Assembly: GCA_027487435.1 (NCBI GenBank)
Contig: JAIYDP010000497.1
Coordinates: forward strand, 30,137-94,136
Direction: 5' to 3'
Length of the DNA stretch: 64,000 nt
DNA from: Verrucomicrobiaceae bacterium
GTDB lineage: Bacteria > Verrucomicrobiota > Verrucomicrobiia > Verrucomicrobiales > Akkermansiaceae
Positions within the stretch are counted from its first letter, which is position 1, and the number at the start of each line of letters is the position of its first letter. The translations under genes and the position numbers were made by a program. Under the pieces are notes generated by a model. That model ran no database searches. It was not told where the DNA came from and saw only the letters and a list, made by a program, of their open reading frames with translations. Shown in pieces: positions 1 to 64,000 of the stretch.

Positions 1-2
1 TT

Positions 3-1808
3 CTCTCTGCATTACTTACTGGCAAACTCACCACGGGCGATGATTCCTCTGGATACCAAGCCGTTCGCGCTACCGCCGGCGGTGCAGATTCCGATTGGAA
101 AAAATCTCTCCGCCAAGGTTTCATGCCGGGAGCCGCGCCTACAAAAGCCATTTCCCCACCTGAGGGCCTTGCGATCAAGCCTGCTCCTGCTCCCTCTGCG
201 GATAGTCTCGACATCATTTTCTCCACCGACGGCTCGATTTTTGACGGGCGATACATCGACAACGCGTGGCTGCAAGAATCTCCCGATCCGATTTCGAAAA
301 TCGCATGGGACAATGCTGCATTCATCGCTCCAAAGACGGCGAAAGAACTGGGCATTTACGATCAAGTCATTGCTCTTGAAAATCAACGCGCCGCCGCTCC
401 TGTCGATGGTGAGTCTGGCAACCGCCGCGCTCCGATCATTGCCGTGTCACTCGCTGGCAAAACCATCGAAATTCCCATCCACATCGCCTTTGGTCTTGCG
501 GAAAACACCGTCGTGATCCCTGTCGGCTACGGACAAGGCTACGACAAAGAAAATGATTTCGAAATTCCCGCCAGCAATGCAAATCACGTCGGTCTCGTTG
601 GGGTCAACCGCGGCGTGAACGTCTATCCTTTGCGCACTTCGGCCACCACCTACATGGCGCAAGGGGCGAAAGTTACTAAGACCGACAAACGCTATTTCCT
701 TGCTTACACCCAAGAGCACCACGCCATGTATGGTCGTGCGTTGGCTCGGGAAATTTCCACCATGGATGTCGCTCACAAAGGTGATTTCGACAAACAATAC
801 GAAGGAGTTCAGCTTCAAGGAAATGACTCCCACGCGCCACCCAACTACTCGCTTTACAAGCAAGAAGGTTCTTCCACCTGGAATCCTAATAAAAATGGCA
901 ACGCCAAGCCTTTGTTGAGCGATACCCTGCATCAGTGGGCGATGAATATCGACCTCAGTTCCTGCATGGGCTGCAATGCTTGCCTTGTCGCGTGCCAAGC
1001 AGAAAACAACATTCCCGTCGTCGGTAAAGATCAGCTTGCCAAAGGCCGCGCCATGCACTGGATTCGCATGGATCGTTATTTTGCCCAGCAAGACAACAAC
1101 AGTTTTGACATCGACAGTCCCGCCATGGTTCCGCAGCCCGTTGCCTGTGTGCAATGTGAAAGTGCTCCTTGCGAAACTGTTTGCCCCGTCAATGCTACCG
1201 TTCATACGGAAGATGGCCTCAACGCCATGGCCTACAATCGTTGCATCGGCACCCGTTATTGCGCCAATAACTGCCCATACAAAGCTCGTCGTTTCAACTA
1301 TTTCGATTACAATAAGCGCAATCCATTGATCGAGAACAATCTCTACAAAGGTCCCTTTGGCGAGACGCAAGTTGGCAAAGGACCGCACCTTCAGCGCAAT
1401 CCCAACGTCACCGTACGCATGCGTGGTGTCATGGAAAAATGCACCTATTGCGTGCAGCGCCTCAAGGATGCGCAGATTCGCCAAAAACGCGGTCACAAGC
1501 AGGATGTCTTGGCCTCAGGAAAGACCTCACCCGACGTCACGGTTACCACACAGACCTTGCGCGTGCCTGTCGATTCCATCAAAGTCGCTTGCCAAGAGGC
1601 TTGTCCTGCGGACGCCATCACCTTCGGCAATAAGCTCGACGGCAAAGACTCGGCGATTGTCCGCGCTCGCGACCTTAAGCGCAGCTACGAACTCCTTCAC
1701 TACATCGGCACCATTCCTCGCACCCTCTACATGGCACGAGTGAAAAACCCGAATTCGGCCATGCCCGATGCCCCGTTCGTCGGCCAGTCCACCATCAACA
1801 TGCACTAA
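3..1808 (+). CDS. actB: Alternative complex III iron-sulfur subunit ActB, C-terminal part (5' truncated by window edge)
   Basis: Frame is open from position 3 through the listed ATG at 123; ferredoxin-like Cys clusters CMGCNACLVAC, CVQCESAPCETVCP, CIGTRYCANNCP, CQEACPAD; followed by NrfD/ActC, ActD, ActE and ActF. Confidence 0.92.
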   Translation, partial: LSALLTGKLTTGDDSSGYQAVRATAGGADSDWKKSLRQGFMPGAAPTKAISPPEGLAIKPAPAPSADSLDIIFSTDGSIFDGRYIDNAWLQESPDPISKIAWDNAAFIAPKTAKELGIYDQVIALENQRAAAPVDGESGNRRAPIIAVSLAGKTIEIPIHIAFGLAENTVVIPVGYGQGYDKENDFEIPASNANHVGLVGVNRGVNVYPLRTSATTYMAQGAKVTKTDKRYFLAYTQEHHAMYGRALAREISTMDVAHKGDFDKQYEGVQLQGNDSHAPPNYSLYKQEGSSTWNPNKNGNAKPLLSDTLHQWAMNIDLSSCMGCNACLVACQAENNIPVVGKDQLAKGRAMHWIRMDRYFAQQDNNSFDIDSPAMVPQPVACVQCESAPCETVCPVNATVHTEDGLNAMAYNRCIGTRYCANNCPYKARRFNYFDYNKRNPLIENNLYKGPFGETQVGKGPHLQRNPNVTVRMRGVMEKCTYCVQRLKDAQIRQKRGHKQDVLASGKTSPDVTVTTQTLRVPVDSIKVACQEACPADAITFGNKLDGKDSAIVRARDLKRSYELLHYIGTIPRTLYMARVKNPNSAMPDAPFVGQSTINMH

Positions 1809-1823
1809 TTTTTTCCAATCACC

Positions 1824-3320
1824 ATGGCACACGCTAGCACAACAGCTCCTGAGACCAGAAACGGGCCGAAACTTCCCGTTCTCCAGCGCGAAAAGCTCAT
1901 TCTCAACAATCGCTCGTATCATTGGATTACGGAAACCATTTGCGGCATTGTGGAAAACAAACAACCGCTGATCTGGTGGTTGCTGTTTCTCCCCAGCGCG
2001 CTGATCGCCGCTCTTGGTGTCGGCGGCGGCCTACTGCTCTTGGTTTCGACTGGCGTTGGTGTCTGGGGCATGACCAATACTGTTTTCTGGGGCTGGGACA
2101 TCACCAACTTCGTTTTCTGGATCGGCATCGGCCACGCGGGAACGCTGATTTCGGCGATTTTGTTCCTCACGCGGCAAAACTGGCGAACTTCCATCAACCG
2201 CGCTGCGGAAGCGATGACGATTTTTGCGGTCTGCTGCGCGGGCATTTTCCCTGCGTTCCACGTCGGTCGTGTGTGGATGGCATGGTTCCTTGCTCCCATT
2301 CCCAACTCGAATGCGATCTGGCAAAACTTCAAATCACCCTTGCTTTGGGACGTGTTTGCGGTCTCCACCTACTTCACGGTTTCCTTGATTTTCTGGTATC
2401 TCGGCATGGTTCCAGACTTGGCGACCATTCGCGATCGTGCCAAACCTGGCTTGCGCAAGCTGCTCTACGGAATTTTTGCCATGGGCTGGCGCGGCGGCAA
2501 TCGCCAATGGAGCCACTATGAAATGGCTTACCTCTTGCTTGCGGCTCTTTCCACACCTCTCGTGCTTTCGGTTCACTCGGTCGTTTCGTTCGACTTCGCA
2601 ACCTCCGTGGTTCCTGGTTGGCATACCACCATTTTCCCGCCGTATTTCGTTGCGGGTGCGGTTTTCGGCGGATTCGCGATGGTGTTGACGATCATGATTC
2701 CTGCTCGCGCCCTCTACGGTCTGCACGACATGATCACCATGAAGCACATCGAAAACATGGCGAAAATCATCTGTCTCACTGGCACGATCGTTGGATATGC
2801 CTACCTGATGGAGCTTTTCGTCGCCTTTTACTCGGGTGCCATTTATGAAATGGAAGCTTTCAAATATCGTATCGCTGGTCCTTACTGGTGGGCCTACCTC
2901 GCGATGATGAGCTGCAACGTGCTTTCTCCTCAGCTTTTCTGGTTCAAGAAATGCCGCGAAAACCTTTGGATCATCATGGCTGTTTCCATGGCGGTGAACA
3001 TCGGCATGTGGTTCGAGCGATTCGTCATCATCGTCACTACTTTGGCGCGGATGTGGCTGCCAGGTGACTGGAAATACTACTCGGCCAGCCCGTTTGAAAT
3101 CATTCTTTTTGTTGGCACCATCGGCATGTTCCTGACGCTGTTCTTGTTGTTCCTGAAGTTCCTGCCTTGCATCAACATTGCCGAGGTGAAATGGACACTT
3201 CCTGAGTCCGATCCCCATTTTGACGACATTCATGCCCACAAGGACGACGGCGCAGTGGTGATTCCCGCCTACCAGCCAGAAATTCCCAGCACCACGCACA
3301 AGGGCACGACTGTAGCCTAA
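1824..3320 (+). CDS. actC: Alternative complex III integral membrane subunit ActC (NrfD/PsrC family)
   Basis: Polytopic membrane protein with NrfD-like sequence directly downstream of actB. Confidence 0.92.
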
Positions 3321-3360
3321 TCGACAACCTCTTGACCTTCCGACCTATCGACTGACTTCC

Positions 3361-3921
3361 ATGAGCACCACACGCAAAAGAGTTTACGGTTACTTAGCTG
3401 AATTTCCCAGCGCCTCCGCCCTTTACAAGGCAGCGGAAAAAGTGCGCGATGCCGGCTTCACTAAGTGGGATTGCTATTCTTCCTACCCGATTCACGGTCT
3501 CGACAAAGCCATGGGGTTGAAACGATCCATTCTTCCTTATTTGGTGTTTTTCGGCGGAATGACCGGAACCATCACCGCGTTTCTTCTGGCATACACGACT
3601 CAGGTGGTGATTTACCCCACGGTGGTTCAGGCCAAGCCTGCCAATTTCTTCACGCTTCCCGCGTTCTTCCCGATCATGTTCGAGTTGACGATTCTTTTCT
3701 CTGGTTTCACCACGCTATTCGGCCTTTTGGCGCTGATGAAATTGCCCCGTCTCAACCATCCGTTGTTTGCGAGCAAACAGTTTCATCGCGCCACCGACGA
3801 TGGATTTTTCATCGCCCTTGAAGCTCGCGATGCGAAATTTTCCGCATTAGGCAGCCGCTCTCTCCTCGAAGAAGCTGGCGGCACCAATATCGAACTCGTC
3901 GAGGAGGAGGCCACCGCCTAA
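3361..3921 (+). CDS. actD: ActD (DUF3341 family) membrane subunit of alternative complex III
   Basis: Two-TM protein with typical ActD sequence (YGYLAEFPSASALYKAAEKVRDAGFTKWDCYSSYPIHGLDKAMGL) in conserved position. Confidence 0.9.
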   Translation: MSTTRKRVYGYLAEFPSASALYKAAEKVRDAGFTKWDCYSSYPIHGLDKAMGLKRSILPYLVFFGGMTGTITAFLLAYTTQVVIYPTVVQAKPANFFTLPAFFPIMFELTILFSGFTTLFGLLALMKLPRLNHPLFASKQFHRATDDGFFIALEARDAKFSALGSRSLLEEAGGTNIELVEEEATA

Positions 3922-3951
3922 CGACATCACCCCGAAACTCATTTTCCTCAC

Positions 3952-4656
3952 ATGCGCTACTTTTTCCTCATCTACGCTATCGTTGCCATCGCTGTTGTCG
4001 GCATCTTCGGCATTCGCGGCACGAAGTTTTCCGAGCCGCCGATTCGCTTGCTCCCCGACATGGACGATCAGGACGTGACTAAGGCTCAAAAAACCGAAGC
4101 GTTCTTCTCTGACGGGGTTTCCTCTCGCCAGCCTGTCGCCAACACCGCTCCCATCGGTTTCCATCCTGAAGGTCGGACCAAACTCGGTGGCATCGCCGAG
4201 TACGAATTCTCTGGTGCTCAAGGCTACTACGACTCTGGTCATGTCGGCGACTATTACGGCACGGGAATGCCGAAGGAGTTGGAGCTCGATGCAAAATCGG
4301 CTGTCGAACTCCTCAAGCGCGGCCAAGAGCGTTACAATGTCTATTGTGCCGTTTGCCATGGCAAATCTGGCGATGGCGCCGGCATCACTTCCAACTACGG
4401 CGTGCCTGGCATTGCCAACTTGATGATCGATAACTACGGCTCCGCTGCCTACCCCGATGGACGACTTTACGAGGTCATCACCAAAGGCAAGGGCAACATG
4501 TCGGGCTACGGCTACAACATTCCCGTCCGCGATCGCTGGGCGATTGTCGCTTACATTCGCGCCATGCAAACAGCTCGCAAGGCTCCCTACGATGTCGTCA
4601 AAGAGGTTTTCGATGCCGGGCTGAAAGCTGCTTCCACTTCCACTCCGAAACCTTGA
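3952..4656 (+). CDS. actE: ActE-like monoheme c-type cytochrome
   Basis: N-terminal TM/signal, CAVCH heme motif, position in act operon. Confidence 0.88.
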   Translation: MRYFFLIYAIVAIAVVGIFGIRGTKFSEPPIRLLPDMDDQDVTKAQKTEAFFSDGVSSRQPVANTAPIGFHPEGRTKLGGIAEYEFSGAQGYYDSGHVGDYYGTGMPKELELDAKSAVELLKRGQERYNVYCAVCHGKSGDGAGITSNYGVPGIANLMIDNYGSAAYPDGRLYEVITKGKGNMSGYGYNIPVRDRWAIVAYIRAMQTARKAPYDVVKEVFDAGLKAASTSTPKP

Positions 4657-4681
4657 CGCTAACACTTTTCCTACTTTTCCG

Positions 4682-6169
4682 ATGGCACATCACCACGTTA
4701 CATCCCACGATATCCCAGTCAACGGCGAGCACCTCGATGCTTCCAAGATCGCGAAATACAAAACGTTTGCTCTAGCGGTTTTGTTGATCGGCGGCTTGGC
4801 GAGTTGCTACTTGCTCTTTTTTACAGGCAACAAATCTTGGACAGCGACATATTCCTATTCTTGGGTTTTTGCACTGTTCTATTTCTTCACCATCGCGGTC
4901 GGCGGTTGCTTTTGGACACTACTTCACAATGTTTCCAACTCGGGATGGGGCACCAGCGTGCGTCGCACCATGGAAAACCTCGGGTCAGTTTTCCCATGGC
5001 TATCGATTTTTGCCATTCCTTTGCTTTGCCCAAGCGTGCAGCAATATCTCTTTGAGTGGATGAATTTGCATCGTGCTTCGATCGATTCCGCCAATGCTCA
5101 TGGTGCTAACATTTCTGCGATGAGCATGATTACCGATTGGCTCGGCGGCGCATGGAATTGGGTTGTCAATGGCGGAAAATTTCTCTCATGGGCGTTGACC
5201 GGCACGGGTGAGTTTGTTCCCTCGGCTCACGAGCAAGAAGTTGCCACGGCTCTGCACCACGACCACCAGCACTTGCTCTACAATAAGCACTGGTTCATGA
5301 ATCTGCCGTTCTGGTATTTCCGCAACATCATGTTCTTTGTGGCGCTGGGATATGCCATCGTACGTTTGCGCAAGCTCTCGACCATGCAAGATACCGACCC
5401 GAATCCTGGCACGGTGCATTATTTCAAAGCGCGTCGCGCTTCGGCGGCTTTCTTGCCCATCCTCGCTCTGACGGTGACGTTTGCTGCTTTCGATTGGGTC
5501 AAAGGTCTCGATTACAAGTGGTTCTCGACCATGTATGGTGTTTACATTTTTGCGGGATGCGCGATCAATTCGATGGCGGTCATCATCATTTCCGTGACTT
5601 TGCTTAAGCGTGCAGGCTACCTCAAAAACGTCGTCTCGCCCGAGCATTTCCACATCAAAGGCAAGCTGCTTTTCGCCTTCACCGTGTTCTGGGCCTATGT
5701 GACATTCTCGCAATATTTCCTCATCTGGTATGCCAACATCACCGAGGAAACGATTTATTTCATCAAGCGCAATACCGGTTCTTGGAACGTGGGCAGCACT
5801 TGTTTGACCATCTTCCACTTCGTGATTCCGTTTGTGGTGCTGCTTCAACAGTGGTTGAAGAAAAAACCGCTGTTGCTTAGCTCGGTGGCGGTTTACATGC
5901 TCTTGGTCCACATTCTCGACATCTACATCGCGGTGATCCCTGAACGTGGTTTTTCTCTCGGTAACATCCAAATCAAAGATGGATTCGACGGCGTGAAAGA
6001 ATTTGGAAAAGTCAGCGCTTCCATCGCAGGTGCCTGGATGGGCGACATACTCGCCTTCGTGACCATCGGTGCAGGTTTCATTTTCTTCTATCTTCGTTCT
6101 TTCACGCAGCACGCGCTCTACCCACATCGTGATCCGCGCATTCTTGAATCCGCCAATCTTTCGAACTAA
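4682..6169 (+). CDS. actF: ActF-like quinol:cytochrome c oxidoreductase membrane subunit
   Basis: Polytopic membrane protein in the position of ActF after ActE; typical length and sequence. Confidence 0.88.
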   Translation: MAHHHVTSHDIPVNGEHLDASKIAKYKTFALAVLLIGGLASCYLLFFTGNKSWTATYSYSWVFALFYFFTIAVGGCFWTLLHNVSNSGWGTSVRRTMENLGSVFPWLSIFAIPLLCPSVQQYLFEWMNLHRASIDSANAHGANISAMSMITDWLGGAWNWVVNGGKFLSWALTGTGEFVPSAHEQEVATALHHDHQHLLYNKHWFMNLPFWYFRNIMFFVALGYAIVRLRKLSTMQDTDPNPGTVHYFKARRASAAFLPILALTVTFAAFDWVKGLDYKWFSTMYGVYIFAGCAINSMAVIIISVTLLKRAGYLKNVVSPEHFHIKGKLLFAFTVFWAYVTFSQYFLIWYANITEETIYFIKRNTGSWNVGSTCLTIFHFVIPFVVLLQQWLKKKPLLLSSVAVYMLLVHILDIYIAVIPERGFSLGNIQIKDGFDGVKEFGKVSASIAGAWMGDILAFVTIGAGFIFFYLRSFTQHALYPHRDPRILESANLSN

Positions 6170-6199
6170 AGCACTTCTTCCTTAACCGTATATTTTTTC

Positions 6200-6991
6200 A
6201 TGGACCCGTCTAAAGACAATCCGCTCATTCGTTTCCGCGCCTTTATTTGGGGCATTGGAATTTTTTCTCTGTTTGCCTTGGCCTTTGTGGTGCTTGCCAT
6301 CTTCAAGGGTAAGGCGAGTCCCGATGTTGCAGAAGATGCAGCAGCGACACCGCGTTACGATACCAAGAAAAAAGTCGATACGGCTCAATCGGCCAATTTT
6401 TCATACAAAGAAGTCGAAGCTGGTAAAGTTGTTCAAGTTCCTCCCCACGATGTTTTTTCTCACGTTGGTGGCTTGCTTGCTAGCTCCCAGCCCGTAGCTG
6501 TGGAAAAACCGGAACAGATTGTTCCTGGCTCACCGACACAGAAGAAAATGGAAGAGGCTGCCAAAACAGCCGCTCCGATAGAAGTTGCAGAAGGTGATGC
6601 CAATGCTCCCATCGATCCTGCTGTCATGGCTGCTGGCCAAGCGACCTTCGCTCTTTGCATGGCGTGCCATGGAATGAATGGCGAAGGTGGTCCGATTGCC
6701 CCGCCTCTTGCCAATTCTGAATGGGTCACCGGCCCGGTTTCGAATCCAATCCGTATCGTGCTTCGTGGTTTAGGTGGTCCGATTTCCGTTGCTGGCAAGG
6801 ATTACAATTTCCCCGCACCTATGGGGCAGCTTTCGAGTCTTTCCGATGATCAAATCGCCGCAGTTCTGACTTATGCAAGAAACTCATGGGGAAACAAAGC
6901 CTCTGCGGTGACTGCCGACCAAGTCAAAGCCTTCCGTGGAGAAGTCGGTTTGCCCGTGTTGCAAGTCTCCGATCTCAAAGCTCCCAAATAA
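6200..6991 (+). CDS. Membrane-anchored c-type cytochrome
   Basis: N-terminal TM and CMACH heme motif; co-directional with the act genes. Confidence 0.85.
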   Translation: MDPSKDNPLIRFRAFIWGIGIFSLFALAFVVLAIFKGKASPDVAEDAAATPRYDTKKKVDTAQSANFSYKEVEAGKVVQVPPHDVFSHVGGLLASSQPVAVEKPEQIVPGSPTQKKMEEAAKTAAPIEVAEGDANAPIDPAVMAAGQATFALCMACHGMNGEGGPIAPPLANSEWVTGPVSNPIRIVLRGLGGPISVAGKDYNFPAPMGQLSSLSDDQIAAVLTYARNSWGNKASAVTADQVKAFRGEVGLPVLQVSDLKAPK

Positions 6992-7033
6992 CTTCCTTCC
7001 GCTCTATCACCCAACTTCCTGCTATTTCACCAC

Positions 7034-8521
7034 ATGACCACATCCGCGCAAAATGACGCCTTAGTGCGCAGTGCTATCGATCGCTCGCTGCGCCACCCCG
7101 TGATGTTTTTCTTTTCAAGTGCCGCTGCTTGGTTGGCGGTGTCGATCTTGTTGGGAATCATCGCGATGACAAAAATGGTGGCTCCTGAGTTCCTCGATGG
7201 AACAGCATTTTTCTCCGCAGGTCGCGTCTATGCGTCGCACATTTCGACTTTGGTGTATGGCTGGGGCTGCCAAGCAGCGTTCGGAGTTTTGATTTGGTTG
7301 ATATCTCGTCTCACCCGCACTGAGTCGAAGGCATCGGGGATCATCCTTGCAGCGGGTCATGCATGGAATCTGCTGATTATGCTGGGAGTGCTTGGAATTC
7401 ATCTTGGTTATGGCACGGGAGTTCCTTGGATGGAAATGCCAAAGATGATTTGGCCTGCATTGCTCGCTGCTTATACATTGATTGCGATTTGGACGATGAT
7501 TCAATTCCGAGTGCGCGCCACGGGTAAGGTTTATGTGACACAGTGGTACGCCATTGGTGCGATGATCTGGTTTCCATGGATCATGGGGACAGCATGGTTC
7601 GTGATTTTTGTGATGGGTGACAACGCCTTATTCTCTGCGGCGACTGCGGCGTGGTTCCGTTCTTCGATGATCTATTTATTCTTCATTCCTAGCGCCGCTG
7701 CTGCTGCGTATTATTTGGCTCCGAAAGTCACCGGAAAGCCTGTATATAGCTATTCGCTTTCCGTTGTGGGATTCTGGGCATTGGCACTGATTGGTCCATG
7801 GACGGGCTTTCAGAAGCTTACTGGTGCGCCGATTCCATACTTCTTGCCATATCTCGGCGCTGCGGCTTCTATTTTGGTCAGCGTTCCGGTCATCGCCATC
7901 GCGGTTAGCACGCTCCGCACGATGTTTTCCGATCCTGAGCGGTTTTCCGCCAGCCCCAGCCTGCGTTTTGCTTCTGCCGGTGTGGTTTGTATGTTTGTCC
8001 TCGGTATCCTCGGTGCCTTTGTGAACATTCCAGAAAGCACACTGCCAATGAGCCAGTTTAGCTTGACCAACTACGGTATGGATGTGCTCGCCGTGTATGG
8101 ATGTTTCAGCTTCGTGATGTTTGGTGCGATTTATTTCATCGTTCCTCGCCTCACCCGTCGTGAGTGGCTCTCCAGTCGTCTCATCAATTGGCATTTTTTG
8201 CTTTCCATGTATGGAGTTGTGACGGTTGCCTCTCTCGCGGTTCTCGGTGGAATTTTGCATGGTCAAGGGCAGGAGGCCTTCCAATTTGAGTGGCGTAACG
8301 CCGTGACACGCGCCTATCCGTATCAAATTGCAACCTTGATCGCTTGGTGCATCGTTTTGTTGTCCAATCTGTGTTTTTTCGTGCATTTGCTCTTCATGTG
8401 GGCGCGCCTTGGTCGTCGCTCTTCCCATCCTACGTTGTTGCCGCATGCACATCTCGAAAGTCCGCACGGTCCTGTGGGCGATATCGACAACGCAGGCCCA
8501 GGAACCGTGATCGTTCACTAA
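7034..8521 (+). CDS. cbb3-type oxidase subunit I (CcoN)-like membrane protein, apparently lacking active-site ligands
   Basis: Alignable by eye to CcoN (YYLAPKVTGKPVYSYSLSVVGFWAL vs [25 protein letters not shown]) but CuB and heme b3 His positions are replaced. Confidence 0.8.
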   Translation: MTTSAQNDALVRSAIDRSLRHPVMFFFSSAAAWLAVSILLGIIAMTKMVAPEFLDGTAFFSAGRVYASHISTLVYGWGCQAAFGVLIWLISRLTRTESKASGIILAAGHAWNLLIMLGVLGIHLGYGTGVPWMEMPKMIWPALLAAYTLIAIWTMIQFRVRATGKVYVTQWYAIGAMIWFPWIMGTAWFVIFVMGDNALFSAATAAWFRSSMIYLFFIPSAAAAAYYLAPKVTGKPVYSYSLSVVGFWALALIGPWTGFQKLTGAPIPYFLPYLGAAASILVSVPVIAIAVSTLRTMFSDPERFSASPSLRFASAGVVCMFVLGILGAFVNIPESTLPMSQFSLTNYGMDVLAVYGCFSFVMFGAIYFIVPRLTRREWLSSRLINWHFLLSMYGVVTVASLAVLGGILHGQGQEAFQFEWRNAVTRAYPYQIATLIAWCIVLLSNLCFFVHLLFMWARLGRRSSHPTLLPHAHLESPHGPVGDIDNAGPGTVIVH

Positions 8522-8548
8522 TTTCACCCCGACGCTCCATTTATCGCT

Positions 8549-9241
8549 ATGAACATACGCACTTTTCTTTTTGGGATGATTCTGACATTCGGCAGTGCTT
8601 GGCTGCTTGCTGTGGTCGTTCCCTATTACAAAACCCGTGAAATGAAACCGATACCTTACGACGAGGTAGCGGATGAGAAAACGGGATTCTATTTTCCTAA
8701 GAGATCAGGAACGATTGCTCAAGGAGCGAAAGTCTATGCAGAAAATGGCTGCTACGTGTGCCACACTCAGCTGGTGAGGCCTACGTACGCCGGAAATGAC
8801 ATTCACCGCGATGGTTTTGCTGGCTTCAAGGCCGATCCTGACCGTGGAGATACTCGCCGCGAAACGATTGCCTTGGATTACATGGGGGAGACATTTGCCC
8901 AAATCGGTGTCATGCGCATCGGCCCTGATCTCTCGAATGTTGGCACGCGTTTCCGCAAGGTTGCTGTCGATCTTACTTCTTCGAAGAAAGAAGCTGAGGG
9001 AGAAGCGTTCGATGCCGATATGACTGTCACTGCGGAATCGTTGCTTTATGCCCATTTGCAAAATCCTCGTGCTACGGTCGAGAAACGTTGGTCCACTTGC
9101 CCAAGCAGTGCCTATCTCTTTGATGAAAATGGTAAGCCTAAGGGTGAAGCCGTAGCCCTCGTTGGCTATCTGATGTCGATGAAAAAAGACGATGCTGTGC
9201 CAGCTTCCATCAGTTTCGGTCCTAAACCTGCGGCAAAATGA
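8549..9241 (+). CDS. cbb3-type oxidase subunit II (CcoO)-like cytochrome c
   Basis: N-terminal TM, GCYVCHTQLVRPT heme motif typical of CcoO. Confidence 0.85.
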   Translation: MNIRTFLFGMILTFGSAWLLAVVVPYYKTREMKPIPYDEVADEKTGFYFPKRSGTIAQGAKVYAENGCYVCHTQLVRPTYAGNDIHRDGFAGFKADPDRGDTRRETIALDYMGETFAQIGVMRIGPDLSNVGTRFRKVAVDLTSSKKEAEGEAFDADMTVTAESLLYAHLQNPRATVEKRWSTCPSSAYLFDENGKPKGEAVALVGYLMSMKKDDAVPASISFGPKPAAK

Positions 9242-9277
9242 GTTTGTCACCATTGATTTTTAGCGATATTTTTTACC

Positions 9278-10057
9278 ATGTCAGATCCTAAACAACTTCC
9301 AACGATTCGTCCCGATCTTGATGAGTCGATCAACGTAACGCTAGCTCACTCTGGTGAGCCTACCTCAGCTGCGGCGCGGGAAAATGCCCATCCGGGATAC
9401 ACTCGTGAGTCCTTGTCAATCATGGTCTTTTGCATTTGCTCCGTGATTTTGATCGTGGCTGGTGGTGCACTCGGCAAAGCGCAAGGCTCGCTGTTTAGCT
9501 ATGCTAGCACGATACGTCCCGATTATGTTCGTGGCAAGGCACCGGGCGTGGCAGACGATGCGGTTCTTCCGCCTAAGGCAATTCTTGATGTCTATGTCAA
9601 AAAAGGCCAGTCACTTTACAGTGCCAAATGCAACGGTTGCCACATGTCTGATGGCAAAGGCGATGGAGCGAACTACCCTTCCTTGGCAGGGTCCGCTTGG
9701 GTCAATGGAACGTCCGAGCGTTTTTCTCAAGTCATTTTGAATGGTCTTCAAGGACCTACTAGCACGGGTAAAGTGTATGGTGCAGGTGTTATGCCGGCAC
9801 AAGGCGGCGGAATGAATGCGCAGGATCTTGCATTTCTTATGACATTTGTGCGCAATAGCTTCGGCAACAGCGTGGGTGATGTGATCAGTCCTGAGCAAGC
9901 TCAAGCCGCTCTCGATGTGGCCGCTGCAAGAAAAAATCCTGCGGCACCTGTTACGGCCGAAGAACTCAAAGGTCATGACAAAGACCTGTCTGGTGCAAAA
10001 ATCGATCCTACCACTCTGATCGATCCTATCACCTTCAAGCCAGCACCAGCAAAATAA
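9278..10057 (+). CDS. Membrane-anchored c-type cytochrome (CcoP-like position)
   Basis: N-terminal TM and CNGCH heme motif; last gene of the operon. Confidence 0.85.
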   Translation: MSDPKQLPTIRPDLDESINVTLAHSGEPTSAAARENAHPGYTRESLSIMVFCICSVILIVAGGALGKAQGSLFSYASTIRPDYVRGKAPGVADDAVLPPKAILDVYVKKGQSLYSAKCNGCHMSDGKGDGANYPSLAGSAWVNGTSERFSQVILNGLQGPTSTGKVYGAGVMPAQGGGMNAQDLAFLMTFVRNSFGNSVGDVISPEQAQAALDVAAARKNPAAPVTAEELKGHDKDLSGAKIDPTTLIDPITFKPAPAK

Positions 10058-10084
10058 CTTGCTGGTAACTGTCACCTTCTAGCT

Positions 10085-10130
10085 TGTGATGGCTCCATCA
10101 TATTCTTGGGAGTTCATCACAGGTTTTGAT
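10085..10130 (+). terminator. Putative transcription terminator / hairpin after the act-cco operon
   Basis: TGTGATG-g-CTCC ... GGAG-tt-CATCACA stem followed by a T-rich stretch. Confidence 0.5.
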
Positions 10131-10189
10131 TTTGAAATAACGAGACACCTGCTGCGGTCTCCCACGTTCCTCTCACCCATTCGATCTGC

Positions 10190-11578
10190 ATGACAAAAAC
10201 TGCCAAGGTGAAGCGCAGGGGCGTCAAACGATCATCGCTTCGTTCGTTCCTTGAATATGTGGCATTCCGCTCACTGGAATCGGTTTTTCGATTTTTTCCT
10301 GCGACGATTGTGGATCGCATCGGTTGTCTTGCTGGCATTTGCGCCTATCACTTTTTGCCTAAACGACGTGCCACGGTGCGCCGGAACTGCCGCATCGCAT
10401 GGGGTGAGCATCTTTCCGCCGCTGAGCTGGAGGTATTGACTCGCAAGACCTTTCGCGACAACGGTGCAAACCTGCTCGGAGGAGTGCGTTGCATGCTGAT
10501 GTCTGATGCGGCACTACAAAAACATTTCACGTTAGAAGGTGATGATTTGATACGTGAATACCTCAAGACATCGGAGGTTGGAGCAATTTTTGCCCTTTGT
10601 CACATGGGCAACTGGGAAATTCTCGCCAGAATAGCGACATTGATTTCGCCAGGGATCACTGCGGGGGCCTTTTTCCGACCGCTGAATAATCCGTGGATGA
10701 ATCGAATGACCATGCGCCGTAGGCAGCAATCTGGCACGCAACTTTTTTCTAACAAGGAAGGCTTTACTCAATCGTTCCCATTGCTGCGATCCGGTGGCAT
10801 GCTCGGCATATTATCCGACCAACATGCAGGACGATCAGGTTGTCTTAGCACGTTTTTCGGACGTCCTACCTCCTGCTCGCCTCTGGTGGAGTTGCTGCAT
10901 CGCCGCACGGGTGCCGCAGTTTTCTTTGTCGCTGTGATGCGCACTGCGGCAGCGCATTGGCATATAAAAATTACCAAATACGAATCGCAAGAGCCGATTT
11001 CCACCAGCCGATGCATGCACGGCATAGAAGCAGCATTGTCATTGAGCCCGAGCGATGGTTTCTGGTTGCACAATCGTTGGAAGCTATTCACCAAACGTCC
11101 CTTTCATCAAGTTCACGCGCGGGAAACGCTGGAAGAAAAGCAGATTACCAAGCCTTGGCGCTATGTGATTGTCGGCTCACAAGATCCAGCAATTGCAGAG
11201 GCCTGTGTGCCTGCGATTACGAAGCTCTTGGCGCAGCACCCACATGCGCATTTTGCCTTGTTTCACTTGCCAGCGATCCCCGCAACGGATCGTGTCAGCC
11301 ATCATGCCGTGTCCGATCTATGCGAGCTGCGTGGAGCGTTGAAGGAATTGGATGCCAGTAAAGCATATCCCTTGGATGTGCTGGTGTATTGTTGCGCTCA
11401 GGCGATGAAGGAAAAATCTCACGTTGGACTCGATTTACCGATTGTCGTTGGTCTTACTTCCGAAAAGATCTCTCACATTGATCTGCGAGTTCCACCGCCA
11501 AGCACGCCGTTGACGGATCCGTTGACATGGATTCATTTCTTTACGGTTCTGGGATTAGCGCCTTCTCCCGATGCCTGA
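10190..11578 (+). CDS. LpxL/HtrB-like lysophospholipid acyltransferase with extra C-terminal domain
   Basis: CHMGNWEI and lipid A acyltransferase-like sequence in the first ~300 aa; C-terminal ~150 aa resembles half of a GT9/heptosyltransferase fold. Confidence 0.8.
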
Positions 11579-11634
11579 CATCATTGAGGTGTATTCTTGA
11601 CCATTTGCCATCAGTGAGAGTAAATTCGTCGCAC

Positions 11635-13338
11635 ATGAGCAATTCATCTGATTTCCGCAAATTTTCCAGCCCTATGCTTGATGGCCCAGACCGCGCTCCT
11701 AGCCGCGCCATGCTCTACGCCGTAGGCTTCAAAAAAGACGATTTCGCCAAAGCGCAGATCGGCATCGCTTCGACATGGAGCGAAGTCACGCCTTGCAATG
11801 TTCACATCGACAAGCTCGCTCGCGAGGCATCCCATGGCGTGAATGCTGCTGGCGGCAAGGCGCTGATTTTTAATACTATCACCATTTCCGATGGCATCTC
11901 CATGGGTACCGAAGGCATGAAATACAGCCTCGTTTCCCGCGAAGTCATCGCCGATTCGATTGAGACCGTGGTCGGCTGCGAAGGCATGGACGGCTTCGTC
12001 GCCATCGGTGGGTGTGACAAAAACATGCCTGGCTGCGTGATGGCTATGGCGCGGATGAATCGCCCTGCGGTTTTCGTCTATGGCGGCACCATTTTACCCG
12101 GTTGCGCGACCATCAAGGGCGAGGAAAAAGACCTCGACATCGTCAGCGTTTTCGAGGCCGTAGGCAAACACGCTGGTGGTGATTTTTCTGACGAAGATCT
12201 CGATACCGTAGAACGTTGCGCCATTCCCGGTCCAGGATCGTGCGGCGGCATGTACACCGCAAATACCATGGCCAGTGCCATCGAGGCACTCGGCATGAGC
12301 TTGCCGAATAGCTCCGCACAAACGGCCATCGGCGAAGATAAAATGCGCGATTGCTTCGATGCTGGTGCAGCCGTGCTAGCCATGATCCAAAGCGGCATCA
12401 AACCACGCGACATCATGACCAAAGAGGCCTTCGAGAATGCCATTACCGTCTTGATTGCCCTTGGCGGCTCCACGAATGCCTGCTTGCACATCCCCGCCAT
12501 GGCACATGCCGCAGGCGTGGAAATCACGCTCGACGACTTCGCTCGCATCGGCGCCCGGGTTCCTGTGCTTGCCGACCTCAAGCCCAGCGGCAAATACGGC
12601 ATGGCCGATCTCGTGCGTATCGGCGGCACCGTGCCATTGATGAAAATGTTGCTCGAAGCTGGCTTGCTGCACGGCGACTGCATGACTGTCACCGGGCGCA
12701 CCATGCGCGAGAATTTGGAAAAATGGTCGCACTATCCTGCCGGACAACAAATCATCCGTCCGCTCGATAACCCGATCAAAAAAGACAGCCACCTCCGCAT
12801 CCTGCGCGGCAACCTCGCCCCAGAAGGCGCGGTAGCAAAAATTTCCGGCAAAGAAGGCGAAGTCTTCCGCGGTAAAGCCCGGGTGTTCGATTCCGAAGAC
12901 CTTGCCATGTCCGCGATTCTCGCCCGACAAATCCAGAAAGGCGACGTCATCGTCATCCGCATGGAAGGTCCCAAAGGCGGTCCTGGCATGCGCGAAATGC
13001 TTGGCCCCACCAGCGCCGTCATGGGGCTGGGACTAGGAAAAGACGTCGCCCTCATCACCGATGGCCGCTTCTCCGGCGGTTCGCACGGCTTCGTCGTCGG
13101 CCACATCACCCCAGAAGCATTCACGGGCGGAACGATCGCCTTGTTGCAAGATGGCGATGAAATCGTCATCGATGCTCACACCAACCGCATCGACGTGTTG
13201 GTAGAAGAAGCCGAGTTGGCCAGCCGCCGCGCCGCCTGGAAACAACCCGAGCCACGATATCGCTACGGCGTGCTAGCCAAGTATGCGAAATTAGTTACCA
13301 GCGCTTCCGAAGGCGCTGTCACGGATAAGTATCTGTAA
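11635..13338 (+). CDS. ilvD: Dihydroxy-acid dehydratase
   Basis: Characteristic sequence ([49 protein letters not shown]). Start placed at [15 protein letters not shown] rather than the longer upstream ATG. Confidence 0.97.
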
Positions 13339-13385
13339 GAAACACCAATTCGCCAAAGTTGCATTTGGCTGCATTTTCCGAAATT

Positions 13386-13425
13386 CACCTTGAAATATGG
13401 GAATCGATTCCGATATTTCAAGGTG
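13386..13425. repeat. 40-bp near-perfect palindrome downstream of ilvD
   Basis: CACCTTGAAATATGGGAATCGATTCCGATATTTCAAGGTG equals its reverse complement except one mismatched pair. Confidence 0.9.
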
Positions 13426-13504
13426 ATAGACCCATTTTATCAAACCTTGCGCGTCAAGGGGTTTTCGGGCTTCGGTGGTCTTGTCGCACTGATCGCTTCT
13501 CTTC

Positions 13505-13587
13505 CGTCCCAAGGGGACGACTCATGCCAGCCCACGGTGAAACCGCGGGTGGATCCCACACGCAACCCACTGCGTCCCAACGGGACG
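13505..13587 (+). repeat. 83-bp palindromic module (left copy of inverted pair)
   Basis: Bounded by CGTCCCaAgGGGACG and CGTCCCAACGGGACG with internal CCCACGGTGAAACCGCGGG. Confidence 0.85.
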
Positions 13588-13706
13588 CTTGATCAGGGAG
13601 CTTGCTTCGTTTGGATACATCTTGATCGTAACGTCGCCTGTTGCGGAAAAATGACATCATCGTTGATGAGACCTATCCTGGGATTGAAGCGCGCCCCAAG
13701 ATGAAG

Positions 13707-13789
13707 CGTCCCGTTGGGACGCGATGGATTTATGCGAGATGTGTTACCCACGGTTTCACCGTGGTGGTATGAAACGTCCCGTTGGGACG
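13707..13789 (-). repeat. 83-bp palindromic module (right copy, inverted)
   Basis: Bounded by two CGTCCCGTTGGGACG copies with internal CCCACGGTTTCACCGTGG; inverted relative to 13505-13587. Confidence 0.85.
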
Positions 13790-14002
13790 AAAGGCAAAAG
13801 AGTCCTTTGTCTGATCGACCCCCCTTTCAGTGTCGCTAACCGATGAACCGGAACAACGCCACTGGGAAGCTGGGCTTTTCAATGGTAATTCCCGATGAGC
13901 TTGGAAACGAAAAAGCAAGTTACTTCCCGATGAGAATTTGGTTCCAGTCCCCCACCACGACGCAATGCGTTTGATAACACTGCTAGCGGGAAATCAGCCA
14001 AC

Positions 14003-15238
14003 TTAGTCGTCCATACTTTCCGTGGGCAGCATGGCTTTGATTTCCTCTGGGCTATGACCCATAGACTTTAAGGTGTGTGTGATCTGGTCACTCAAACGTA
14101 GCCCTTCTAAACGCCCATAAATCTTAGGTACCAGCGACACTCGCTCTTCTGGTGTCATCAGAGTTAAGAGGTCGCTCTTGAATCGATCAGCAGGAAACCA
14201 ATGGCTCGCATGCTTCGCTAGTCCTTCGAAGTGGTCAATTCGCTGTCCAGGCAGTTGCTCCACAAAGTAGGCGATCTCCTCGGGGCTCGCATGGAATGTC
14301 AGAGCGCGAACAGTACATTGGTATTTCTTCTCGCGATCCGGCTCCTTCGAGAGCTTATCGACTAAAATTTCATTAGCCTTTGCGCTACCTACATTGTACG
14401 CGAGTGCTTTCATTACTTCGTGTATATCACTCACTGGAAGACTTGAATTCTTCAAACTCCAATCCAAAGCGGAATGAACATCTTTCATCGCCCACTCTTT
14501 AATAAAATTTACGGGATAATTGCCACGACCAGCCTCCTTATTTGTCGCGTGATCTTCAGCGAAGATTTTTCCTAACGTGGCAAAATCGAAGCCTTCCTTA
14601 AAATCGATTTCCAATGCTCTCGTACCTGATCCAGGGAAAGTTCGGAGGATTTTGCCCACCATTGCGGCATCGCAATCTTTCATTTTCAGCTCCATCTCAT
14701 ACGGCAAATCGCATCCTTCTGAACCTTTGCTTACAAACTGCTCGGCAAGAGCCAGCGTGCGATCCAAGTCTCGCCCCGCTTCTAAATCCAAGATTCCCTT
14801 AAGCAACATCCGCGCATCCGCCCGAGGCTCTAGTGCTGCCAGCCACGCGATGGATCCCGAGGCATCTTGCTCGTACCACCGAACGATGAGTTTTTGGATC
14901 TGCGATTGCTGGGCGTAGCTTAAGCCACTCAAGCCTGCTCGTTTTTGCCATGCCTCCAATACTGCGGGAATGTCGCTGATGGGGATGTTTTGTAAGGCAT
15001 CGTTGAGCAATTTTTCATCACTTTTCTCGGCGGCTAGATGGATGTTTTCAAGATGCTTTTGGTAACGCGCAGGCGATGAGGCATTCGCTTTTGCCGCCGC
15101 ACGCTTTGAGCTGCTGCGGCTAGCCGCCAACGGTTCAGCTTCTTGCTGCTTTTGCGGCGTGGCAAGCGGCCGCAGCATCCATGCCGACACAAATCCCAGC
15201 ATAAAAACCGAGAAGCTCAAGCCAACGGGAAATTTCAT
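14003..15238 (-). CDS. Hypothetical protein with N-terminal signal/TM segment
   Basis: Long ORF; start chosen at MKFPVGLSFSVFMLGF because codons upstream are translated from the tandem repeat array. Confidence 0.7.
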   Translation of the reverse strand: MKFPVGLSFSVFMLGFVSAWMLRPLATPQKQQEAEPLAASRSSSKRAAAKANASSPARYQKHLENIHLAAEKSDEKLLNDALQNIPISDIPAVLEAWQKRAGLSGLSYAQQSQIQKLIVRWYEQDASGSIAWLAALEPRADARMLLKGILDLEAGRDLDRTLALAEQFVSKGSEGCDLPYEMELKMKDCDAAMVGKILRTFPGSGTRALEIDFKEGFDFATLGKIFAEDHATNKEAGRGNYPVNFIKEWAMKDVHSALDWSLKNSSLPVSDIHEVMKALAYNVGSAKANEILVDKLSKEPDREKKYQCTVRALTFHASPEEIAYFVEQLPGQRIDHFEGLAKHASHWFPADRFKSDLLTLMTPEERVSLVPKIYGRLEGLRLSDQITHTLKSMGHSPEEIKAMLPTESMDD

Positions 15239-15319
15239 GCCCATAGACCTATGCCGCTGCCCCAAAAGCATCAACGATAAAAAGCGAAGTTGCCCCCTAC
15301 GATTAGCCCCGATGTGTTC

Positions 15320-15850
15320 CACAAAAATCACCTTGGTGCCAAAAAATACCGTAAATTTAGGCCGACAAGTCACTTGGTTGTCGAAATGTACGGTAAATTT
15401 AGGCCACCGAGTTAAGCGGGTGTTTGAATTTATCGTAAATTTAGGCTCACAAGTCACTCGGATGTCTAAATGTACGGTAAATTCTGGCTAACGAGTCAAG
15501 CAGGCGTTTGATTTTATCGTAAATTTAGCCTGCCAAGTGACTTGGTTGTCTAAATGTACAGTAAATTTAGCCTCACGAGCCAAGCGGATGTCCAATTTTA
15601 CAGAAAATTTAGCCAGACCAATGACCAGAATGCCCAAATTCCCCGTAAATGGAGTTCGCCAGCCACGCGGAAGCCTCCTTGTGCCGTAAAAGCAGACCGC
15701 AAGACACGCGGAAGCCTAAATCCACCGTAAAAGCAGCGTCCCAGCCACACGGCTGTCTCCTTGTAAGGTAAAAGCAGTCCGCCAGTCACTAGGTTGCCTC
15801 ACCGTACGGTAAAAACAGTCCGCCAGCGATCCAGATGCCTGCGGGTAGTA
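15320..15850. repeat. Degenerate tandem array, ~12 units of 42 then 41 bp
   Basis: GTAAA-start units at 15351, 15393, 15435, 15477, 15519, 15561, 15603, 15645 (42-bp spacing) and then 15686, 15727, 15768, 15809 (41-bp spacing). Confidence 0.93.
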
Positions 15851-16081
15851 TATTTTTAGGCAACCCAAGCACTGGCGAACCAAAAATATCGATGTTTCAA
15901 GCAAAACGCCCCATCCCCAGCGGTTTCGGCTCCCGCTCCTCCGCCCAACGCATCCGTTTCCCCCGAAAATTTCCTTGCCCTGCGCAGTTTGTTCTGTTGT
16001 GAATGCTCGCGCCAAAAAATGGCTTATCCGCAAGATCGAAAAGAAAAAGACAATCCGTAGCCGATTCAAGTTGTATTTGCC

Positions 16082-16816
16082 ATGCCTTCTTCCCATTTCA
16101 CATACGATCTTCCCCATGCTCCCAATTCGGTGCTTTGTGAGGAACACATCGAACAAAGCTTCATCGGCAAGCTCCAAGGCCTGAAATACGATTACCGCCC
16201 AGACATCACCAACCGCGCCACGCTGGAGAAAAACTTCCGCGAGAAATTCGAATCCCTCAACCGCGTCCGCCTCACCGACTCCGAGTTCGCCCGCCTGCTC
16301 GACGAGATCGTCACCCCAGATGTCTTCACCGCCTCGAAGACCCTGCGGGCCATCAGCAGTTTCACCCGCGATGACGGCACGCCGCTGAATTACACCCTCG
16401 TCAACATCAAGGACTGGTGCAAAAACACCTTCGAGGTCATCAACCAGCTCCGCATCAACACGGACAACAGCCACCACCGTTACGATGTGATCCTCCTCAT
16501 CAACGGCGTGCCCTGCGTGCAGATCGAGCTGAAGACCCTCGGCATCAGCCCGCGCCGGGCGATGGAGCAGATCGTCGAGTACAAGCACGATCCCGGCAAT
16601 GGCTACTCCAGGACGCTGCTCTGCTTCATGCAGCTCTTCATCGTCAGCAACCGCGACCGCACCTACTACTTCGCCAACAACAACGCCCGCCACTTCGCCT
16701 TCAACGCCGACGAGTGCTGCCTGCCCGTCTATGAGTATGCCGACGAGGAAAACCGGAAGATCACCCACCTCGACGCCTTCGCCGCCGAACTCGCCACCAT
16801 GAAGAAAGCAGCATGA
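16082..16816 (+). CDS. Type I restriction enzyme R subunit, N-terminal nuclease-domain fragment (truncated HsdR)
   Basis: HsdR N-terminal sequence with PD-(D/E)XK-like YDVILLINGVPCVQIELKT; ends after ~244 aa, before any helicase domain. Confidence 0.85.
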   Translation: MPSSHFTYDLPHAPNSVLCEEHIEQSFIGKLQGLKYDYRPDITNRATLEKNFREKFESLNRVRLTDSEFARLLDEIVTPDVFTASKTLRAISSFTRDDGTPLNYTLVNIKDWCKNTFEVINQLRINTDNSHHRYDVILLINGVPCVQIELKTLGISPRRAMEQIVEYKHDPGNGYSRTLLCFMQLFIVSNRDRTYYFANNNARHFAFNADECCLPVYEYADEENRKITHLDAFAAELATMKKAA

Positions 16817-17865
16817 ATACTAGTAACCTCACTGCTGACGACGGCTACCAAAGCCTGTTGGGGAAAATCTCCGAGGTTTATACCACTGGCCAGACACGGG
16901 CAATACTAGCTGTTAACGCCAACATCACCGCAACCTACTGGCAGATCGGCCATGACATCGTGGAGTTCGAACAAGGCGGCAATGTTCGAGCCACTTATGG
17001 CAAGGCTTTGCTGACGAAACTTAGCCGCGATCTCACCCTGCGCCACGGCAAGGGTTTCAGCCGCAGCAATCTCATCTACATGCGTCTGCTCTACCTCCAT
17101 TACCCAAAAGGTCAGAAGCCTTCTGACTTATTGAGCTGGTCGCACCATGTGGAACTCCTTCGGATTGAAGACCCACTGGAACGCAGTTTTTACGAAAATC
17201 AGGCCATCCGTGAAAAGTGGTCCATTCCCGAGCTGAAACGCCAAAAGAAATCCTCCCTCTTCCTCCGCCTCGCCGCCGGAAAGGACAAAGACGCCATTCT
17301 CCAGCTTGCCTCCGAGGGTCAAATCATCGCCGAGCCCTCCGACCTCCTCCGCGACCCCTACGTCTTCGAATTCCTCAAAATCCCCGAACCGCATCACGTC
17401 ACCGAAACCGACCTCGAAACCCGTCTCTGCGATCACCTCCAGCCCTTCCTTCTCGAACTTGGCAAAGGCTTCACCTTCGTCGGCAGGCAATACCGCATCA
17501 CCCTCAATAACACCCACTACCGCGTCGATCTCGTTTTCTACCACCGTATCCTCCGCTGCTTTGTCCTCATTGATCTCAAGATCAACGATGTCGAGCACCA
17601 TGACATCGGCCAGATGAACATGTATCTCGGCTACTTCGCCAACGAGGAAAACACAGAGGGTGACAATCCACCCATCGGCATCATCCTCACCCGGAACAAG
17701 GACGAGTTGCTGGTCGAATACGCCACCTACGAAATGAACAGCCAGCTCTTCGTCCAGAAATACCAACTCTACCTACCCGACCGCGAAGAACTCCGCCGCG
17801 AACTCGAACTCACCCTCCAAATCGCGGAAGACCGCGCCGATCCTGAAACCGACGGAACGCCATGA
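16813..17865 (+). CDS. DUF1016 / YhcG-family PD-(D/E)XK nuclease
   Basis: Typical N-terminal (YWQIGHDIVEFEQ, YGKALLTKLSRDL, FSRSNL) and C-terminal nuclease domain (YRVDLVFYHRILRCFVLIDLKI); start overlaps upstream stop (ATGA). Confidence 0.9.
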   Translation: MNTSNLTADDGYQSLLGKISEVYTTGQTRAILAVNANITATYWQIGHDIVEFEQGGNVRATYGKALLTKLSRDLTLRHGKGFSRSNLIYMRLLYLHYPKGQKPSDLLSWSHHVELLRIEDPLERSFYENQAIREKWSIPELKRQKKSSLFLRLAAGKDKDAILQLASEGQIIAEPSDLLRDPYVFEFLKIPEPHHVTETDLETRLCDHLQPFLLELGKGFTFVGRQYRITLNNTHYRVDLVFYHRILRCFVLIDLKINDVEHHDIGQMNMYLGYFANEENTEGDNPPIGIILTRNKDELLVEYATYEMNSQLFVQKYQLYLPDREELRRELELTLQIAEDRADPETDGTP

Positions 17866-18069
17866 CTGACACATTCGACATTCGAAATTCAGCATCCGGA
17901 ATTTCCCCGGCCCCGATCATGACTGGCCTGCGCGGCAGCGCATTTCCGATAACCGAAGGCACCCCGCAGGTCGCGAGCAATGCGAGGGACAACAACGCCA
18001 ACTTCGCCGGGGTGCACCATGTCACCCGAAAAACCAAAATCACTTCGCCGGAAAAACACCTATTCGACC

Positions 18070-21000
18070 ATGGCCAAAATTGAATTCCCGAAACCACTGA
18101 AGGCACTTATGGAGGAAAGCGACCTCCAAGGTCCCATCCGGAGTCTTGCTGACCGCGCAGGAGAAATCCTCGCGGACAATAAGCTTCCATTCTTTCCAGA
18201 CTACACGGACCACGGGACTGACCACATCAATGCCGTGTTGAAATCCCAAGTGGAACTGATTCCCAAGCACGTCTGGGAAAACAGCAAGAGGGACTCCGAC
18301 CCGCGCTTGCTGTGCGATTCCGACGCGGCGGTTATCATCGGCGCAACCCTTCTCCATGATATCGCGATGCATCTCAGGCCCGACGGGTTCCTTGAATTGA
18401 TTGGCCCGGAGTCGAGGTTTCACCCACTTTCGTGGTTCAAGGAAAGTCATGAGGGGCATTCAGCCGATGGCCCTTGGCACGAGTTGTGGGAAGACTTCCA
18501 GCGCGAAGCTAGGCGATTCAGCGACCGCCAAATGAGCAATATCATCGGCGAGGAGTCGGCACGAGTGTGGAAGTTCCAAGGCATCCCGGACGACACCGGG
18601 CAGTGGGAGAGGAACCAGAACAACTGCCTGATAGTTGGCGAGTTCATCCGCCGACATCATGCACGGCTGGCGCATGAAATTGCGATTTACGGTTTCCCGG
18701 GACTGCCAGTCGGCTCAGGCGAAAGCCACTTTCCCGCCATGGGCAAGGAGGAGGGGCATCCACTGATGCGGCTCGCCGACCTCATCGGCCTCACCGCACG
18801 GTCGCACGGAACTTCGCTTCGTGTGTGCAAGGCTTATCTGGAGGCCAGCCCTCTCTATCCAGGAACGCCCAGACCGATGGGTACAGCCGTGCTTTATCCG
18901 ATGGCGCTACTTCGTGTGGCTGATTACCTCCAGATTGACCGTCAGCGTGCCCCGGCAGTGCTGCTCCAACTGCGCAATCCACAGAGCCCGATTTCGATTC
19001 AGGAATGGAAAAAGCACCGAGCTGTCCAGCAGATTGGTCCGGCCAACGACCCTCGCGGAAAGATGGTCACGGTCACCAACGAGCTGAGCTTGTCGCTCTA
19101 CCTCCAACTGAAAGACCTGCTAGCAGGACTACAGGCGGAAATGGACCATTCCACCGCGGTGCTAGACGAAGCCTATGGCACCATGACCGAGCTCGGGCTG
19201 CACCAGCTCAACCTTTCCACCCGGCGAGTGTATTCCAACCTGCAAAGCCCCGCGTTTCGAGACAGCCTGCCTTATGTTCCGAGCCAGACTGGATTCACCG
19301 CCGACCCGAACTTGCTAACGCTCCTGGTCGAGCCGCTTTACGGCAAGCAGCCGGGTGTCGGTGTTCGTGAACTCATGCAGAATGCTGCGGACGCCGTTTG
19401 TGAATTGGAGGCGTGGTCTGAAGCCCACAAGGTGTCCATGAAGTCCCTCGACCTGCCCGAGCAGGATGGCGATGTGCTTATTGAATACATCAAGCGCGAG
19501 AACGGAACTTGGTTCGTTCGTGTGCGAGACCGGGGCATCGGCATGAGGAGTGACACCATTCAGAACTACTTTCTACGTGCGGGTGCGTCATTCCGCCGCA
19601 GTGCGGAGTGGGCGAAAGAGTTTCTCGACGAAAAGGGCCAACCGCGTGTGCTCCGCGCCGGGCGCTTTGGGATTGGCGCTTTTGCGGTCTTCCTGCTCGG
19701 TCCCTCATTCAAGTTGTGGACTCGGCACGCGGGAGCGGACAAGTCCATGGGCTATACCATCGAAGCGTCAGCTTCAAGCCAACTCATCGAAATCCGGCGG
19801 GTTGAAGGCTTGCCGGTCGGGACCACCATCGAAGTCGAGATGAGCAGTGAATCGGTAGAAACGCTGAAACTCGAAAATGGAAAGTATTCGGAATACGGGG
19901 GGACACGGAACAAGGTCGATTGGTTTTGCTGGGATTGGCCCAAAGTGACCCAGCGGGTGATTACTGGACCGAAGCCCGAACTGTTGGAACAGAAACACAC
20001 CTGTCCTATCCGGAAGAGCAACTTGCCGCCGGGTTGGTCGGTCATCCACCCCAAGGGATTCGATGCGGTGTTTTGGACGTTCAAGAAACTACCGTCCCTC
20101 TCGTGCAATGGCTTGAGGGTAGCAGACCCTAGTTACGACATTTCTAACAATGCATTCTCTTGGCCCGAACTCGCTCAACTCCGTCGCCCCTGCGTCGCGG
20201 TCCTCGACAGCGCTGCGAGCCTGCCACTGACAACCCAGCGATACAAACTTTCCCAAGAGACCGTTCCTTTCGTGGATGAGTTGGTGCGCGATGTCACGTT
20301 GTCGTTCATTGCCCACGCGCTCGTCTGCGGCCCTGAGTCACCTGAGGAAGCGCTTTCATCACGCCACAGCCATCCGCTGATGCCGGAGCCGTTCTCCCAA
20401 TACGAGGACCAGAGCGGCCATAGGTCGCCGTTTGCAAAAGGACTTTTGCGCTGGTGCGTCACTGCGGAAGCGATGGTCCCAGCAGACCCATGGCTCTACG
20501 CACTGTTAACCTCTGAATCTTGCTTTGTGTATGGAGTGTTGAGTCTGGATGAATCACGACTCGGAGAGCAGTCCGTCCAAGTAAGTTTGCTGGAACGAGT
20601 GAACACGGCAGGTTTAGCGATTTTGCCATGGCATGGTCGCCTGCAAGTGCACGGGAGCAGTCCGGTCGAGCGCGCCAATAAAGTTAGCGGCGAGCCAATG
20701 CGGATTCTCGACATGATGGCACGCGAGGGTGTGCAGTGCTTGGGTTCGGCTGCCGCATCTCATGTGCTTGTGTCCGCGCGTCCGCCATTCCGATTCGAGT
20801 CTGAAATGCGGCAACGACATCCAAGTTTCCTTCGTAAAGAGGACGACAAAAATCCTTACCACCCGGTTTGGACAAAAGTGAAACATCGCAACTCTCCTAC
20901 CGAATGGTTCAAAGCTGAAACCGGAGAGCTGAATGGAGCTGTCCCGCTGGAACCAATGCTCGAAGCTTGGGAAGATGTTATTCAAGGTAAGCGGCAGGAT

Positions 21001-21270
21001 CGGCTCAGTCGGTCACGCTTTGCTGATGATATGGAGGGGGGAGACGGTGTTCTTTTCGTCGCTGAGGTGCGAACGGTGAGTGCGAACTCGCCCGAGTCCA
21101 CGATTGCGAAGATTTGGAACGAATGCCTCGGAGCAAGAGCCATTCCGTTTAATCCCGCTGCCCGAAAGGCATTGATCGCCAAAGGAAGCAAGCACGCCGA
21201 GTTGAAACGCCACCTAGATAAGTGGAAGGAAATGAAACGCACAGGCTCGAAGGGGGTAACTGACGACTAG
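18070..21270 (+). CDS. Large protein with N-terminal HD-like domain and central HSP90/GHKL-type ATPase domain
   Basis: HD-like motifs DHGTDHINAVL and LLHDIAMHL; GHKL motifs VRELMQNAADAV, VRDRGIGM, GRFGIGAFAVFLL. Confidence 0.8.
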   Translation: MAKIEFPKPLKALMEESDLQGPIRSLADRAGEILADNKLPFFPDYTDHGTDHINAVLKSQVELIPKHVWENSKRDSDPRLLCDSDAAVIIGATLLHDIAMHLRPDGFLELIGPESRFHPLSWFKESHEGHSADGPWHELWEDFQREARRFSDRQMSNIIGEESARVWKFQGIPDDTGQWERNQNNCLIVGEFIRRHHARLAHEIAIYGFPGLPVGSGESHFPAMGKEEGHPLMRLADLIGLTARSHGTSLRVCKAYLEASPLYPGTPRPMGTAVLYPMALLRVADYLQIDRQRAPAVLLQLRNPQSPISIQEWKKHRAVQQIGPANDPRGKMVTVTNELSLSLYLQLKDLLAGLQAEMDHSTAVLDEAYGTMTELGLHQLNLSTRRVYSNLQSPAFRDSLPYVPSQTGFTADPNLLTLLVEPLYGKQPGVGVRELMQNAADAVCELEAWSEAHKVSMKSLDLPEQDGDVLIEYIKRENGTWFVRVRDRGIGMRSDTIQNYFLRAGASFRRSAEWAKEFLDEKGQPRVLRAGRFGIGAFAVFLLGPSFKLWTRHAGADKSMGYTIEASASSQLIEIRRVEGLPVGTTIEVEMSSESVETLKLENGKYSEYGGTRNKVDWFCWDWPKVTQRVITGPKPELLEQKHTCPIRKSNLPPGWSVIHPKGFDAVFWTFKKLPSLSCNGLRVADPSYDISNNAFSWPELAQLRRPCVAVLDSAASLPLTTQRYKLSQETVPFVDELVRDVTLSFIAHALVCGPESPEEALSSRHSHPLMPEPFSQYEDQSGHRSPFAKGLLRWCVTAEAMVPADPWLYALLTSESCFVYGVLSLDESRLGEQSVQVSLLERVNTAGLAILPWHGRLQVHGSSPVERANKVSGEPMRILDMMAREGVQCLGSAAASHVLVSARPPFRFESEMRQRHPSFLRKEDDKNPYHPVWTKVKHRNSPTEWFKAETGELNGAVPLEPMLEAWEDVIQGKRQDRLSRSRFADDMEGGDGVLFVAEVRTVSANSPESTIAKIWNECLGARAIPFNPAARKALIAKGSKHAELKRHLDKWKEMKRTGSKGVTDD

Positions 21271-22380
21271 GCTGCGCGGAACTCAAGAAAGCCATCCGCG
21301 CCTCCAACGAGAGCGCCGTGGAAACAATGGGTGATGACAAACTCAAGCTCATCGCTGCGGAGTTGATCACCCAAGTGAAGAAAAGCGTGACCAAGAAGCG
21401 GCTGGACAGTGTGATGGACTTCGCCTGCGGCTCCGGCTCGCTGCTGCTCAACGTCCGCAAGAAAGTGAACAAGGCGGGCGGTACCATCGGCAAAATCTAC
21501 GGCCAAGAGAAAAACATCACCACCTACAACCTCGCTCGCATGAACATGCTGCTGCACGGAGTGAAGGACACGGAGTTCGACATCTTCCACGGCGACACCC
21601 TGCTCAACGAGTGGGACATGATGCGGGAAGCTAACCCGGCCAGAAAGCCGAGCTTCGACGCCATCGTCGCCAACCCGCCCTTCAGCTACCGCTGGGAACC
21701 CACCGACGCGCTAGCCGACGACGTGCGCTTCAAAAGCCACGGCCTCGCCCCCAAGTCCGCCGCCGACTTCGCCTTCCTCCTCCACGGCTTCCACTTCCTC
21801 AAGGACGAAGGCGTGATAGCCATCATCCTGCCGCACGGAGTGCTCTTCCGTGGCGGAGCCGAAGAACGCATCCGCACCAAGCTGCTCAACGACGGCCACA
21901 TCGACACCGTCATCGGCCTGCCCGCGAACCTCTTCTACTCCACCGGCATCCCGGTCTGCATCCTCGTGCTCAAGAAATGCAAGAAGCCCAACGACGTGCT
22001 CTTCATCAACGCCGCCGAGCATTTCACCAAAGGCAAACGCCAGAACCAACTGACGGACGAGCACATCGCCAAGATCATCGGCACCTACAAGAACCGCACG
22101 GAAGCGCCCCGCTACTCCCGCCGCGTGGAGATGGAGGAGATCAAGAAGAACGAGTTGACTCCTTCGCCACCGGCTCAGTCGGGCTTCGCCCAACGCTGCG
22201 CGTTGTCTGTCTCACTCAGCCCACTTGCTGAGTTCGGCTCAACCTCAACATCTCCCGCTACATCAGCACGTCGGTGGTCGAGGAAGAGATCGACCTCGAA
22301 GCTACGAATGCCGGATTGTTCGCGCTTGAGAAAACGATCAAGACGGCGACGAACAAACACAACGAGTTTCTGAAAGAACT
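21264..22380 (+). pseudogene. Fused remnant: HsdR C-terminal segment joined in frame to HsdM from motif I onward; tail frame-disrupted
   Basis: CAELKKAIRASNESAVETMGDDKLKLIAAELITQVKKSVT is HsdR-like; KKRLDSVMDFACGSGSLLLNVRKK ... NPPFSYRW is HsdM-like; the HsdM tail LNISRYISTSVVEEEIDLEATNAGLFALEKTIKTATNKHNEFLKELGLPPLP continues in another frame to about 22402. Confidence 0.8.
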
Positions 22381-22416
22381 CGGCTTGCCCCCGCTGCCCT
22401 AGCTTTCGCTCACTGA

Positions 22417-22434
22417 GCTGAAAATTTTTTCAGC
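22417..22434. terminator. Hairpin downstream of hsdM remnant
   Basis: GCTGAAAA-TT-TTTTCAGC perfect stem. Confidence 0.4.
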
Positions 22435-22506
22435 AATCTTGGATTTTCCGCTTGCGTCCTGCGGGGGCTTTTGTTCAGTGTTCTATTACATCAAAAAACA
22501 TTTGCC

Positions 22507-23268
22507 ATGATCATTTCACTACCCCAATCCATCCTCCAAGCCGAAGAGATCGAAGCCTGCTCCGAGCGCATTCTTAGTCTTATCACCAAAACGCTTCCTG
22601 CCGAGCCTGCGCTCCAGTTCATGCTGCCGCTCATGGATCGTGACCGCAAGGCGTTGAAAAAAGCACTCAGCAGCTCGCGCAGCAGCGCGTTCACTCAACA
22701 AATCGCCGAGGCCGATGAAGTCCGCGATGATGCGTTCGTAGTCTTTCGCAATACCTGTGAAACGGCAACCCGGCGCCGTAGTAAGCCCGACTTGATCGCG
22801 GCGGGGCAGTTGTTGATGAGGCTCATTGAGGCGCAAGGCTACTCTTTGCAAGCCATGGGATATTCCGCCCAGACGGGTGTGCTCAATTCGCTATTTGACT
22901 CGCTGAAAGAGGCACCCGCTGTGGCTGCCATCGCCGCGATCGGAGCGGGGGAAGTTTTGAGTGAATTGGTCGATGCGTAGACCAAGTTTGAGGAAGTCAT
23001 CAATTCGCGCACCGATGAGCAAGCAGCGAAAGACTATCCGCAGCTCGCCGATGCGAAATCAAAGTTAGGCAAACGCCTGCAAGCTCTGCTGACTCTCGTC
23101 GATAGCCTCGATGAGGCGGATATTACTGCTAGCCGGCCTGAACTGGACCTACTGATTTCCCAAATCAACGATACGCTAACCAGCATCATCGCCCCTGCCC
23201 GTGCCCGCCGCACTCGCATGTCTGGCTCCGATGCGCCAGAGCCTCCCGCGCCAAGCCCCACGGCATGA
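22507..23268 (+). pseudogene. DUF6261-like protein interrupted by one in-frame TAG at 22978-22980
   Basis: The frame continues without another stop for 95 codons after TAG (TKFEEVINSRTDEQAAKDYPQLADAKSKLGKRLQALLTLVDSLDEAD...SPTA*), with coherent alpha-helical composition. Confidence 0.7.
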
Positions 23269-23317
23269 TGTTTTTCTCATCCGTTAGATGAGTCGTTTGG
23301 ACTGCGGGATGGTGAGG

Positions 23318-25747
23318 TTACTTGCCAGAAACGATTTGGTCTTCCGCTGCGGGATACCATTTGCCGTCCAGGAGCCACTCGACACGGATTTTGAGGGGTT
23401 CTTTGCCATTCCAGTCTTTTGGAGCGAGTTGGAGGAGGAATCGCGTTTCGCCAGACTTGGAGTCGGGCAACATCTCAGCCGTGAAGTTCCTGTCGCGGTC
23501 GAGTCCTAGCCAATCTCCGCTGTCCGCCAAGCTGCCGTTGCCTTCCGAGTCCACCATTTGCAAGACGCCCGCCTCATCATACATCTCCACTCGGCACGGC
23601 TGGGATGCGATGACGCGGAGGTTTACGGGGTCTTTGCTCTTGCTTTGCAAATGGTGGTGCACGGGAATGAGGAAAAAGGGATCATTGCCGTATTCAGCAG
23701 CATCAATAACGGCTCCGTCACTTTCCTTGTCGGCAGTGCCGATGATCCATTCACACCGCGACGCAACCTCTCCATTTTCGATCCATTCGAGGCTAACGGT
23801 CTTGGGCTCCTTGTTGCTAAGTTTTCCGAAACAAGAAAAAATCACCATGCCTTCGGCTTCGATCTGAATTGTCTCACTGACGCGTTCCATCGCAAGGCCG
23901 TTTGCATCTGCGAGTTCGACGACGCCATGGCTGATTTTCTCGTCCCAGGAAATGGTCGAAGGCAGTCCTTTGACTTTGAGAACCCCCTTGGCTTGCTTGC
24001 TGCCGTGATTCACCAGCGAAACGACTGTTCTTGCAGGAAAGCCCGCGATAGCAACGCTCGAGACTCGTTTCGGCTGGAGGACGACCTTGCTTTTTTGGCT
24101 TGCTAGCTTCTTGGCAGGACGCGCGGCGAGTTCCTTTTCGATCTTCGACACATAACTGCTTTCTCTGCCCTTTGCTCCTGCGCGTGCCAGATCCGCGAGC
24201 CGATCTGACTCCGACTGATCTCCCAGTTCGGCCATGATTCTCGCAAGCACTGCTTGTTCATGGGGAATCAGGGGGGACATGTGAAACGCCTCCACAAGGC
24301 GCATCACCTCGCGATGGGCCTGGAGTGCCTCCTCCCAGTTGCCGCTGCGAAACGCCCATGACACGTAAGCTCGGTAGAGGGCGAGTTCGTCAATTTTCTG
24401 GCCGGTGATGCGCAAAGCTTTTAGGAGTTCTTGAAGCGTTTCTTTCGCTTTTGCGAACTCACCGCGCTCTACCATGATTTCGACGAGATACAACTCAGCT
24501 GACAGCCAACCCGAACGCTGACGGCGATCCCTCGCTGTCAGCGCACGCAAAATTGACTCAGCTTCGTTGATCCGTCCCAAGGTGCGAAGGCATTGCACCT
24601 GATAGATTCGGGCGGCATCCATGGAGCCCGCCAAGATGTGCGGGGATGTTCCCTCGATGGCGATGTATTTCTCCATCTTTGCGAGCAAAGTTGCATCCTC
24701 CTTGCCGTAATCGACCAACATCCGCTCTCTTCTCATCTCAAGTTGGTAGCGGGCGAAAAAATCATACTTGGACTCTGCTTTTCTCGCCAAGGCATCCTTG
24801 ATCAACGCCAATGGCTTTTCGTTGAACCCCAAATCGTGCAAAATTCCTGTCATCCTTGCCGTGGCGGCGCAGAATTCGTCCTCGTTATCCCTCGCAACCA
24901 TGGACTTCTTGTCTTTGCCAACGTTGTGCTTGTTGACGGCGTTGCTCCATTGGCGCACCCACATGCAACGCTCGATGGCACGATCCCAATGGCCCAGTCC
25001 CCGATCTTCGTCGGCGAGTGACATCATCAAACTCGTCAACATGTTGTCGAGGAAGATTGGCTTCGATGCATCCCCCCGCGACTCATGCCGTTGCCAGTAA
25101 ACGACCGCTCGACCGTTTGGCACCATCATGGGAAACTCCCTTGATTTTACTAAAGGAATCATCGGATCCCATTCGCCCACGAGCGGGAGCTTGTTCGGAT
25201 CCAGATCGAAATTCATTTTTTTGTAATAGTCCTCCGTTTCGTTAAGAACAGCCCGCACATTCGCCCATTGGCATAGCTTAGCGTAAGAGGTCACGAGATT
25301 CGCTCGGACATGCATCATCCAGTTGAATCGTTTTTCGGCTCTAGCGACATCATAGATGGACTTGTAAAGGAGCATCTCCCAAGCAGTATCTTCCTTGCCG
25401 GTATCGTGCTGTGCTTCATGCCACACCCAGAAGCCCCATTCGTCGAAAGCCTTGTGGCGCTCAATCTTGAACAACTTTGAGTGCTTGGCGTAGGCATTCC
25501 AGGCAGCAGGTATGCGTGCCGCCGCCGCGGCATTTCCTTCGTCGGCTCGTATCCTGCGTAGCTTTCTCAAAAACGGCCCAGTGTCGTGACGATCCCCAGC
25601 GTATTGTTTTTCCGGATAAGGGAGCTTGGCATCAGGGGCAATCGTCTCGAATGGCTTGTCTGCCACTTCCGCCCCATAGACATCTGGAGAGGAAATCATG
25701 CAAAACATCGTCAATCCGAGTAAAGTGAAGGAAATCGCTCTTGCCAT
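23318..25747 (-). CDS. Large secreted hypothetical protein, TPR-like repeats likely
   Basis: N-terminal signal-like sequence MARAISFTLLGLTMFCMISSPDVYGAE; long helical repeat-like region. Confidence 0.7.
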   Translation of the reverse strand: MARAISFTLLGLTMFCMISSPDVYGAEVADKPFETIAPDAKLPYPEKQYAGDRHDTGPFLRKLRRIRADEGNAAAAARIPAAWNAYAKHSKLFKIERHKAFDEWGFWVWHEAQHDTGKEDTAWEMLLYKSIYDVARAEKRFNWMMHVRANLVTSYAKLCQWANVRAVLNETEDYYKKMNFDLDPNKLPLVGEWDPMIPLVKSREFPMMVPNGRAVVYWQRHESRGDASKPIFLDNMLTSLMMSLADEDRGLGHWDRAIERCMWVRQWSNAVNKHNVGKDKKSMVARDNEDEFCAATARMTGILHDLGFNEKPLALIKDALARKAESKYDFFARYQLEMRRERMLVDYGKEDATLLAKMEKYIAIEGTSPHILAGSMDAARIYQVQCLRTLGRINEAESILRALTARDRRQRSGWLSAELYLVEIMVERGEFAKAKETLQELLKALRITGQKIDELALYRAYVSWAFRSGNWEEALQAHREVMRLVEAFHMSPLIPHEQAVLARIMAELGDQSESDRLADLARAGAKGRESSYVSKIEKELAARPAKKLASQKSKVVLQPKRVSSVAIAGFPARTVVSLVNHGSKQAKGVLKVKGLPSTISWDEKISHGVVELADANGLAMERVSETIQIEAEGMVIFSCFGKLSNKEPKTVSLEWIENGEVASRCEWIIGTADKESDGAVIDAAEYGNDPFFLIPVHHHLQSKSKDPVNLRVIASQPCRVEMYDEAGVLQMVDSEGNGSLADSGDWLGLDRDRNFTAEMLPDSKSGETRFLLQLAPKDWNGKEPLKIRVEWLLDGKWYPAAEDQIVSGK

Positions 25748-25792
25748 GCCAGAATTTCGTCAATATGATCCAAGCCGTAAAGCATAAATGTT

Positions 25793-26284
25793 ATGAAAAT
25801 TTTACTCATTTGCGCGTTGTCATGGCTCTCAAGTTTCGTGATCGCTGATGCGGAAACGGTGGATCAAGCGCTCGAACGATTGCTCGCGGGAGGGCGAGTC
25901 ACAGCGGAGGAACTTGAGGCGATAACTGATATGGATGGACGCGGCCCCTTAGTGGACGGGATAAGGAGTTGCGGCAGCATATACCTCCATACGGTGAAGC
26001 AATCCATAGTCGATCCCGTAAAGCATGGCGGATGGCCGATTCGTTCGGAATATGTCAGCACCGACAAGGCACAGGCGAGAACCTATCGCGAACTCAAGGC
26101 AATCTACGAGAAAGACAAGTCGCCGGTTGTGGCGTATGCTCTGGTTTGCCCCGCGATGTTTGTGAATGATTTTGATCTTCTGCCAGAACTCTTTGCGAAG
26201 ATCGGCGAAAACAAGAATCTTAAAGCATATTTTGACAAGGTTTACGCGGCTTATTGGAAACCTCGGCTCGATCCAGATTTTTAA
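25793..26284 (+). CDS. Small secreted hypothetical protein
   Basis: ORF with signal peptide MKILLICALSWLSSFVIADAET. Confidence 0.6.
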   Translation: MKILLICALSWLSSFVIADAETVDQALERLLAGGRVTAEELEAITDMDGRGPLVDGIRSCGSIYLHTVKQSIVDPVKHGGWPIRSEYVSTDKAQARTYRELKAIYEKDKSPVVAYALVCPAMFVNDFDLLPELFAKIGENKNLKAYFDKVYAAYWKPRLDPDF

Positions 26285-26401
26285 CCCGAATGCGGAAGTT
26301 GCATGCGCGATTTCTCGCCATCATTTGTCGCATATTGTTACGAATCGAAGGATTCCATTTCATGCGCTTGCTTTCATCTGGTGATTCACGTAGAATGATT
26401 C

Positions 26402-26974
26402 ATGGCGCTTGTTCAACGAATCATACCAATGCCACGCGAAGAGTATCTGCAAGGCGAGCTTGGTTCCGAAGTTCATCACGAATATGTGGCGGGAAATGTT
26501 TACGCCATGTCGGGAGGGACCTTGCATCATCAGCGAGTAGCGGGGAATTTTTTCTACCTCGCGAAGAGAGAACTGCTCGGTAAGCCGTGTTTTCCTACGG
26601 GCAGTGACTTCAAGCTTCGGGTGCCGCTGGGCCATGGCGAAGAGGCGTTTTATTATCCCGACGGTATGATCATTTGCGAGCCATTACCCGGCGATGCGCT
26701 TTATGCTGATGCGCCGAGTGTGATTCTCGAAGTCCTAAGCCCGAATACGCGACGCAATGACGAGGTGCAAAAATGCCGCGATTATCTAACGATTCCGAGC
26801 TTGCACGCTTACGTTCTTGCAGAGACGGATGAACCATTTCTGAGGGTTTATCGACGGGGGGGTGAGGGATTTGTGCGAGAAACGATTACTGGATTGGACG
26901 CAATGCTTGAACTTGCCGAAGTCAACCTTTCACTACCACTTGCAGAGCTTTATCGGGACGTGATTGCGGGCTAA
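26402..26974 (+). CDS. Uma2-family (DUF820) putative endonuclease
   Basis: HHEYVAGNVYAMSGGTLHHQRV, FYYPDGMIICEP, SVILEVLSPNTRRNDEVQKCRDY typical of Uma2. Confidence 0.9.
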   Translation: MALVQRIIPMPREEYLQGELGSEVHHEYVAGNVYAMSGGTLHHQRVAGNFFYLAKRELLGKPCFPTGSDFKLRVPLGHGEEAFYYPDGMIICEPLPGDALYADAPSVILEVLSPNTRRNDEVQKCRDYLTIPSLHAYVLAETDEPFLRVYRRGGEGFVRETITGLDAMLELAEVNLSLPLAELYRDVIAG

Positions 26975-27001
26975 AGGCTTGGTAGGCGACAACCCATTTT
27001 T

Positions 27002-28393
27002 TTATTTGGCTTGCGGGCGTTTCTTCATCCACTTGCGGAAATCGCCACCATGCCACTCGGGAAGGGTGCGCTGATTGAGCCATTCTTGTAGCGGTTTGAG
27101 CGGGGTCATCTGAATAGGGAGATGATTCATGGCCTTGCTCATGGTCATCGCAGTGCGCCAGGTAGCGGGGGAAGTGGCGAGAGTGGCAAAGGGACTCATT
27201 GGTAATGCGCCGGGAGAATAGACTTCTTCGCGTTTGGCTTTGTCGCGCAGGCGCAACAGAAGATCGGGAATCGGGATGTCCACGGGGCAGACCTCATGGC
27301 AGGCGCCACAGAGCGAAGAAGCTTTTGGGAGGTCGGCCAATTCGGGGAATCGATCGCCAAAAAGCAAGGGCGAGAGCACCGCGCCGACGGGACCGCCGTA
27401 AGGCGAGCGATAGGCGTGGCCAGAGGCTTGGCGATAGACCGGACAGACATTTTGGCAGGCACCACAACGGATGCAACGAAGGATTTCGCGGCAGTTCGAG
27501 TCCAGCACATCGGTGCGGCCATTGTCCATGAAGACCACGTGCATGTGTTTCGGACCGGACGGTTGGGTGGGAGACTTAGGTCCCGAAATGAACTCGGTGT
27601 AAACGGTGAGTTGCTGGCCAGTAGCGGAACGCCCCAGCAGATTGAGGAAAACGCTGAGGTCGCGATCACGAGGAACGATTTTTTCGATGCCAACAAGGGC
27701 GATGTGGACATCCACAGGTGCCATTCCGAAGCGAGTGTTGCCTTCGTTGGTCACAAGAACGAGGCGACCAGTTTCTGCGGATACGAAGTTTGCGCCGGTG
27801 ATGACGGCCTGCGCTTGCATGTATTTTTCTCGCAGGTAATAACGGGCGCGATGAGTGATGGTTTGTGGGTCGTCGTTGTAATCGGCGGCAATGTTTTCGC
27901 GGAGGAAGGTTTTTGCAATATCGCGGCGGTTTTTGTGGATGATCGGCTTAACGATGTGGGAAGGAGCATCGTCGTCGAGTTGGATGATGAATTCGCCAAG
28001 GTCGGATTCGAGGCATTCGATGCCGTTTTCGATGAGATAGGGATTGAGGTGGATTTCCTCAGCGGCCATGGATTTCGACTTGGTCAGGCGATCCACATTG
28101 TGGGAGCGAAGAATGGAAAGAATCGTCGATTTGGCATCGTCTGCGGAATCGGCAAAATGAACGTGCGCGCCATTGCGCAACAAGCTTGCCTCAGCTTGGG
28201 GCAGGTATTGATCGAGATGATGCAGGGTGTGGTCTTTGATTTTTCCTGCGAGAGCGCGTAGAGCATCGGGGTTGGCGTAATCGCTGTGGAGGACCTTGTA
28301 GCGTTTCTCAGTGCCAGCGGAAGAGCCATCGATCACTGCGGCTTGCTTTTCATCGGAGATCTCGCGGGCGTATGCGTCAATCAGTTGGTGCAT
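27002..28393 (-). CDS. lutB: LutB/LldF-type iron-sulfur protein (lactate utilization protein B)
   Basis: CIRCGACQNVCPVYRQASGHAY and CGACHEVCPVDIPIPDLLLRLR motifs. Confidence 0.88.
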   Translation of the reverse strand: MHQLIDAYAREISDEKQAAVIDGSSAGTEKRYKVLHSDYANPDALRALAGKIKDHTLHHLDQYLPQAEASLLRNGAHVHFADSADDAKSTILSILRSHNVDRLTKSKSMAAEEIHLNPYLIENGIECLESDLGEFIIQLDDDAPSHIVKPIIHKNRRDIAKTFLRENIAADYNDDPQTITHRARYYLREKYMQAQAVITGANFVSAETGRLVLVTNEGNTRFGMAPVDVHIALVGIEKIVPRDRDLSVFLNLLGRSATGQQLTVYTEFISGPKSPTQPSGPKHMHVVFMDNGRTDVLDSNCREILRCIRCGACQNVCPVYRQASGHAYRSPYGGPVGAVLSPLLFGDRFPELADLPKASSLCGACHEVCPVDIPIPDLLLRLRDKAKREEVYSPGALPMSPFATLATSPATWRTAMTMSKAMNHLPIQMTPLKPLQEWLNQRTLPEWHGGDFRKWMKKRPQAK

Positions 28394-28500
28394 GGGAAAT
28401 AGTGTAAGGCTGTTTTCTGAAAAGGCAATGAAGATGAAGGCCGAAATCTGAGACCTTTGTCACATTGCCGCAGTGGAGACATTTCTGCGAAATGAGTTTT

Positions 28501-28974
28501 TTACGGATTCACGAAGAGATGTGTGTAGAATGTTTTTCCCTCAGCGCTTTTGGTGATACCTATGCCGGTATAGCGATAGTTTCCTAGAATGTTACGTTGG
28601 TGACCGGGACTCTTGATCCACGAGTCAACCATGTGTTTTTCTGGGGTCGAGTAGCCGTGATTGTAGCCAACATTTTCAGCCACACTCGCCTGTGGATATT
28701 GATTTTGAATCTTTGATGCGCGCCCAGAAAATTTGGCGTGATCGATTTCATCTTTCCCTTGCATGTCGATGCTGTGCGATCTAGCGATTTGGCTGAAGGA
28801 ATCGACCGAGACGAGGGGACTCAAACTTTTTGACTTACGATACTCGTTCACATAGACTAACACCTTATTTTCCATGTTCGATTGCTGTGCCGATGCAAGA
28901 ACGTTTGATGTTTCCCGCACCGCGCAGCTGGAGGCAGAGAACATCATGAGGATGGAGAATAAAACACGTTTCAT
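28501..28974 (-). CDS. CAP-domain (SCP/PR1-like) secreted lipoprotein-like protein
   Basis: Lipobox-like SASSC; HSIDMQGKDEIDH, AENVGYNHG, SWIKSPGHQRNILG motifs. Confidence 0.85.
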   Translation of the reverse strand: MKRVLFSILMMFSASSCAVRETSNVLASAQQSNMENKVLVYVNEYRKSKSLSPLVSVDSFSQIARSHSIDMQGKDEIDHAKFSGRASKIQNQYPQASVAENVGYNHGYSTPEKHMVDSWIKSPGHQRNILGNYRYTGIGITKSAEGKTFYTHLFVNP

Positions 28975-29139
28975 GGATTTGGTTCTGGAGTGATAGTTGT
29001 TTGCATCGTGATCATATTGCATGGGCAACTGCACGTTGATTTTACCCTGTGTGATAGAATCGTCCAGTCAATTTCCTTGGTCTCAAACGCCGCCTGTTCT
29101 CCAAACTTTGGAAATATGCCTTGCCATAGATCTTTCTTT

Positions 29140-30498
29140 TTATTTGCGAAGCCGCCATTGCGCTCGAATGGTTTGTGCTTTGGCTCCTGCTGCTGGACGC
29201 GGTACAAGAACGAAATCATCTGCCAGAATGGCATTTTCTGCGCCGAGGTATTCGTATTTTTCAGGATCGATGCGGCTTTCGAGAAAGGCAAGGAAAGGGC
29301 GTCCTCCGCGTTGAGAACCATTGGTGTTGATAGGCTCGTAGCTTTTCTCTCCTTGCAGCGGCTTGATTTCGAGAGAAATACCCGCATCGTCTTGCACGAG
29401 TTTTTGCGAGAAGGGCAGGGGAGCCTGCGCCATTTTCGCTGACCATGCGGGATCGCCGTAGAATGCCACCATGTCGCGATCAAACAACAGCCCTTTGCGG
29501 TCCATTGCGTTCAGATTTGCGCTGGTTTCCAATCGATGCACGAGGGCGAGTTGATTGGCGATGAAGGCTTCGGCGAAGGTGTAGCGCCCGGGTTGTTCGA
29601 CGAAATAATCCATCATACCCCAGCCCATGTAGCCATACCAAGTAGGTTCGACATATCCTGCCAGTTGTCGTACGCCAACGCTATGCATCCATGCCAGTGC
29701 CATCGCATCGGTGCCGTCCACGAGCCCCATCAAGCAATTGCCGCAGGGGAGATAGACCTTTGGGTTGTCGTTGCGCACAGGGTGTTCCTTGCGCTGCAAA
29801 TCGCGTCCGTAGATCACGCCATCGCGCGAGTGAAATGAGCCGTTTTTGTAGCTAAAGCCGGGCTGCCAGTCGCGGGTGGTGGCATGGCCGGAGGTGATGA
29901 TGAGATCGGTTTTTGGATTAGCAAAGGCGGCGGCTAATTCAGCGACGCTGTCATCATCGTCGAGCGGGAGTTCTTTCTCGGCTTCATCGACCTTTTTTAC
30001 AGAATGTCCACGTGGGGTCAATTCATCGAAGCATTCCGCTTCCTCGCACATGGTTGTGGCGATGCGCGTGCCGGAGACAGTGCGGCGGATTTCTAAGGGG
30101 TTCACTTCGTTAACAATCTTCATGGCATCATCGGCACTGCGACCGGTGATCACGCCCCAACGAGCATCGGTGTAGGGATCGGCATCGATCTGACGCATCA
30201 AGCGATGGAATTGATTGATGAATGCGCCATGGACCAGATCGCTGGTGCCGACGACCGCCACATCACGCGGATGGATTTTTTGCAGAGCGGGCAAGACTTC
30301 GCTTGGATCCTTTTCGTAAACTAAGACAGCGGCGTTATGCTTTTTAGCCAAAGCCTCAATCACCGCCTGCCATGGAGCTTGTTGGTGGGTGCTTTTCCAT
30401 GTGAGAATGGCATAAGATTCCGCAGCTGAAACGGCGGAGAAACAAGCACTAGCTACTAGCATAAAAGCGATAAGATGCATCGAATGTAACAGTCTCAT
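29140..30498 (-). CDS. Secreted protein with possible clan CD (gingipain/caspase-like) peptidase fold
   Basis: Signal peptide; His and Cys motifs TDLIITSGHATTRDW and VYLPCGNCLMGLVD in clan CD-like order. Confidence 0.5.
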   Translation of the reverse strand: MRLLHSMHLIAFMLVASACFSAVSAAESYAILTWKSTHQQAPWQAVIEALAKKHNAAVLVYEKDPSEVLPALQKIHPRDVAVVGTSDLVHGAFINQFHRLMRQIDADPYTDARWGVITGRSADDAMKIVNEVNPLEIRRTVSGTRIATTMCEEAECFDELTPRGHSVKKVDEAEKELPLDDDDSVAELAAAFANPKTDLIITSGHATTRDWQPGFSYKNGSFHSRDGVIYGRDLQRKEHPVRNDNPKVYLPCGNCLMGLVDGTDAMALAWMHSVGVRQLAGYVEPTWYGYMGWGMMDYFVEQPGRYTFAEAFIANQLALVHRLETSANLNAMDRKGLLFDRDMVAFYGDPAWSAKMAQAPLPFSQKLVQDDAGISLEIKPLQGEKSYEPINTNGSQRGGRPFLAFLESRIDPEKYEYLGAENAILADDFVLVPRPAAGAKAQTIRAQWRLRK

Positions 30499-30670
30499 GG
30501 GCTAAGAATGAAGGGATGGTAAAAATGCTGCAAGAACCGATTTTGAAAGTCTAAACGAAGTGGGCTTACACAAATACTAGCAGCTATTCTACAAGCTGCG
30601 GAATATCTTTATGAGCTCGACAGCCTAGACAACGTGACGGGATTTCGCTATACGCATACGCAAGCGTCCC

Positions 30671-30907
30671 ATGAATTTTGTATCCCGATTTTTTTCATCC
30701 TATGCGATCCAGATCCGTGGAGGGGAGGCTCGTTGTGTAAAAGGTACCATGTTAAGCCACGTGATCATGGATATTTCTTCGCTCGCAGCCGATTTCGGTC
30801 TTAAGGATGGGGAAATCTGGATCGACCAACTGGGGAAGGTAAGTTTTTCTAGCGGCATACCAAAAGAACTCCACCAGAGAATCAGAAATGTGCTTTTCTC
30901 GCAGTAA
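30671..30907 (+). CDS. DUF3634-like small protein
   Basis: IQIRGGEARCVKGTMLSHVIMDISSLAADFGLKDGEIWI pattern. Confidence 0.6.
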   Translation: MNFVSRFFSSYAIQIRGGEARCVKGTMLSHVIMDISSLAADFGLKDGEIWIDQLGKVSFSSGIPKELHQRIRNVLFSQ

Positions 30908-31076
30908 TTTCAGCATGTCCTATTTTGACCTATCATCTGAACAAACATCGAGCTTCAATCAAGCAAAGCGACCTGCTAGGCATCGAAGTCGAAGGGTAGT
31001 CGTATCAATCCTTGGGAAGCCAAGGGTAAATCCAAGTTAGGAGCGCTTGGCCTCATCATTTTGACAGCAATACACA

Positions 31077-31580
31077 ATGACATTTGATCCCTATACAAAG
31101 AGTTTGATTCCACAAACGGTGGGTTGGATGAGAGTTTTACGGCTTGGACTTTTTCTTAGCAGCATAGGCTGGGGCATTTCTTTCCTCTTTACGTTTTCCT
31201 CCTGGGGTTCGGCAGTTGATCACCTTTACGTGATGGGCGCTGGAATCATCGAATATCGCCCGCTACTAGACTATTGGCTGAAAATGGCATCCGCAACGTT
31301 TGGTTGCATTGGCATTGCTTCTGCTTTGGCCTGCCTCCTGCCTCGTCGGTTCGAAGGGTTGGTTTGGCTTCTCGGACCCTTTCATGCATTCATGGGAGTT
31401 GTGCTGACAGTGTCAGCCCTTTCGAACCATCTTAGCACGGATCGGCATCCTACCTTTGTCGCAGATATCTCGTTCTGCTTCCTCACCGCAGCGCTCATTT
31501 TGACCCCGATGATTTTCAGCTATCTACGCAATATGAGCCAAGAACAGCCTGTGGCCACTCCAGAAAATCACCAGCAGTGA
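31077..31580 (+). CDS. Hypothetical membrane protein
   Basis: ORF with four predicted TM stretches. Confidence 0.6.
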   Translation: MTFDPYTKSLIPQTVGWMRVLRLGLFLSSIGWGISFLFTFSSWGSAVDHLYVMGAGIIEYRPLLDYWLKMASATFGCIGIASALACLLPRRFEGLVWLLGPFHAFMGVVLTVSALSNHLSTDRHPTFVADISFCFLTAALILTPMIFSYLRNMSQEQPVATPENHQQ

Positions 31581-31627
31581 AGGTTTTTTTATCGACAGAA
31601 AGGTAATGGATTTTCACAGTAGAGGGT

Positions 31628-32488
31628 ATGATTGCGGGCATTGAATTGGGCGGAACGAAGACGGTGGTGGGTCTGGGAGATGGTCGTGGTCGAGTGCTGG
31701 AGCAGGTGAGATTTCCGACTACCTCACCGAGGGATACCATGGCGTGCGCTTGGACGTGGCTGCGAGATCGATTTGGCAAGTCTGGCCCTGCTGTTCTGGG
31801 GGTGGCATCATTTGGGCCGATACAGTTGGATCGGCAGGCTCTCGATTTTGGGGTTTATCTCACGACACCGAAACCTGGATGGCAGGGTTTTTCTTTGGAG
31901 GAATCGCTTCGTGAGGCGTTTCCCGAATGTCGAATGGTGCTGGAAACAGATGTGAATGCGGCATTGTTAGCAGAGCTGCGCTATGGAGCAGCGAAGGGTA
32001 TGCGTGATGTGGTATATCTGACCATTGGAACGGGGATTGGGGCGGGGATTTCTGTGAATGGTCAGTTGGTGCATGGCACACTGCATCCAGAGATGGGGCA
32101 TTTGCGGGTGCCTCGGCATGAGAATGACACGTTTGCAGGGTCTTGTCCGTATCATCGGGATTGCTGGGAGGGGCTAGCGAGTGGGGTGGCAATGGAGCAA
32201 CGATGGGGCGTGGCGGCGAAAGATTTGCCTCCCGATCATCCGGCTTGGGAGATGGAGGCGTGGTATCTGGCGCAGGGGATTCTGGCAGCGATTGCAATCT
32301 TGTCGCCGCAACGTGTCATCCTCGGTGGCGGTGTGCCGCAGGCTACTGGGTTGGTAGCTGCTACATCACGTCACCTCGATCAGCTGGGAAATGGCTACTT
32401 TGATGCCCCGGGCAATCGACTATGCCTGCCCGCTTTGGCGCAGGACGCAGGGCTCATAGGTGCGATAGAGCTAGCTGTAGCGGGTTAG
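31628..32488 (+). CDS. ROK-family sugar kinase (fructokinase-like)
   Basis: GIELGGTKTVVGLG, ETDVNAALLAE, TIGTGIGAGISVNGQLVHG, CPYHRDCWEGLASG (zinc motif). Confidence 0.9.
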   Translation: MIAGIELGGTKTVVGLGDGRGRVLEQVRFPTTSPRDTMACAWTWLRDRFGKSGPAVLGVASFGPIQLDRQALDFGVYLTTPKPGWQGFSLEESLREAFPECRMVLETDVNAALLAELRYGAAKGMRDVVYLTIGTGIGAGISVNGQLVHGTLHPEMGHLRVPRHENDTFAGSCPYHRDCWEGLASGVAMEQRWGVAAKDLPPDHPAWEMEAWYLAQGILAAIAILSPQRVILGGGVPQATGLVAATSRHLDQLGNGYFDAPGNRLCLPALAQDAGLIGAIELAVAG

Positions 32489-32683
32489 GGTGATTGTTTT
32501 CGATCCATACGTGGAGAGGAAGCGAGGTCGATGTCGAGCTATGCCGCAGTGATGGCGTTTGGTCAATTTTCCCTATTGAAATTCATGCTGATCGAGTTAC
32601 TCAAATGGCACTAAAAAAGGTTCGATAAATATATTTTTTAAAGCTGAAAGATTGGCGTGTGATTTCAAGTTTGGATCACTGGA

Positions 32684-35600
32684 ATGAATTTCATTCCGAA
32701 TATGAAAACAAATAGCGCCCCTTGGGCAAAAGGAATCGTTCGCATTGCGAAATCAATCATCCGCTTCATCGCACTTGTCGTGAGTGCTTTGATCGGAATA
32801 TGGCAGCCACCGAAATGGATGAGCTGGATCACAGGGAAAACCATGGCTATCTTGGTAAAACGTCCGCGAACGTGGGCAGGCCTTGCATTAGGCGCTATGG
32901 TCATCACTTTCGGCTTGCTAGAGTGGCAGCGGTGGTGGGAGTTGCATCGCCCGCGAGAACGCCAGCTCGTGGCGAAGCGTGAGCTACGTTTGTCGATTTT
33001 GGTACCGCAGGAAACGACGTGGTCGGGCGGTAAGCCGACGCATGGAGCACTAAGCATTACTTTTAGCGATGCTGCCGCGCCGCTGGAGAAGATCAAGCAG
33101 GTGGTAACGGATACTGTGGAAATGAAACCAGCCGTTGCTGGGACGTTGACGTGGGAGAGTGATCGGATGTTGGTATTTATGCCACAACAAGAATGGCAAG
33201 CAGGTCAGAGTTATTCGGTGAAAGTGAACTCGGCGGTGTTTCCTGAAGAAGTCGTCTTGGCCAAGCCTGAGGCGACGTTTTCCATGCCCGCACTGCGTGT
33301 GGCGGTAGAGGAATACAAATTTTACACGCAACCGGATCAACCAGAGGTGCATCAGTTGACCGCAACGTTGCGATCGAACTACGCGCTGACGCAACAAGAA
33401 TTGCAGGCGCAAATTTCTCTGCAATCGATGGCAGAGAAACCTGAAGCATTTGCTGGTAAGGCACCGACGTTTTCGTTGACTGCGAGTGATGCTCCTAACT
33501 TGTGGTATTTGCGCAGTGCACGAGTGATCGTTCCGGCGCAATCCGAGGAGGTAAAAATCACGATTGGAAAACAACTCCGTGCCACCAGTGGTGGTGTGAA
33601 TCTTGCCAATGATGTGGTGGCCAAGGCCATCGTGCCGGATAAATTTTCCGCCATGCGCATCACCAACGATACCGGTGCGCAGATCGTCAAAAATGAACAA
33701 GGGGAACCCAAGCAGTTTTTGAGCTTCGGCACCAGTCTTGGTGTGTCTCCGCTAGCGTTGGCGAAAAATGTGAAGTTGTGGCGTTTGACTCCCGCCGATG
33801 ATCAAGAGTTGCGGGATGAGCGAAAAACCGAGAATGATGTGACAGATGCGATGTTAGCACGAGCCAAAGTGATTCCGTTAGAGCGGGTGATGGCGGAAGA
33901 CGAATCGCCTTACCCCAGTCTCCATACCTATCAATTCTTCTCGCCAGAGAAGGGCAGGTTGTTTTGTAAGATCGATGAAGGTTTTGAAGCGTTAGGTGGG
34001 TTTGCCCTGGCGAATTCGTATCGCAAGTTTGTCTCGGTGCCATCGTATCCGCTCGAGCTTGAGTGGACGGGCAAAGGAAATATCATTGCGCTGCAAGGAG
34101 AAAAAACCATCCAATTCAAAACGCGTGGGGTGAGTTTTATTCAGGTGACGTGCGGACGTGTGCGTGCTGCGGAAATCAATCACATGGTCACACAGAACGA
34201 TTATGGTGATTTTTCTGATCCATCGCTCGACAGCGGTTTCAGTAAGGATAACATTGTTCGTAGTCAGACGTTCATCATTCGAGTGGACAAGAAAAACGAT
34301 TGGGATGCTTGTTTTACCGCCTTCGATTTGAGCAAAGCGATGGCTACTGCTGATCCTAGCGATACGGAGTCATCGCGCGGGTTGTTTTTTATCGAAGCAC
34401 AAGCGGCTTATCCCTTGTTGCCAGTCGAGCAAGATACGTCGGTTAGTTCTCGCGTCGAGGAAGCGGAACGCGACTGGGAGTGGCAGTATGAGAGAGAAGA
34501 TTATTATGAAATCGATGAGAATGCCCAAGAAAAACGCTGCGTGAATCTGGATGGAACGATCGTTCCTGCGAGTGATTGGTTTGCCGATGTGAAACCCGGT
34601 GGGAAAGTGCAATGGCAGTTGCTGAGTGAGGAGGCGCGACGCTTCGTGATGATCACGGATCTCGGATTGTTAGTCAAAACGAATGCCGATGCGAGTCGCG
34701 ATGTGTTTGTGATGTCGCTACGAGGTCAAGTTCCAGTTGCGGGAGCAAAGGTGACCATGCTGTCACGAAATGGCAGTGCCCTTGCGGAAGGCATCACAGA
34801 TGCACTTGGGCGTGCTTCATTACCGAAACCGCTCGTTCCGGCAAAAGAAAAGCAAGCTGTGGCGGTCGTGGTGCGTGATGGCGCGGACATGTCTTACATC
34901 CCGCTACGCCCTGGGCAATTGCCGGCGATGGATTATTCGCGTTACGATGTGGATGGCGTGATGAGTTCGCGCACGAAAGCTGTGGAAGCTCATGTGTTTA
35001 CCGAGCGTGGGGTCTATCGGCCAGGCGATGCAGTGCATTTTGCCGGGATTGTCAAACGGCGAGATTGGCAATCAGTGATCGAAGGCTTGCCAGTGCGCGC
35101 GATGTTGCGCGATAGTGAAGGAAATACAATTGCCTCGTCCGATTTCCAATTGCCGATTGATGGATTGGTGGAAGGCAAATTCACCACCGCCGAAAATCAT
35201 CCAACGGGAGTGTATGAACTTTCCTTGTGGGTGAGGTATGAAGGCGATAATGGTGTGCGCTTTTTGTTAGGGCGAACGGCAATACGCGTGGAAGATTTCC
35301 GTCCTGATCGCATGAAAATGAAGGTCGAATTTTCACCAGCTTTGGCAAGTGGTTGGGTCAAGCCCGAGGATCTTACCGCGCAACTTACGGTCGAAAACTT
35401 ATTCGGCGCTCCAGCGGGTGAACGCCGAGTAAAAGGATCGATGTCCCTACAGCCTGCAGACTTTCGTTTTGCGGCATGGCCGAGTTATCAATTTTATGAT
35501 ACTTCGCTGTCGAAATCACAATCGATCGCAGGCAAGAATGTGGAGCTAGGAGAGGTGACGACTTCACCGCAAGGCAAGGCTAACATGGCCTTGAGCTTAT

Positions 35601-38600
35601 CGTCGATCGATCAAGTGAATTTCCGTGTGACATTGCAACTGGAAGCCTTTGAGAGTGATGGTGGACACGGCGTGCGTGAGGCGAGGAGTTTTCTCGTGTC
35701 GCCAAGAGACACGGTGGTGGGATATTCTGCTGATTGTCAGTTGGACTATTTGGGGAAAGACACAGGAGGCAAAGTTAGGATCATTGCGATCGATCAAAAT
35801 TTGCAGGCGGTGGCGCTCGAAGGGTTGCGTTACAGGGTCAATGAAACAAAGTATGTTTCTGTCCTGCGCAAAGACGAAAGTGGTAGCATGATTTATGAAT
35901 CCCAACCGCGAACGGTTTTGGTGAGCGAGGAGAAAGATCTGCGTTGGCAAGCTGGACCTAACGAGTTGTTAATCGACACCAGCAAGGTGGGGGCATTTCA
36001 GTGGCAAGTCTTGAATCAGAGTGATGAAGTCATTTGTCAATTTTCCTATCGTGTTGTAGGCAAAGGCGATGAAAGTCGAAGTCTTGAACGCGAGGCGGAG
36101 TTATCGGTGACTCTAGCAAACGCTCAGGTGCAAGCCGGTGGAGAAGTGGAAATTTCTATTGTCGCGCCCTATGTCGGATCTGGACTGATCACCCTAGAGC
36201 GCGAGAAGGTTTTGTATGCGCATTGGTTCGTAGCCGATAGCAAAACTAGCGTGCAGAAGGTAAAAATTCCCGAAGGTTTGGAGGGGACGGTGTATTGCAA
36301 CGTGTCTTTCGTTCGCTCCATGGATTCGCCCGATGTGCTCATGACTCCGTTGAGTTACGCAACTCATCCTCTGACGATACTGCCAGTGAATCGCATGATT
36401 CAAGTGAGCCTTTCAGCGCCAAAAGAAGTGCGACCTGGGCAAACTCTAACGATGAACTACAGCACCGACAAGCCGACGCGCATCATCGTGTATGCGGTGG
36501 ATGAGGGGATTCACCAAATCACTCGCTACAAACGACCAGAACCATTGGATTTCTTTTTCCGCAAACAAGCCCTTGAGGTTCGGACACAGCAGTGGTTCGA
36601 CTTGTTGTTGCCTGAGTATCGATTTCTCAAACAAAACTCCGCCTTTGGTGGAGACGGCGACGGTGAACTTGGCGCGCTTTCTTTGAGCTTGAATCCGTTC
36701 AAGCGCAAGCGCGATGCGCCGGTCGTGTGGTGGTCGGGTATTCAAAGTGCCGACTCTTCTGTTAGGGAACTACGATATCAGGTACCAGACTATTTTTCAG
36801 GTTCACTTACCATCATGGCAGTTGCTGTCAATGAAGTGCGGGCAGGTTCCGCTCAAGCATCGACCTTGGTGCGTGCGCCGTTGGTGCTAACGCCGAACAC
36901 GCCGACAAGTGTTACGCCTGGCGATGAATTTGTGGTTTCCGTCACGGTAACGAATCTCATCGAAGCGCCAAATCCTGCCGAGATTGGTTTGCGCATCGAA
37001 ACATCAAGCCATTTGCAAGTTATGGGCGATGCTGTAGCGACAGTGATTTGTGAAACCTCTCGCGAGGTTACGAAACGCTTCCGCGTCAAGGCTCTGGATT
37101 CGCTCGGATCGGCAAGCATCAAGTTCCATGCGAAATCTGGTAGCGAAACTGCGCTGCGTACAGAAACGATGAGTGTGCGTCCAGCATCGACATTTCGCAC
37201 GCAAGTGCGCAGTGCTTATGTGCGAACCAAGAAGCATGAACAAGCTGTGACTCGCAGCATGTATGATGCGTATCGTCGCAATGAAGTGGTGGCATCGCCT
37301 CTGCCTGTCGTTCTTGCGCTTGGCATGCGCGACTACATGCAAAGCTATGCCTACGATTGCACCGAACAGATTACTAGTAAGGGTTTGACCCTTTTGTCGT
37401 ATCGGGCGATGAAAGAATTGCCGCAAGAAGAGCTTGCTGCGTCACAAACGATCAATGGAATCATCGAACAATTGCAGCGTCGTCAAAGCAATAGTGGCGG
37501 CTTTGGCTATTGGCAGGGAAGCACGAGCGAAAGTGATGACTTCCTTAATGTGTATGTGATGCACTTTTTGTTAGAGGCCAAAGACGCAGGCTTTGCCATA
37601 CCTCATCAATTGATGGAGCGGGGGAATGACAAGCTCAAAGCCATTTGCTCTTCGGGCGAAATCGCAAATCTTGCCATGGCTGATCGAAAAGCGTATGCCA
37701 TCTATCTGCTGACACGCCAAGGCCAGCGCCCGAATGCTTTGCTTTCGTTGCGTGATTCTCTCCATCGAACCAAAGAGGGAACGTGGGAGACGAGGCTTTG
37801 TGGAAGTTTTCTTGCTGCCACATATCAGCTTCAACAAAAGACCAAAGAAGCTGAGGTGATCGTGAAAACATGGAAGCTTGCGGCAGCGGAAGAGTATTCC
37901 AGTGCCAAAGATAAATGGTCGAACGTGGAAGTCGATCGATTGTTGTCCTTTGCCATTCGCGCGCGGCATTTTCCTAATGCAGTGAAGGACTACGGATATG
38001 CAGATTGGCAGAAGCTCTATGGTGTCCTTTGGCAAGAAAGCTACAATACCATTACTGCGGCATACGCCACACTCGGCATGAATGAGTTTGTCAAAGTGGT
38101 CAAAGGCAATGGCTTTCGCTTTGAGATCGATGCGCTGCCACGTGATGGTTCTGCGCCATTGTCGTTGGTGAAAAGCGATGCCATTTTCGCTCAGGCTTCG
38201 TTTGCTGATGCGACAAAGGCGATCAGCTTTCGCTTGGAACAAAATGATGGCGATCAAGGTTTGTTCTATCAAGTGGTGGAAGAAGGATTTGATCGAGGAC
38301 TTCCCACGAAGCCGCAGCGAGATGGTATCGAAGTCTATCGGGAATTTTCGACAATGGATGGCAAGCCGGTCCAGACGCTGCTCGTCGGCGACTCTGTGAA
38401 AGTCACCTTGCGCGTGCGCAACATCAGCGCCATCCCTTTGGGAAATCTTGCGATGACTGATCTGCTGCCAGGAGGTTTCTCCTTAGAGCCAAACACGCTG
38501 ACACCGGGAGTCAATACCCAGCCTGGAACGGAGAGAGTTGATTTGCGCGAGGATCGCAATGTGTTTTTCTTTACCCTGCAAGGGGCGAAGGATCTGACGA

Positions 38601-38731
38601 TCGAATACGTCCTGCGTGCCACGTGTGCGGGTGATTTTGTCGTTCCACCTCTCTATGCCGAGTCCATGTATGACCGCGGAATCAATGGAGTTGGTTTGGG
38701 AAGGCGGATTAGCGTCAATTCACGCGAGTGA
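32684..38731 (+). CDS. Bacterial alpha-2-macroglobulin family protein with thioester motif
   Basis: 2015 aa; MG-like domains; YAYDCTEQITSKG contains CxEQ thioester motif; followed by pbpC. The real start may be the ATG at 32702. Confidence 0.9.
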   Translation: MNFIPNMKTNSAPWAKGIVRIAKSIIRFIALVVSALIGIWQPPKWMSWITGKTMAILVKRPRTWAGLALGAMVITFGLLEWQRWWELHRPRERQLVAKRELRLSILVPQETTWSGGKPTHGALSITFSDAAAPLEKIKQVVTDTVEMKPAVAGTLTWESDRMLVFMPQQEWQAGQSYSVKVNSAVFPEEVVLAKPEATFSMPALRVAVEEYKFYTQPDQPEVHQLTATLRSNYALTQQELQAQISLQSMAEKPEAFAGKAPTFSLTASDAPNLWYLRSARVIVPAQSEEVKITIGKQLRATSGGVNLANDVVAKAIVPDKFSAMRITNDTGAQIVKNEQGEPKQFLSFGTSLGVSPLALAKNVKLWRLTPADDQELRDERKTENDVTDAMLARAKVIPLERVMAEDESPYPSLHTYQFFSPEKGRLFCKIDEGFEALGGFALANSYRKFVSVPSYPLELEWTGKGNIIALQGEKTIQFKTRGVSFIQVTCGRVRAAEINHMVTQNDYGDFSDPSLDSGFSKDNIVRSQTFIIRVDKKNDWDACFTAFDLSKAMATADPSDTESSRGLFFIEAQAAYPLLPVEQDTSVSSRVEEAERDWEWQYEREDYYEIDENAQEKRCVNLDGTIVPASDWFADVKPGGKVQWQLLSEEARRFVMITDLGLLVKTNADASRDVFVMSLRGQVPVAGAKVTMLSRNGSALAEGITDALGRASLPKPLVPAKEKQAVAVVVRDGADMSYIPLRPGQLPAMDYSRYDVDGVMSSRTKAVEAHVFTERGVYRPGDAVHFAGIVKRRDWQSVIEGLPVRAMLRDSEGNTIASSDFQLPIDGLVEGKFTTAENHPTGVYELSLWVRYEGDNGVRFLLGRTAIRVEDFRPDRMKMKVEFSPALASGWVKPEDLTAQLTVENLFGAPAGERRVKGSMSLQPADFRFAAWPSYQFYDTSLSKSQSIAGKNVELGEVTTSPQGKANMALSLSSIDQVNFRVTLQLEAFESDGGHGVREARSFLVSPRDTVVGYSADCQLDYLGKDTGGKVRIIAIDQNLQAVALEGLRYRVNETKYVSVLRKDESGSMIYESQPRTVLVSEEKDLRWQAGPNELLIDTSKVGAFQWQVLNQSDEVICQFSYRVVGKGDESRSLEREAELSVTLANAQVQAGGEVEISIVAPYVGSGLITLEREKVLYAHWFVADSKTSVQKVKIPEGLEGTVYCNVSFVRSMDSPDVLMTPLSYATHPLTILPVNRMIQVSLSAPKEVRPGQTLTMNYSTDKPTRIIVYAVDEGIHQITRYKRPEPLDFFFRKQALEVRTQQWFDLLLPEYRFLKQNSAFGGDGDGELGALSLSLNPFKRKRDAPVVWWSGIQSADSSVRELRYQVPDYFSGSLTIMAVAVNEVRAGSAQASTLVRAPLVLTPNTPTSVTPGDEFVVSVTVTNLIEAPNPAEIGLRIETSSHLQVMGDAVATVICETSREVTKRFRVKALDSLGSASIKFHAKSGSETALRTETMSVRPASTFRTQVRSAYVRTKKHEQAVTRSMYDAYRRNEVVASPLPVVLALGMRDYMQSYAYDCTEQITSKGLTLLSYRAMKELPQEELAASQTINGIIEQLQRRQSNSGGFGYWQGSTSESDDFLNVYVMHFLLEAKDAGFAIPHQLMERGNDKLKAICSSGEIANLAMADRKAYAIYLLTRQGQRPNALLSLRDSLHRTKEGTWETRLCGSFLAATYQLQQKTKEAEVIVKTWKLAAAEEYSSAKDKWSNVEVDRLLSFAIRARHFPNAVKDYGYADWQKLYGVLWQESYNTITAAYATLGMNEFVKVVKGNGFRFEIDALPRDGSAPLSLVKSDAIFAQASFADATKAISFRLEQNDGDQGLFYQVVEEGFDRGLPTKPQRDGIEVYREFSTMDGKPVQTLLVGDSVKVTLRVRNISAIPLGNLAMTDLLPGGFSLEPNTLTPGVNTQPGTERVDLREDRNVFFFTLQGAKDLTIEYVLRATCAGDFVVPPLYAESMYDRGINGVGLGRRISVNSRE

Positions 38732-40989
38732 AAACGAAACGAAAGAAATTCCTCAAAGTCTTCGTTCTTGGCAGTTGTTTCATCAGCGTGCTGCTAGGGA
38801 CTCTTTGGTGTTTGATTCCACACTGTGAACTCTATCCTCAAGATATTTCATGGTCGCCTGTATTGCGCGACCGTCAGGGTGGAATCTTGCACCTAGGTTT
38901 GGCGAAGGACGATCGATACCGCATTCACGTGCCGCTCGAACAGATTTCGCCGACGATGGTGCAAGCAACGTTAGCCTACGAGGACGACGGATTTTATTCC
39001 CATGGAGGAGTGAATCCTTTGTCCCTGCTGCGTGCTATCGGCGGGCGATTGCAAGGAATTTCCCGCGGCGGTGGATCGACGATCACGATGCAATACGCGC
39101 GTCTGCGTTTCAAGCTCTCGACGCGCTCTGTTTTTGGCAAGTTGCAGCAAATTCTGTATGCGATTCAGTTAGAAAAATACTACAGTAAGCGCGAAATTCT
39201 AGAAGCGTATTTTAACAGCGCACCGTATGGCGGCAACGTCGAAGGAGTCGCTGCTGCAAGTCTGCGATGGTGTGAAAAGGAATGTCGAGATCTGGAAGTG
39301 GCTGAAGCGGTGGCATTGGTGATGCTGCCGCAACGGCCTAGTCATCGTCGTCCTCGACCAGGTGAGGAAGAGTTGCCGCAGACTGTGGCGGCTCGAGAAC
39401 GCTTGTTGCGTAAGCTCGGCTACAACGATGTGATGCTTGCTGGTTACCGCTGGGAAAAACATCTGCTACCAAGAAAAGTTCCTCACTTGGCTCGTAGGCT
39501 GCGAAGTCAAAACGAAAATTCGAGTATCGATGCAGCATTGCAAGTGACCGTGGAAACCACGGTGCAGGGATACTTGATGCGCATGCAGGAAAAAGGTGTT
39601 CGTAATGCGTCCGTCATGGTGGTGGATGCGCCGACGCGCGAGGTGCGTGCCTACCTAGGCTCGGGGGGATTTTTTGATGATGCCATTGAAGGGCAAATCG
39701 ATGGCTGTCGCACACGGCGTTCGCCAGGGTCGTTGTTCAAGCCCTTTCTGTATGGATTGGCAATCGATCAAGGGGTTTTGCATCCTCATACCTTGCTTGC
39801 TGATGCGCCGATGCGTTTTCGTGACTACAATCCCGAAAACAACGAGCGCGATTTCTTAGGGCCTGTGAAAGCGAGTGAGGCGTTGTATCGTAGTCGCAAT
39901 TTGCCCGCCTTGTCGCTCATGCCTCGTCTCGCGGGCAAGGGATTGTATGGATTTCTTCAGTCGTCGGGTTTGCGAATGGATCATGAGCCTGGTCATTACG
40001 GTATGGCATTGGCATTGGGTGCTGCGGCAGCTTCTCCTGAAGAAATGGCGACGCTCTATGCAGCACTCGCCGATGACGGACAACCGCGGCCGTTAGTCTA
40101 TCGGGTCAATGGTTCATCGGAGGGCAAGGAAAAACATCATGCGATTCTCAGCGACGGCGCGCGTTGGATGTTGCGGCACATGATGATTGATCCCCAGCAG
40201 AAGAATGTTTTTTCAGAAGATGCCGTCTCTTTTAAAACAGGGACATCGCAAGGCTACCGCGATGCTTGGTCGATCGGCATCAGCGGAAGAACCGTGGTCG
40301 TCGTGTGGTTAGGAAACTTCGATGTTTCCTCGAATCCCGCTTTGCAGGGTCGAACAATGGCTGCTCCCTTGATGAACGAAATTTTTCGCCATACGCGAAC
40401 GATGAGGCCTTTGCCCGCACCGCCGAGCATGGTGAAAGAAGTGGAGCTTTGTGCGGTGTCGGGAATGATTCCCAGTGAACATTGCAAGAACCGCTGTCGC
40501 GGCTGGGTATTGGCAGACGTTTCGCCGATTGTGCCCTGTGACATGCATCGACTTGTATGGATCGATCAAAGTTCGGGGTTGCGCGTCGCACCACGTGACG
40601 ATGATCCTAATGTAAAAGCTCAGGTTTTTGAATTCTGGAAGCCTGAGTTTTTGGAGTTATTTCGGCTGGCTGGCTTGCCGCGTCGCGCGATTCCAGAGAG
40701 TGTGGAAGTCACAGCAGAATCAAATGAGCCTCCGAAAATTCAATCTCCGTTGCGAGATCATGTTTATCAAATCCGCAACGGTTCGCAAGAAGGGCTGATT
40801 TGCAAAGCGAAAGCCGCAGTGGGGGTGACGCGTATTTTTTGGTTTGGTAATGGAGTCTTCCTTGGCTCTACACTCGCGAATGAAGCCTTGATTTGGAAGG
40901 AAGCGAACGGAGGATGTGAGATTCAAGTGATGGATGATCGCGGGATGTCCGATCGAATCCGCGTGCAAGTCGAGCGTGTTTCACCATAA
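38728..40989 (+). CDS. pbpC: Penicillin-binding protein 1C (transglycosylase/transpeptidase)
   Basis: Transglycosylase motifs (YEDDGFYSHGGVNP, GGSTITMQYARL), transpeptidase KTGTSQGYRDAWSIG, C-terminal PbpC domain; overlaps A2M stop. Confidence 0.93.
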   Translation: MKTKRKKFLKVFVLGSCFISVLLGTLWCLIPHCELYPQDISWSPVLRDRQGGILHLGLAKDDRYRIHVPLEQISPTMVQATLAYEDDGFYSHGGVNPLSLLRAIGGRLQGISRGGGSTITMQYARLRFKLSTRSVFGKLQQILYAIQLEKYYSKREILEAYFNSAPYGGNVEGVAAASLRWCEKECRDLEVAEAVALVMLPQRPSHRRPRPGEEELPQTVAARERLLRKLGYNDVMLAGYRWEKHLLPRKVPHLARRLRSQNENSSIDAALQVTVETTVQGYLMRMQEKGVRNASVMVVDAPTREVRAYLGSGGFFDDAIEGQIDGCRTRRSPGSLFKPFLYGLAIDQGVLHPHTLLADAPMRFRDYNPENNERDFLGPVKASEALYRSRNLPALSLMPRLAGKGLYGFLQSSGLRMDHEPGHYGMALALGAAAASPEEMATLYAALADDGQPRPLVYRVNGSSEGKEKHHAILSDGARWMLRHMMIDPQQKNVFSEDAVSFKTGTSQGYRDAWSIGISGRTVVVVWLGNFDVSSNPALQGRTMAAPLMNEIFRHTRTMRPLPAPPSMVKEVELCAVSGMIPSEHCKNRCRGWVLADVSPIVPCDMHRLVWIDQSSGLRVAPRDDDPNVKAQVFEFWKPEFLELFRLAGLPRRAIPESVEVTAESNEPPKIQSPLRDHVYQIRNGSQEGLICKAKAAVGVTRIFWFGNGVFLGSTLANEALIWKEANGGCEIQVMDDRGMSDRIRVQVERVSP

Positions 40990-40999
40990 ACGTTTCACC

Positions 41000-41494
41000 C
41001 TACCAAATGTCATAAACCTTGATGAGAGGATTTTGGTCGTGAAGAAGTTGGAGGTAGTGCAAAACGCGATACGAGTCTTGGGGGAGCTGCAACTCGGGGA
41101 GAATCTCGCAAAGTGGCTCAATTACGAAACGACGCTGCAGCATACGAGGGTGAGGAAGGATCAGCGAGGTTTCGTCGTGGATGATGTCGCCAAAGGTGAG
41201 TAAATCGACATCTATAGTCCGGGGGGCGTTGAGGATGCTGCGCTGCCTACCGAGTTGGTTTTCGATCTTTTGCGTTTCTTTGTGAAGCTGAGACGCAGTG
41301 CCGCAAAACTCGAAGGCCACCACAGCATTATAGAAATCGGGGGAGTTATCGGGGCAGGCGATGGGGATTGTTTGATAAACCGCTGACTGCTGAAAGCTGC
41401 CCGCTACGCCAAGACTTTGCAGTAAGTCGCGCGCACCACACAAATGCGAGAGTCGATCACCGACATTCGAGCCGAGCGAGATGGTGACTAGCAT
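41000..41494 (-). CDS. folK: 2-amino-4-hydroxy-6-hydroxymethyldihydropteridine pyrophosphokinase
   Basis: SLGSNVGDR, APRTIDVDLLTFGD, LPHPRMLQRRFVIEPL motifs. Confidence 0.95.
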   Translation of the reverse strand: MLVTISLGSNVGDRLSHLCGARDLLQSLGVAGSFQQSAVYQTIPIACPDNSPDFYNAVVAFEFCGTASQLHKETQKIENQLGRQRSILNAPRTIDVDLLTFGDIIHDETSLILPHPRMLQRRFVIEPLCEILPELQLPQDSYRVLHYLQLLHDQNPLIKVYDIW

Positions 41495-41515
41495 GCAAGT
41501 CGGCTATCGAGACCC

Positions 41516-42673
41516 TTAGCGTTGTGGAATGGAGTAATAGATGGCTTCCAGAGCCATGACAGTGTAGGCGGTGGTGAGGACAGGATTGCTTTCCATCCAT
41601 CGGCCATTGGTGTTCTTCCATGAGCCATCAGCGTTTTGGGTTGTGAGGAGCTTTTCTCCAAGTTCTTTGCGCCAATCGATTTCTTTTCCGTCGGCCAACT
41701 TGAGTTTGTCGTCACCGGTGGCTGCGAGAGCTTTGGCCATGGCGTTGTAATAATAGTAAATGCCTTGGCCACCAAGACCGGGGTTTTCTTCGAGAGTGTA
41801 ATTGCCACCGAGCCATTCTTTGACGGCTTTCACGCGTTGGTCATCGGGGCTTAGTTTGGCATAGAGCATGGAAAGCAGTCCAACATAGGACATGGAACCG
41901 TAGGAGCGGAGTGGGACTTTGCCATTTGCGAGAGGTGTGTTGTCATCGACCTTTGTCTCATTTGGGCCGTAGAAAAATCCGCCTTTATTCTTCGGGTCAT
42001 TGGATGCGCGGTCGTTTTTGTTCGTTTCTTCGAGATTTTGGCAACTGCTGAGAAATTCCACCGCAGCACCCCAGTCAAGGTCGGGTTGGTCACCGTGTTT
42101 GCCGTCATCAATGACTTTTTGTGAGGCTACGATAGCCTCGATGGCCAAATAGGTATTGGACATGTCGGATCGGTCATTTTTTGAGCCATAGCCGATACCG
42201 CCATCGTTAGGGCCATCGACCTTGCCTTTTTCACCTGTGTCCCATTGGTTGTTAATCAGGTGTTTTCTGGCACGAACCATGGCGGCTTCATAACCTTCGT
42301 TCTGTGCAGAAGCCAAAGCGGTAAGAGAGGTGGCGGTGTTGTAAACGGAAAGGCCGCGATTGTAGATGCCGCCATCTTCCTTTTGTTGGGCTCGTAGCCA
42401 ATCAAAACCTTTGTTGATATACGCTGGTTTTTCTTTTGCTTGAGCGATGTTTGGATCGCGCACGGCGGCGGTAAGGGAAAGTGCGGTAAAGGCGGGGATC
42501 TGTGGATCATCCCAATGACCTTCCGGCTTTTGCTGAGTGGCAAGCCATGCGTTCCCACGGGAGATGGCTTGTTTCATTTCTTCTTGTAGCGAAAGATATT
42601 TCGATGGGGTTTGCGCGATAAGAGCGGATCCGGTGAGTAAGGCAATGACTCCAGAGAATAAGGTGGTTTTCAT
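41516..42673 (-). CDS. Secreted prenyltransferase/squalene-cyclase repeat protein
   Basis: Signal peptide; repeats such as GNAWLATQQKPEGHWDDPQ and GFDWLRAQQKEDGGIYN. Confidence 0.8.
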   Translation of the reverse strand: MKTTLFSGVIALLTGSALIAQTPSKYLSLQEEMKQAISRGNAWLATQQKPEGHWDDPQIPAFTALSLTAAVRDPNIAQAKEKPAYINKGFDWLRAQQKEDGGIYNRGLSVYNTATSLTALASAQNEGYEAAMVRARKHLINNQWDTGEKGKVDGPNDGGIGYGSKNDRSDMSNTYLAIEAIVASQKVIDDGKHGDQPDLDWGAAVEFLSSCQNLEETNKNDRASNDPKNKGGFFYGPNETKVDDNTPLANGKVPLRSYGSMSYVGLLSMLYAKLSPDDQRVKAVKEWLGGNYTLEENPGLGGQGIYYYYNAMAKALAATGDDKLKLADGKEIDWRKELGEKLLTTQNADGSWKNTNGRWMESNPVLTTAYTVMALEAIYYSIPQR

Positions 42674-43425
42674 GGTTGTTTTTTTTGCGTTGGTGAAGTT
42701 GTCGTAGGTTCGATGATGAATGTGACTTTGGTGCCGATTTCTGGTAAGCGTTTTGTATGTGCGACCCACATTTCGTCGTTTTCGTTGTTTTTACCAGCGT
42801 AGAGGAGAAGAGAACCTCGACTCACAAAGATCGAAGCGAAGTCACCGCTGGTTTCTGCGTAAAATTTTCCATCATAGATCAAAGAGCCTCCATAGATCCA
42901 CTCGTCGGTTTCCATGCTTTTCTGAGTGACATCGTTGAGAATCAGATCGCGCAGCGGTAGGGTAACTTTTTTTCCATCTTTATCGAATTCCACAGCCAGA
43001 TGAATGCGGGCAGCTTTGCGCGTTTCTTCCTCAACCTGTGGAAACTTTCCGCTGCTGACTCCTTTTTCTTTTTCGATGTAGTAGAGTTCTGGAGACGGCG
43101 TGTAGCGGAGCATCTTCATGGCAATGTTCACATGAAGGGGCGAGGCTGTGGTGATGAGTAAAGATTCGTGAATTTTGCCATTTTCGTGAACTAAGGCGAA
43201 CTCAAGAAGCCCTTCTCTCATGTTTACCGAGCAAGGAATGCGAATTTGACGAGTTTTCGGGTCGAAAAGCACCTCGCCGATTTGCATTGTACCATTTTCA
43301 AGCCGAGTGACATGCGCCGCAGGTTTTGTATGATCCGTAGCTTGAGAAGCATCAACTGCCGCATCTTTGTCCTGTGCGCAAAGCATTGTGCAAGTGAGGA
43401 TCAAAGAATGTAGAGTGCGGAGCAT
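42670..43425 (-). CDS. Secreted hypothetical protein
   Basis: ORF with signal peptide; 4-bp overlap with downstream gene start. Confidence 0.7.
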   Translation of the reverse strand: MLRTLHSLILTCTMLCAQDKDAAVDASQATDHTKPAAHVTRLENGTMQIGEVLFDPKTRQIRIPCSVNMREGLLEFALVHENGKIHESLLITTASPLHVNIAMKMLRYTPSPELYYIEKEKGVSSGKFPQVEEETRKAARIHLAVEFDKDGKKVTLPLRDLILNDVTQKSMETDEWIYGGSLIYDGKFYAETSGDFASIFVSRGSLLLYAGKNNENDEMWVAHTKRLPEIGTKVTFIIEPTTTSPTQKKQP

Positions 43426-43489
43426 AGTCTAATAACGCGCGGATGACTCAAAATCTTAGCAAAAAATACCGGATTAGCAAATGCGTGTA

Positions 43490-44452
43490 TTAAGGAATTT
43501 TGCTAAGTCGCTTGGAGAATGCATGCCAGTGCCTACGCGTGACGGAATTTTGAAATAACGAGCTAGCATCGGTTGTTGTTGGGTCAAGAGGCACGGGAGC
43601 TTGGAGTGATCCTTGGCTGCCGATTTCTTCGCGAAAGATTTTGTAGAGACTGCGGGCCAGAGATTGGCTCATTTGCGCTGCGTCGGTTACACCAGATGGT
43701 ATGGTGATGGTTCTGGACATGTGGGATGGATCTGTGCCGGAACTAAACCACAGAGCGATGGGTAAGGGACTCGGCGAAGCGGTCGCACCTACGCTGACAT
43801 CATCTTTGAAATGGATGATTCCCGATGAATGTTCAGAGAGCAAAGCTGCGATTTCCTTCAGTGCGGGTTTGACGATAGTGGCAGATTCTGTGTCACACCC
43901 CGCATGGATGATGATGGTCGTGCGGGCAGTAGGGTCAACGATCCAAGCAGGCAATTGCGGGCGAAGGCGAGCGATGGCATCTGTGGTAAGTTTGCGTTGT
44001 GGCGCATCGGGACTTGCTGAGTCTGCAACGCGTTCCCAAGCGAGAAGAGTTCGCTGAAGCTCGCCGCTTGTTTCAAGCAATGTCGCGAGTTTGATGAAAT
44101 AACTTGCGCCTTTCTCGGAAAATTGCGTGTATGCATCGAGTCCAGGAGACCTGGTAAGATCCCCAAGTTCAATGATTTCTTCCTCGGATTTTGGCTCCTC
44201 GATGGCCAACGTCGTGTCAATGCTCGGCATTTGGCCTGGTTTTACGCGAATGGCTTTCGTTGGTTCCAGATCCTTGTTGTTTTGGAGATCCAACGATGCT
44301 TGCAACTTTTCTTGCTTGAGATTCCTTTGTTCGATCGCAAGCACTGCGGATGGTGGCGGAGTGAGAAAATCCTTACCCTTCGCACCTTGCCACCAAGTGA
44401 TAGCTATCGTGCAAATAGCCAAAGGTATGACGAAAAATAGGGGAATTCGCAC
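43490..44452 (-). CDS. Hypothetical membrane-anchored protein
   Basis: ORF with N-terminal TM segment; co-directional with neighbours. Confidence 0.65.
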   Translation of the reverse strand: MRIPLFFVIPLAICTIAITWWQGAKGKDFLTPPPSAVLAIEQRNLKQEKLQASLDLQNNKDLEPTKAIRVKPGQMPSIDTTLAIEEPKSEEEIIELGDLTRSPGLDAYTQFSEKGASYFIKLATLLETSGELQRTLLAWERVADSASPDAPQRKLTTDAIARLRPQLPAWIVDPTARTTIIIHAGCDTESATIVKPALKEIAALLSEHSSGIIHFKDDVSVGATASPSPLPIALWFSSGTDPSHMSRTITIPSGVTDAAQMSQSLARSLYKIFREEIGSQGSLQAPVPLDPTTTDASSLFQNSVTRRHWHAFSKRLSKIP

Positions 44453-44469
44453 GGCAAGCTGATCGCTTC

Positions 44470-45171
44470 TTAGGGTGTTGGCGTCTCCGTTTTCGTAGTA
44501 GCATTTGGCGAAATCAACGATGGCGTCGGGTTGCCAACGCCAGTCAAACGTTGCGGTGATGCAGTCGATGCCGTTCCAATCTCGGTGCGTGTCATCAAAT
44601 CGACTGGACGAATATTAAATTTCTCTTTGGCTAAAACTTCTTTGCCGGATACTTCCTTCCCCGAGACCTCTTTGCCAGATACTTCTTTACCACTAATGCT
44701 CGAATCGCCCGAAGCATCGTATGTCGCTAGGAGTAGTTGGATGGCAGTCAGGGAATCCGGTGCCGATGCGATAGCACATTGGGTGATGAGTCGGGCTTGA
44801 TCGGGAGCTGCAAGAATCGCCGTTTCTACGATGCGACAGATGAGAGATTCGTTAGCTTTGCTCATGGCAATCGCTTGTTTGACAATCTCACAAGCATGCT
44901 CGGGGTTTTTTGCAATCGTTTCTTCGACGAGCGTGACAAGGGAATCCTCGCTGGAAGATTCTTGAAAGGTTTGAGAAAACTTAGGTTTTGGTTGGGGGAT
45001 GACGATCGAACCTTCTGGAGTTGAGCGATCGATCTGATCAAATTTTACGGAATGACTGGCATAGAGATTTCCTCCATCCGATGATGCTTCCTGCCCGCGA
45101 TCGATCATTTGCTGACCATGGGACAGGCCCGCTAGCAACAAAGTAGCATAGATCGAGTGTGTGCGTTTCAT
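44470..45171 (-). CDS. Hypothetical secreted protein with SGKEV tandem repeat
   Basis: Start chosen at MKRTHSIYATLLLAGLSHG; contains SGKEVSGKEVSGKEVSGKEVLAKE. Confidence 0.65.
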   Translation of the reverse strand: MKRTHSIYATLLLAGLSHGQQMIDRGQEASSDGGNLYASHSVKFDQIDRSTPEGSIVIPQPKPKFSQTFQESSSEDSLVTLVEETIAKNPEHACEIVKQAIAMSKANESLICRIVETAILAAPDQARLITQCAIASAPDSLTAIQLLLATYDASGDSSISGKEVSGKEVSGKEVSGKEVLAKEKFNIRPVDLMTRTEIGTASTASPQRLTGVGNPTPSLISPNATTKTETPTP

Positions 45172-45462
45172 GATAGATTTGTTCATTTGCGGACGTGGAC
45201 GAGTTGTCTTATGGGACTTTTGCCATGCTGACAAGCATTATTTTTTGTTTTACACGCGAGGCACAAGTTCTTGGGGTGAATATTGATCGTTGAAGTTGCT
45301 CATCGCAAGATCTTCGAGTGTGTGCAGCCATTTGATGCGGCAGGCACGGTCTCATCGAGATGCTTTGGCATATTTTTTGTGATTCTCTCTTGTTGACTGC
45401 GATCTCTGACATGTTGAAAATTTTTTCTTTGCTTTCTATGAGCGATTCTCTAAAAAGTTTGC

Positions 45463-45900
45463 ATGGACTTACTTGTAGCCACACTATGCGATAATGCTGA
45501 AGAAATTCAGGGGAAATTGAATGTCATCGGAGCTTTTGATGCCATCATTGGACAGAGCTTTCCTGCAAAATTTTCTTTTGCTTTAGCCCTGAGATTCTAT
45601 TTCACCCCGAAAGACCGTGGAGCTCACTCGTTTTCGATCATGTTGCTTGACGAGACGGAGAACCAAAACGCGAAACCTCCTCAAGAAGCGGAAATCACCG
45701 TCAATATGCCACCTGATGCTATTGGTTTTTCTACACAAAACATGATCACGCCGTTGAATGGCACCGTGCAGAAGGCAGGGATCTACCATTTCGTGGTTCG
45801 AATCGACGGCAAAGTGGCAGCTCGTGTGCCGTTGCGTGTAGTTCAACAAGAGAGTATGCCCAATGTGCCTAGCATCGACGAGATTCCTCAGTTGACCTGA
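45463..45900 (+). CDS. DUF6941-like conserved protein
   Basis: MDLLVATLCDNAEEIQGKLNVIGAFDAI ... AGIYHFVVRIDGK. Confidence 0.65.
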   Translation: MDLLVATLCDNAEEIQGKLNVIGAFDAIIGQSFPAKFSFALALRFYFTPKDRGAHSFSIMLLDETENQNAKPPQEAEITVNMPPDAIGFSTQNMITPLNGTVQKAGIYHFVVRIDGKVAARVPLRVVQQESMPNVPSIDEIPQLT

Positions 45901-45924
45901 TTTTCTAAGAGAAATTTTTTTCAA

Positions 45925-45953
45925 AGCGACCCGTAGTATGGGTCGCTTTTTTT
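45925..45953. terminator. Rho-independent terminator between convergent genes
   Basis: AGCGACCC-gtagtat-GGGTCGCT followed by TTTTTTT. Confidence 0.88.
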
Positions 45954-45958
45954 ATCGA

Positions 45959-48742
45959 TTAGTGGTTGAAGATGAATTCCTTCGAATTCAGAATGGCCCA
46001 AAAGATGTCGTTGAGAATTTCTTGTTGGTGTTTCGGTTCTTTGGCCTCCGCGTAGGCGGTCATGAGGTTTTTGGTTTCTTCCGTCGTCGGTGGCCGCGAG
46101 AGGCAGGTGAGGTACAGGTGCTCAATGATTTCTTCGGGCGTCTTCTTTTGTTGGCGCAGGGGAGGGATGACTTTTCCTTGTTGAATGCGGTTGTGGCAAT
46201 TTTCGCCATTGAGGAGGTGCAGTGCTTGGCTGAGGTTCGGCTCTAGCTTGACTTCGCAGGAGCAAACCGTATTGCGACTGGCACGACCAAAGGCGGTGAG
46301 GAAATAGCTCGAAGTGTTGCCGTCAGCAATTTGTACCGCGCGGGCACCTAGAGGCAGGCCTTTGAATTTGTTCGGCGTTTGTGTGGCCTGGGAGATGGCA
46401 TCCAACAGGACTTCGGCGCGGATGCGGCGGATCCTAGCATGGGAGAAATTGCGTTCGTCAGTGACGTTAGAGTCGTTCGTTTTGGTGGATAGTTGATAGG
46501 TGCGTGAGGTGCAGATGTCGCGTACGAGCTTGCGCATATCGAAATTGTAGGCAGCGAATTGTTTCGCTAAGGCATCTAACAACTCGGGGTTAGAAGGAGG
46601 ATTGGAAATGCGCTGGTCATCAACTGGTTCCACTATACCGATGCCGAAAAAGTGTGACCAGGTGATGTTGGCGAAATTGCGCGCAAACCAAGGGTTTTCT
46701 TTATCGGAGAGCCAAGCGGCAACGGAATCCCTGCGAGTTTTATCTTTGATCTCGGGAGTTGGCCCACCGAGAAATTTCGGAGCAACGGGCTTTTTGGTGA
46801 CCAGATGCGGGACTTCGCCATTGGCGTCGTAAACAATTCGTTCCCGTGGATCTTCGGCGTTCTTGCGTTTTACCTGGGCAAAAAACGATGCAAATCCGTA
46901 GTAATCTTCCATGGTCCATCGATCAAACGGATGGTTGTGGCATTGCGCGCACTGGATGCGTGTCCCCATGAAGACTTGGGCGATGTTTTCGGTGAGTTTT
47001 AGGACATCTTGTTCGATTTGGAAAAAATTGGTAGCTGGTTGTGAGAATGTGCCGCCTTGCGAGGAGAGGATTTCTCCAACGATTTGATTGAATGGGGTAT
47101 TGGAGGCAATGCGGTCGCGCAGCCAGTTGTAGTAATTCAGGGCGGCTTTGTAGGAAACCTGCTTTGGGCCATCGTTGAACGTGCGAATCTGTAGGAGTTC
47201 CGCCCATTTCATGGTCCACATTTCGGCAAATTCTTTGCGCGAGATGAGTTGATCGACTAGGGCGTCGCGCTTTTTCGCTTGGGTATCGTTGAGGAAGATG
47301 GTGCGCTCTTCAAGGGTGGGGAGTCGGCCAATGATATCGAGGTAAACACGACGAAGGAATTCGGTGTCGGTGCAGAGTTCCGATGGGACGATGCGAAGTT
47401 TGTGGAGTTTGGCGAGAACGGCTTCGTCGATGTAGTTGTTAGGGCTGATGGAGGGCTGGAGGTAGGAGGTTTTTTCCGGAATGACAATGACCTGCGTGCC
47501 CTCGGTGAAGGTGTGAAAGCGAGCGAGGAGGAGTGCTTCACCGCGATTTTTTGATGTGGCAAGGCCTTTGCGGTAATCGATGGAAACGGAGTTGTCATTT
47601 GAGGTGGTAAATGACGAAAGGTTGGTGACATCACGGTCTGTGCCATCGGAATAACGAGCCGTGACCGTGAGGGGAATGCGGATGTCCGGGCCTTTGAGCA
47701 CGAGTTGCGCAGGCTGGAAGCGGATCGAGACGGGGTGGGGGATTTTTGCGTCGTCGTCGATGGTTGCGCCGTTGCGAATCCACTCGATAAGGGTGGCGGC
47801 GGTGGAGCTTGATTTATCAAAGAGCTTGCCGCCGGTGTGCGATACTTCGCCGATAGACTTGGTGACGAGCAGCGATTCCTCGGGGATGGCGAGATTGATG
47901 CGGCGGCCAGGCATTTGTTGGGTGATTTTGAAATGATCGCCGTGCGGATCAAAGCCGTAAAGGGAGAGTTGGAAACCGTCTTTGCCGCTGGCGGCACCGT
48001 GGCAAGATCCGGCATTGCAGCCTGCCGCAGTGAGGATGGGCATGATGTCGAGTTGAAAGGAAACGGGGCGGGCGAGCTTGGCGTTTTTGACGTGTACGGG
48101 GACTTTGGTTTCTCGTCCGCGGTAGCTGATGTGCAATGCAGTAGCTCCGTCTTTGCTGGGGGTGAGAATGCTGTCAGAAAGTGCACAAATGGATGGATCG
48201 GCCAAGGTGAATTTGGCCTGTCGGGTGATGTCTCGCGTGGCCTCATCGTCAAAGGTGACCAATACCCGGATTTTGTGGAAATCGGCGGAAGATTCAAGAT
48301 GCACTTCGCTCGGGAATGCTTCGATTTTTTTGATCGTGGGATCCGGCGCGGCGTCATGCATGGGCATGGCTTTTGGGTCAGCAGGTTCGAGCACTAGGCC
48401 GGCAGGCCATATCGCTCCAGCACGTATCCAGTCTTCTATGGATTGGGCTTCTTGCTCCGTCAGCGGCGTGCCTTTGCCGTCGGGAGGCATGATGTCGTCA
48501 TGATCATGCGGAAGGCGCACGCGCAAGAGGATTTCGGAACGCTCAGGGCAGTTGATGTCGATGGCTGGTCCTGCATCGCCGCCGATGACAAGTTTTTCCC
48601 CCGTGGACATGTCGAGGCTGCCTTTTTGTTTTTCTGGATGATGGCAGGAAAGGCATTTGGTTTCGAGCAATTGTCGCGGGATGTCCACAGCCCAAACGGG
48701 TGCGACCAGCAGCAAAGAAAGAATCCAGTTGCGAATTTTCAT
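45959..48742 (-). CDS. Cytochrome c-like / DUF1549 / DUF1553 secreted protein
   Basis: CLSCHHPEKQKGSLDMS, LRRVYLDIIGRLPTLEE, CAQCHNHPFDRWTMEDYYGFASFF, DDQRISNPPSNPELLDALAK. Confidence 0.9.
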   Translation of the reverse strand: MKIRNWILSLLLVAPVWAVDIPRQLLETKCLSCHHPEKQKGSLDMSTGEKLVIGGDAGPAIDINCPERSEILLRVRLPHDHDDIMPPDGKGTPLTEQEAQSIEDWIRAGAIWPAGLVLEPADPKAMPMHDAAPDPTIKKIEAFPSEVHLESSADFHKIRVLVTFDDEATRDITRQAKFTLADPSICALSDSILTPSKDGATALHISYRGRETKVPVHVKNAKLARPVSFQLDIMPILTAAGCNAGSCHGAASGKDGFQLSLYGFDPHGDHFKITQQMPGRRINLAIPEESLLVTKSIGEVSHTGGKLFDKSSSTAATLIEWIRNGATIDDDAKIPHPVSIRFQPAQLVLKGPDIRIPLTVTARYSDGTDRDVTNLSSFTTSNDNSVSIDYRKGLATSKNRGEALLLARFHTFTEGTQVIVIPEKTSYLQPSISPNNYIDEAVLAKLHKLRIVPSELCTDTEFLRRVYLDIIGRLPTLEERTIFLNDTQAKKRDALVDQLISRKEFAEMWTMKWAELLQIRTFNDGPKQVSYKAALNYYNWLRDRIASNTPFNQIVGEILSSQGGTFSQPATNFFQIEQDVLKLTENIAQVFMGTRIQCAQCHNHPFDRWTMEDYYGFASFFAQVKRKNAEDPRERIVYDANGEVPHLVTKKPVAPKFLGGPTPEIKDKTRRDSVAAWLSDKENPWFARNFANITWSHFFGIGIVEPVDDQRISNPPSNPELLDALAKQFAAYNFDMRKLVRDICTSRTYQLSTKTNDSNVTDERNFSHARIRRIRAEVLLDAISQATQTPNKFKGLPLGARAVQIADGNTSSYFLTAFGRASRNTVCSCEVKLEPNLSQALHLLNGENCHNRIQQGKVIPPLRQQKKTPEEIIEHLYLTCLSRPPTTEETKNLMTAYAEAKEPKHQQEILNDIFWAILNSKEFIFNH

Positions 48743-48809
48743 CAAGCGTAAGTTACGATAGTGGCTTTGCGTTTGTTTCAACGAAGAGAATGAAGATCAT
48801 CTTGTCAGA

Positions 48810-49265
48810 TTGATTTTTCCGTGGTTCTTTGTGCGCGTGAGCGAATCACTTACATTATTAGGCAATTCCCAGTCGAAATGGCCAGCATCTCCCGAGGAAG
48901 CGAGCTTAGAGATTTTCCCCAATAGAAATCCCGATCATTCCTACTGGGTGCATCTCGATTTCCCCGAATTCTCCTCGCTTTGCCCTGTCACAGGACAGCC
49001 GGATACAGCGCGCATTCAAATTCGCTATACGCCGCATGTTTCCTGCATCGAGACGAAATCGTTAAAATTTTACCTCACCTCGTATCGCAATCAAGCTTCC
49101 TTCAATGAGGAGATCGTGAATCGGATCTTGGGGGACATCGTGCGTGCTTGTGCACCGCGTGAATGCATCGTGCGTGGAGACTTTTCACCTCGTGGTGGCA
49201 TCAGCCTCACAGCGCAGGCCTCGTATCCCGCGTCTGTGGCTACGGCACTTACCAAAGAAGGCTGA
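48810..49265 (+). CDS. queF: NADPH-dependent 7-cyano-7-deazaguanine reductase
   Basis: FSSLCPVTGQPDTARIQIRYTP and ETKSLKFYLTSYRNQASFNEEI. Confidence 0.93.
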   Translation: MIFPWFFVRVSESLTLLGNSQSKWPASPEEASLEIFPNRNPDHSYWVHLDFPEFSSLCPVTGQPDTARIQIRYTPHVSCIETKSLKFYLTSYRNQASFNEEIVNRILGDIVRACAPRECIVRGDFSPRGGISLTAQASYPASVATALTKEG

Positions 49266-49308
49266 GGCGTAAATTTTTCGCCTACGTTGCGCAGTTGTAT
49301 CTTGGCAG

Positions 49309-50628
49309 TTGGCAGAAATGCGCCTAGTTTGCTTCGGCATGCACGCATTCACTTACAAAAATGGCCAACTTTATTGCGAAAACACCGCGCTTTCTGCATT
49401 GGCTCAGCAACATGGGACTCCTCTATACGTTTATTCCGCTAATACCATTCTCGATCATTACAAACGGCTGGATGCGGCATTGGCTGGTGTCGATCACGAG
49501 GTAGCTTACGCGGTGAAAGCGAACTCAAACCTTGGTGTGCTGAGTTTGCTTGCGCAAGCAGGGGCGGGATTTGATATCGTTTCTGGTGGTGAGCTTTACC
49601 GTGTGATCAAGGCGGGAGGCAGCCCATCCCATTGCACCTTTGCCGGTGTAGGGAAGACGCGCGAGGAGATTATCTACGCGCTGCAACAAGGCATCTATTG
49701 CTTCAACGTCGAGTCGGAAGAGGAATTGCGTTATCTTGACGCAGTGGCTGGTGAGTTAGGAGTCATCGCTCCTGCCGCTGTTCGCGTGAATCCCAATGTC
49801 GATGCCAAAACGCACAAGTACATTTCCACGGGAAAATCCGAAAATAAGTTTGGCGTGGACTTTGGCCGCATCGATGACCTATACGCACGCGCCGCAAGCG
49901 AGCTGAAAAACATCCGTATGCGAGGATTGCAAATGCACATCGGCTCACAGTTGACGTCCATCACGCCCTTCATCGAGGCGGTGGAAAAAGTGAAACCACT
50001 CGCCTTGCGCCTCAAGGAACAACACGGCATCGAGTTCTGGTCCATCGGTGGCGGCATCGGCATTGTCTATCACGACAGCCTCGCTTCCGGCGATCTCGCT
50101 TGGTGGCAGAAACAAAGCTCCGAATCGAAGCCCCTCAACGTCGAGGAATATGGCAATGCGATCGTGCCGTTGCTGCAAGATGTTGGCCTGAAAATCCTCC
50201 TAGAACCAGGACGCTACATCGTCGGCAATGCCGGCGTGCTATTGACGACCTGTCTCTACGAGAAAAAAGGCAACGCCAAAACCTTCAAAATCGTCGATGC
50301 GGGAATGAATGATCTCATCCGTCCGGCGCTGTATGAAGGACATCATGAAATTGCGACTCTCACAGAAAATCATGGAACTCACGTGAAAGCCGATGTCGTG
50401 GGGCCGATTTGCGAGAGCGGTGACTTCTTCTGTCAAGATCGCGAAATGCCCGACTTCCAGCCTGGCGATGTTATAGCTCTGCTTTCTGCGGGAGCCTACG
50501 GATTTGCAATGGCCAGCAATTACAATACCCGACCTCTCCCAGCCGAAATTCTTGTGGACGGCGAAACGTCCCGGGTGATCCGTCGTCGACAAACGCTCGA
50601 TGACGTGCTCGCTGGCGAAAGCGCGTGA
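49309..50628 (+). CDS. lysA: Diaminopimelate decarboxylase (start possibly 49339)
   Basis: YAVKANSNLGVLSLLAQAGAGFDIVSGGEL, LEPGRYIVGNAG, CESGDFF. Confidence 0.95.
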   Translation: MAEMRLVCFGMHAFTYKNGQLYCENTALSALAQQHGTPLYVYSANTILDHYKRLDAALAGVDHEVAYAVKANSNLGVLSLLAQAGAGFDIVSGGELYRVIKAGGSPSHCTFAGVGKTREEIIYALQQGIYCFNVESEEELRYLDAVAGELGVIAPAAVRVNPNVDAKTHKYISTGKSENKFGVDFGRIDDLYARAASELKNIRMRGLQMHIGSQLTSITPFIEAVEKVKPLALRLKEQHGIEFWSIGGGIGIVYHDSLASGDLAWWQKQSSESKPLNVEEYGNAIVPLLQDVGLKILLEPGRYIVGNAGVLLTTCLYEKKGNAKTFKIVDAGMNDLIRPALYEGHHEIATLTENHGTHVKADVVGPICESGDFFCQDREMPDFQPGDVIALLSAGAYGFAMASNYNTRPLPAEILVDGETSRVIRRRQTLDDVLAGESA

Positions 50629-50640
50629 CATTTGGTTTTT

Positions 50641-50668
50641 GCGTATGTGGCAATATTGTCACATACGC
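50641..50668. promoter_or_regulatory. 28-bp palindrome in lysA-pstS intergenic region
   Basis: GCGTATGTGgCAATATTGtCACATACGC, one mismatched pair. Confidence 0.6.
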
Positions 50669-50721
50669 TAACACCCTTGTTCTTGCCTTATCGGAACGTT
50701 GCGGTTGAGGTGAATTTCGTT

Positions 50722-51714
50722 ATGGCGAAACTCGCTAGCAAATGCCCCGGCGCACTGGTTGTTGCCGCTACCTTACTCTTTTTAGCTAGAAACGCTGGGG
50801 CGAAAGAAACGGCAGAATCCCAGATTGATCCATCCATTGCTTCCTATACTGCTGTTGCAGGTGTGTCAGGGAACTTGAGTTCGATTGGCTCGGATACGCT
50901 TAACAATTTGATGACTCTATGGGCAGAGGAATTTAAAAAATTCTATCCCAATGTGAACATCCAAATTGAGGGCAAGGGCAGCTCTACAGCTCCGTTGGCA
51001 CTCATCGAAGGAACCGCGCAGATTGCGCCGATGTCACGAGCGATGAAAGCCAAGGAGATCGATGCGTTTGAGGAAAGATACACCTACAAACCCACCGAAG
51101 TTCACGTGGCGATCGATGCGCTGGCCATATATGTGCACAAAGACAATCCGCTCCGTGGCTTAACCATGCAACAGGTCGATTCGATTTTTTCGGCAACACG
51201 CCGCCGCGATGGCCCGAACCTCACGGAATGGAGCCAGCTTGGACTCGATGCGTGGAAGGGCCGAGCGATTTCGCTTTTTGGAAGGAATTCCGCAACGGGA
51301 ACCTATGGATATTTTCAAGAATTTGCCTTAGCGAAGGGCGATTTCAAAAATTCGGTCAAAGAGCAGCCAGGTTCTTCTGCGGTGGTGCAGGGAGTCGGCG
51401 AGGATCTCTATGCCATCGGCTACTCAGGCATTGGCTACCGGACATCCAATGTGCGACACCTTCCTTTGGCCGCGGACGAGGCGACAGGATATTTTCCAGC
51501 AACCTACCAAAATTGTCTCAGTGGCGAATATCCCTTGGCGCGTTTTTTGACCATTTACGTGAACAAAAAACCTTCGCAGCCATTGGACTTGCTGACACTG
51601 GAATTTATTAAATTTATCTTATCGCGGCAGGGGCAGTTGGTCGTGGAAAAAGATGGCTATTACCCCATGCCAGCGGTTCTGGCAGCGGGAATTGTCGAAA
51701 AGCTCTCGCGATAA
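50722..51714 (+). CDS. pstS: Phosphate ABC transporter substrate-binding protein
   Basis: IGSDTLNNLMTLWAEEFKKFYPNVNIQIEGKGSSTAPLALIEGTAQIAPMSR. Confidence 0.92.
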   Translation: MAKLASKCPGALVVAATLLFLARNAGAKETAESQIDPSIASYTAVAGVSGNLSSIGSDTLNNLMTLWAEEFKKFYPNVNIQIEGKGSSTAPLALIEGTAQIAPMSRAMKAKEIDAFEERYTYKPTEVHVAIDALAIYVHKDNPLRGLTMQQVDSIFSATRRRDGPNLTEWSQLGLDAWKGRAISLFGRNSATGTYGYFQEFALAKGDFKNSVKEQPGSSAVVQGVGEDLYAIGYSGIGYRTSNVRHLPLAADEATGYFPATYQNCLSGEYPLARFLTIYVNKKPSQPLDLLTLEFIKFILSRQGQLVVEKDGYYPMPAVLAAGIVEKLSR

Positions 51715-51717
51715 CTT

Positions 51718-53997
51718 TTGCCTACGATTGACTCCATGTCTTCTGCGATGAAACAACCTCCATGCCCCAAGCGCTTTGATGTCTCCAAGGCGACGCTGTG
51801 GTTTGATCGCTTCATGGGATGGGCGATCAAATGTGTCGGCATCGGTGTGATCCTCGCGGTGTTTGGCATTTTTTGTTTTATCGGCAAAGAGGTGATTCCG
51901 CTGTTTCAAGGTGCCAAAGTCGAGCAAGCGGCTTCAGGAAATGCGAAAGCTGCACCCATCGTAATCGGCGTCGATGAATGGGGTAAAATGCCGTTTTTTT
52001 ATTCTGGTGGCAAGACGCTTACGTTCCTCGATGGCAAAACGGGGAAAGAGGCAATGATGGCCATTCCTGGGCTTGAGGAAGTCACCGTCACCGCGATGTC
52101 CTATGATGCCTTGCATGGACGCGTGGCACTGGGCTTGTCGGATGGGAGGGTGGGGGCATTTGTGGTGAAATATGAACGAGTTTTTGCGGGAGATACAGCC
52201 ATCGGAGTCAAGCCTAGCGTGGCGCTGGAACCTTGGTTGAGCTTACAAAATGTCACCTCTGCGGTAAAATCCTTGAGCTATGGAGACTCGGGCGCGTTTG
52301 CGATTCTGGCGGTGCTCCATGGCGATGGGAAATTGGCTATCGCTCGCATCGCCAACAAGGGCGGGATGATCGGGGAAAAAACTCGGGTGTTACTTGTGGA
52401 AAGCGATGTTTCTAGCGAAGTAAACGGCGAAATCGCATTTTTGCGTGCCAGCCAAAACGGCGAGATGGTCTTGCTAGCGGATCATTCTGGCAAGGTAACG
52501 TATTTCCAAGCATCGGGTTCAAAGATAGCAAAACGTCAGGAATTTTTCCCGTGCGGAGAATACGCCTTGGCGCAAATGGATTTTCTCTTTGGGGGAGTCT
52601 CCGTCGTTTGCACCTCGGTGGATGGAACGCAAGAGCAGTGGAGCTTGTATCGAACCAGCGAGGATGCGCAGCGGCTGTTCGGTCGAATCAAATCGTTTGC
52701 TCCGGTGGGCGAAGGGCCGAAAACATTTGCCGCGAGTCAGCGAAATCGAATGTTTCTCACGGGCGCAGGGCGTGAACTTTCCCTCCGTTACAGCACATCC
52801 GGCGCACAGCGTTGGCAAGGTTCCATGGATATCGATCCCGTGGCGGTTGTGATCGATGCGAAAGGAAAGTCGTTTTGGGTTGCATCGAGCCAAGGGGAAG
52901 TGAGGAATTTCACCATTCATGATCCGCATCCCGATGCCGGCGCGCGGGCCTTTTTTGCCAAAGTTTGGTATGAGGGCGGAGATCAGGCGGTGCATCAATG
53001 GCAGTCGAGCGGCGGATCGGATGATTTTGAGACGAAGTTTTCGTTAGTTCCACTGATCTTTGGATCGCTGAAAGGCACGACGTATGCGATGTTGTTTTCC
53101 GTGCCAATCGCCTTGCTTGCGGCGATTTTTTCTGCGGCGTTTTTGCCCCTGCAAGCCAAGCGCATCATCAAGCCGACGCTGGAAATCATGTCCTCGCTAC
53201 CATCGGTGGTGCTGGGTTTCTTGGCGGGCTTGTGGTTGGCTCCGCTACTGAGTGATCGGGTGCCTTCGGTGCTGCTGATGGTGGTGCTGATACCGAGCTT
53301 CGTGTTGCTTTTCGGATATTTCTGGTGTCGTTTGCCCTTGGTGTTTCGCAATCGCTTCGAAGGCGGAGCGGAGTGGTTGATCGTGCTGCCGATTATCGTT
53401 CTGGCGGGATTGATCGGCTGGTGGGGTGGGCCATTTTTGGAGGATGCTTGCTTTGTTTTCACCGATCCACAATCCGGAGAAAAAATGGCCGACTTTGGCC
53501 TGTGGTGGCGGCAGGTGACGGGGACGAGTTTCCAGCAAAGAAATTCGTTAGTGTTAGGTTTCATCATGGGCTTCGCGGTGATTCCGGTGATTTTTACCAT
53601 CGCCGAAGATGCCCTTTCAAACGTGCCAAAAAATCTTACCGCGGCTGCTTTCGCTCTTGGCGCGAATCGATGGCAGGTCGTTTGGTCAGTGATGTTGCCG
53701 GTGGCGGCTTCGGGGATTTTTTCGGCGCTGATGATCGGATTGGGACGTGCGGTGGGCGAGACAATGATCATGGTCATGGCGACAGGAAATACTCCGATCA
53801 TGGAGTGGAATTTGTTTTCTGGGATGCGGACACTTTCCGCGAATCTTGCCGTGGAGTTGCCAGAAGCGGCAGTGGGATCGACTCACTATCGCACGCTTTT
53901 CCTGGGTGCGATCGTGCTATTTTCCATGACCTTCGTGTTGAATACCTTGGCGGAAATTTTGCGGCAGCGGCTGCGCGAAAAATACAAACTTGTCTAG
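51718..53997 (+). CDS. pstC: Phosphate ABC transporter permease PstC with long N-terminal extension
   Basis: Permease domain in C-terminal part (EDALSNVPKNLTAAAFALGANRWQVVWSVMLPVAASGI); ~430-aa N-terminal region. Confidence 0.9.
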   Translation: MPTIDSMSSAMKQPPCPKRFDVSKATLWFDRFMGWAIKCVGIGVILAVFGIFCFIGKEVIPLFQGAKVEQAASGNAKAAPIVIGVDEWGKMPFFYSGGKTLTFLDGKTGKEAMMAIPGLEEVTVTAMSYDALHGRVALGLSDGRVGAFVVKYERVFAGDTAIGVKPSVALEPWLSLQNVTSAVKSLSYGDSGAFAILAVLHGDGKLAIARIANKGGMIGEKTRVLLVESDVSSEVNGEIAFLRASQNGEMVLLADHSGKVTYFQASGSKIAKRQEFFPCGEYALAQMDFLFGGVSVVCTSVDGTQEQWSLYRTSEDAQRLFGRIKSFAPVGEGPKTFAASQRNRMFLTGAGRELSLRYSTSGAQRWQGSMDIDPVAVVIDAKGKSFWVASSQGEVRNFTIHDPHPDAGARAFFAKVWYEGGDQAVHQWQSSGGSDDFETKFSLVPLIFGSLKGTTYAMLFSVPIALLAAIFSAAFLPLQAKRIIKPTLEIMSSLPSVVLGFLAGLWLAPLLSDRVPSVLLMVVLIPSFVLLFGYFWCRLPLVFRNRFEGGAEWLIVLPIIVLAGLIGWWGGPFLEDACFVFTDPQSGEKMADFGLWWRQVTGTSFQQRNSLVLGFIMGFAVIPVIFTIAEDALSNVPKNLTAAAFALGANRWQVVWSVMLPVAASGIFSALMIGLGRAVGETMIMVMATGNTPIMEWNLFSGMRTLSANLAVELPEAAVGSTHYRTLFLGAIVLFSMTFVLNTLAEILRQRLREKYKLV

Positions 53998-54000
53998 CGT

Positions 54001-55638
54001 ATGTCAGCAAAAGCCGAACCATCCCATCAAACATTCGCAACCACGGGCAGGTCGCGCAAAGGCGAGCCTATCGTTTGGCTCACGGGTGCCGGTCTCGCCA
54101 TAGGAATCACCATGGCGGTGGGGCTTTTTCTTTTGATTCTGGTGAAAGGATCAGCCTCGTTTTGGCCGCGTCGCATCGAGATTATAGAAATTCGCAAGGG
54201 CGAAAAAACGGAGAAGATCTTTGGCTACATCGCGGAGAGTCGCGAACGAAAAGGTGAACAAGAAAGCGTTCAGCGGGAAATGAAAATGTTTCGCGGCAAC
54301 AAAGACATCTACAAAGAGTCATTTCTCTACGTCGATGAATCGCAAGTGATCAGCCGAACGATGCCGCAGAATGTTGTCTTGTTTGAGCGTCTCAGCGATG
54401 GCCCTGCGATCGGCGAACCCGTCGCGGTGGTAACGGGAGAGCTGCGAACCAACGCTGCGGAAGCTGTGTTTTCTGAGAAACTGCAAGAAATGATCGCTGA
54501 AAGTGCCGCCACCCGCGCCAAGGTCACCGCAGTGGAACGGAATCAAATTGGCAAGCTCAGCATGGCGATGGAAAAATTACGCTACGCCGAAAAAGCAGGT
54601 CGGATCACAAAAAGCGAAGCCGCAGAACGAAAGGCGGCAATGGATGGCGAGTTTGTTCGCCTCAAAGCATTGGCGGACGAAACGCGCGAGAGCATGTCTG
54701 GCAAATCGTTGATCTATCGGCTGGAGGATGGCCGTGAAGAAGAAATTCCTGCGAGTCAATTACTCCATGTCTATTCGCCGAATAAGAATGGATTTTTTGG
54801 CCGAATGGGCGAGGGCTTGCGCCGCGCATGGCGATTCTTGTGCGACGACCCGCGTGAGGCAAATACCGAAGGCGGAGTATTTCCTGCTATTTTCGGCACC
54901 GTGGTCATGACCTTAGTAATGAGTCTGTTTGTGACCCCTTTCGGTGTGATGGCGGCGATCTATTTGCGCGAATACGCGAAGCCGGGCCTCATGGTGCGCA
55001 TTGTCCGCATTTGCATGAACAATCTCGCAGGTGTGCCCTCGATTGTATTCGGCGTTTTCGGCCTCGCATTTTTCATTTATTTCGTTGGCTCGCAGGTGGA
55101 TCAGGCGTTCTTTTCTGAAAAACTGCCAACTCCTACGTTCGGCACGCCAGGCATTCTTTGGGCGTCTCTTACGCTGGCCTTGTTGACTCTTCCCGTCGTG
55201 GTAGTGGCAACAGAGGAGGCGCTTTCGGCTGTCCCACGCGGCGTGCGCGAGGCATCGTTAGCCTGCGGTGCCTCCAAGTGGCAAACCATCCAGCGCGTGG
55301 TGCTGCCCGCGTCTCTGCCCGGCATCCTCACGGGTGTCATCCTCGCTATGGCACGCGGTGCTGGCGAGGTCGCTCCGCTGATGCTGGTCGGCGTGGTCAA
55401 GCTCGCGCCTTCTCTTCCCCTCGATGCCGTAGCGCCATTCATCCACGCCGAACGCAAGTTCATGCACCTCGGCTTTCACATCTACGACCTTGGATTCCAG
55501 TCTCCCGATGCCGATGCCGCAAAGCCTTTGGTCTATGCTACAGCGCTTCTGCTGATCACCGTCGTGATTGTCTTAAACCTCGCCGCGATTCTCATCCGCA
55601 ATCGCCTGAAAAAACGTTTCGCCGTTTCCAGTTTCTGA
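54001..55638 (+). CDS. pstA: Phosphate ABC transporter permease PstA
   Basis: [57 protein letters not shown]. Confidence 0.92.
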
Positions 55639-55642
55639 GCCT

Positions 55643-56431
55643 ATGTCCCAAAACACCGACATTCCCCACACGCCGCGCCACGATTTCATCACGGTGGACA
55701 ATTTCAGCTTTCACTACGGCCCAAAGCAAACCTTGTTTGGTGTGGAAATGGCCATTCCAGAACGACAAGTCACCGCCTTGATCGGACCTTCTGGCTGCGG
55801 AAAATCTACTCTGCTCCGCAATATGAATCGCATGAATGACCTCGTCGATGGTGTGCGCCATGAGGGCGATATCCGCATCGGCGGCGTTAGCCTCTATGAC
55901 CCTAGCATCGAAGTCATTTCCTTGCGCAAACGCGTCGGCATGGTCTTTCAAAAATACAATCCCTTCGCCAAGTCGATCTATGAAAATGTGGTCTTCAGCC
56001 TCCGCATCGCAGGTCGAGCCAAAAAGGCTGAACTCGACGAAGTCGTGGAGTATTCCCTGCGCGATGCAGCATTATGGGATGAAGTGAAGGATCGCCTCCA
56101 TGAAAGCGCTTTCGGGCTATCCGGCGGGCAGCAGCAGCGCCTTTGCATCGCCCGCGCCATCGCCAACCGTCCTGAAATTCTCCTCATGGATGAACCATGC
56201 GCCGCTCTCGATCCCATCGCCACCCTCAAAATCGAGGAACTCATCATCATGCTCAAACGCGATTTCACCATCGTCATGGTCACTCACAACATGGAACAAG
56301 CCGTTCGCTGCTCGGATCGCACCGCGTTTCTTTACATGGGAAAACTCATCGAATACGGCGCGACCCAGCAGGTTTTTGAAAATCCCCAACACCCACAAAC
56401 GCAAGCCTATGTCACGGGACATTTCAGTTGA
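55643..56431 (+). CDS. pstB: Phosphate ABC transporter ATP-binding protein (first copy)
   Basis: Walker [21 protein letters not shown], signature [16 protein letters not shown], Walker [15 protein letters not shown]. Confidence 0.93.
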
Positions 56432-57206
56432 TAGCGAAAACCCCGCGCATGACCTTTCGATTCGTGTGCGCGATGTCGATTTCTACTACGGAGCCACGCA
56501 CTCCTTGAAAAATGTCAGCATGGACATCGCCCGCCATCAAGTCACCGCCTTCATCGGTCCCTCAGGATGCGGCAAATCCACGTTGCTGCGCTGTTTCAAC
56601 CGCATGAATGATTTCATCCCCGACGCGAAAGTCAAAAAAGGCCAAATCTTCATCAACGGCATCGAGATTCATGGCAAGGATGTCGATGGCGTAGAACTCC
56701 GCCGCCACGTCGGCATGGTCTACCAAAAGTCCAATCCCTTTCCTCGCTCGATCTATGAAAACGTCGCCTACGGCCCCCGCATCCTCGGCGAGAAAAAACA
56801 CAGCACCCTCGATGCCATCGTCGAGCGCTCCTTGCGTAGCTCCGCACTTTGGGACGAGGTCAAAGACCGCCTTCACGATAGCGCCCACGGCCTCTCCGGC
56901 GGCCAACAACAACGACTCTGCATCGCTAGAACGATTGCCGTCGAGCCGTCCATCATCCTCATGGATGAACCCTGCTCGGCGCTCGATCCAGTCGCCACAG
57001 CCCACGTCGAAGAACTCATCCATGACTTAGGAAAAAAATTCACCATCGTCATCGTCACCCACAACATGCAACAAGCCCTCCGCGTCTCCCAAAAAACCGC
57101 CTTCTTTTATCTTGGTGAACTCATCGAATACGCTGACACCCACACCCTCTTCCGCGAACCTTCTCACCCGCAGACCAAGCTATACCTCGCGGGGAAATTC
57201 GGCTAA
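56409..57206 (+). CDS. pstB: Phosphate ABC transporter ATP-binding protein (second copy)
   Basis: Walker [51 protein letters not shown]; start overlaps first copy. Confidence 0.93.
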
Positions 57207-57222
57207 GATCTCGCCCCCTCTT

Positions 57223-57504
57223 TCAGATCGCCCTCACCGTGGCTTGCAGTCGATAGGACTTCAGTTGCCCGCAGTGCAATACTGCCGCCTCTTTCTCCTC
57301 CACCTCTGCCACCGAGCTACCGCGCTCATTTGCTTCCAGTATGATCTTCATCGCCAACTCCACCGAGTGCCCGAAAATTTTCATCAAACAAAAGACCACA
57401 TGCTCCATCGCTGAATGATCGTCGTTATGCAAGATTACCTCCCACAGCCCATCCAAGCTTTCCGCCTGCTCCTTCTTCGGTTCTGCTACGGTAGTCCCTG
57501 CCAT
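57223..57504 (-). CDS. clpS: ATP-dependent Clp protease adaptor
   Basis: WEVILHNDDHSAMEHVVFCLMKIFGHSVELAMKIILEANERGSS. Confidence 0.88.
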   Translation of the reverse strand: MAGTTVAEPKKEQAESLDGLWEVILHNDDHSAMEHVVFCLMKIFGHSVELAMKIILEANERGSSVAEVEEKEAAVLHCGQLKSYRLQATVRAI

Positions 57505-57686
57505 CATCAACCATAGCATATATCAGCATTTCCACTCTAGCAATCCTCGATCCACATCCTCCAAAAATCACCCCCATTCTCCCTCTCCTTTACGGATTCT
57601 GAACCGCATGCGGAAAAATTTCGCTTGCTTTTCTTGATTTTTCGCAGCTAGTCACTTCGCCACCGTTTCAAACAAGTAGCAAGATC

Positions 57687-60311
57687 ATGGGCAAAATTCT
57701 TATCATCGCAGAAAAACCTAGCGTCATGGCCGATTTGGGTCGCGCTCTCTCTAAGCCTCTCGGCAAGTTTGAAAAAGAAGGCCAAGGCCGCGATTCATGG
57801 CTGGAAAACGAGAAAGCTATCATCACCTCTGCCGTCGGACACCTTGTCGAACTTCGCATGCCTACCGGCCCCAATGGCAAAAAATTGCCGTGGAAGTTCG
57901 ATGTCCTCCCCGCCATCCCCCAAACTTTCGACCTCGACCCCATCATCGACTCCGAGGCTCGACTCAAGCAAATCCTCAAGCTCGCCCGCCGCAAAGACGT
58001 CACCGAAGTCATCAACGCTTGCGATGCCGGACGCGAAGGCGAACTCATCTTCCGCTACATCATCGAATACGGCCAAGTCCAAAAGCCCACCAAACGCCTC
58101 TGGATGCAATCCATGACCCAAGGCGCCATCCTCGATGCCTGGAACCAGCTCCGCCCCGGCTCTTCCATGCAGGCCCTCGCCGATGCCGCCAAGTGCCGCT
58201 CGGAGGCCGATTGGCTCGTCGGTCTCAATTCCACCCGCGCCCTCACCTGCTTCCGCTCTCGCCACGGCGGCTTCAATATCACCGCCGCAGGCCGCGTGCA
58301 AACTCCCACGCTTTCCATCCTCGCTCAACGCGAAAAGGAAATCCAAGCCTTCGTCCCCCAAGCCTACTGGGAAGTCGCCGCTGACTTCCAAGTCGAAAAA
58401 GGCAACTACCCGAGCACCTGGTTTGACGAGACTTGGAAAAAGGACGAAACCCAGCCTCACTCCCGCGCCGAACGCATCTGGGACTCCCAAGTTGCCGACG
58501 ACATCAAAAACCGCTGCACCGGGAAACAGGGCATCGTCACCGAAGAGAAAAAGCCCCAATCCCAGATCGCCCCACAACTCTACGACCTCACATCCCTCCA
58601 GCGCGATGCCTCGCAGCGCCTCGGCCTCTCCGCTAAGTCCACTCTACAAATCGCCCAAGCCCTCTACGAAAAGCACAAGATGCTCACCTACCCGAGGACG
58701 GACTCGCGCTACCTGCCCGATGACTACATCGGCACCGTGCGCCAGACCTTGCAAGACATCCAAGCCCAATCCTCCGAGCTCGGCCCCTACGCCGCCGCAG
58801 TCCTCAAAGGCAGCTCCCCCAACGGCCCTCAACTCACCAAAAACAAACGCGTCTTCGATGACAAAAAAGTCAGCGACCACTTCGCCATCATCCCCACCGG
58901 CACCTTCTCTAAGCTCAGCGACCTCGAACAAAAAGTCTTCGATCTCGTCGCCAAACGCTTCATCTCCGTCTTCTACCCCGCCGCCGAGTTCGAGCTCACC
59001 CGCCGCATCACCCGCATCATTCACAACCCCACCCTCACCGATGCTTTCAAAACCGACGGCAAAATCCTCGTCAAACCCGGTTGGATGGAAGTCTATGGCC
59101 GCCGCCCAGGCGTAGCCGCGAACAAAGACGAAATGGTCGCCATTTCGCCCAACGAGAAAGCCCAGGCCATCCACGTCGAAGTCAAGGCCGATACCACCAA
59201 GCCCCCTGCTCGATTCAACGAAGCCACCCTGCTCTCCGCCATGGAAGGCGCTGGCAAACTCCTCGACGACGAAGCCCTCGCCGAAGCCATGTCCGACCGC
59301 GGCCTCGGCACCCCCGCCACCCGCGCCGCTATCATCGAGGGCCTCATCGCCCAGAAATACCTCGCCCGCGATGGCCGCGACCTCCACGTCACCCCCAACG
59401 GCATGGCGCTCATTCGCCTCGTCAGCGAAATGGAAATCCACGGCCTCAGCTCCCCATCCCTCACTGGCGACTGGGAATACAAACTCCGCCTCATGGAGCA
59501 AGGAAAACTCCGCCGCGAGGACTTCATGCACGAGATCGAAAGCTACACCCGCGAAATCGTCGAAAAAGCCCGCAGCCACTCCCAGGCCTCCAAAGAACAA
59601 AGCTTCCCTGACCTCGAAGCCCCTTGCCCCGCCTGCCATGCGCCTTCGCTTCGCCAGACCGATGCCACCTACGAGTGCCGCCAACCTGGTTGCAAGTTCT
59701 CGATGAAAAAACACATCGCCTCGCGCGAGATCACCCCCACCGAAGCCCGCGAGCTGCTCACCAAAGGCATCGTTGGCCCTCTCATCGGCTTCAAATCTCG
59801 CTTCAACAAGCCCTTCGATGCCTCCCTCAAGCTCGACGACAAAGCAAAAATCGCCTTCCATTTCGACAACGAAGACTCCGATACCCAAGTGGAACTCAAC
59901 GACGACATGATCGTCGCCCGCGTCCTCCGCAACGATGGCAAAGAGGCCGCCATTTATCAGACGGATAAAGCCTACTTGGTGCCCTCCATCATCACCCCCA
60001 AAGAAAAAGACGGACTCCGCATCGGTCGCAGCATCCTGCAAAAAGAAATCCCGCTGGAAGAAGTCACCCGCATGCTCAAAGAAGGCCGCACCAACTTGAT
60101 GAAAGGCTTCGTCTCCAACAAAACCAAGCGCAGCTTCGAAGCCTACCTCCTCCTTGACGAAAAAACCGGCAAAGTCGGCTTCGAGTTCCCCGAGCGCGAG
60201 CCCCGCTACCCCAAAAAACCTCAAGCCACCGCCGAAGGCGAAGCCCCACCCCCACCCGCCGCCAAAAAAGCAGCAAAAAAAGCGGCCAAAAAAGCCCCCA
60301 AAAAGTCCTAG
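57687..60311 (+). CDS. topB: DNA topoisomerase III with C-terminal repeat region and Lys/Ala-rich tail
   Basis: [46 protein letters not shown]; tail [16 protein letters not shown]. Confidence 0.93.
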
Positions 60312-60435
60312 CCTCCCACCCTCATCGCCAACGGTGAAAGCTAAAACAACCAACCAATACATCCCCTCGCAATCTCACCACCCGTCATGACGAAAAAAGT
60401 GACGGTTCCTTACCTATGTGCAAATTCCTCGATGA

Positions 60436-60870
60436 GGCGTCGCGTAAAAAGACAAGCCTCACGCGATTACGCCCCTAGGGACGCAATGGGTTGCGTGTGG
60501 GTTGTTCCCAAGGTTTCACCGTGGGCTGAAATGAAGCGTCCCAACGGGACGTTTATCAAAGCCCGCGGAGTAACCGTGGGTTCTTCACCCCTCGTAATAC
60601 CATCGGCGTCCCAACGGGACGTTTCATCAAAGCCCACGCAGCAACCTTGGGTTCTTGATCCCTCGTAATACCAGCGGCGTCCCAACGGGACGTTTTATCA
60701 AAGCCCACGGAGCAACCGTGGGTTCTTGATCCCTCGTAACACCAGCGGCGTCCCAACGGGACGTTTCATCAAAGCCCACGGAGTAACCGTGGGTTCTTCA
60801 CCCCCCCGTAACACCATCGGCGTCCCAAAGGGCGTAATCGCGTGAGGCGAAGCCTCTTTACGCGACTCAC
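60436..60870. repeat. 71-bp palindromic tandem array bounded by ~40-bp inverted repeats
   Basis: Units starting CGTCCCAACGGGACG at 60537, 60607, 60678, 60749 and a degenerate one at 60821; perfect 19-bp inverted repeat 60456-60474 / 60830-60848. Confidence 0.9.
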
Positions 60871-60994
60871 GTTTATTAAAAAAACCTTGTAACATCGCCA
60901 AAATCATCCAACCTCGCCTCGTCCATGATTACCGTGATATCACCTTGCGGGTGGATACGAATAAATTCTGTTCTGTAAATAAAGAAGAATCCTC

Positions 60995-61348
60995 GTGAAG
61001 AGAGCCCTCTTAATGCTTATTGCCGTGATACTAGTCCTCAGCACAACGGGGGCTTGGTTATTATATAGCACTGCACATACGATTAAGGAACTTGACAGGA
61101 ACTACCAACTTACTGAGAAGGGAATGTCTAAAGCTCAAGTCGAAGGACTAATGGGACAGAATGGCAAATGGCTAATTCCCGACCAAGATCCGCTGGGTTT
61201 CTGGGATGAAGTTCGGATGCTTGATTCAGAGAGAGCACAGATTCATTCCTCAGTGAGCTATACAGTGGATGCTTTTTTTCTGCAAATTACATTTGAATTT
61301 TCGTTTAGCGAAGATGGCAAGCTAATCGGTCGGCACACATACGACTAA
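60995..61348 (+). CDS. Hypothetical protein (cassette-like ORF 1)
   Basis: ORF starting GTG with N-terminal TM; followed by attC-like element. Confidence 0.65.
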   Translation: MKRALLMLIAVILVLSTTGAWLLYSTAHTIKELDRNYQLTEKGMSKAQVEGLMGQNGKWLIPDQDPLGFWDEVRMLDSERAQIHSSVSYTVDAFFLQITFEFSFSEDGKLIGRHTYD

Positions 61349-61412
61349 TATATTGATCTTAATAATTTATGGATCTGTGCGCCGTAACCCTACTAACTGT
61401 AAACCAGAACTT

Positions 61413-61500
61413 GCAGAATAAGCCATGCGTGGCAACGCCTATCACCGCGTCAGATGAATTTCGAGCTTGATTCCGGCTTGCCACCATTCTAACATTGGGC
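61413..61500 (+). other. attC-like element A
   Basis: GCAGAAT...ATTGGGC bounded; ATG of next ORF 6 bp after the right end; internal GCGTGGCAACGCCTATCACCGCG resembles element E. Confidence 0.55.
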
Positions 61501-61505
61501 AAGAA

Positions 61506-61841
61506 ATGAAGATAGATCAATCCAATGCTTTAAAGATCGCCAGTATTGGGGCGGCTCTATGGTGGATCATCTTTGGACTTCCTGCCTTGAACGATATTTT
61601 TTCCGCCAATCACAGCGACAAGCGATATATCTTCGCACTCGCGATGTTGTTTGGGAGTTTTTGTGGTGTAGCATTCTACATTTGCATGATGCCATCAATG
61701 GTCAAGGCTGTGCGGAACGATTTTAGATTACACCCAGCTAGAACCAGTCTAATAACAGTATGGGCTATCCTACCTTTGCCTCCTATCCTATTTGCAAGCG
61801 CTATGATTTTCATGAAGATCTACGGAATAGGCAACGCATAA
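61506..61841 (+). CDS. Hypothetical membrane protein (cassette-like ORF 2)
   Basis: ORF with TM segments, start 6 bp after element A. Confidence 0.65.
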   Translation: MKIDQSNALKIASIGAALWWIIFGLPALNDIFSANHSDKRYIFALAMLFGSFCGVAFYICMMPSMVKAVRNDFRLHPARTSLITVWAILPLPPILFASAMIFMKIYGIGNA

Positions 61842-61848
61842 TGTAGAA

Positions 61849-61976
61849 GCCCAACAAGCCGCGCCGTGACACCCTCTACCAGTCGCCCTGTTTCGATGAT
61901 TTTCCGTAACTATAACACTAACCCCGTGAACCACCTCCGCTCCCGCTTCTAGTGCTGGATGTGCTCATCGTTCGAC
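61849..61976 (+). other. attC-like element B
   Basis: Left GCCCAACAAG, right CATCGTTCGACAAAGAAATG; 128 bp. Confidence 0.65.
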
Positions 61977-61982
61977 AAAGAA

Positions 61983-62627
61983 ATGAAGATCATCGTAATA
62001 GTAATCACTGTTTTTCTATTCAGCATTACCTCATACGCAGGCACGCATAGATATGAAGGAGGAGCGTTCTTTGTCACAGCCTTAAATCATCCTCTACTTG
62101 CCAAAGGCGAAGTTACTGCCGAGTACGCAGTGAGACCACCAGCTATGATGTGTGGAATTTTTGGCGTCTCTTCCGCTAGGATCACGGGTTTCAAGGAAGA
62201 ACTAAGATTGAAGGCAAGAGATTTTTTAGAGAAAGAAACTGGACCAGCATTGGCGATTTTCTTTAGCCCAGATAGAGCAAAATTATTTGAAGACTATCCC
62301 GAAGCAATGGTGAAACAACACGCATTTGCAGAAGAGTTGCCTCTGTTGATGACACTGGGCGATTCTAAGACAGAAACCTACGAATTCGCGATACTTACCG
62401 GCAATGGTTTTTTTGTCTTTAATGATGGCAAGTTTAGTAGATCATTCATGAAGGATTATGGGAATTGTCTTGATGGTCTATTGCGTTACACCGAGTATCT
62501 GCAAGACCCTAAAGAGGTTTTTTATCTGAGCCTTTGGGGTTGCCTAGAGCCCAAGGCGGTCGAACAAGGCGGCACTGGGCAACCCGCTACCCGCTCCGAG
62601 CCGAAGTCGGAGGGACGCTCCCGGTAG
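61983..62627 (+). CDS. Hypothetical secreted protein (cassette-like ORF 3)
   Basis: Signal peptide MKIIVIVITVFLFSITSYAGTHRY; stop lies inside element C. Confidence 0.65.
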   Translation: MKIIVIVITVFLFSITSYAGTHRYEGGAFFVTALNHPLLAKGEVTAEYAVRPPAMMCGIFGVSSARITGFKEELRLKARDFLEKETGPALAIFFSPDRAKLFEDYPEAMVKQHAFAEELPLLMTLGDSKTETYEFAILTGNGFFVFNDGKFSRSFMKDYGNCLDGLLRYTEYLQDPKEVFYLSLWGCLEPKAVEQGGTGQPATRSEPKSEGRSR

Positions 62628-62652
62628 GGGGTGCCAGGCCTCATCGTTCGCC
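62559..62652 (+). other. attC-like element C
   Basis: Left GTCGAACAAGGCGG, right CATCGTTCGCCAGAAAATG; central hairpin CTCCGA-gccgaag-TCGGAG and partial arm complementarity. Confidence 0.7.
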
Positions 62653-62657
62653 AGAAA

Positions 62658-63032
62658 ATGGATCCCATAACAAAGCCTGCTACCGTTCGATGCGCTGACG
62701 AGATGCATCGGATCTATTGGTCCGGCATCTGGCGGAAGACGTTTTTGATACTCATCGTGTGGGCCATTTTCTCCGCTATCGGGTGGGCTATTAATGCCGA
62801 ATGGCCGAAGTTTATTGGTTTGGTTACGATAGCCACGACTATCGTTGTTCCCCAAATTGTTAGAATTCATCGTGGATATACTAAGCAGATTTGTCCCTCG
62901 TGTGGTCAGGAAGTAGGAGGCTATGATTCGAGTGGGTCACCAATCTATTTGGTTTGCCGACACTGTGGAACAAGATCAGCAACAGACTGCGTGATTCACT
63001 ATGCTGGAGGTCCACCGTCTAAAATCGAATAA
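62658..63032 (+). CDS. Hypothetical membrane protein with zinc-ribbon-like Cys pairs (cassette-like ORF 4)
   Basis: CPSCGQEVGG...CRHCG; start 6 bp after element C. Confidence 0.65.
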   Translation: MDPITKPATVRCADEMHRIYWSGIWRKTFLILIVWAIFSAIGWAINAEWPKFIGLVTIATTIVVPQIVRIHRGYTKQICPSCGQEVGGYDSSGSPIYLVCRHCGTRSATDCVIHYAGGPPSKIE

Positions 63033-63042
63033 AATCCAAGAC

Positions 63043-63137
63043 GCCGAACCCCAAAGATAGGTTTGAGCGATAGCCTCAAACCTATCGGCTGTTGAACGAG
63101 CCCGGGTGCTACGGGGAGGCTGCTCTACGCGTTATGC
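63043..63137 (+). other. attC-like element D
   Basis: Left GCCGAAC, right GTTATGC; contains perfect hairpin GATAGGTTTGAG-cgatagc-CTCAAACCTATC. Confidence 0.5.
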
Positions 63138-63276
63138 GTTTTTATTTTAGCTCGCAGTAGCAACGATTTTTGAATGTATGGGCACTTGAAGATTCCAGTC
63201 GGGATGCTTTTTGGGTGCTTCTTGGTGCCTGTGATAAAAAAGTGACGGTTCCTTATCTATGACCTGCGCGGAGGGA

Positions 63277-63687
63277 TTATTTACGAAGTTGGCGTTTTAG
63301 TTTCTCAAGTTCGCGTTCTTGTTTCTTGCGTTCGGATTCGAGGGCGGCGCCGGCGCCGGGTGTGTTTTCCCAGACGAGTTTGTTCCCGTCCCAGACGGCG
63401 GCGTATTCGGTTTTCTCTTGCTCGCCGTCTTCGTTGGTGCTCGTTGCTTTGGAGAAGGCTTTGAGGTCCTTTTTAACAGGGCCTTGCCAGACTTTTTTGC
63501 CGTTGTAGGTGATGGTTCCTTTTCCGTTGATGACGGTGGTGGAGAGATTGGCCTCGGCGGCGTTCTGGTTGGCTTTGGCCTTGGCCTGGTCGATGAGGTC
63601 GGCTAGGTCGGGGATTGCGAGAGCGGAGTTGGTGATGCCGAGGGTAACGGTGAGGACAATGGCTTTGAGCGTTGAGATGTGTTTCAT
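63277..63687 (-). CDS. Small secreted hypothetical protein, opposite orientation inside cassette-like unit 5
   Basis: Signal peptide MKHISTLKAIVLTVTLGITNSALA; coherent ORF on minus strand. Confidence 0.65.
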   Translation of the reverse strand: MKHISTLKAIVLTVTLGITNSALAIPDLADLIDQAKAKANQNAAEANLSTTVINGKGTITYNGKKVWQGPVKKDLKAFSKATSTNEDGEQEKTEYAAVWDGNKLVWENTPGAGAALESERKKQERELEKLKRQLRK

Positions 63688-63831
63688 ATCAAGAGAAGAA
63701 ACGGTGGAGATGAGGGGGCTTGTCTGATAAAATTACTTTTTTTGGGAGAGGGGGTGAGGGGTTGACTCGCGATTGCCTAGGATGGGATCAAGCTGATTGG
63801 CGAATTCAAGGCCGTGCTCAGAAAACCAAAG

Positions 63832-63958
63832 GCACAACAAGGCGTGGGTGGGCAACCCGCTACCACGCTGCGAGTCGGAGATCGAAATCTGATGAGCACC
63901 CTTTACCTTGAATCGGACTGGCGCTCCCGCTAGTGCGGCCACCACTTCGACGTTCTGC
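63832..63958 (+). other. attC-like element E
   Basis: Left GCACAACAAGGCG, shared block GTGGGCAACCCGCTACC with element C, right GTTCTGC; 127 bp. Confidence 0.65.
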
Positions 63959-63966
63959 AAAAAAAT

Positions 63967-64000
63967 ATGAACCATATCAATCCAGTGCTTTTCCTCGATA
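63967..64000 (+). CDS. Start of another small ORF (MNHINPVLFLD...), truncated by window end
   Basis: ATG 9 bp after element E, same spacing style as the other units; frame open to window end. Confidence 0.4.
   Translation, partial: MNHINPVLFLD

What the first reader, a model, noticed from the sequence alone, without database searches (positions are those of the whole stretch)
18070..21270. HD plus HSP90-like ATPase giant protein lodged between hsdR remnants: candidate uncharacterised defence or conflict protein
The N-terminal region has HD-like motifs (FPDYTDHGTDHINAVL, LLHDIAMHL). The centre has GHKL Bergerat-fold motifs (LMQNAADAV, VRDRGIGM, GRFGIGAFAVF), and then ~500 aa have no obvious assignment. 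It is intact (1066 aa) while the surrounding hsdR and hsdM are broken, and it follows a DUF1016 nuclease. Such HD and HSP90-like combinations are expected in nucleotide- or chaperone-based immunity. The combination with DUF1016 inside an R-M scar is the best candidate here for an undescribed system.
Basis: partly seen in the sequence, partly recalled or inferred. Interest (0 to 1): 0.7.

Follow-up and report, generated by a model that had tools for sequence, protein, structure and literature searches.

The report
One-gene HD–HSP90 immune switch candidate
This large bacterial protein joins a metal-dependent phosphate-cutting enzyme (HD domain) to an HSP90-type ATP-driven clamp with a very fast-changing tail; it is probably a one-gene virus-defence switch of a class already predicted by others, and the broken restriction genes around it are only where it landed.

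Summary
The ORF at 18070-21270 (+, 1066 aa) is real and intact. It is Pfam HD-CE (aa 42-358, E 6e-37) fused to an HSP90-type ATPase (aa 406-600). The "unassigned" part begins with an HSP90 middle domain whose catalytic arginine (R724 = E. coli HtpG R336) is conserved. Residues about 761-1005 are hypervariable, followed by a conserved C-tail. Forty-one full-length homologues from about 12 phyla share this plan, with invariant HD and Bergerat residues and R724. The patchy distribution suggests horizontal transfer. DNA similarity to the nearest relative spans exactly the gene (±6 bases), so the gene moves alone. DUF1016 is not a conserved partner: among about 47 loci only one has it within 10 kb, 7 kb away. 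The gene does recur near other defence genes (type I R-M, PDC-M28, PDC-S28). The locus is a wrecked type I operon: hsdR N-end, DUF1016, this gene, an HsdR C-end scrap, broken hsdM. Best reading: a single-protein immune switch in which a variable sensor region and HSP90 clamp control an HD phosphohydrolase. That HSP90-coupled class was, as I recall, predicted in 2023 (paper not readable here). The recombining hypervariable segment may be new. No activity is shown.

The parts
18070..21270 (+). HD-CE–HSP90 fusion gene, 1066 aa, intact, ATG start
   Evidence: homology to L042 spans exactly 18064-21276 at 80% nt
18193..19143 (+). HD-CE phosphohydrolase domain (aa 42-358); H48, H96-D97, H197, H246, D285 invariant in 41 homologues
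   Evidence: Pfam PF24391 E 5.7e-37; invariants; AlphaFold pLDDT 92, pTM 0.92. Caveat: motifs FFPxxTDH and LLHDxxMH were the search patterns, so H48/H96/D97 invariance is partly ascertained
19285..19869 (+). HSP90-type N-terminal ATPase (Bergerat) domain, aa 406-600; E434, N438, D441, D487, G489, G491, G531-G536, T585
19870..20325 (+). HSP90 middle-domain-like region, aa 601-752, with invariant N680 and R724 (LPLxxQR = HtpG LPLNVSR, R336)
   Evidence: HHalign to E. coli HtpG, 323 columns, 98.6% probability, E 8e-16; Foldseek to TRAP1/HtpG N+M structures, E 2e-11 to 1e-8
20350..21084 (+). Hypervariable alpha/beta region, aa 761-1005: proposed sensor
   Evidence: 16-41% identity against 59-84% in aa 1-600 in close relatives; silent sites also more divergent in aa 601-1000
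21085..21267 (+). Conserved C-terminal helical tail, aa 1006-1066 (WNECLG..IPF.P..R)
   Evidence: about 60% identity in close relatives; pLDDT about 90-96 except the last residues
16082..16816 (+). hsdR N-terminal fragment (244 aa), truncated; 77% aa identity to the intact 1046-aa HsdR in L104
16813..17865 (+). DUF1016/YhcG nuclease (PADLOC PDC-S02), overlapping the hsdR fragment stop; bystander, not a conserved partner
21300..21392 (+). Scrap of HsdR C-terminus (T1RH-like_C), fused in frame to hsdM
   Evidence: PF11867 E 4.2e-5, 23.5 bits against cut-off 26.8
21393..22156 (+). hsdM fragment without N-terminal part; 91% nt to a same-genus genome
22157..22234 (+). ~80-bp insert that shifts the hsdM reading frame; single copy in the genome
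22235..22402 (+). hsdM C-terminus in the other frame

Best explanation
A single-protein immune switch of the HD-CE–HSP90 class. Shown: an HD hydrolase domain joined to an HSP90 N+M ATPase module with all catalytic residues kept, then a hypervariable region and a conserved tail. Also shown: the gene moves as one ORF and recurs among defence genes in many phyla. Inferred: the protein dimerises like HSP90 and sits inactive. Binding of a phage-derived molecule or disturbed client to the variable region changes the ATP-driven clamp, which unleashes the N-terminal HD enzyme. The HD enzyme then hydrolyses phosphate bonds of nucleotides (free (d)NTPs or a signalling nucleotide), stopping phage replication and probably the infected cell. 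Confidence by step: HSP90-type ATP clamp 0.85; defence role 0.7; variable region is the sensor 0.6; nucleotide pool as HD target 0.45. The DUF1016 gene and R-M remains are neighbours, not components.
For: Domain assignment (HD-CE in 41 of 41 and HATPase_c_3 in 40 of 41 homologues). HSP90 middle domain with catalytic Arg aligned to HtpG R336; Foldseek matches to TRAP1/HtpG N+M. Invariant active-site residues, including H197, H246, D285, E434, N438, D487 and R724, which were not part of the search patterns. AlphaFold pLDDT 85.6 and 92.4. Gene-exact homology block. Patchy spread: 6 of 388 genomes of the phylum at E <= 1e-20; 48 loci over many phyla, with Chlorobiota, Verrucomicrobiota, Pseudomonadota, Bacteroidota and Planctomycetota interleaved in one supported clade. 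Defence neighbours: PDC-M28ABC in L043 and L051, type I R-M in L047 and L084, PDC-S28 in L081, an HNH type-IV-like endonuclease in L043/L044/L048, and single hits to type IIG, HEC-02, DpdJ, AbiD and others in the ±2.5 kb pool. Hypervariability of aa 761-1005 with silent-site divergence (L043/L044: fourfold identity 0.74 against 0.32, p 3e-8; L050/L080: 0.64 against 0.30, p 1e-4).
Against: No activity has been measured in any member, to my knowledge. The HD model has no significant structural neighbour (best E 0.3; mostly cyclic-nucleotide phosphodiesterases, exopolyphosphatase and a dNTPase, all non-significant), so the substrate is open. Several homologues sit between housekeeping genes with no evident defence neighbour. 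The far control (over 5.5 kb) also held defence genes, so local enrichment was not quantified. An HSP90 C-terminal dimerisation domain was not detected.
Confidence: 0.6

Rival explanations
1. Same switch, but the HD domain is a nuclease or a phosphodiesterase acting on nucleic acid or on a signalling nucleotide, not on the dNTP pool.
For: Cas3-type HD domains are nucleases and PDE-type HD domains cut cyclic nucleotides (general knowledge); the weak Foldseek list is dominated by PDEs.
Against: None of those matches is significant (E >= 0.3); no DNA- or RNA-binding domain or helicase partner is seen. The HD-CE name in Pfam reflects a predicted nucleotide-degrading effector (recollection of Nicastro et al. 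2023).
Confidence: 0.25
2. A dedicated stress chaperone or regulator: an HSP90 paralogue with an HD domain that tunes a nucleotide second messenger, unrelated to phage.
For: True HSP90 N+M architecture; some homologues lie in housekeeping neighbourhoods (L054, L056, L060, L070/L071/L087).
Against: Patchy, cross-phylum distribution, recurrent defence neighbours, and a hypervariable segment unlike a housekeeping chaperone. The genome has an ordinary HtpG elsewhere (G000:C203).
Confidence: 0.12
3. One reading: DUF1016 nuclease and the HD-HSP90 protein work together as one module.
For: They are adjacent and co-directional here, 204 bp apart.
Against: No other locus of about 47 has DUF1016 adjacent; L044 has one 7 kb away. 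The nearest relative shares only the HD-HSP90 gene.
Confidence: 0.03
4. A passenger or decaying gene without function, caught in an R-M scar.
For: Flanking hsdR and hsdM are clearly broken.
Against: Open over 1066 codons with all catalytic residues kept; purifying selection against L042 in the N half (dN about 0.04-0.06, dS 0.5-0.6).
Confidence: 0.03

Closest known systems
HD-CE–HSP90 immune systems predicted by Nicastro, Burroughs, Iyer & Aravind 2023 (NAR 51:11479, gkad879, PMC10681802); Pfam HD-CE PF24391
   Same: Same HD-CE domain (tested). Coupling of HD-CE to HSP90-type modules as analogues of STAND switches is, from memory, that paper's prediction.
   Different: The text could not be read here, so I cannot say whether this very subfamily is listed. 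The hypervariable, recombining segment and its silent-site evidence are from this work.
Bacterial HSP90 HtpG / mitochondrial TRAP1
   Same: Bergerat N-domain and middle domain with the catalytic arginine.
   Different: Extra N-terminal HD domain; no detectable HSP90 C-domain; far below the HtpG equivalog cut-off (45.7 against 371 bits).
Clover CloA (HD dNTPase of the Clover anti-phage system, PMC12265719)
   Same: HD hydrolase as immune effector acting on the nucleotide pool (read).
   Different: CloA is an octameric HD dNTPase controlled by a partner NTase, not by a fused HSP90; direct sequence comparison was not made.
GHKL-containing defence proteins (e.g. VcSduA, a Shedu protein with N-terminal GHKL ATPase, PMC12137116; paraMORCs)
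   Same: GHKL ATPase joined to an effector in one protein (read).
   Different: Effector is a PD-(D/E)xK nuclease; HSP90 N+M pair not reported in the passage read.
Bacterial STAND/NLR-like sensors (Avs, bNACHT)
   Same: Works like: ATPase switch between an effector and a variable C-terminal sensor.
   Different: Different ATPase fold (HSP90/GHKL instead of STAND); no homology claimed.

Membership tests
Pfam HD-CE (PF24391) | Score above the curated cut-off over the whole domain | tested here: met
   128 bits against 27; positions 1-261 of 263; HD-CE found in 41 of 41 homologues
Pfam HD-CE (PF24391) | HD metal-binding residues H...HD...D | tested here: met
   H48, H96, D97, D285 invariant; H48/H96/D97 partly ascertained by the search patterns
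HD-CE–HSP90 immune class (Nicastro et al. 2023) | HD-CE fused to an HSP90-type ATPase | tested here: met
   class definition is from memory, paper not held
HD-CE–HSP90 immune class (Nicastro et al. 2023) | Association with immune/defence loci | tested here: inconclusive
   Defence neighbours in several loci, but the distant control also has some
HD-CE–HSP90 immune class (Nicastro et al. 2023) | Nucleotide-degrading activity and phage protection | not testable with these tools
   needs biochemistry and plaque assays
HSP90 chaperone proper (HtpG/TRAP1) | Bergerat ATP site (E, N-box, G1, G2) | tested here: met
   E434, N438, D487, G489, G491, G531, F533, G534, G536 invariant
HSP90 chaperone proper (HtpG/TRAP1) | Middle domain with catalytic Arg | tested here: met
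   R724 aligned to HtpG R336, invariant in 41
HSP90 chaperone proper (HtpG/TRAP1) | HSP90 C-terminal dimerisation domain | tested here: not met
   HHalign ends at HtpG residue 362
HSP90 chaperone proper (HtpG/TRAP1) | NCBIfam HtpG equivalog cut-off | tested here: not met
   45.7 bits against 371
   0 of about 46 other loci adjacent; one at 7 kb
Known PADLOC anti-phage system | Match of the protein to a PADLOC model | tested here: not met
   only E 0.004 and 0.016 matches

The most novel reading that the evidence does not exclude
The HSP90 clamp itself is the pathogen receptor: the middle-plus-variable segment (aa about 601-1005) is a recombining, allele-swapped recognition cassette between conserved HD/ATPase and tail, much as HsdS target domains are swapped. 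That would make HSP90 a diversifying immune receptor in bacteria. The HSP90-like phage RIIA proteins, the dominant viral structural matches, could then be its counterparts or decoys.
Probability: 0.25. Interest if true: 0.8.

Novelty: new member of a known kind. Interest (0 to 1): 0.45.

Why it matters
If the inferred mechanism holds, bacteria use an HSP90-type clamp as a direct immune switch, whereas in plants and animals HSP90 is known as a helper of NLR receptors. The family gives a clean test: one gene, two separable active sites, and a natural set of alleles differing most strongly in the putative sensor.

Tried and rejected
DUF1016 partnership: rejected by co-occurrence. Conserved operon partner of any kind: none found. 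An HNH + UDG-superfamily pair follows the gene in three Chlorobiaceae and PDC-M28ABC precedes it in two, but neither is general. Truncation of the gene at its 3' end by the hsdM junction: suspected from L039, rejected because L042 is homologous through the same stop codon. Carriage on plasmids or sequenced phages: tblastn found only HtpG-like or HATPase-part hits on plasmids and none in phages; one IMG/VR contig has a 53% relative at its edge (L090), with no PHROG match to four of its neighbours, so viral carriage is unproven. E. coli genomes: no match. HD substrate from structure: Foldseek gave nothing significant. Weak HD-CE hits of about 520 aa in most relatives were taken to be other HD proteins and not followed. 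Enrichment of defence genes near against far could not be turned into a rate because the alignment-wide scan lists families, not members.

Full report
What is there. The window lies in a 9.39-Mb draft genome (G000:C61). Its kin genomes include contigs of the same size as named ones (Verrucomicrobium sp. BvORR034, Puniceicoccaceae bacterium 5H), so it is a member of Verrucomicrobiota, order Verrucomicrobiales by inference. The ORF runs from 17980 to 21270, but homologues start at the ATG at 18070 (1066 aa). It carries Pfam HD-CE (aa 42-358, E 5.7e-37) and an HSP90-type ATPase (HATPase_c_3, aa 432-578).

The unassigned half. A profile of 41 homologues aligned to HtpG with HHalign (98.6% probability, E 8e-16, 323 columns) covers both the N-domain and the first part of the middle domain, and places R724 (LPLTTQR) on HtpG R336 (LPLNVSR). 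AlphaFold gives pLDDT 85.6, and Foldseek finds TRAP1, HtpG and Hsc82 N+M structures at E 2e-11 to 1e-8. The HD part alone folds at pLDDT 92 and pTM 0.92 but has no significant match among solved structures; the weak list is led by exopolyphosphatase and cyclic-nucleotide phosphodiesterases. The fold is therefore clear and the substrate is not.

Conservation. In 41 full-length sequences H48, H96, D97, H197, H246 and D285 of the HD part, E434, N438, D441, D487, G489, G491 and the G2-box glycines of the ATPase, and N680 and R724 of the middle domain are invariant. The search patterns FFPxxTDH and LLHDxxMH bias H48/H96/D97, but not the others. Among close relatives, blocks in aa 1-600 are 59-84% identical to the window protein, aa 761-1000 only 16-41%, and the last 60 residues about 60%. 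Between L050 and L080 the first 600 aa are 85% identical and aa 761-1005 26%.

Recombination in the variable part. Silent fourfold sites, counted only where the local protein alignment is supported, are also more divergent in aa 601-1000 than in aa 1-590: L043/L044 0.32 against 0.74 (p 3e-8), L050/L080 0.30 against 0.64 (p 1e-4), L044/L051 0.42 against 0.69 (p 9e-4), window/L042 0.53 against 0.70 (p 0.003); L043/L051 shows no significant difference (p 0.1). Fast protein evolution alone would not do this; exchange of the segment between alleles would. Identity in the two parts is still correlated over pairs (Spearman 0.67), so exchange is not free shuffling. The p values treat sites as independent and were not corrected for several pairs.

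A lone mobile gene. DNA similarity to the closest relative (L042, Verrucomicrobiaceae pond MAG, 80% nt) covers 18064-21276, i.e. from six bases before the ATG to six after the stop; nothing else in L042's flanks matches. The family is rare in the phylum: 6 of 388 genomes match at E <= 1e-20, and only three of these (the window's own, G051 and G188) along most of the length. It is scattered over many phyla, and a tree of aa 1-600 puts Chlorobiota, Verrucomicrobiota, Pseudomonadota, Bacteroidota and Planctomycetota in one supported clade. Tree placement and MAG binning do not by themselves prove transfer.

Neighbourhoods. No gene is a constant partner. Defence genes recur: PDC-M28A/B/C immediately upstream in L043, and homologues of all three in L051; type I R-M in L047 and L084; PDC-S28 in L081; an HNH endonuclease with type-IV-restriction similarity plus a UDG-superfamily gene downstream in L043, L044 and L048. 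A PADLOC scan of 148 genes within 2.5 kb also met type IIG, HEC-02, DpdJ, PDC-S01, HEC-08 and AbiD families; a control set more than 5.5 kb away also met some (Jet/Wadjet, type II MTase, PDC-S35, PDC-S02). The association is with defence islands in general. DUF1016 is adjacent only in the window; L044 has one 7 kb away.

The R-M scar. Intact relatives of the flanking genes run hsdR-hsdS-(AAA gene)-hsdM (L104-L106). In the window hsdR is cut after about 235 residues (77% identical to L104), followed by DUF1016, the HD-HSP90 gene, a 31-residue HsdR C-terminal match of another type (PF11867, E 4e-5, below its curated cut-off), and hsdM from its middle, in frame with that scrap, 91% identical to a same-genus copy. 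An 80-bp single-copy insert shifts the hsdM frame. The R-M system cannot work as such; the lodged gene is intact and under purifying selection in its N half (dN 0.04-0.06, dS 0.5-0.6 against L042).

Mechanism. Shown: enzyme-type HD domain, complete HSP90 N+M ATPase residues, hypervariable segment, single-gene mobility. Inferred: an HSP90-like ATP clamp acts as the switch, the variable segment senses, and the HD domain executes, most likely on nucleotides. The nucleotide target rests on the HD-CE family's predicted role (recollection of Nicastro et al. 2023, whose title and DOI were confirmed from reference lists, but whose text is not held) and on the precedent of HD dNTPases in immunity such as Clover. 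No member has been tested, to my knowledge.

Verdict. The proposed DUF1016 system does not. The protein is a member of an already named HD-CE family and, by recollection, of an already predicted HSP90-coupled immune class. The new element here is the hypervariable, apparently exchanged segment, which would make the class easy to test.

Noticed in passing
window 22471-23268: DUF6261 gene interrupted by one in-frame TAG (22978-22980); reading through it gives a full-length Pfam match (E 2.5e-23 against 5.5e-12 for the first part alone), so it is a pseudogene or a sequencing error.
   Followed up: partly
window 15347-15618 and 15763-15840: Degenerate 42/84-bp and 41-bp tandem arrays (CGTAAATTTAGGC...) just upstream of the hsdR remnant; a second copy of the array lies on contig C165 of the same genome (78% identity).
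   Followed up: partly
window 60536-60832 and 13564-13789: 71-bp unit in 4.2 tandem copies holding a GTCCCAACGGGAC-type palindrome; related inverted-repeat copies at 13564-13789 look like REP-type elements.
   Followed up: no
window 22157-22235: 80-bp single-copy insert in hsdM, not found elsewhere in the genome; origin unknown.
   Followed up: partly
L043 13196-14845, L044 11127-12770, L048 8903-10552: In three Chlorobiaceae the gene is followed 70 bp downstream by an HNH endonuclease similar to type IV restriction enzymes and then a UDG-superfamily protein; possibly a separate small restriction system.
   Followed up: partly
L072 8469-9011, L076 9464-9964, L078 9276-9764: A related small protein of 162-180 aa with hydrophobic stretches lies upstream of three distant homologues; possible membrane partner.
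   Followed up: no
AlphaFold model of 18070-21270: Its best viral structural matches are mostly phage RIIA lysis-inhibition proteins (E about 1e-8): HSP90-like modules occur on both sides of the phage-host conflict.
   Followed up: no
genome G000: The assembly is 9.39 Mb in 506 contigs at 82% completeness, while congeners are 2.9-4.4 Mb; the bin may hold foreign contigs.
   Followed up: no

Follow-up and report, generated by a model that had tools for sequence, protein, structure and literature searches.

An integron gene-cassette array headed by a dispersed attI copy, remote from its probable integrase, in an Akkermansiaceae genome

The Verrucomicrobiota are a listed integron phylum (PMC8618304). 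Integrons typically possess one attI near the integrase, and attI sites outside class 1 are not detected by IntegronFinder 2.0 (PMC9024848); in archaeal integrons attI likewise lies immediately beside intI (PMC9668308). Sedentary chromosomal integrons of the Vibrio cholerae type have one attI by one integrase and a single array. The system described here resembles this type in its intI, its attI, its long arrays of mostly unknown genes and its similar attC sites, but differs in having ~27 attI copies and many arrays for one intI.

Clusters of attC sites without a nearby intI are classed as CALINs (PMC9024848), the origin of which may lie in off-target insertion, intI loss or rearrangement (PMC8618304). 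In Xanthomonas, CALINs occur at seven loci, and the accessible part of that account reports no attI copy there (PMC12444791). The array studied here shares the lack of a nearby intI but begins at an attI copy; as IntegronFinder is blind to attI outside class 1, such headers would go unseen. Delta-attI cassettes of class 1 and 2 integrons contain displaced attI pieces able to recombine (PMC12901181), and are thus alike in using an attI away from its normal place. These are, however, mostly 14-18 nt remnants replacing attC within one array, whereas here long modules head arrays across the chromosome; the module in our window is at least 75 bp long and lies at the 5' end of the array, not in place of an attC at a cassette 3' end. 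Cassettes are also known to enter the chromosome at a distance from the integron, namely at attG sites (cited in PMC12901181 and PMC12444791), which are minimal non-attI targets; here the target is a conserved attI module cognate to the local intI. In the literature searched, which excluded subscription journals and preprints, no account of arrays headed by dispersed attI sites was found.

The cassette array at the end of the window

The window, a 64-kb stretch of DNA (contig C61, positions 30137-94136), belongs to an Akkermansiaceae (Verrucomicrobiales) draft genome, G000, in 506 contigs with 82% completeness and 0.61% contamination. The genome measures 9.39 Mb, compared to 2.9-4.4 Mb among nine genomes of the same genus (G001-G009; ten genomes with G000), despite being only 82% complete. 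One of these relatives, G009, is 97% complete in 40 contigs; a closed genome from another family (G038) was also compared. The right end of the window coincides with the end of the contig (94,136 bp), which terminates 42 bp past the last attC, and the attI side of the array lies ~61 kb from the left window end.

An earlier note had interpreted the right end of the window as an integron cassette array. Reading of the region confirmed that small ORFs alternate with palindromic spacers, and the core sequences and shared motifs that had been quoted are present. All five spacers (A to E) recur elsewhere in the genome, at 85 places at first pass. Bottom-strand folding energy, suggested as a check, was found not to be significant for single spacers alone (z -2.1 to +0.6), and covariation among copies was therefore used as evidence; a home-made stem scan was dropped as too noisy. 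To this end, 54 spacer copies were aligned and turned into a covariance model (R1). In its alignment 87% of cells are paired and compensatory changes occur in 17 of 23 pairs, with a covariation score of 0.456 as opposed to 0.118 when shuffled and at most 0.091 with the partner slid. The model matched four of the spacers, with E-values that are to be taken as rough: A (36 bits, E 1.8e-7), B (94 bits, E 1.4e-22), C (65 bits, E 4.3e-15) and E (46 bits, E 3.6e-10), the next-best places in the 64 kb being at chance level (E at least 0.5). Hence, four of the five attC-like elements proposed earlier display the R''/L''/L'/R' arrangement with a covarying hairpin, while D does not and is a different repeat. 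A first genome-wide scan with R1 gave at least 135 attC among the matches listed; across 722 kb of G000, R1 gave 181 matches at 180 distinct places on 37 contigs, which puts the genome total at 180 attC or more.

It had also been proposed that each unit starts with the complement of the left core (R'') of its own spacer. This is borne out by GTTCTGT/GCAGAAT (3/4), ATTGGGC/GCCCAAC and GTTCGAC/GTCGAAC and by the genome as a whole, but not by GTTATGC, which is no boundary. Over 158 neighbouring pairs in G000, 3.12 of the 4 variable positions agree, compared to 1.90 (sd 0.067) for shuffled pairs and a maximum of 2.15 in 20,000 shuffles, an excess of ~18 sd. Comparison of each R'' with the core at the same attC's own end gives 1.90, as expected. 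This genome-wide match is the footprint of integron cassettes. The window ends in a true array of integron gene cassettes, as supported by the attC covariation, by the ~180 attC in the genome and by a genuine intI on another contig.

The array is headed by an attI module (60875..60973, forward strand, as are all features below unless noted) that is matched by our attI model R2. This ~75-100 bp module is common to the intI-linked attI on contig C79 and ~25 further copies. The attI core lies at about 60929-60973, and the array starts at the G|TT cut after 60970. Cassette 1 (60971..61494) extends from TTCTGT to the 88-bp attC A (61413..61500), with its core GTTCTGT agreeing with R'' GCAGAAT at 3 of 4 variable positions; it contains a hypothetical 117-aa ORF with a hydrophobic N-terminal stretch (60995..61348). 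Cassette 2 (61495..61970; ATTGGGC against GCCCAAC, 4/4) contains an ORF for a hypothetical membrane protein of 111 aa (61506..61841) and the 128-bp attC B (61849..61976). In cassette 3 (61971..62646; GTTCGAC against GTCGAAC, 4/4), the 3' part of a hypothetical 214-aa ORF with a possible signal peptide (61983..62627) overlaps the 94-bp attC C (62559..62652).

The cassette 4 region (62647..63952) possibly represents two fused cassettes, because its start GTTCGCC fits the GCCGAAC box of repeat D (3/4) better than the GCACAAC R'' of the 127-bp attC E (63832..63958; 1/4). It contains a 124-aa ORF with weak zinc-ribbon similarity, for which all Pfam matches are below cut-off (62658..63032), and, on the reverse strand and antiparallel to the array, a hypothetical 136-aa ORF with a possible signal peptide (63277..63687). 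The start of the next cassette, GTTCTGC with an ATG at 63967, is cut by the contig end (63953..64000). No Pfam or NCBIfam family was found above cut-off for the cassette proteins, and no Rfam family matched in the window. Positions 1-338 of contig C469 are a 96% identical copy of window positions 63662-64000, attC E included, and could have arisen by duplication of the cassette or stem from a variant strain.

No TIGR02249 match was found in the 64 kb of the window, confirming the impression from the letters that no integrase is visible there. The earlier suggestion that the array either continues or is a CALIN can be refined: four attC are present with no intI nearby, and the window contains the array's 5' end, together with an attI that had been missed. 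With an attI but no intI at this end, the window array is a CALIN that has one of the dispersed attI copies at its head.

Integrase and attI copies in the genus

A single intI in G000 exceeds the TIGR02249 cut-off (C79:679-1947; 327 bits against a 265-bit cut-off). The encoded protein (422 aa) has SAM-like and catalytic domains; its N-terminal extension of ~105 residues bears no Pfam name. Such an extension is shared by verrucomicrobial IntI, the ORFs of which are mostly 410-500 aa long. The C79 attI, ...CCGTGATATCCGATCATGGGTGGATACGAATAAATTCTGTTC, is located 300 bp upstream of intI, divergent from it, and has its twin at 60929-60973 of the window, exactly at the cassette start. The window header is 77% identical to the intI-linked attI over ~108 bp, and 96% identical to a copy on C469 over 73 bp. 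Within G000, the module is a conserved stretch of ~75-180 bp ending at TACGAATAAATTCTGTT. In contigs from other Akkermansiaceae and Verrucomicrobiales, the pattern GATATNAC...TACGAATAAATACTGTT occupies the equivalent position next to intI. Because the same site adjoins intI in relatives, the shared module is attI and not a random repeat.

Model R2 (44 nt) detects 27 copies in G000 and, in G001 to G009 in order, 5, 1, 8, 1, 7, 9, 2, 3 and 7, such that more than one attI is present in 8 of the 10 genus genomes. G009 has one intI and 7 attI across 7 contigs (a reversed-pattern control gave 0). In G000, most arrays with a 5' end inside the contig begin at an attI copy, and several single contigs each carry two or three; for a few arrays (e.g. 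C461, C310, C481) no attI was recognised at the start. A sigma-70 scan of the window header yielded no promoter match, and TTGACT-17-CACACT can be read in the headers of G038.

Among the ten genus genomes, an intI above cut-off was found in G000, G003, G004 and G009 only, one in each, with an additional fragment in G004. No intI was found at E 1e-40 in the other six, several of which have multiple attI, and hence some of the attI-headed arrays may be relics. G006, G001 and G005, with 9, 5 and 7 copies and no intI at this threshold, are near-complete genomes. In G041, from the same order, five intI and eight attI matches were found, and the arrays examined (L171, L172) begin at attI with matching cores.

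Use and origin of the dispersed attI copies

In 15 of 23 attI copies in G000, the core pairs without mismatch with the R'' of the nearest attC downstream, compared to a mean of 1.3 and a maximum of 7 in 20,000 draws of random R''. This is as insertion by attI x attC recombination would predict. The cores vary between copies, so that cassettes must have been inserted separately at many of them and not carried along by duplication. Most attI-attC pairs in the relatives also match at 4/4. One attI-headed locus is common to G009 and G001, with flanking genes on both sides alike (81% identity), yet the cassettes between these flanks share almost no DNA apart from attC stretches. An empty counterpart of this locus (C7 of G009) was sought: G006 is without the flanking ORF and array, in G004 the ORF is followed by unrelated sequence, and neither gave a clean junction. 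At the window locus, sequence beyond topA shows no conservation in the nine relatives, none of which has an array next to topA.

The closed G038 genome also contains the classical, Vibrio-like form, with two large intI-attI arrays, in addition to one integrase-less array. Over 109 bp, the start of the latter shares 92.7% identity with an intI-linked attI at a distance of ~240 kb, and its core GTTGTGC pairs with R'' GCACAAC. Single attC at 1.72 and 1.59 Mb each have an attI-like site upstream.

The presence of one matching intI for ~27 attI copies suggests that a single enzyme supplies many separate arrays. We therefore regard it as likely, with good confidence, that the window holds a gene-cassette array on an attI remote from the integrase, and that one integrase, acting in trans, serves the many attI-headed arrays dispersed over the genome; its activity we infer from sequence patterns. 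In the proposed mechanism, the IntI encoded at C79:679-1947 would recombine circular cassettes with attI via the folded bottom strand of attC. Beside the intI-linked attI, ~26 more copies of the module would serve as sites, the window array beginning at one of them. Cassettes would enter these remote sites in trans, with every array growing from its own attI. The C79 enzyme presumably made the insertions and still acts, and the headers would carry a promoter. As G000 is incomplete (82%) and unusually large, a second intI may have escaped detection, or sequence from a related strain may be included.

Several observations bear on how the headers arose. The attI module of G009 (~175 bp) opens with the inverted repeat CGTTCGTATATCAG-N35-CTGATATACGAACG, followed by a leader and finally the attI core. 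The repeat is perfect and marks the left end of the module in G009 and G001 headers (e.g. L138, ~4700-4873); it is a possible regulator or integrase site. Two remote headers of G009 retain 5' intI pieces upstream (78 and 33 codons), indicating an origin from whole integrons. In G009, the intI-linked copy is near-identical to a remote copy from another contig for ~115 bp, while the flanks on either side differ; for the C79/C174 pair of G000, near-identity spans ~95 bp and similarity falls abruptly on both sides. Such short tracts suggest that remote sites are kept in step with the live attI. Furthermore, likeness between attI copies is 0.71 within and 0.50 between genomes, and the nearest neighbour of a copy is from the same genome in 40 of 47 cases. 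Taken together, duplication of intI-attI regions, loss of intI and later sequence exchange would fit the header copies best.

The intI pieces in G009 are also what would be expected if each attI-headed array were a former complete integron minus its intI, filled by a local integrase with no action in trans, and the six genus genomes with attI and undetected intI fit this as well. We nevertheless consider such simple decay unlikely, since the ~95-115 bp of near-identity with abrupt drops indicates sites kept in step, and the stretches examined around the other attI copies of G000 contained no fragment of intI. The multiplicity of attI might instead be an effect of binning or assembly, contigs of pooled strains contributing one integron apiece; the 9.39 Mb in 506 contigs, far above the size for the genus, and the copy of the window end at the start of C469 would be in keeping with this. 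However, contamination is 0.61%, the two or three attI on single contigs mean that binning is not the sole cause, near-complete relatives of 4 Mb have 7-9 attI, and the closed G038 shows the same design, making this explanation very improbable.

Clusters of attC that lack an integrase are common, and one accepted origin for them is off-target insertion (PMC8618304), but the site at which the window array begins is a conserved attI copy and not just any GTT. Arrays throughout the genus are headed by this site, with a cognate form in G038, and an ordinary CALIN of off-target (attG) origin is thus extremely improbable here. The spacers are indeed repeats, but we give practically no credence to non-integron tandem repeats between small genes, an idea refuted by the own-core rule (~18 sd), the covariation, the intI and the attI.

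For the Verrucomicrobiales as a whole, we lean slightly towards an organisation of one integrase with many docking sites, in which attI-plus-leader modules would themselves be dispersed and copied around the chromosome, would exchange tracts with the intI-linked attI and would head many first-position arrays stocked in trans. If so, many CALINs would be explained as attI-headed satellite integrons, and activity of the sites would allow many cassettes to occupy the first, best expressed position simultaneously. That integrase-less clusters begin at cognate attI copies offers a directly testable CALIN origin. The design could be widespread and overlooked, because current software ignores attI outside class 1 (PMC9024848).

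Repeat D and other repeats near the array

Spacer D (63043-63137) was ruled out as a fifth attC, as R1 gives no match. It forms part of a repeat (63043..63160, at least 9 copies) in which a strong CCCCAAAGATAGGTTTGAG hairpin, with GATAGGTTTGAG...CTCAAACCTATC in the window copy, comes after an initial R''-like NNNGAAC box. Similarity among copies extends beyond GTTATGC, which is therefore no recombination boundary there. Copies often lie directly upstream of a true attC and have right ends truncated at varying points; the R''-like box agrees with the cassette start at 3-4 of 4 positions in only 4 of 8 copies. The GTTATGCGTTTTTATTTT at the end of the repeat looks like a terminator.

Upstream of the array, at 60530-60830 of the window, a ~65-bp unit that includes GCGTCCCAACGGGACGTTT and a CCCACGG...CCGTGGG hairpin is repeated in tandem. 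Adjoining these units are REP-like TCGCGTGAGGC..GCCT..ACGCGA palindromes, which are also found just upstream of many attI headers in G000. The sequence AAAAAAGTGACGGTTCCTTAYCTATG is present twice, upstream of the array (~60391-60417) and in the cassette 4 region (~63236-63262).
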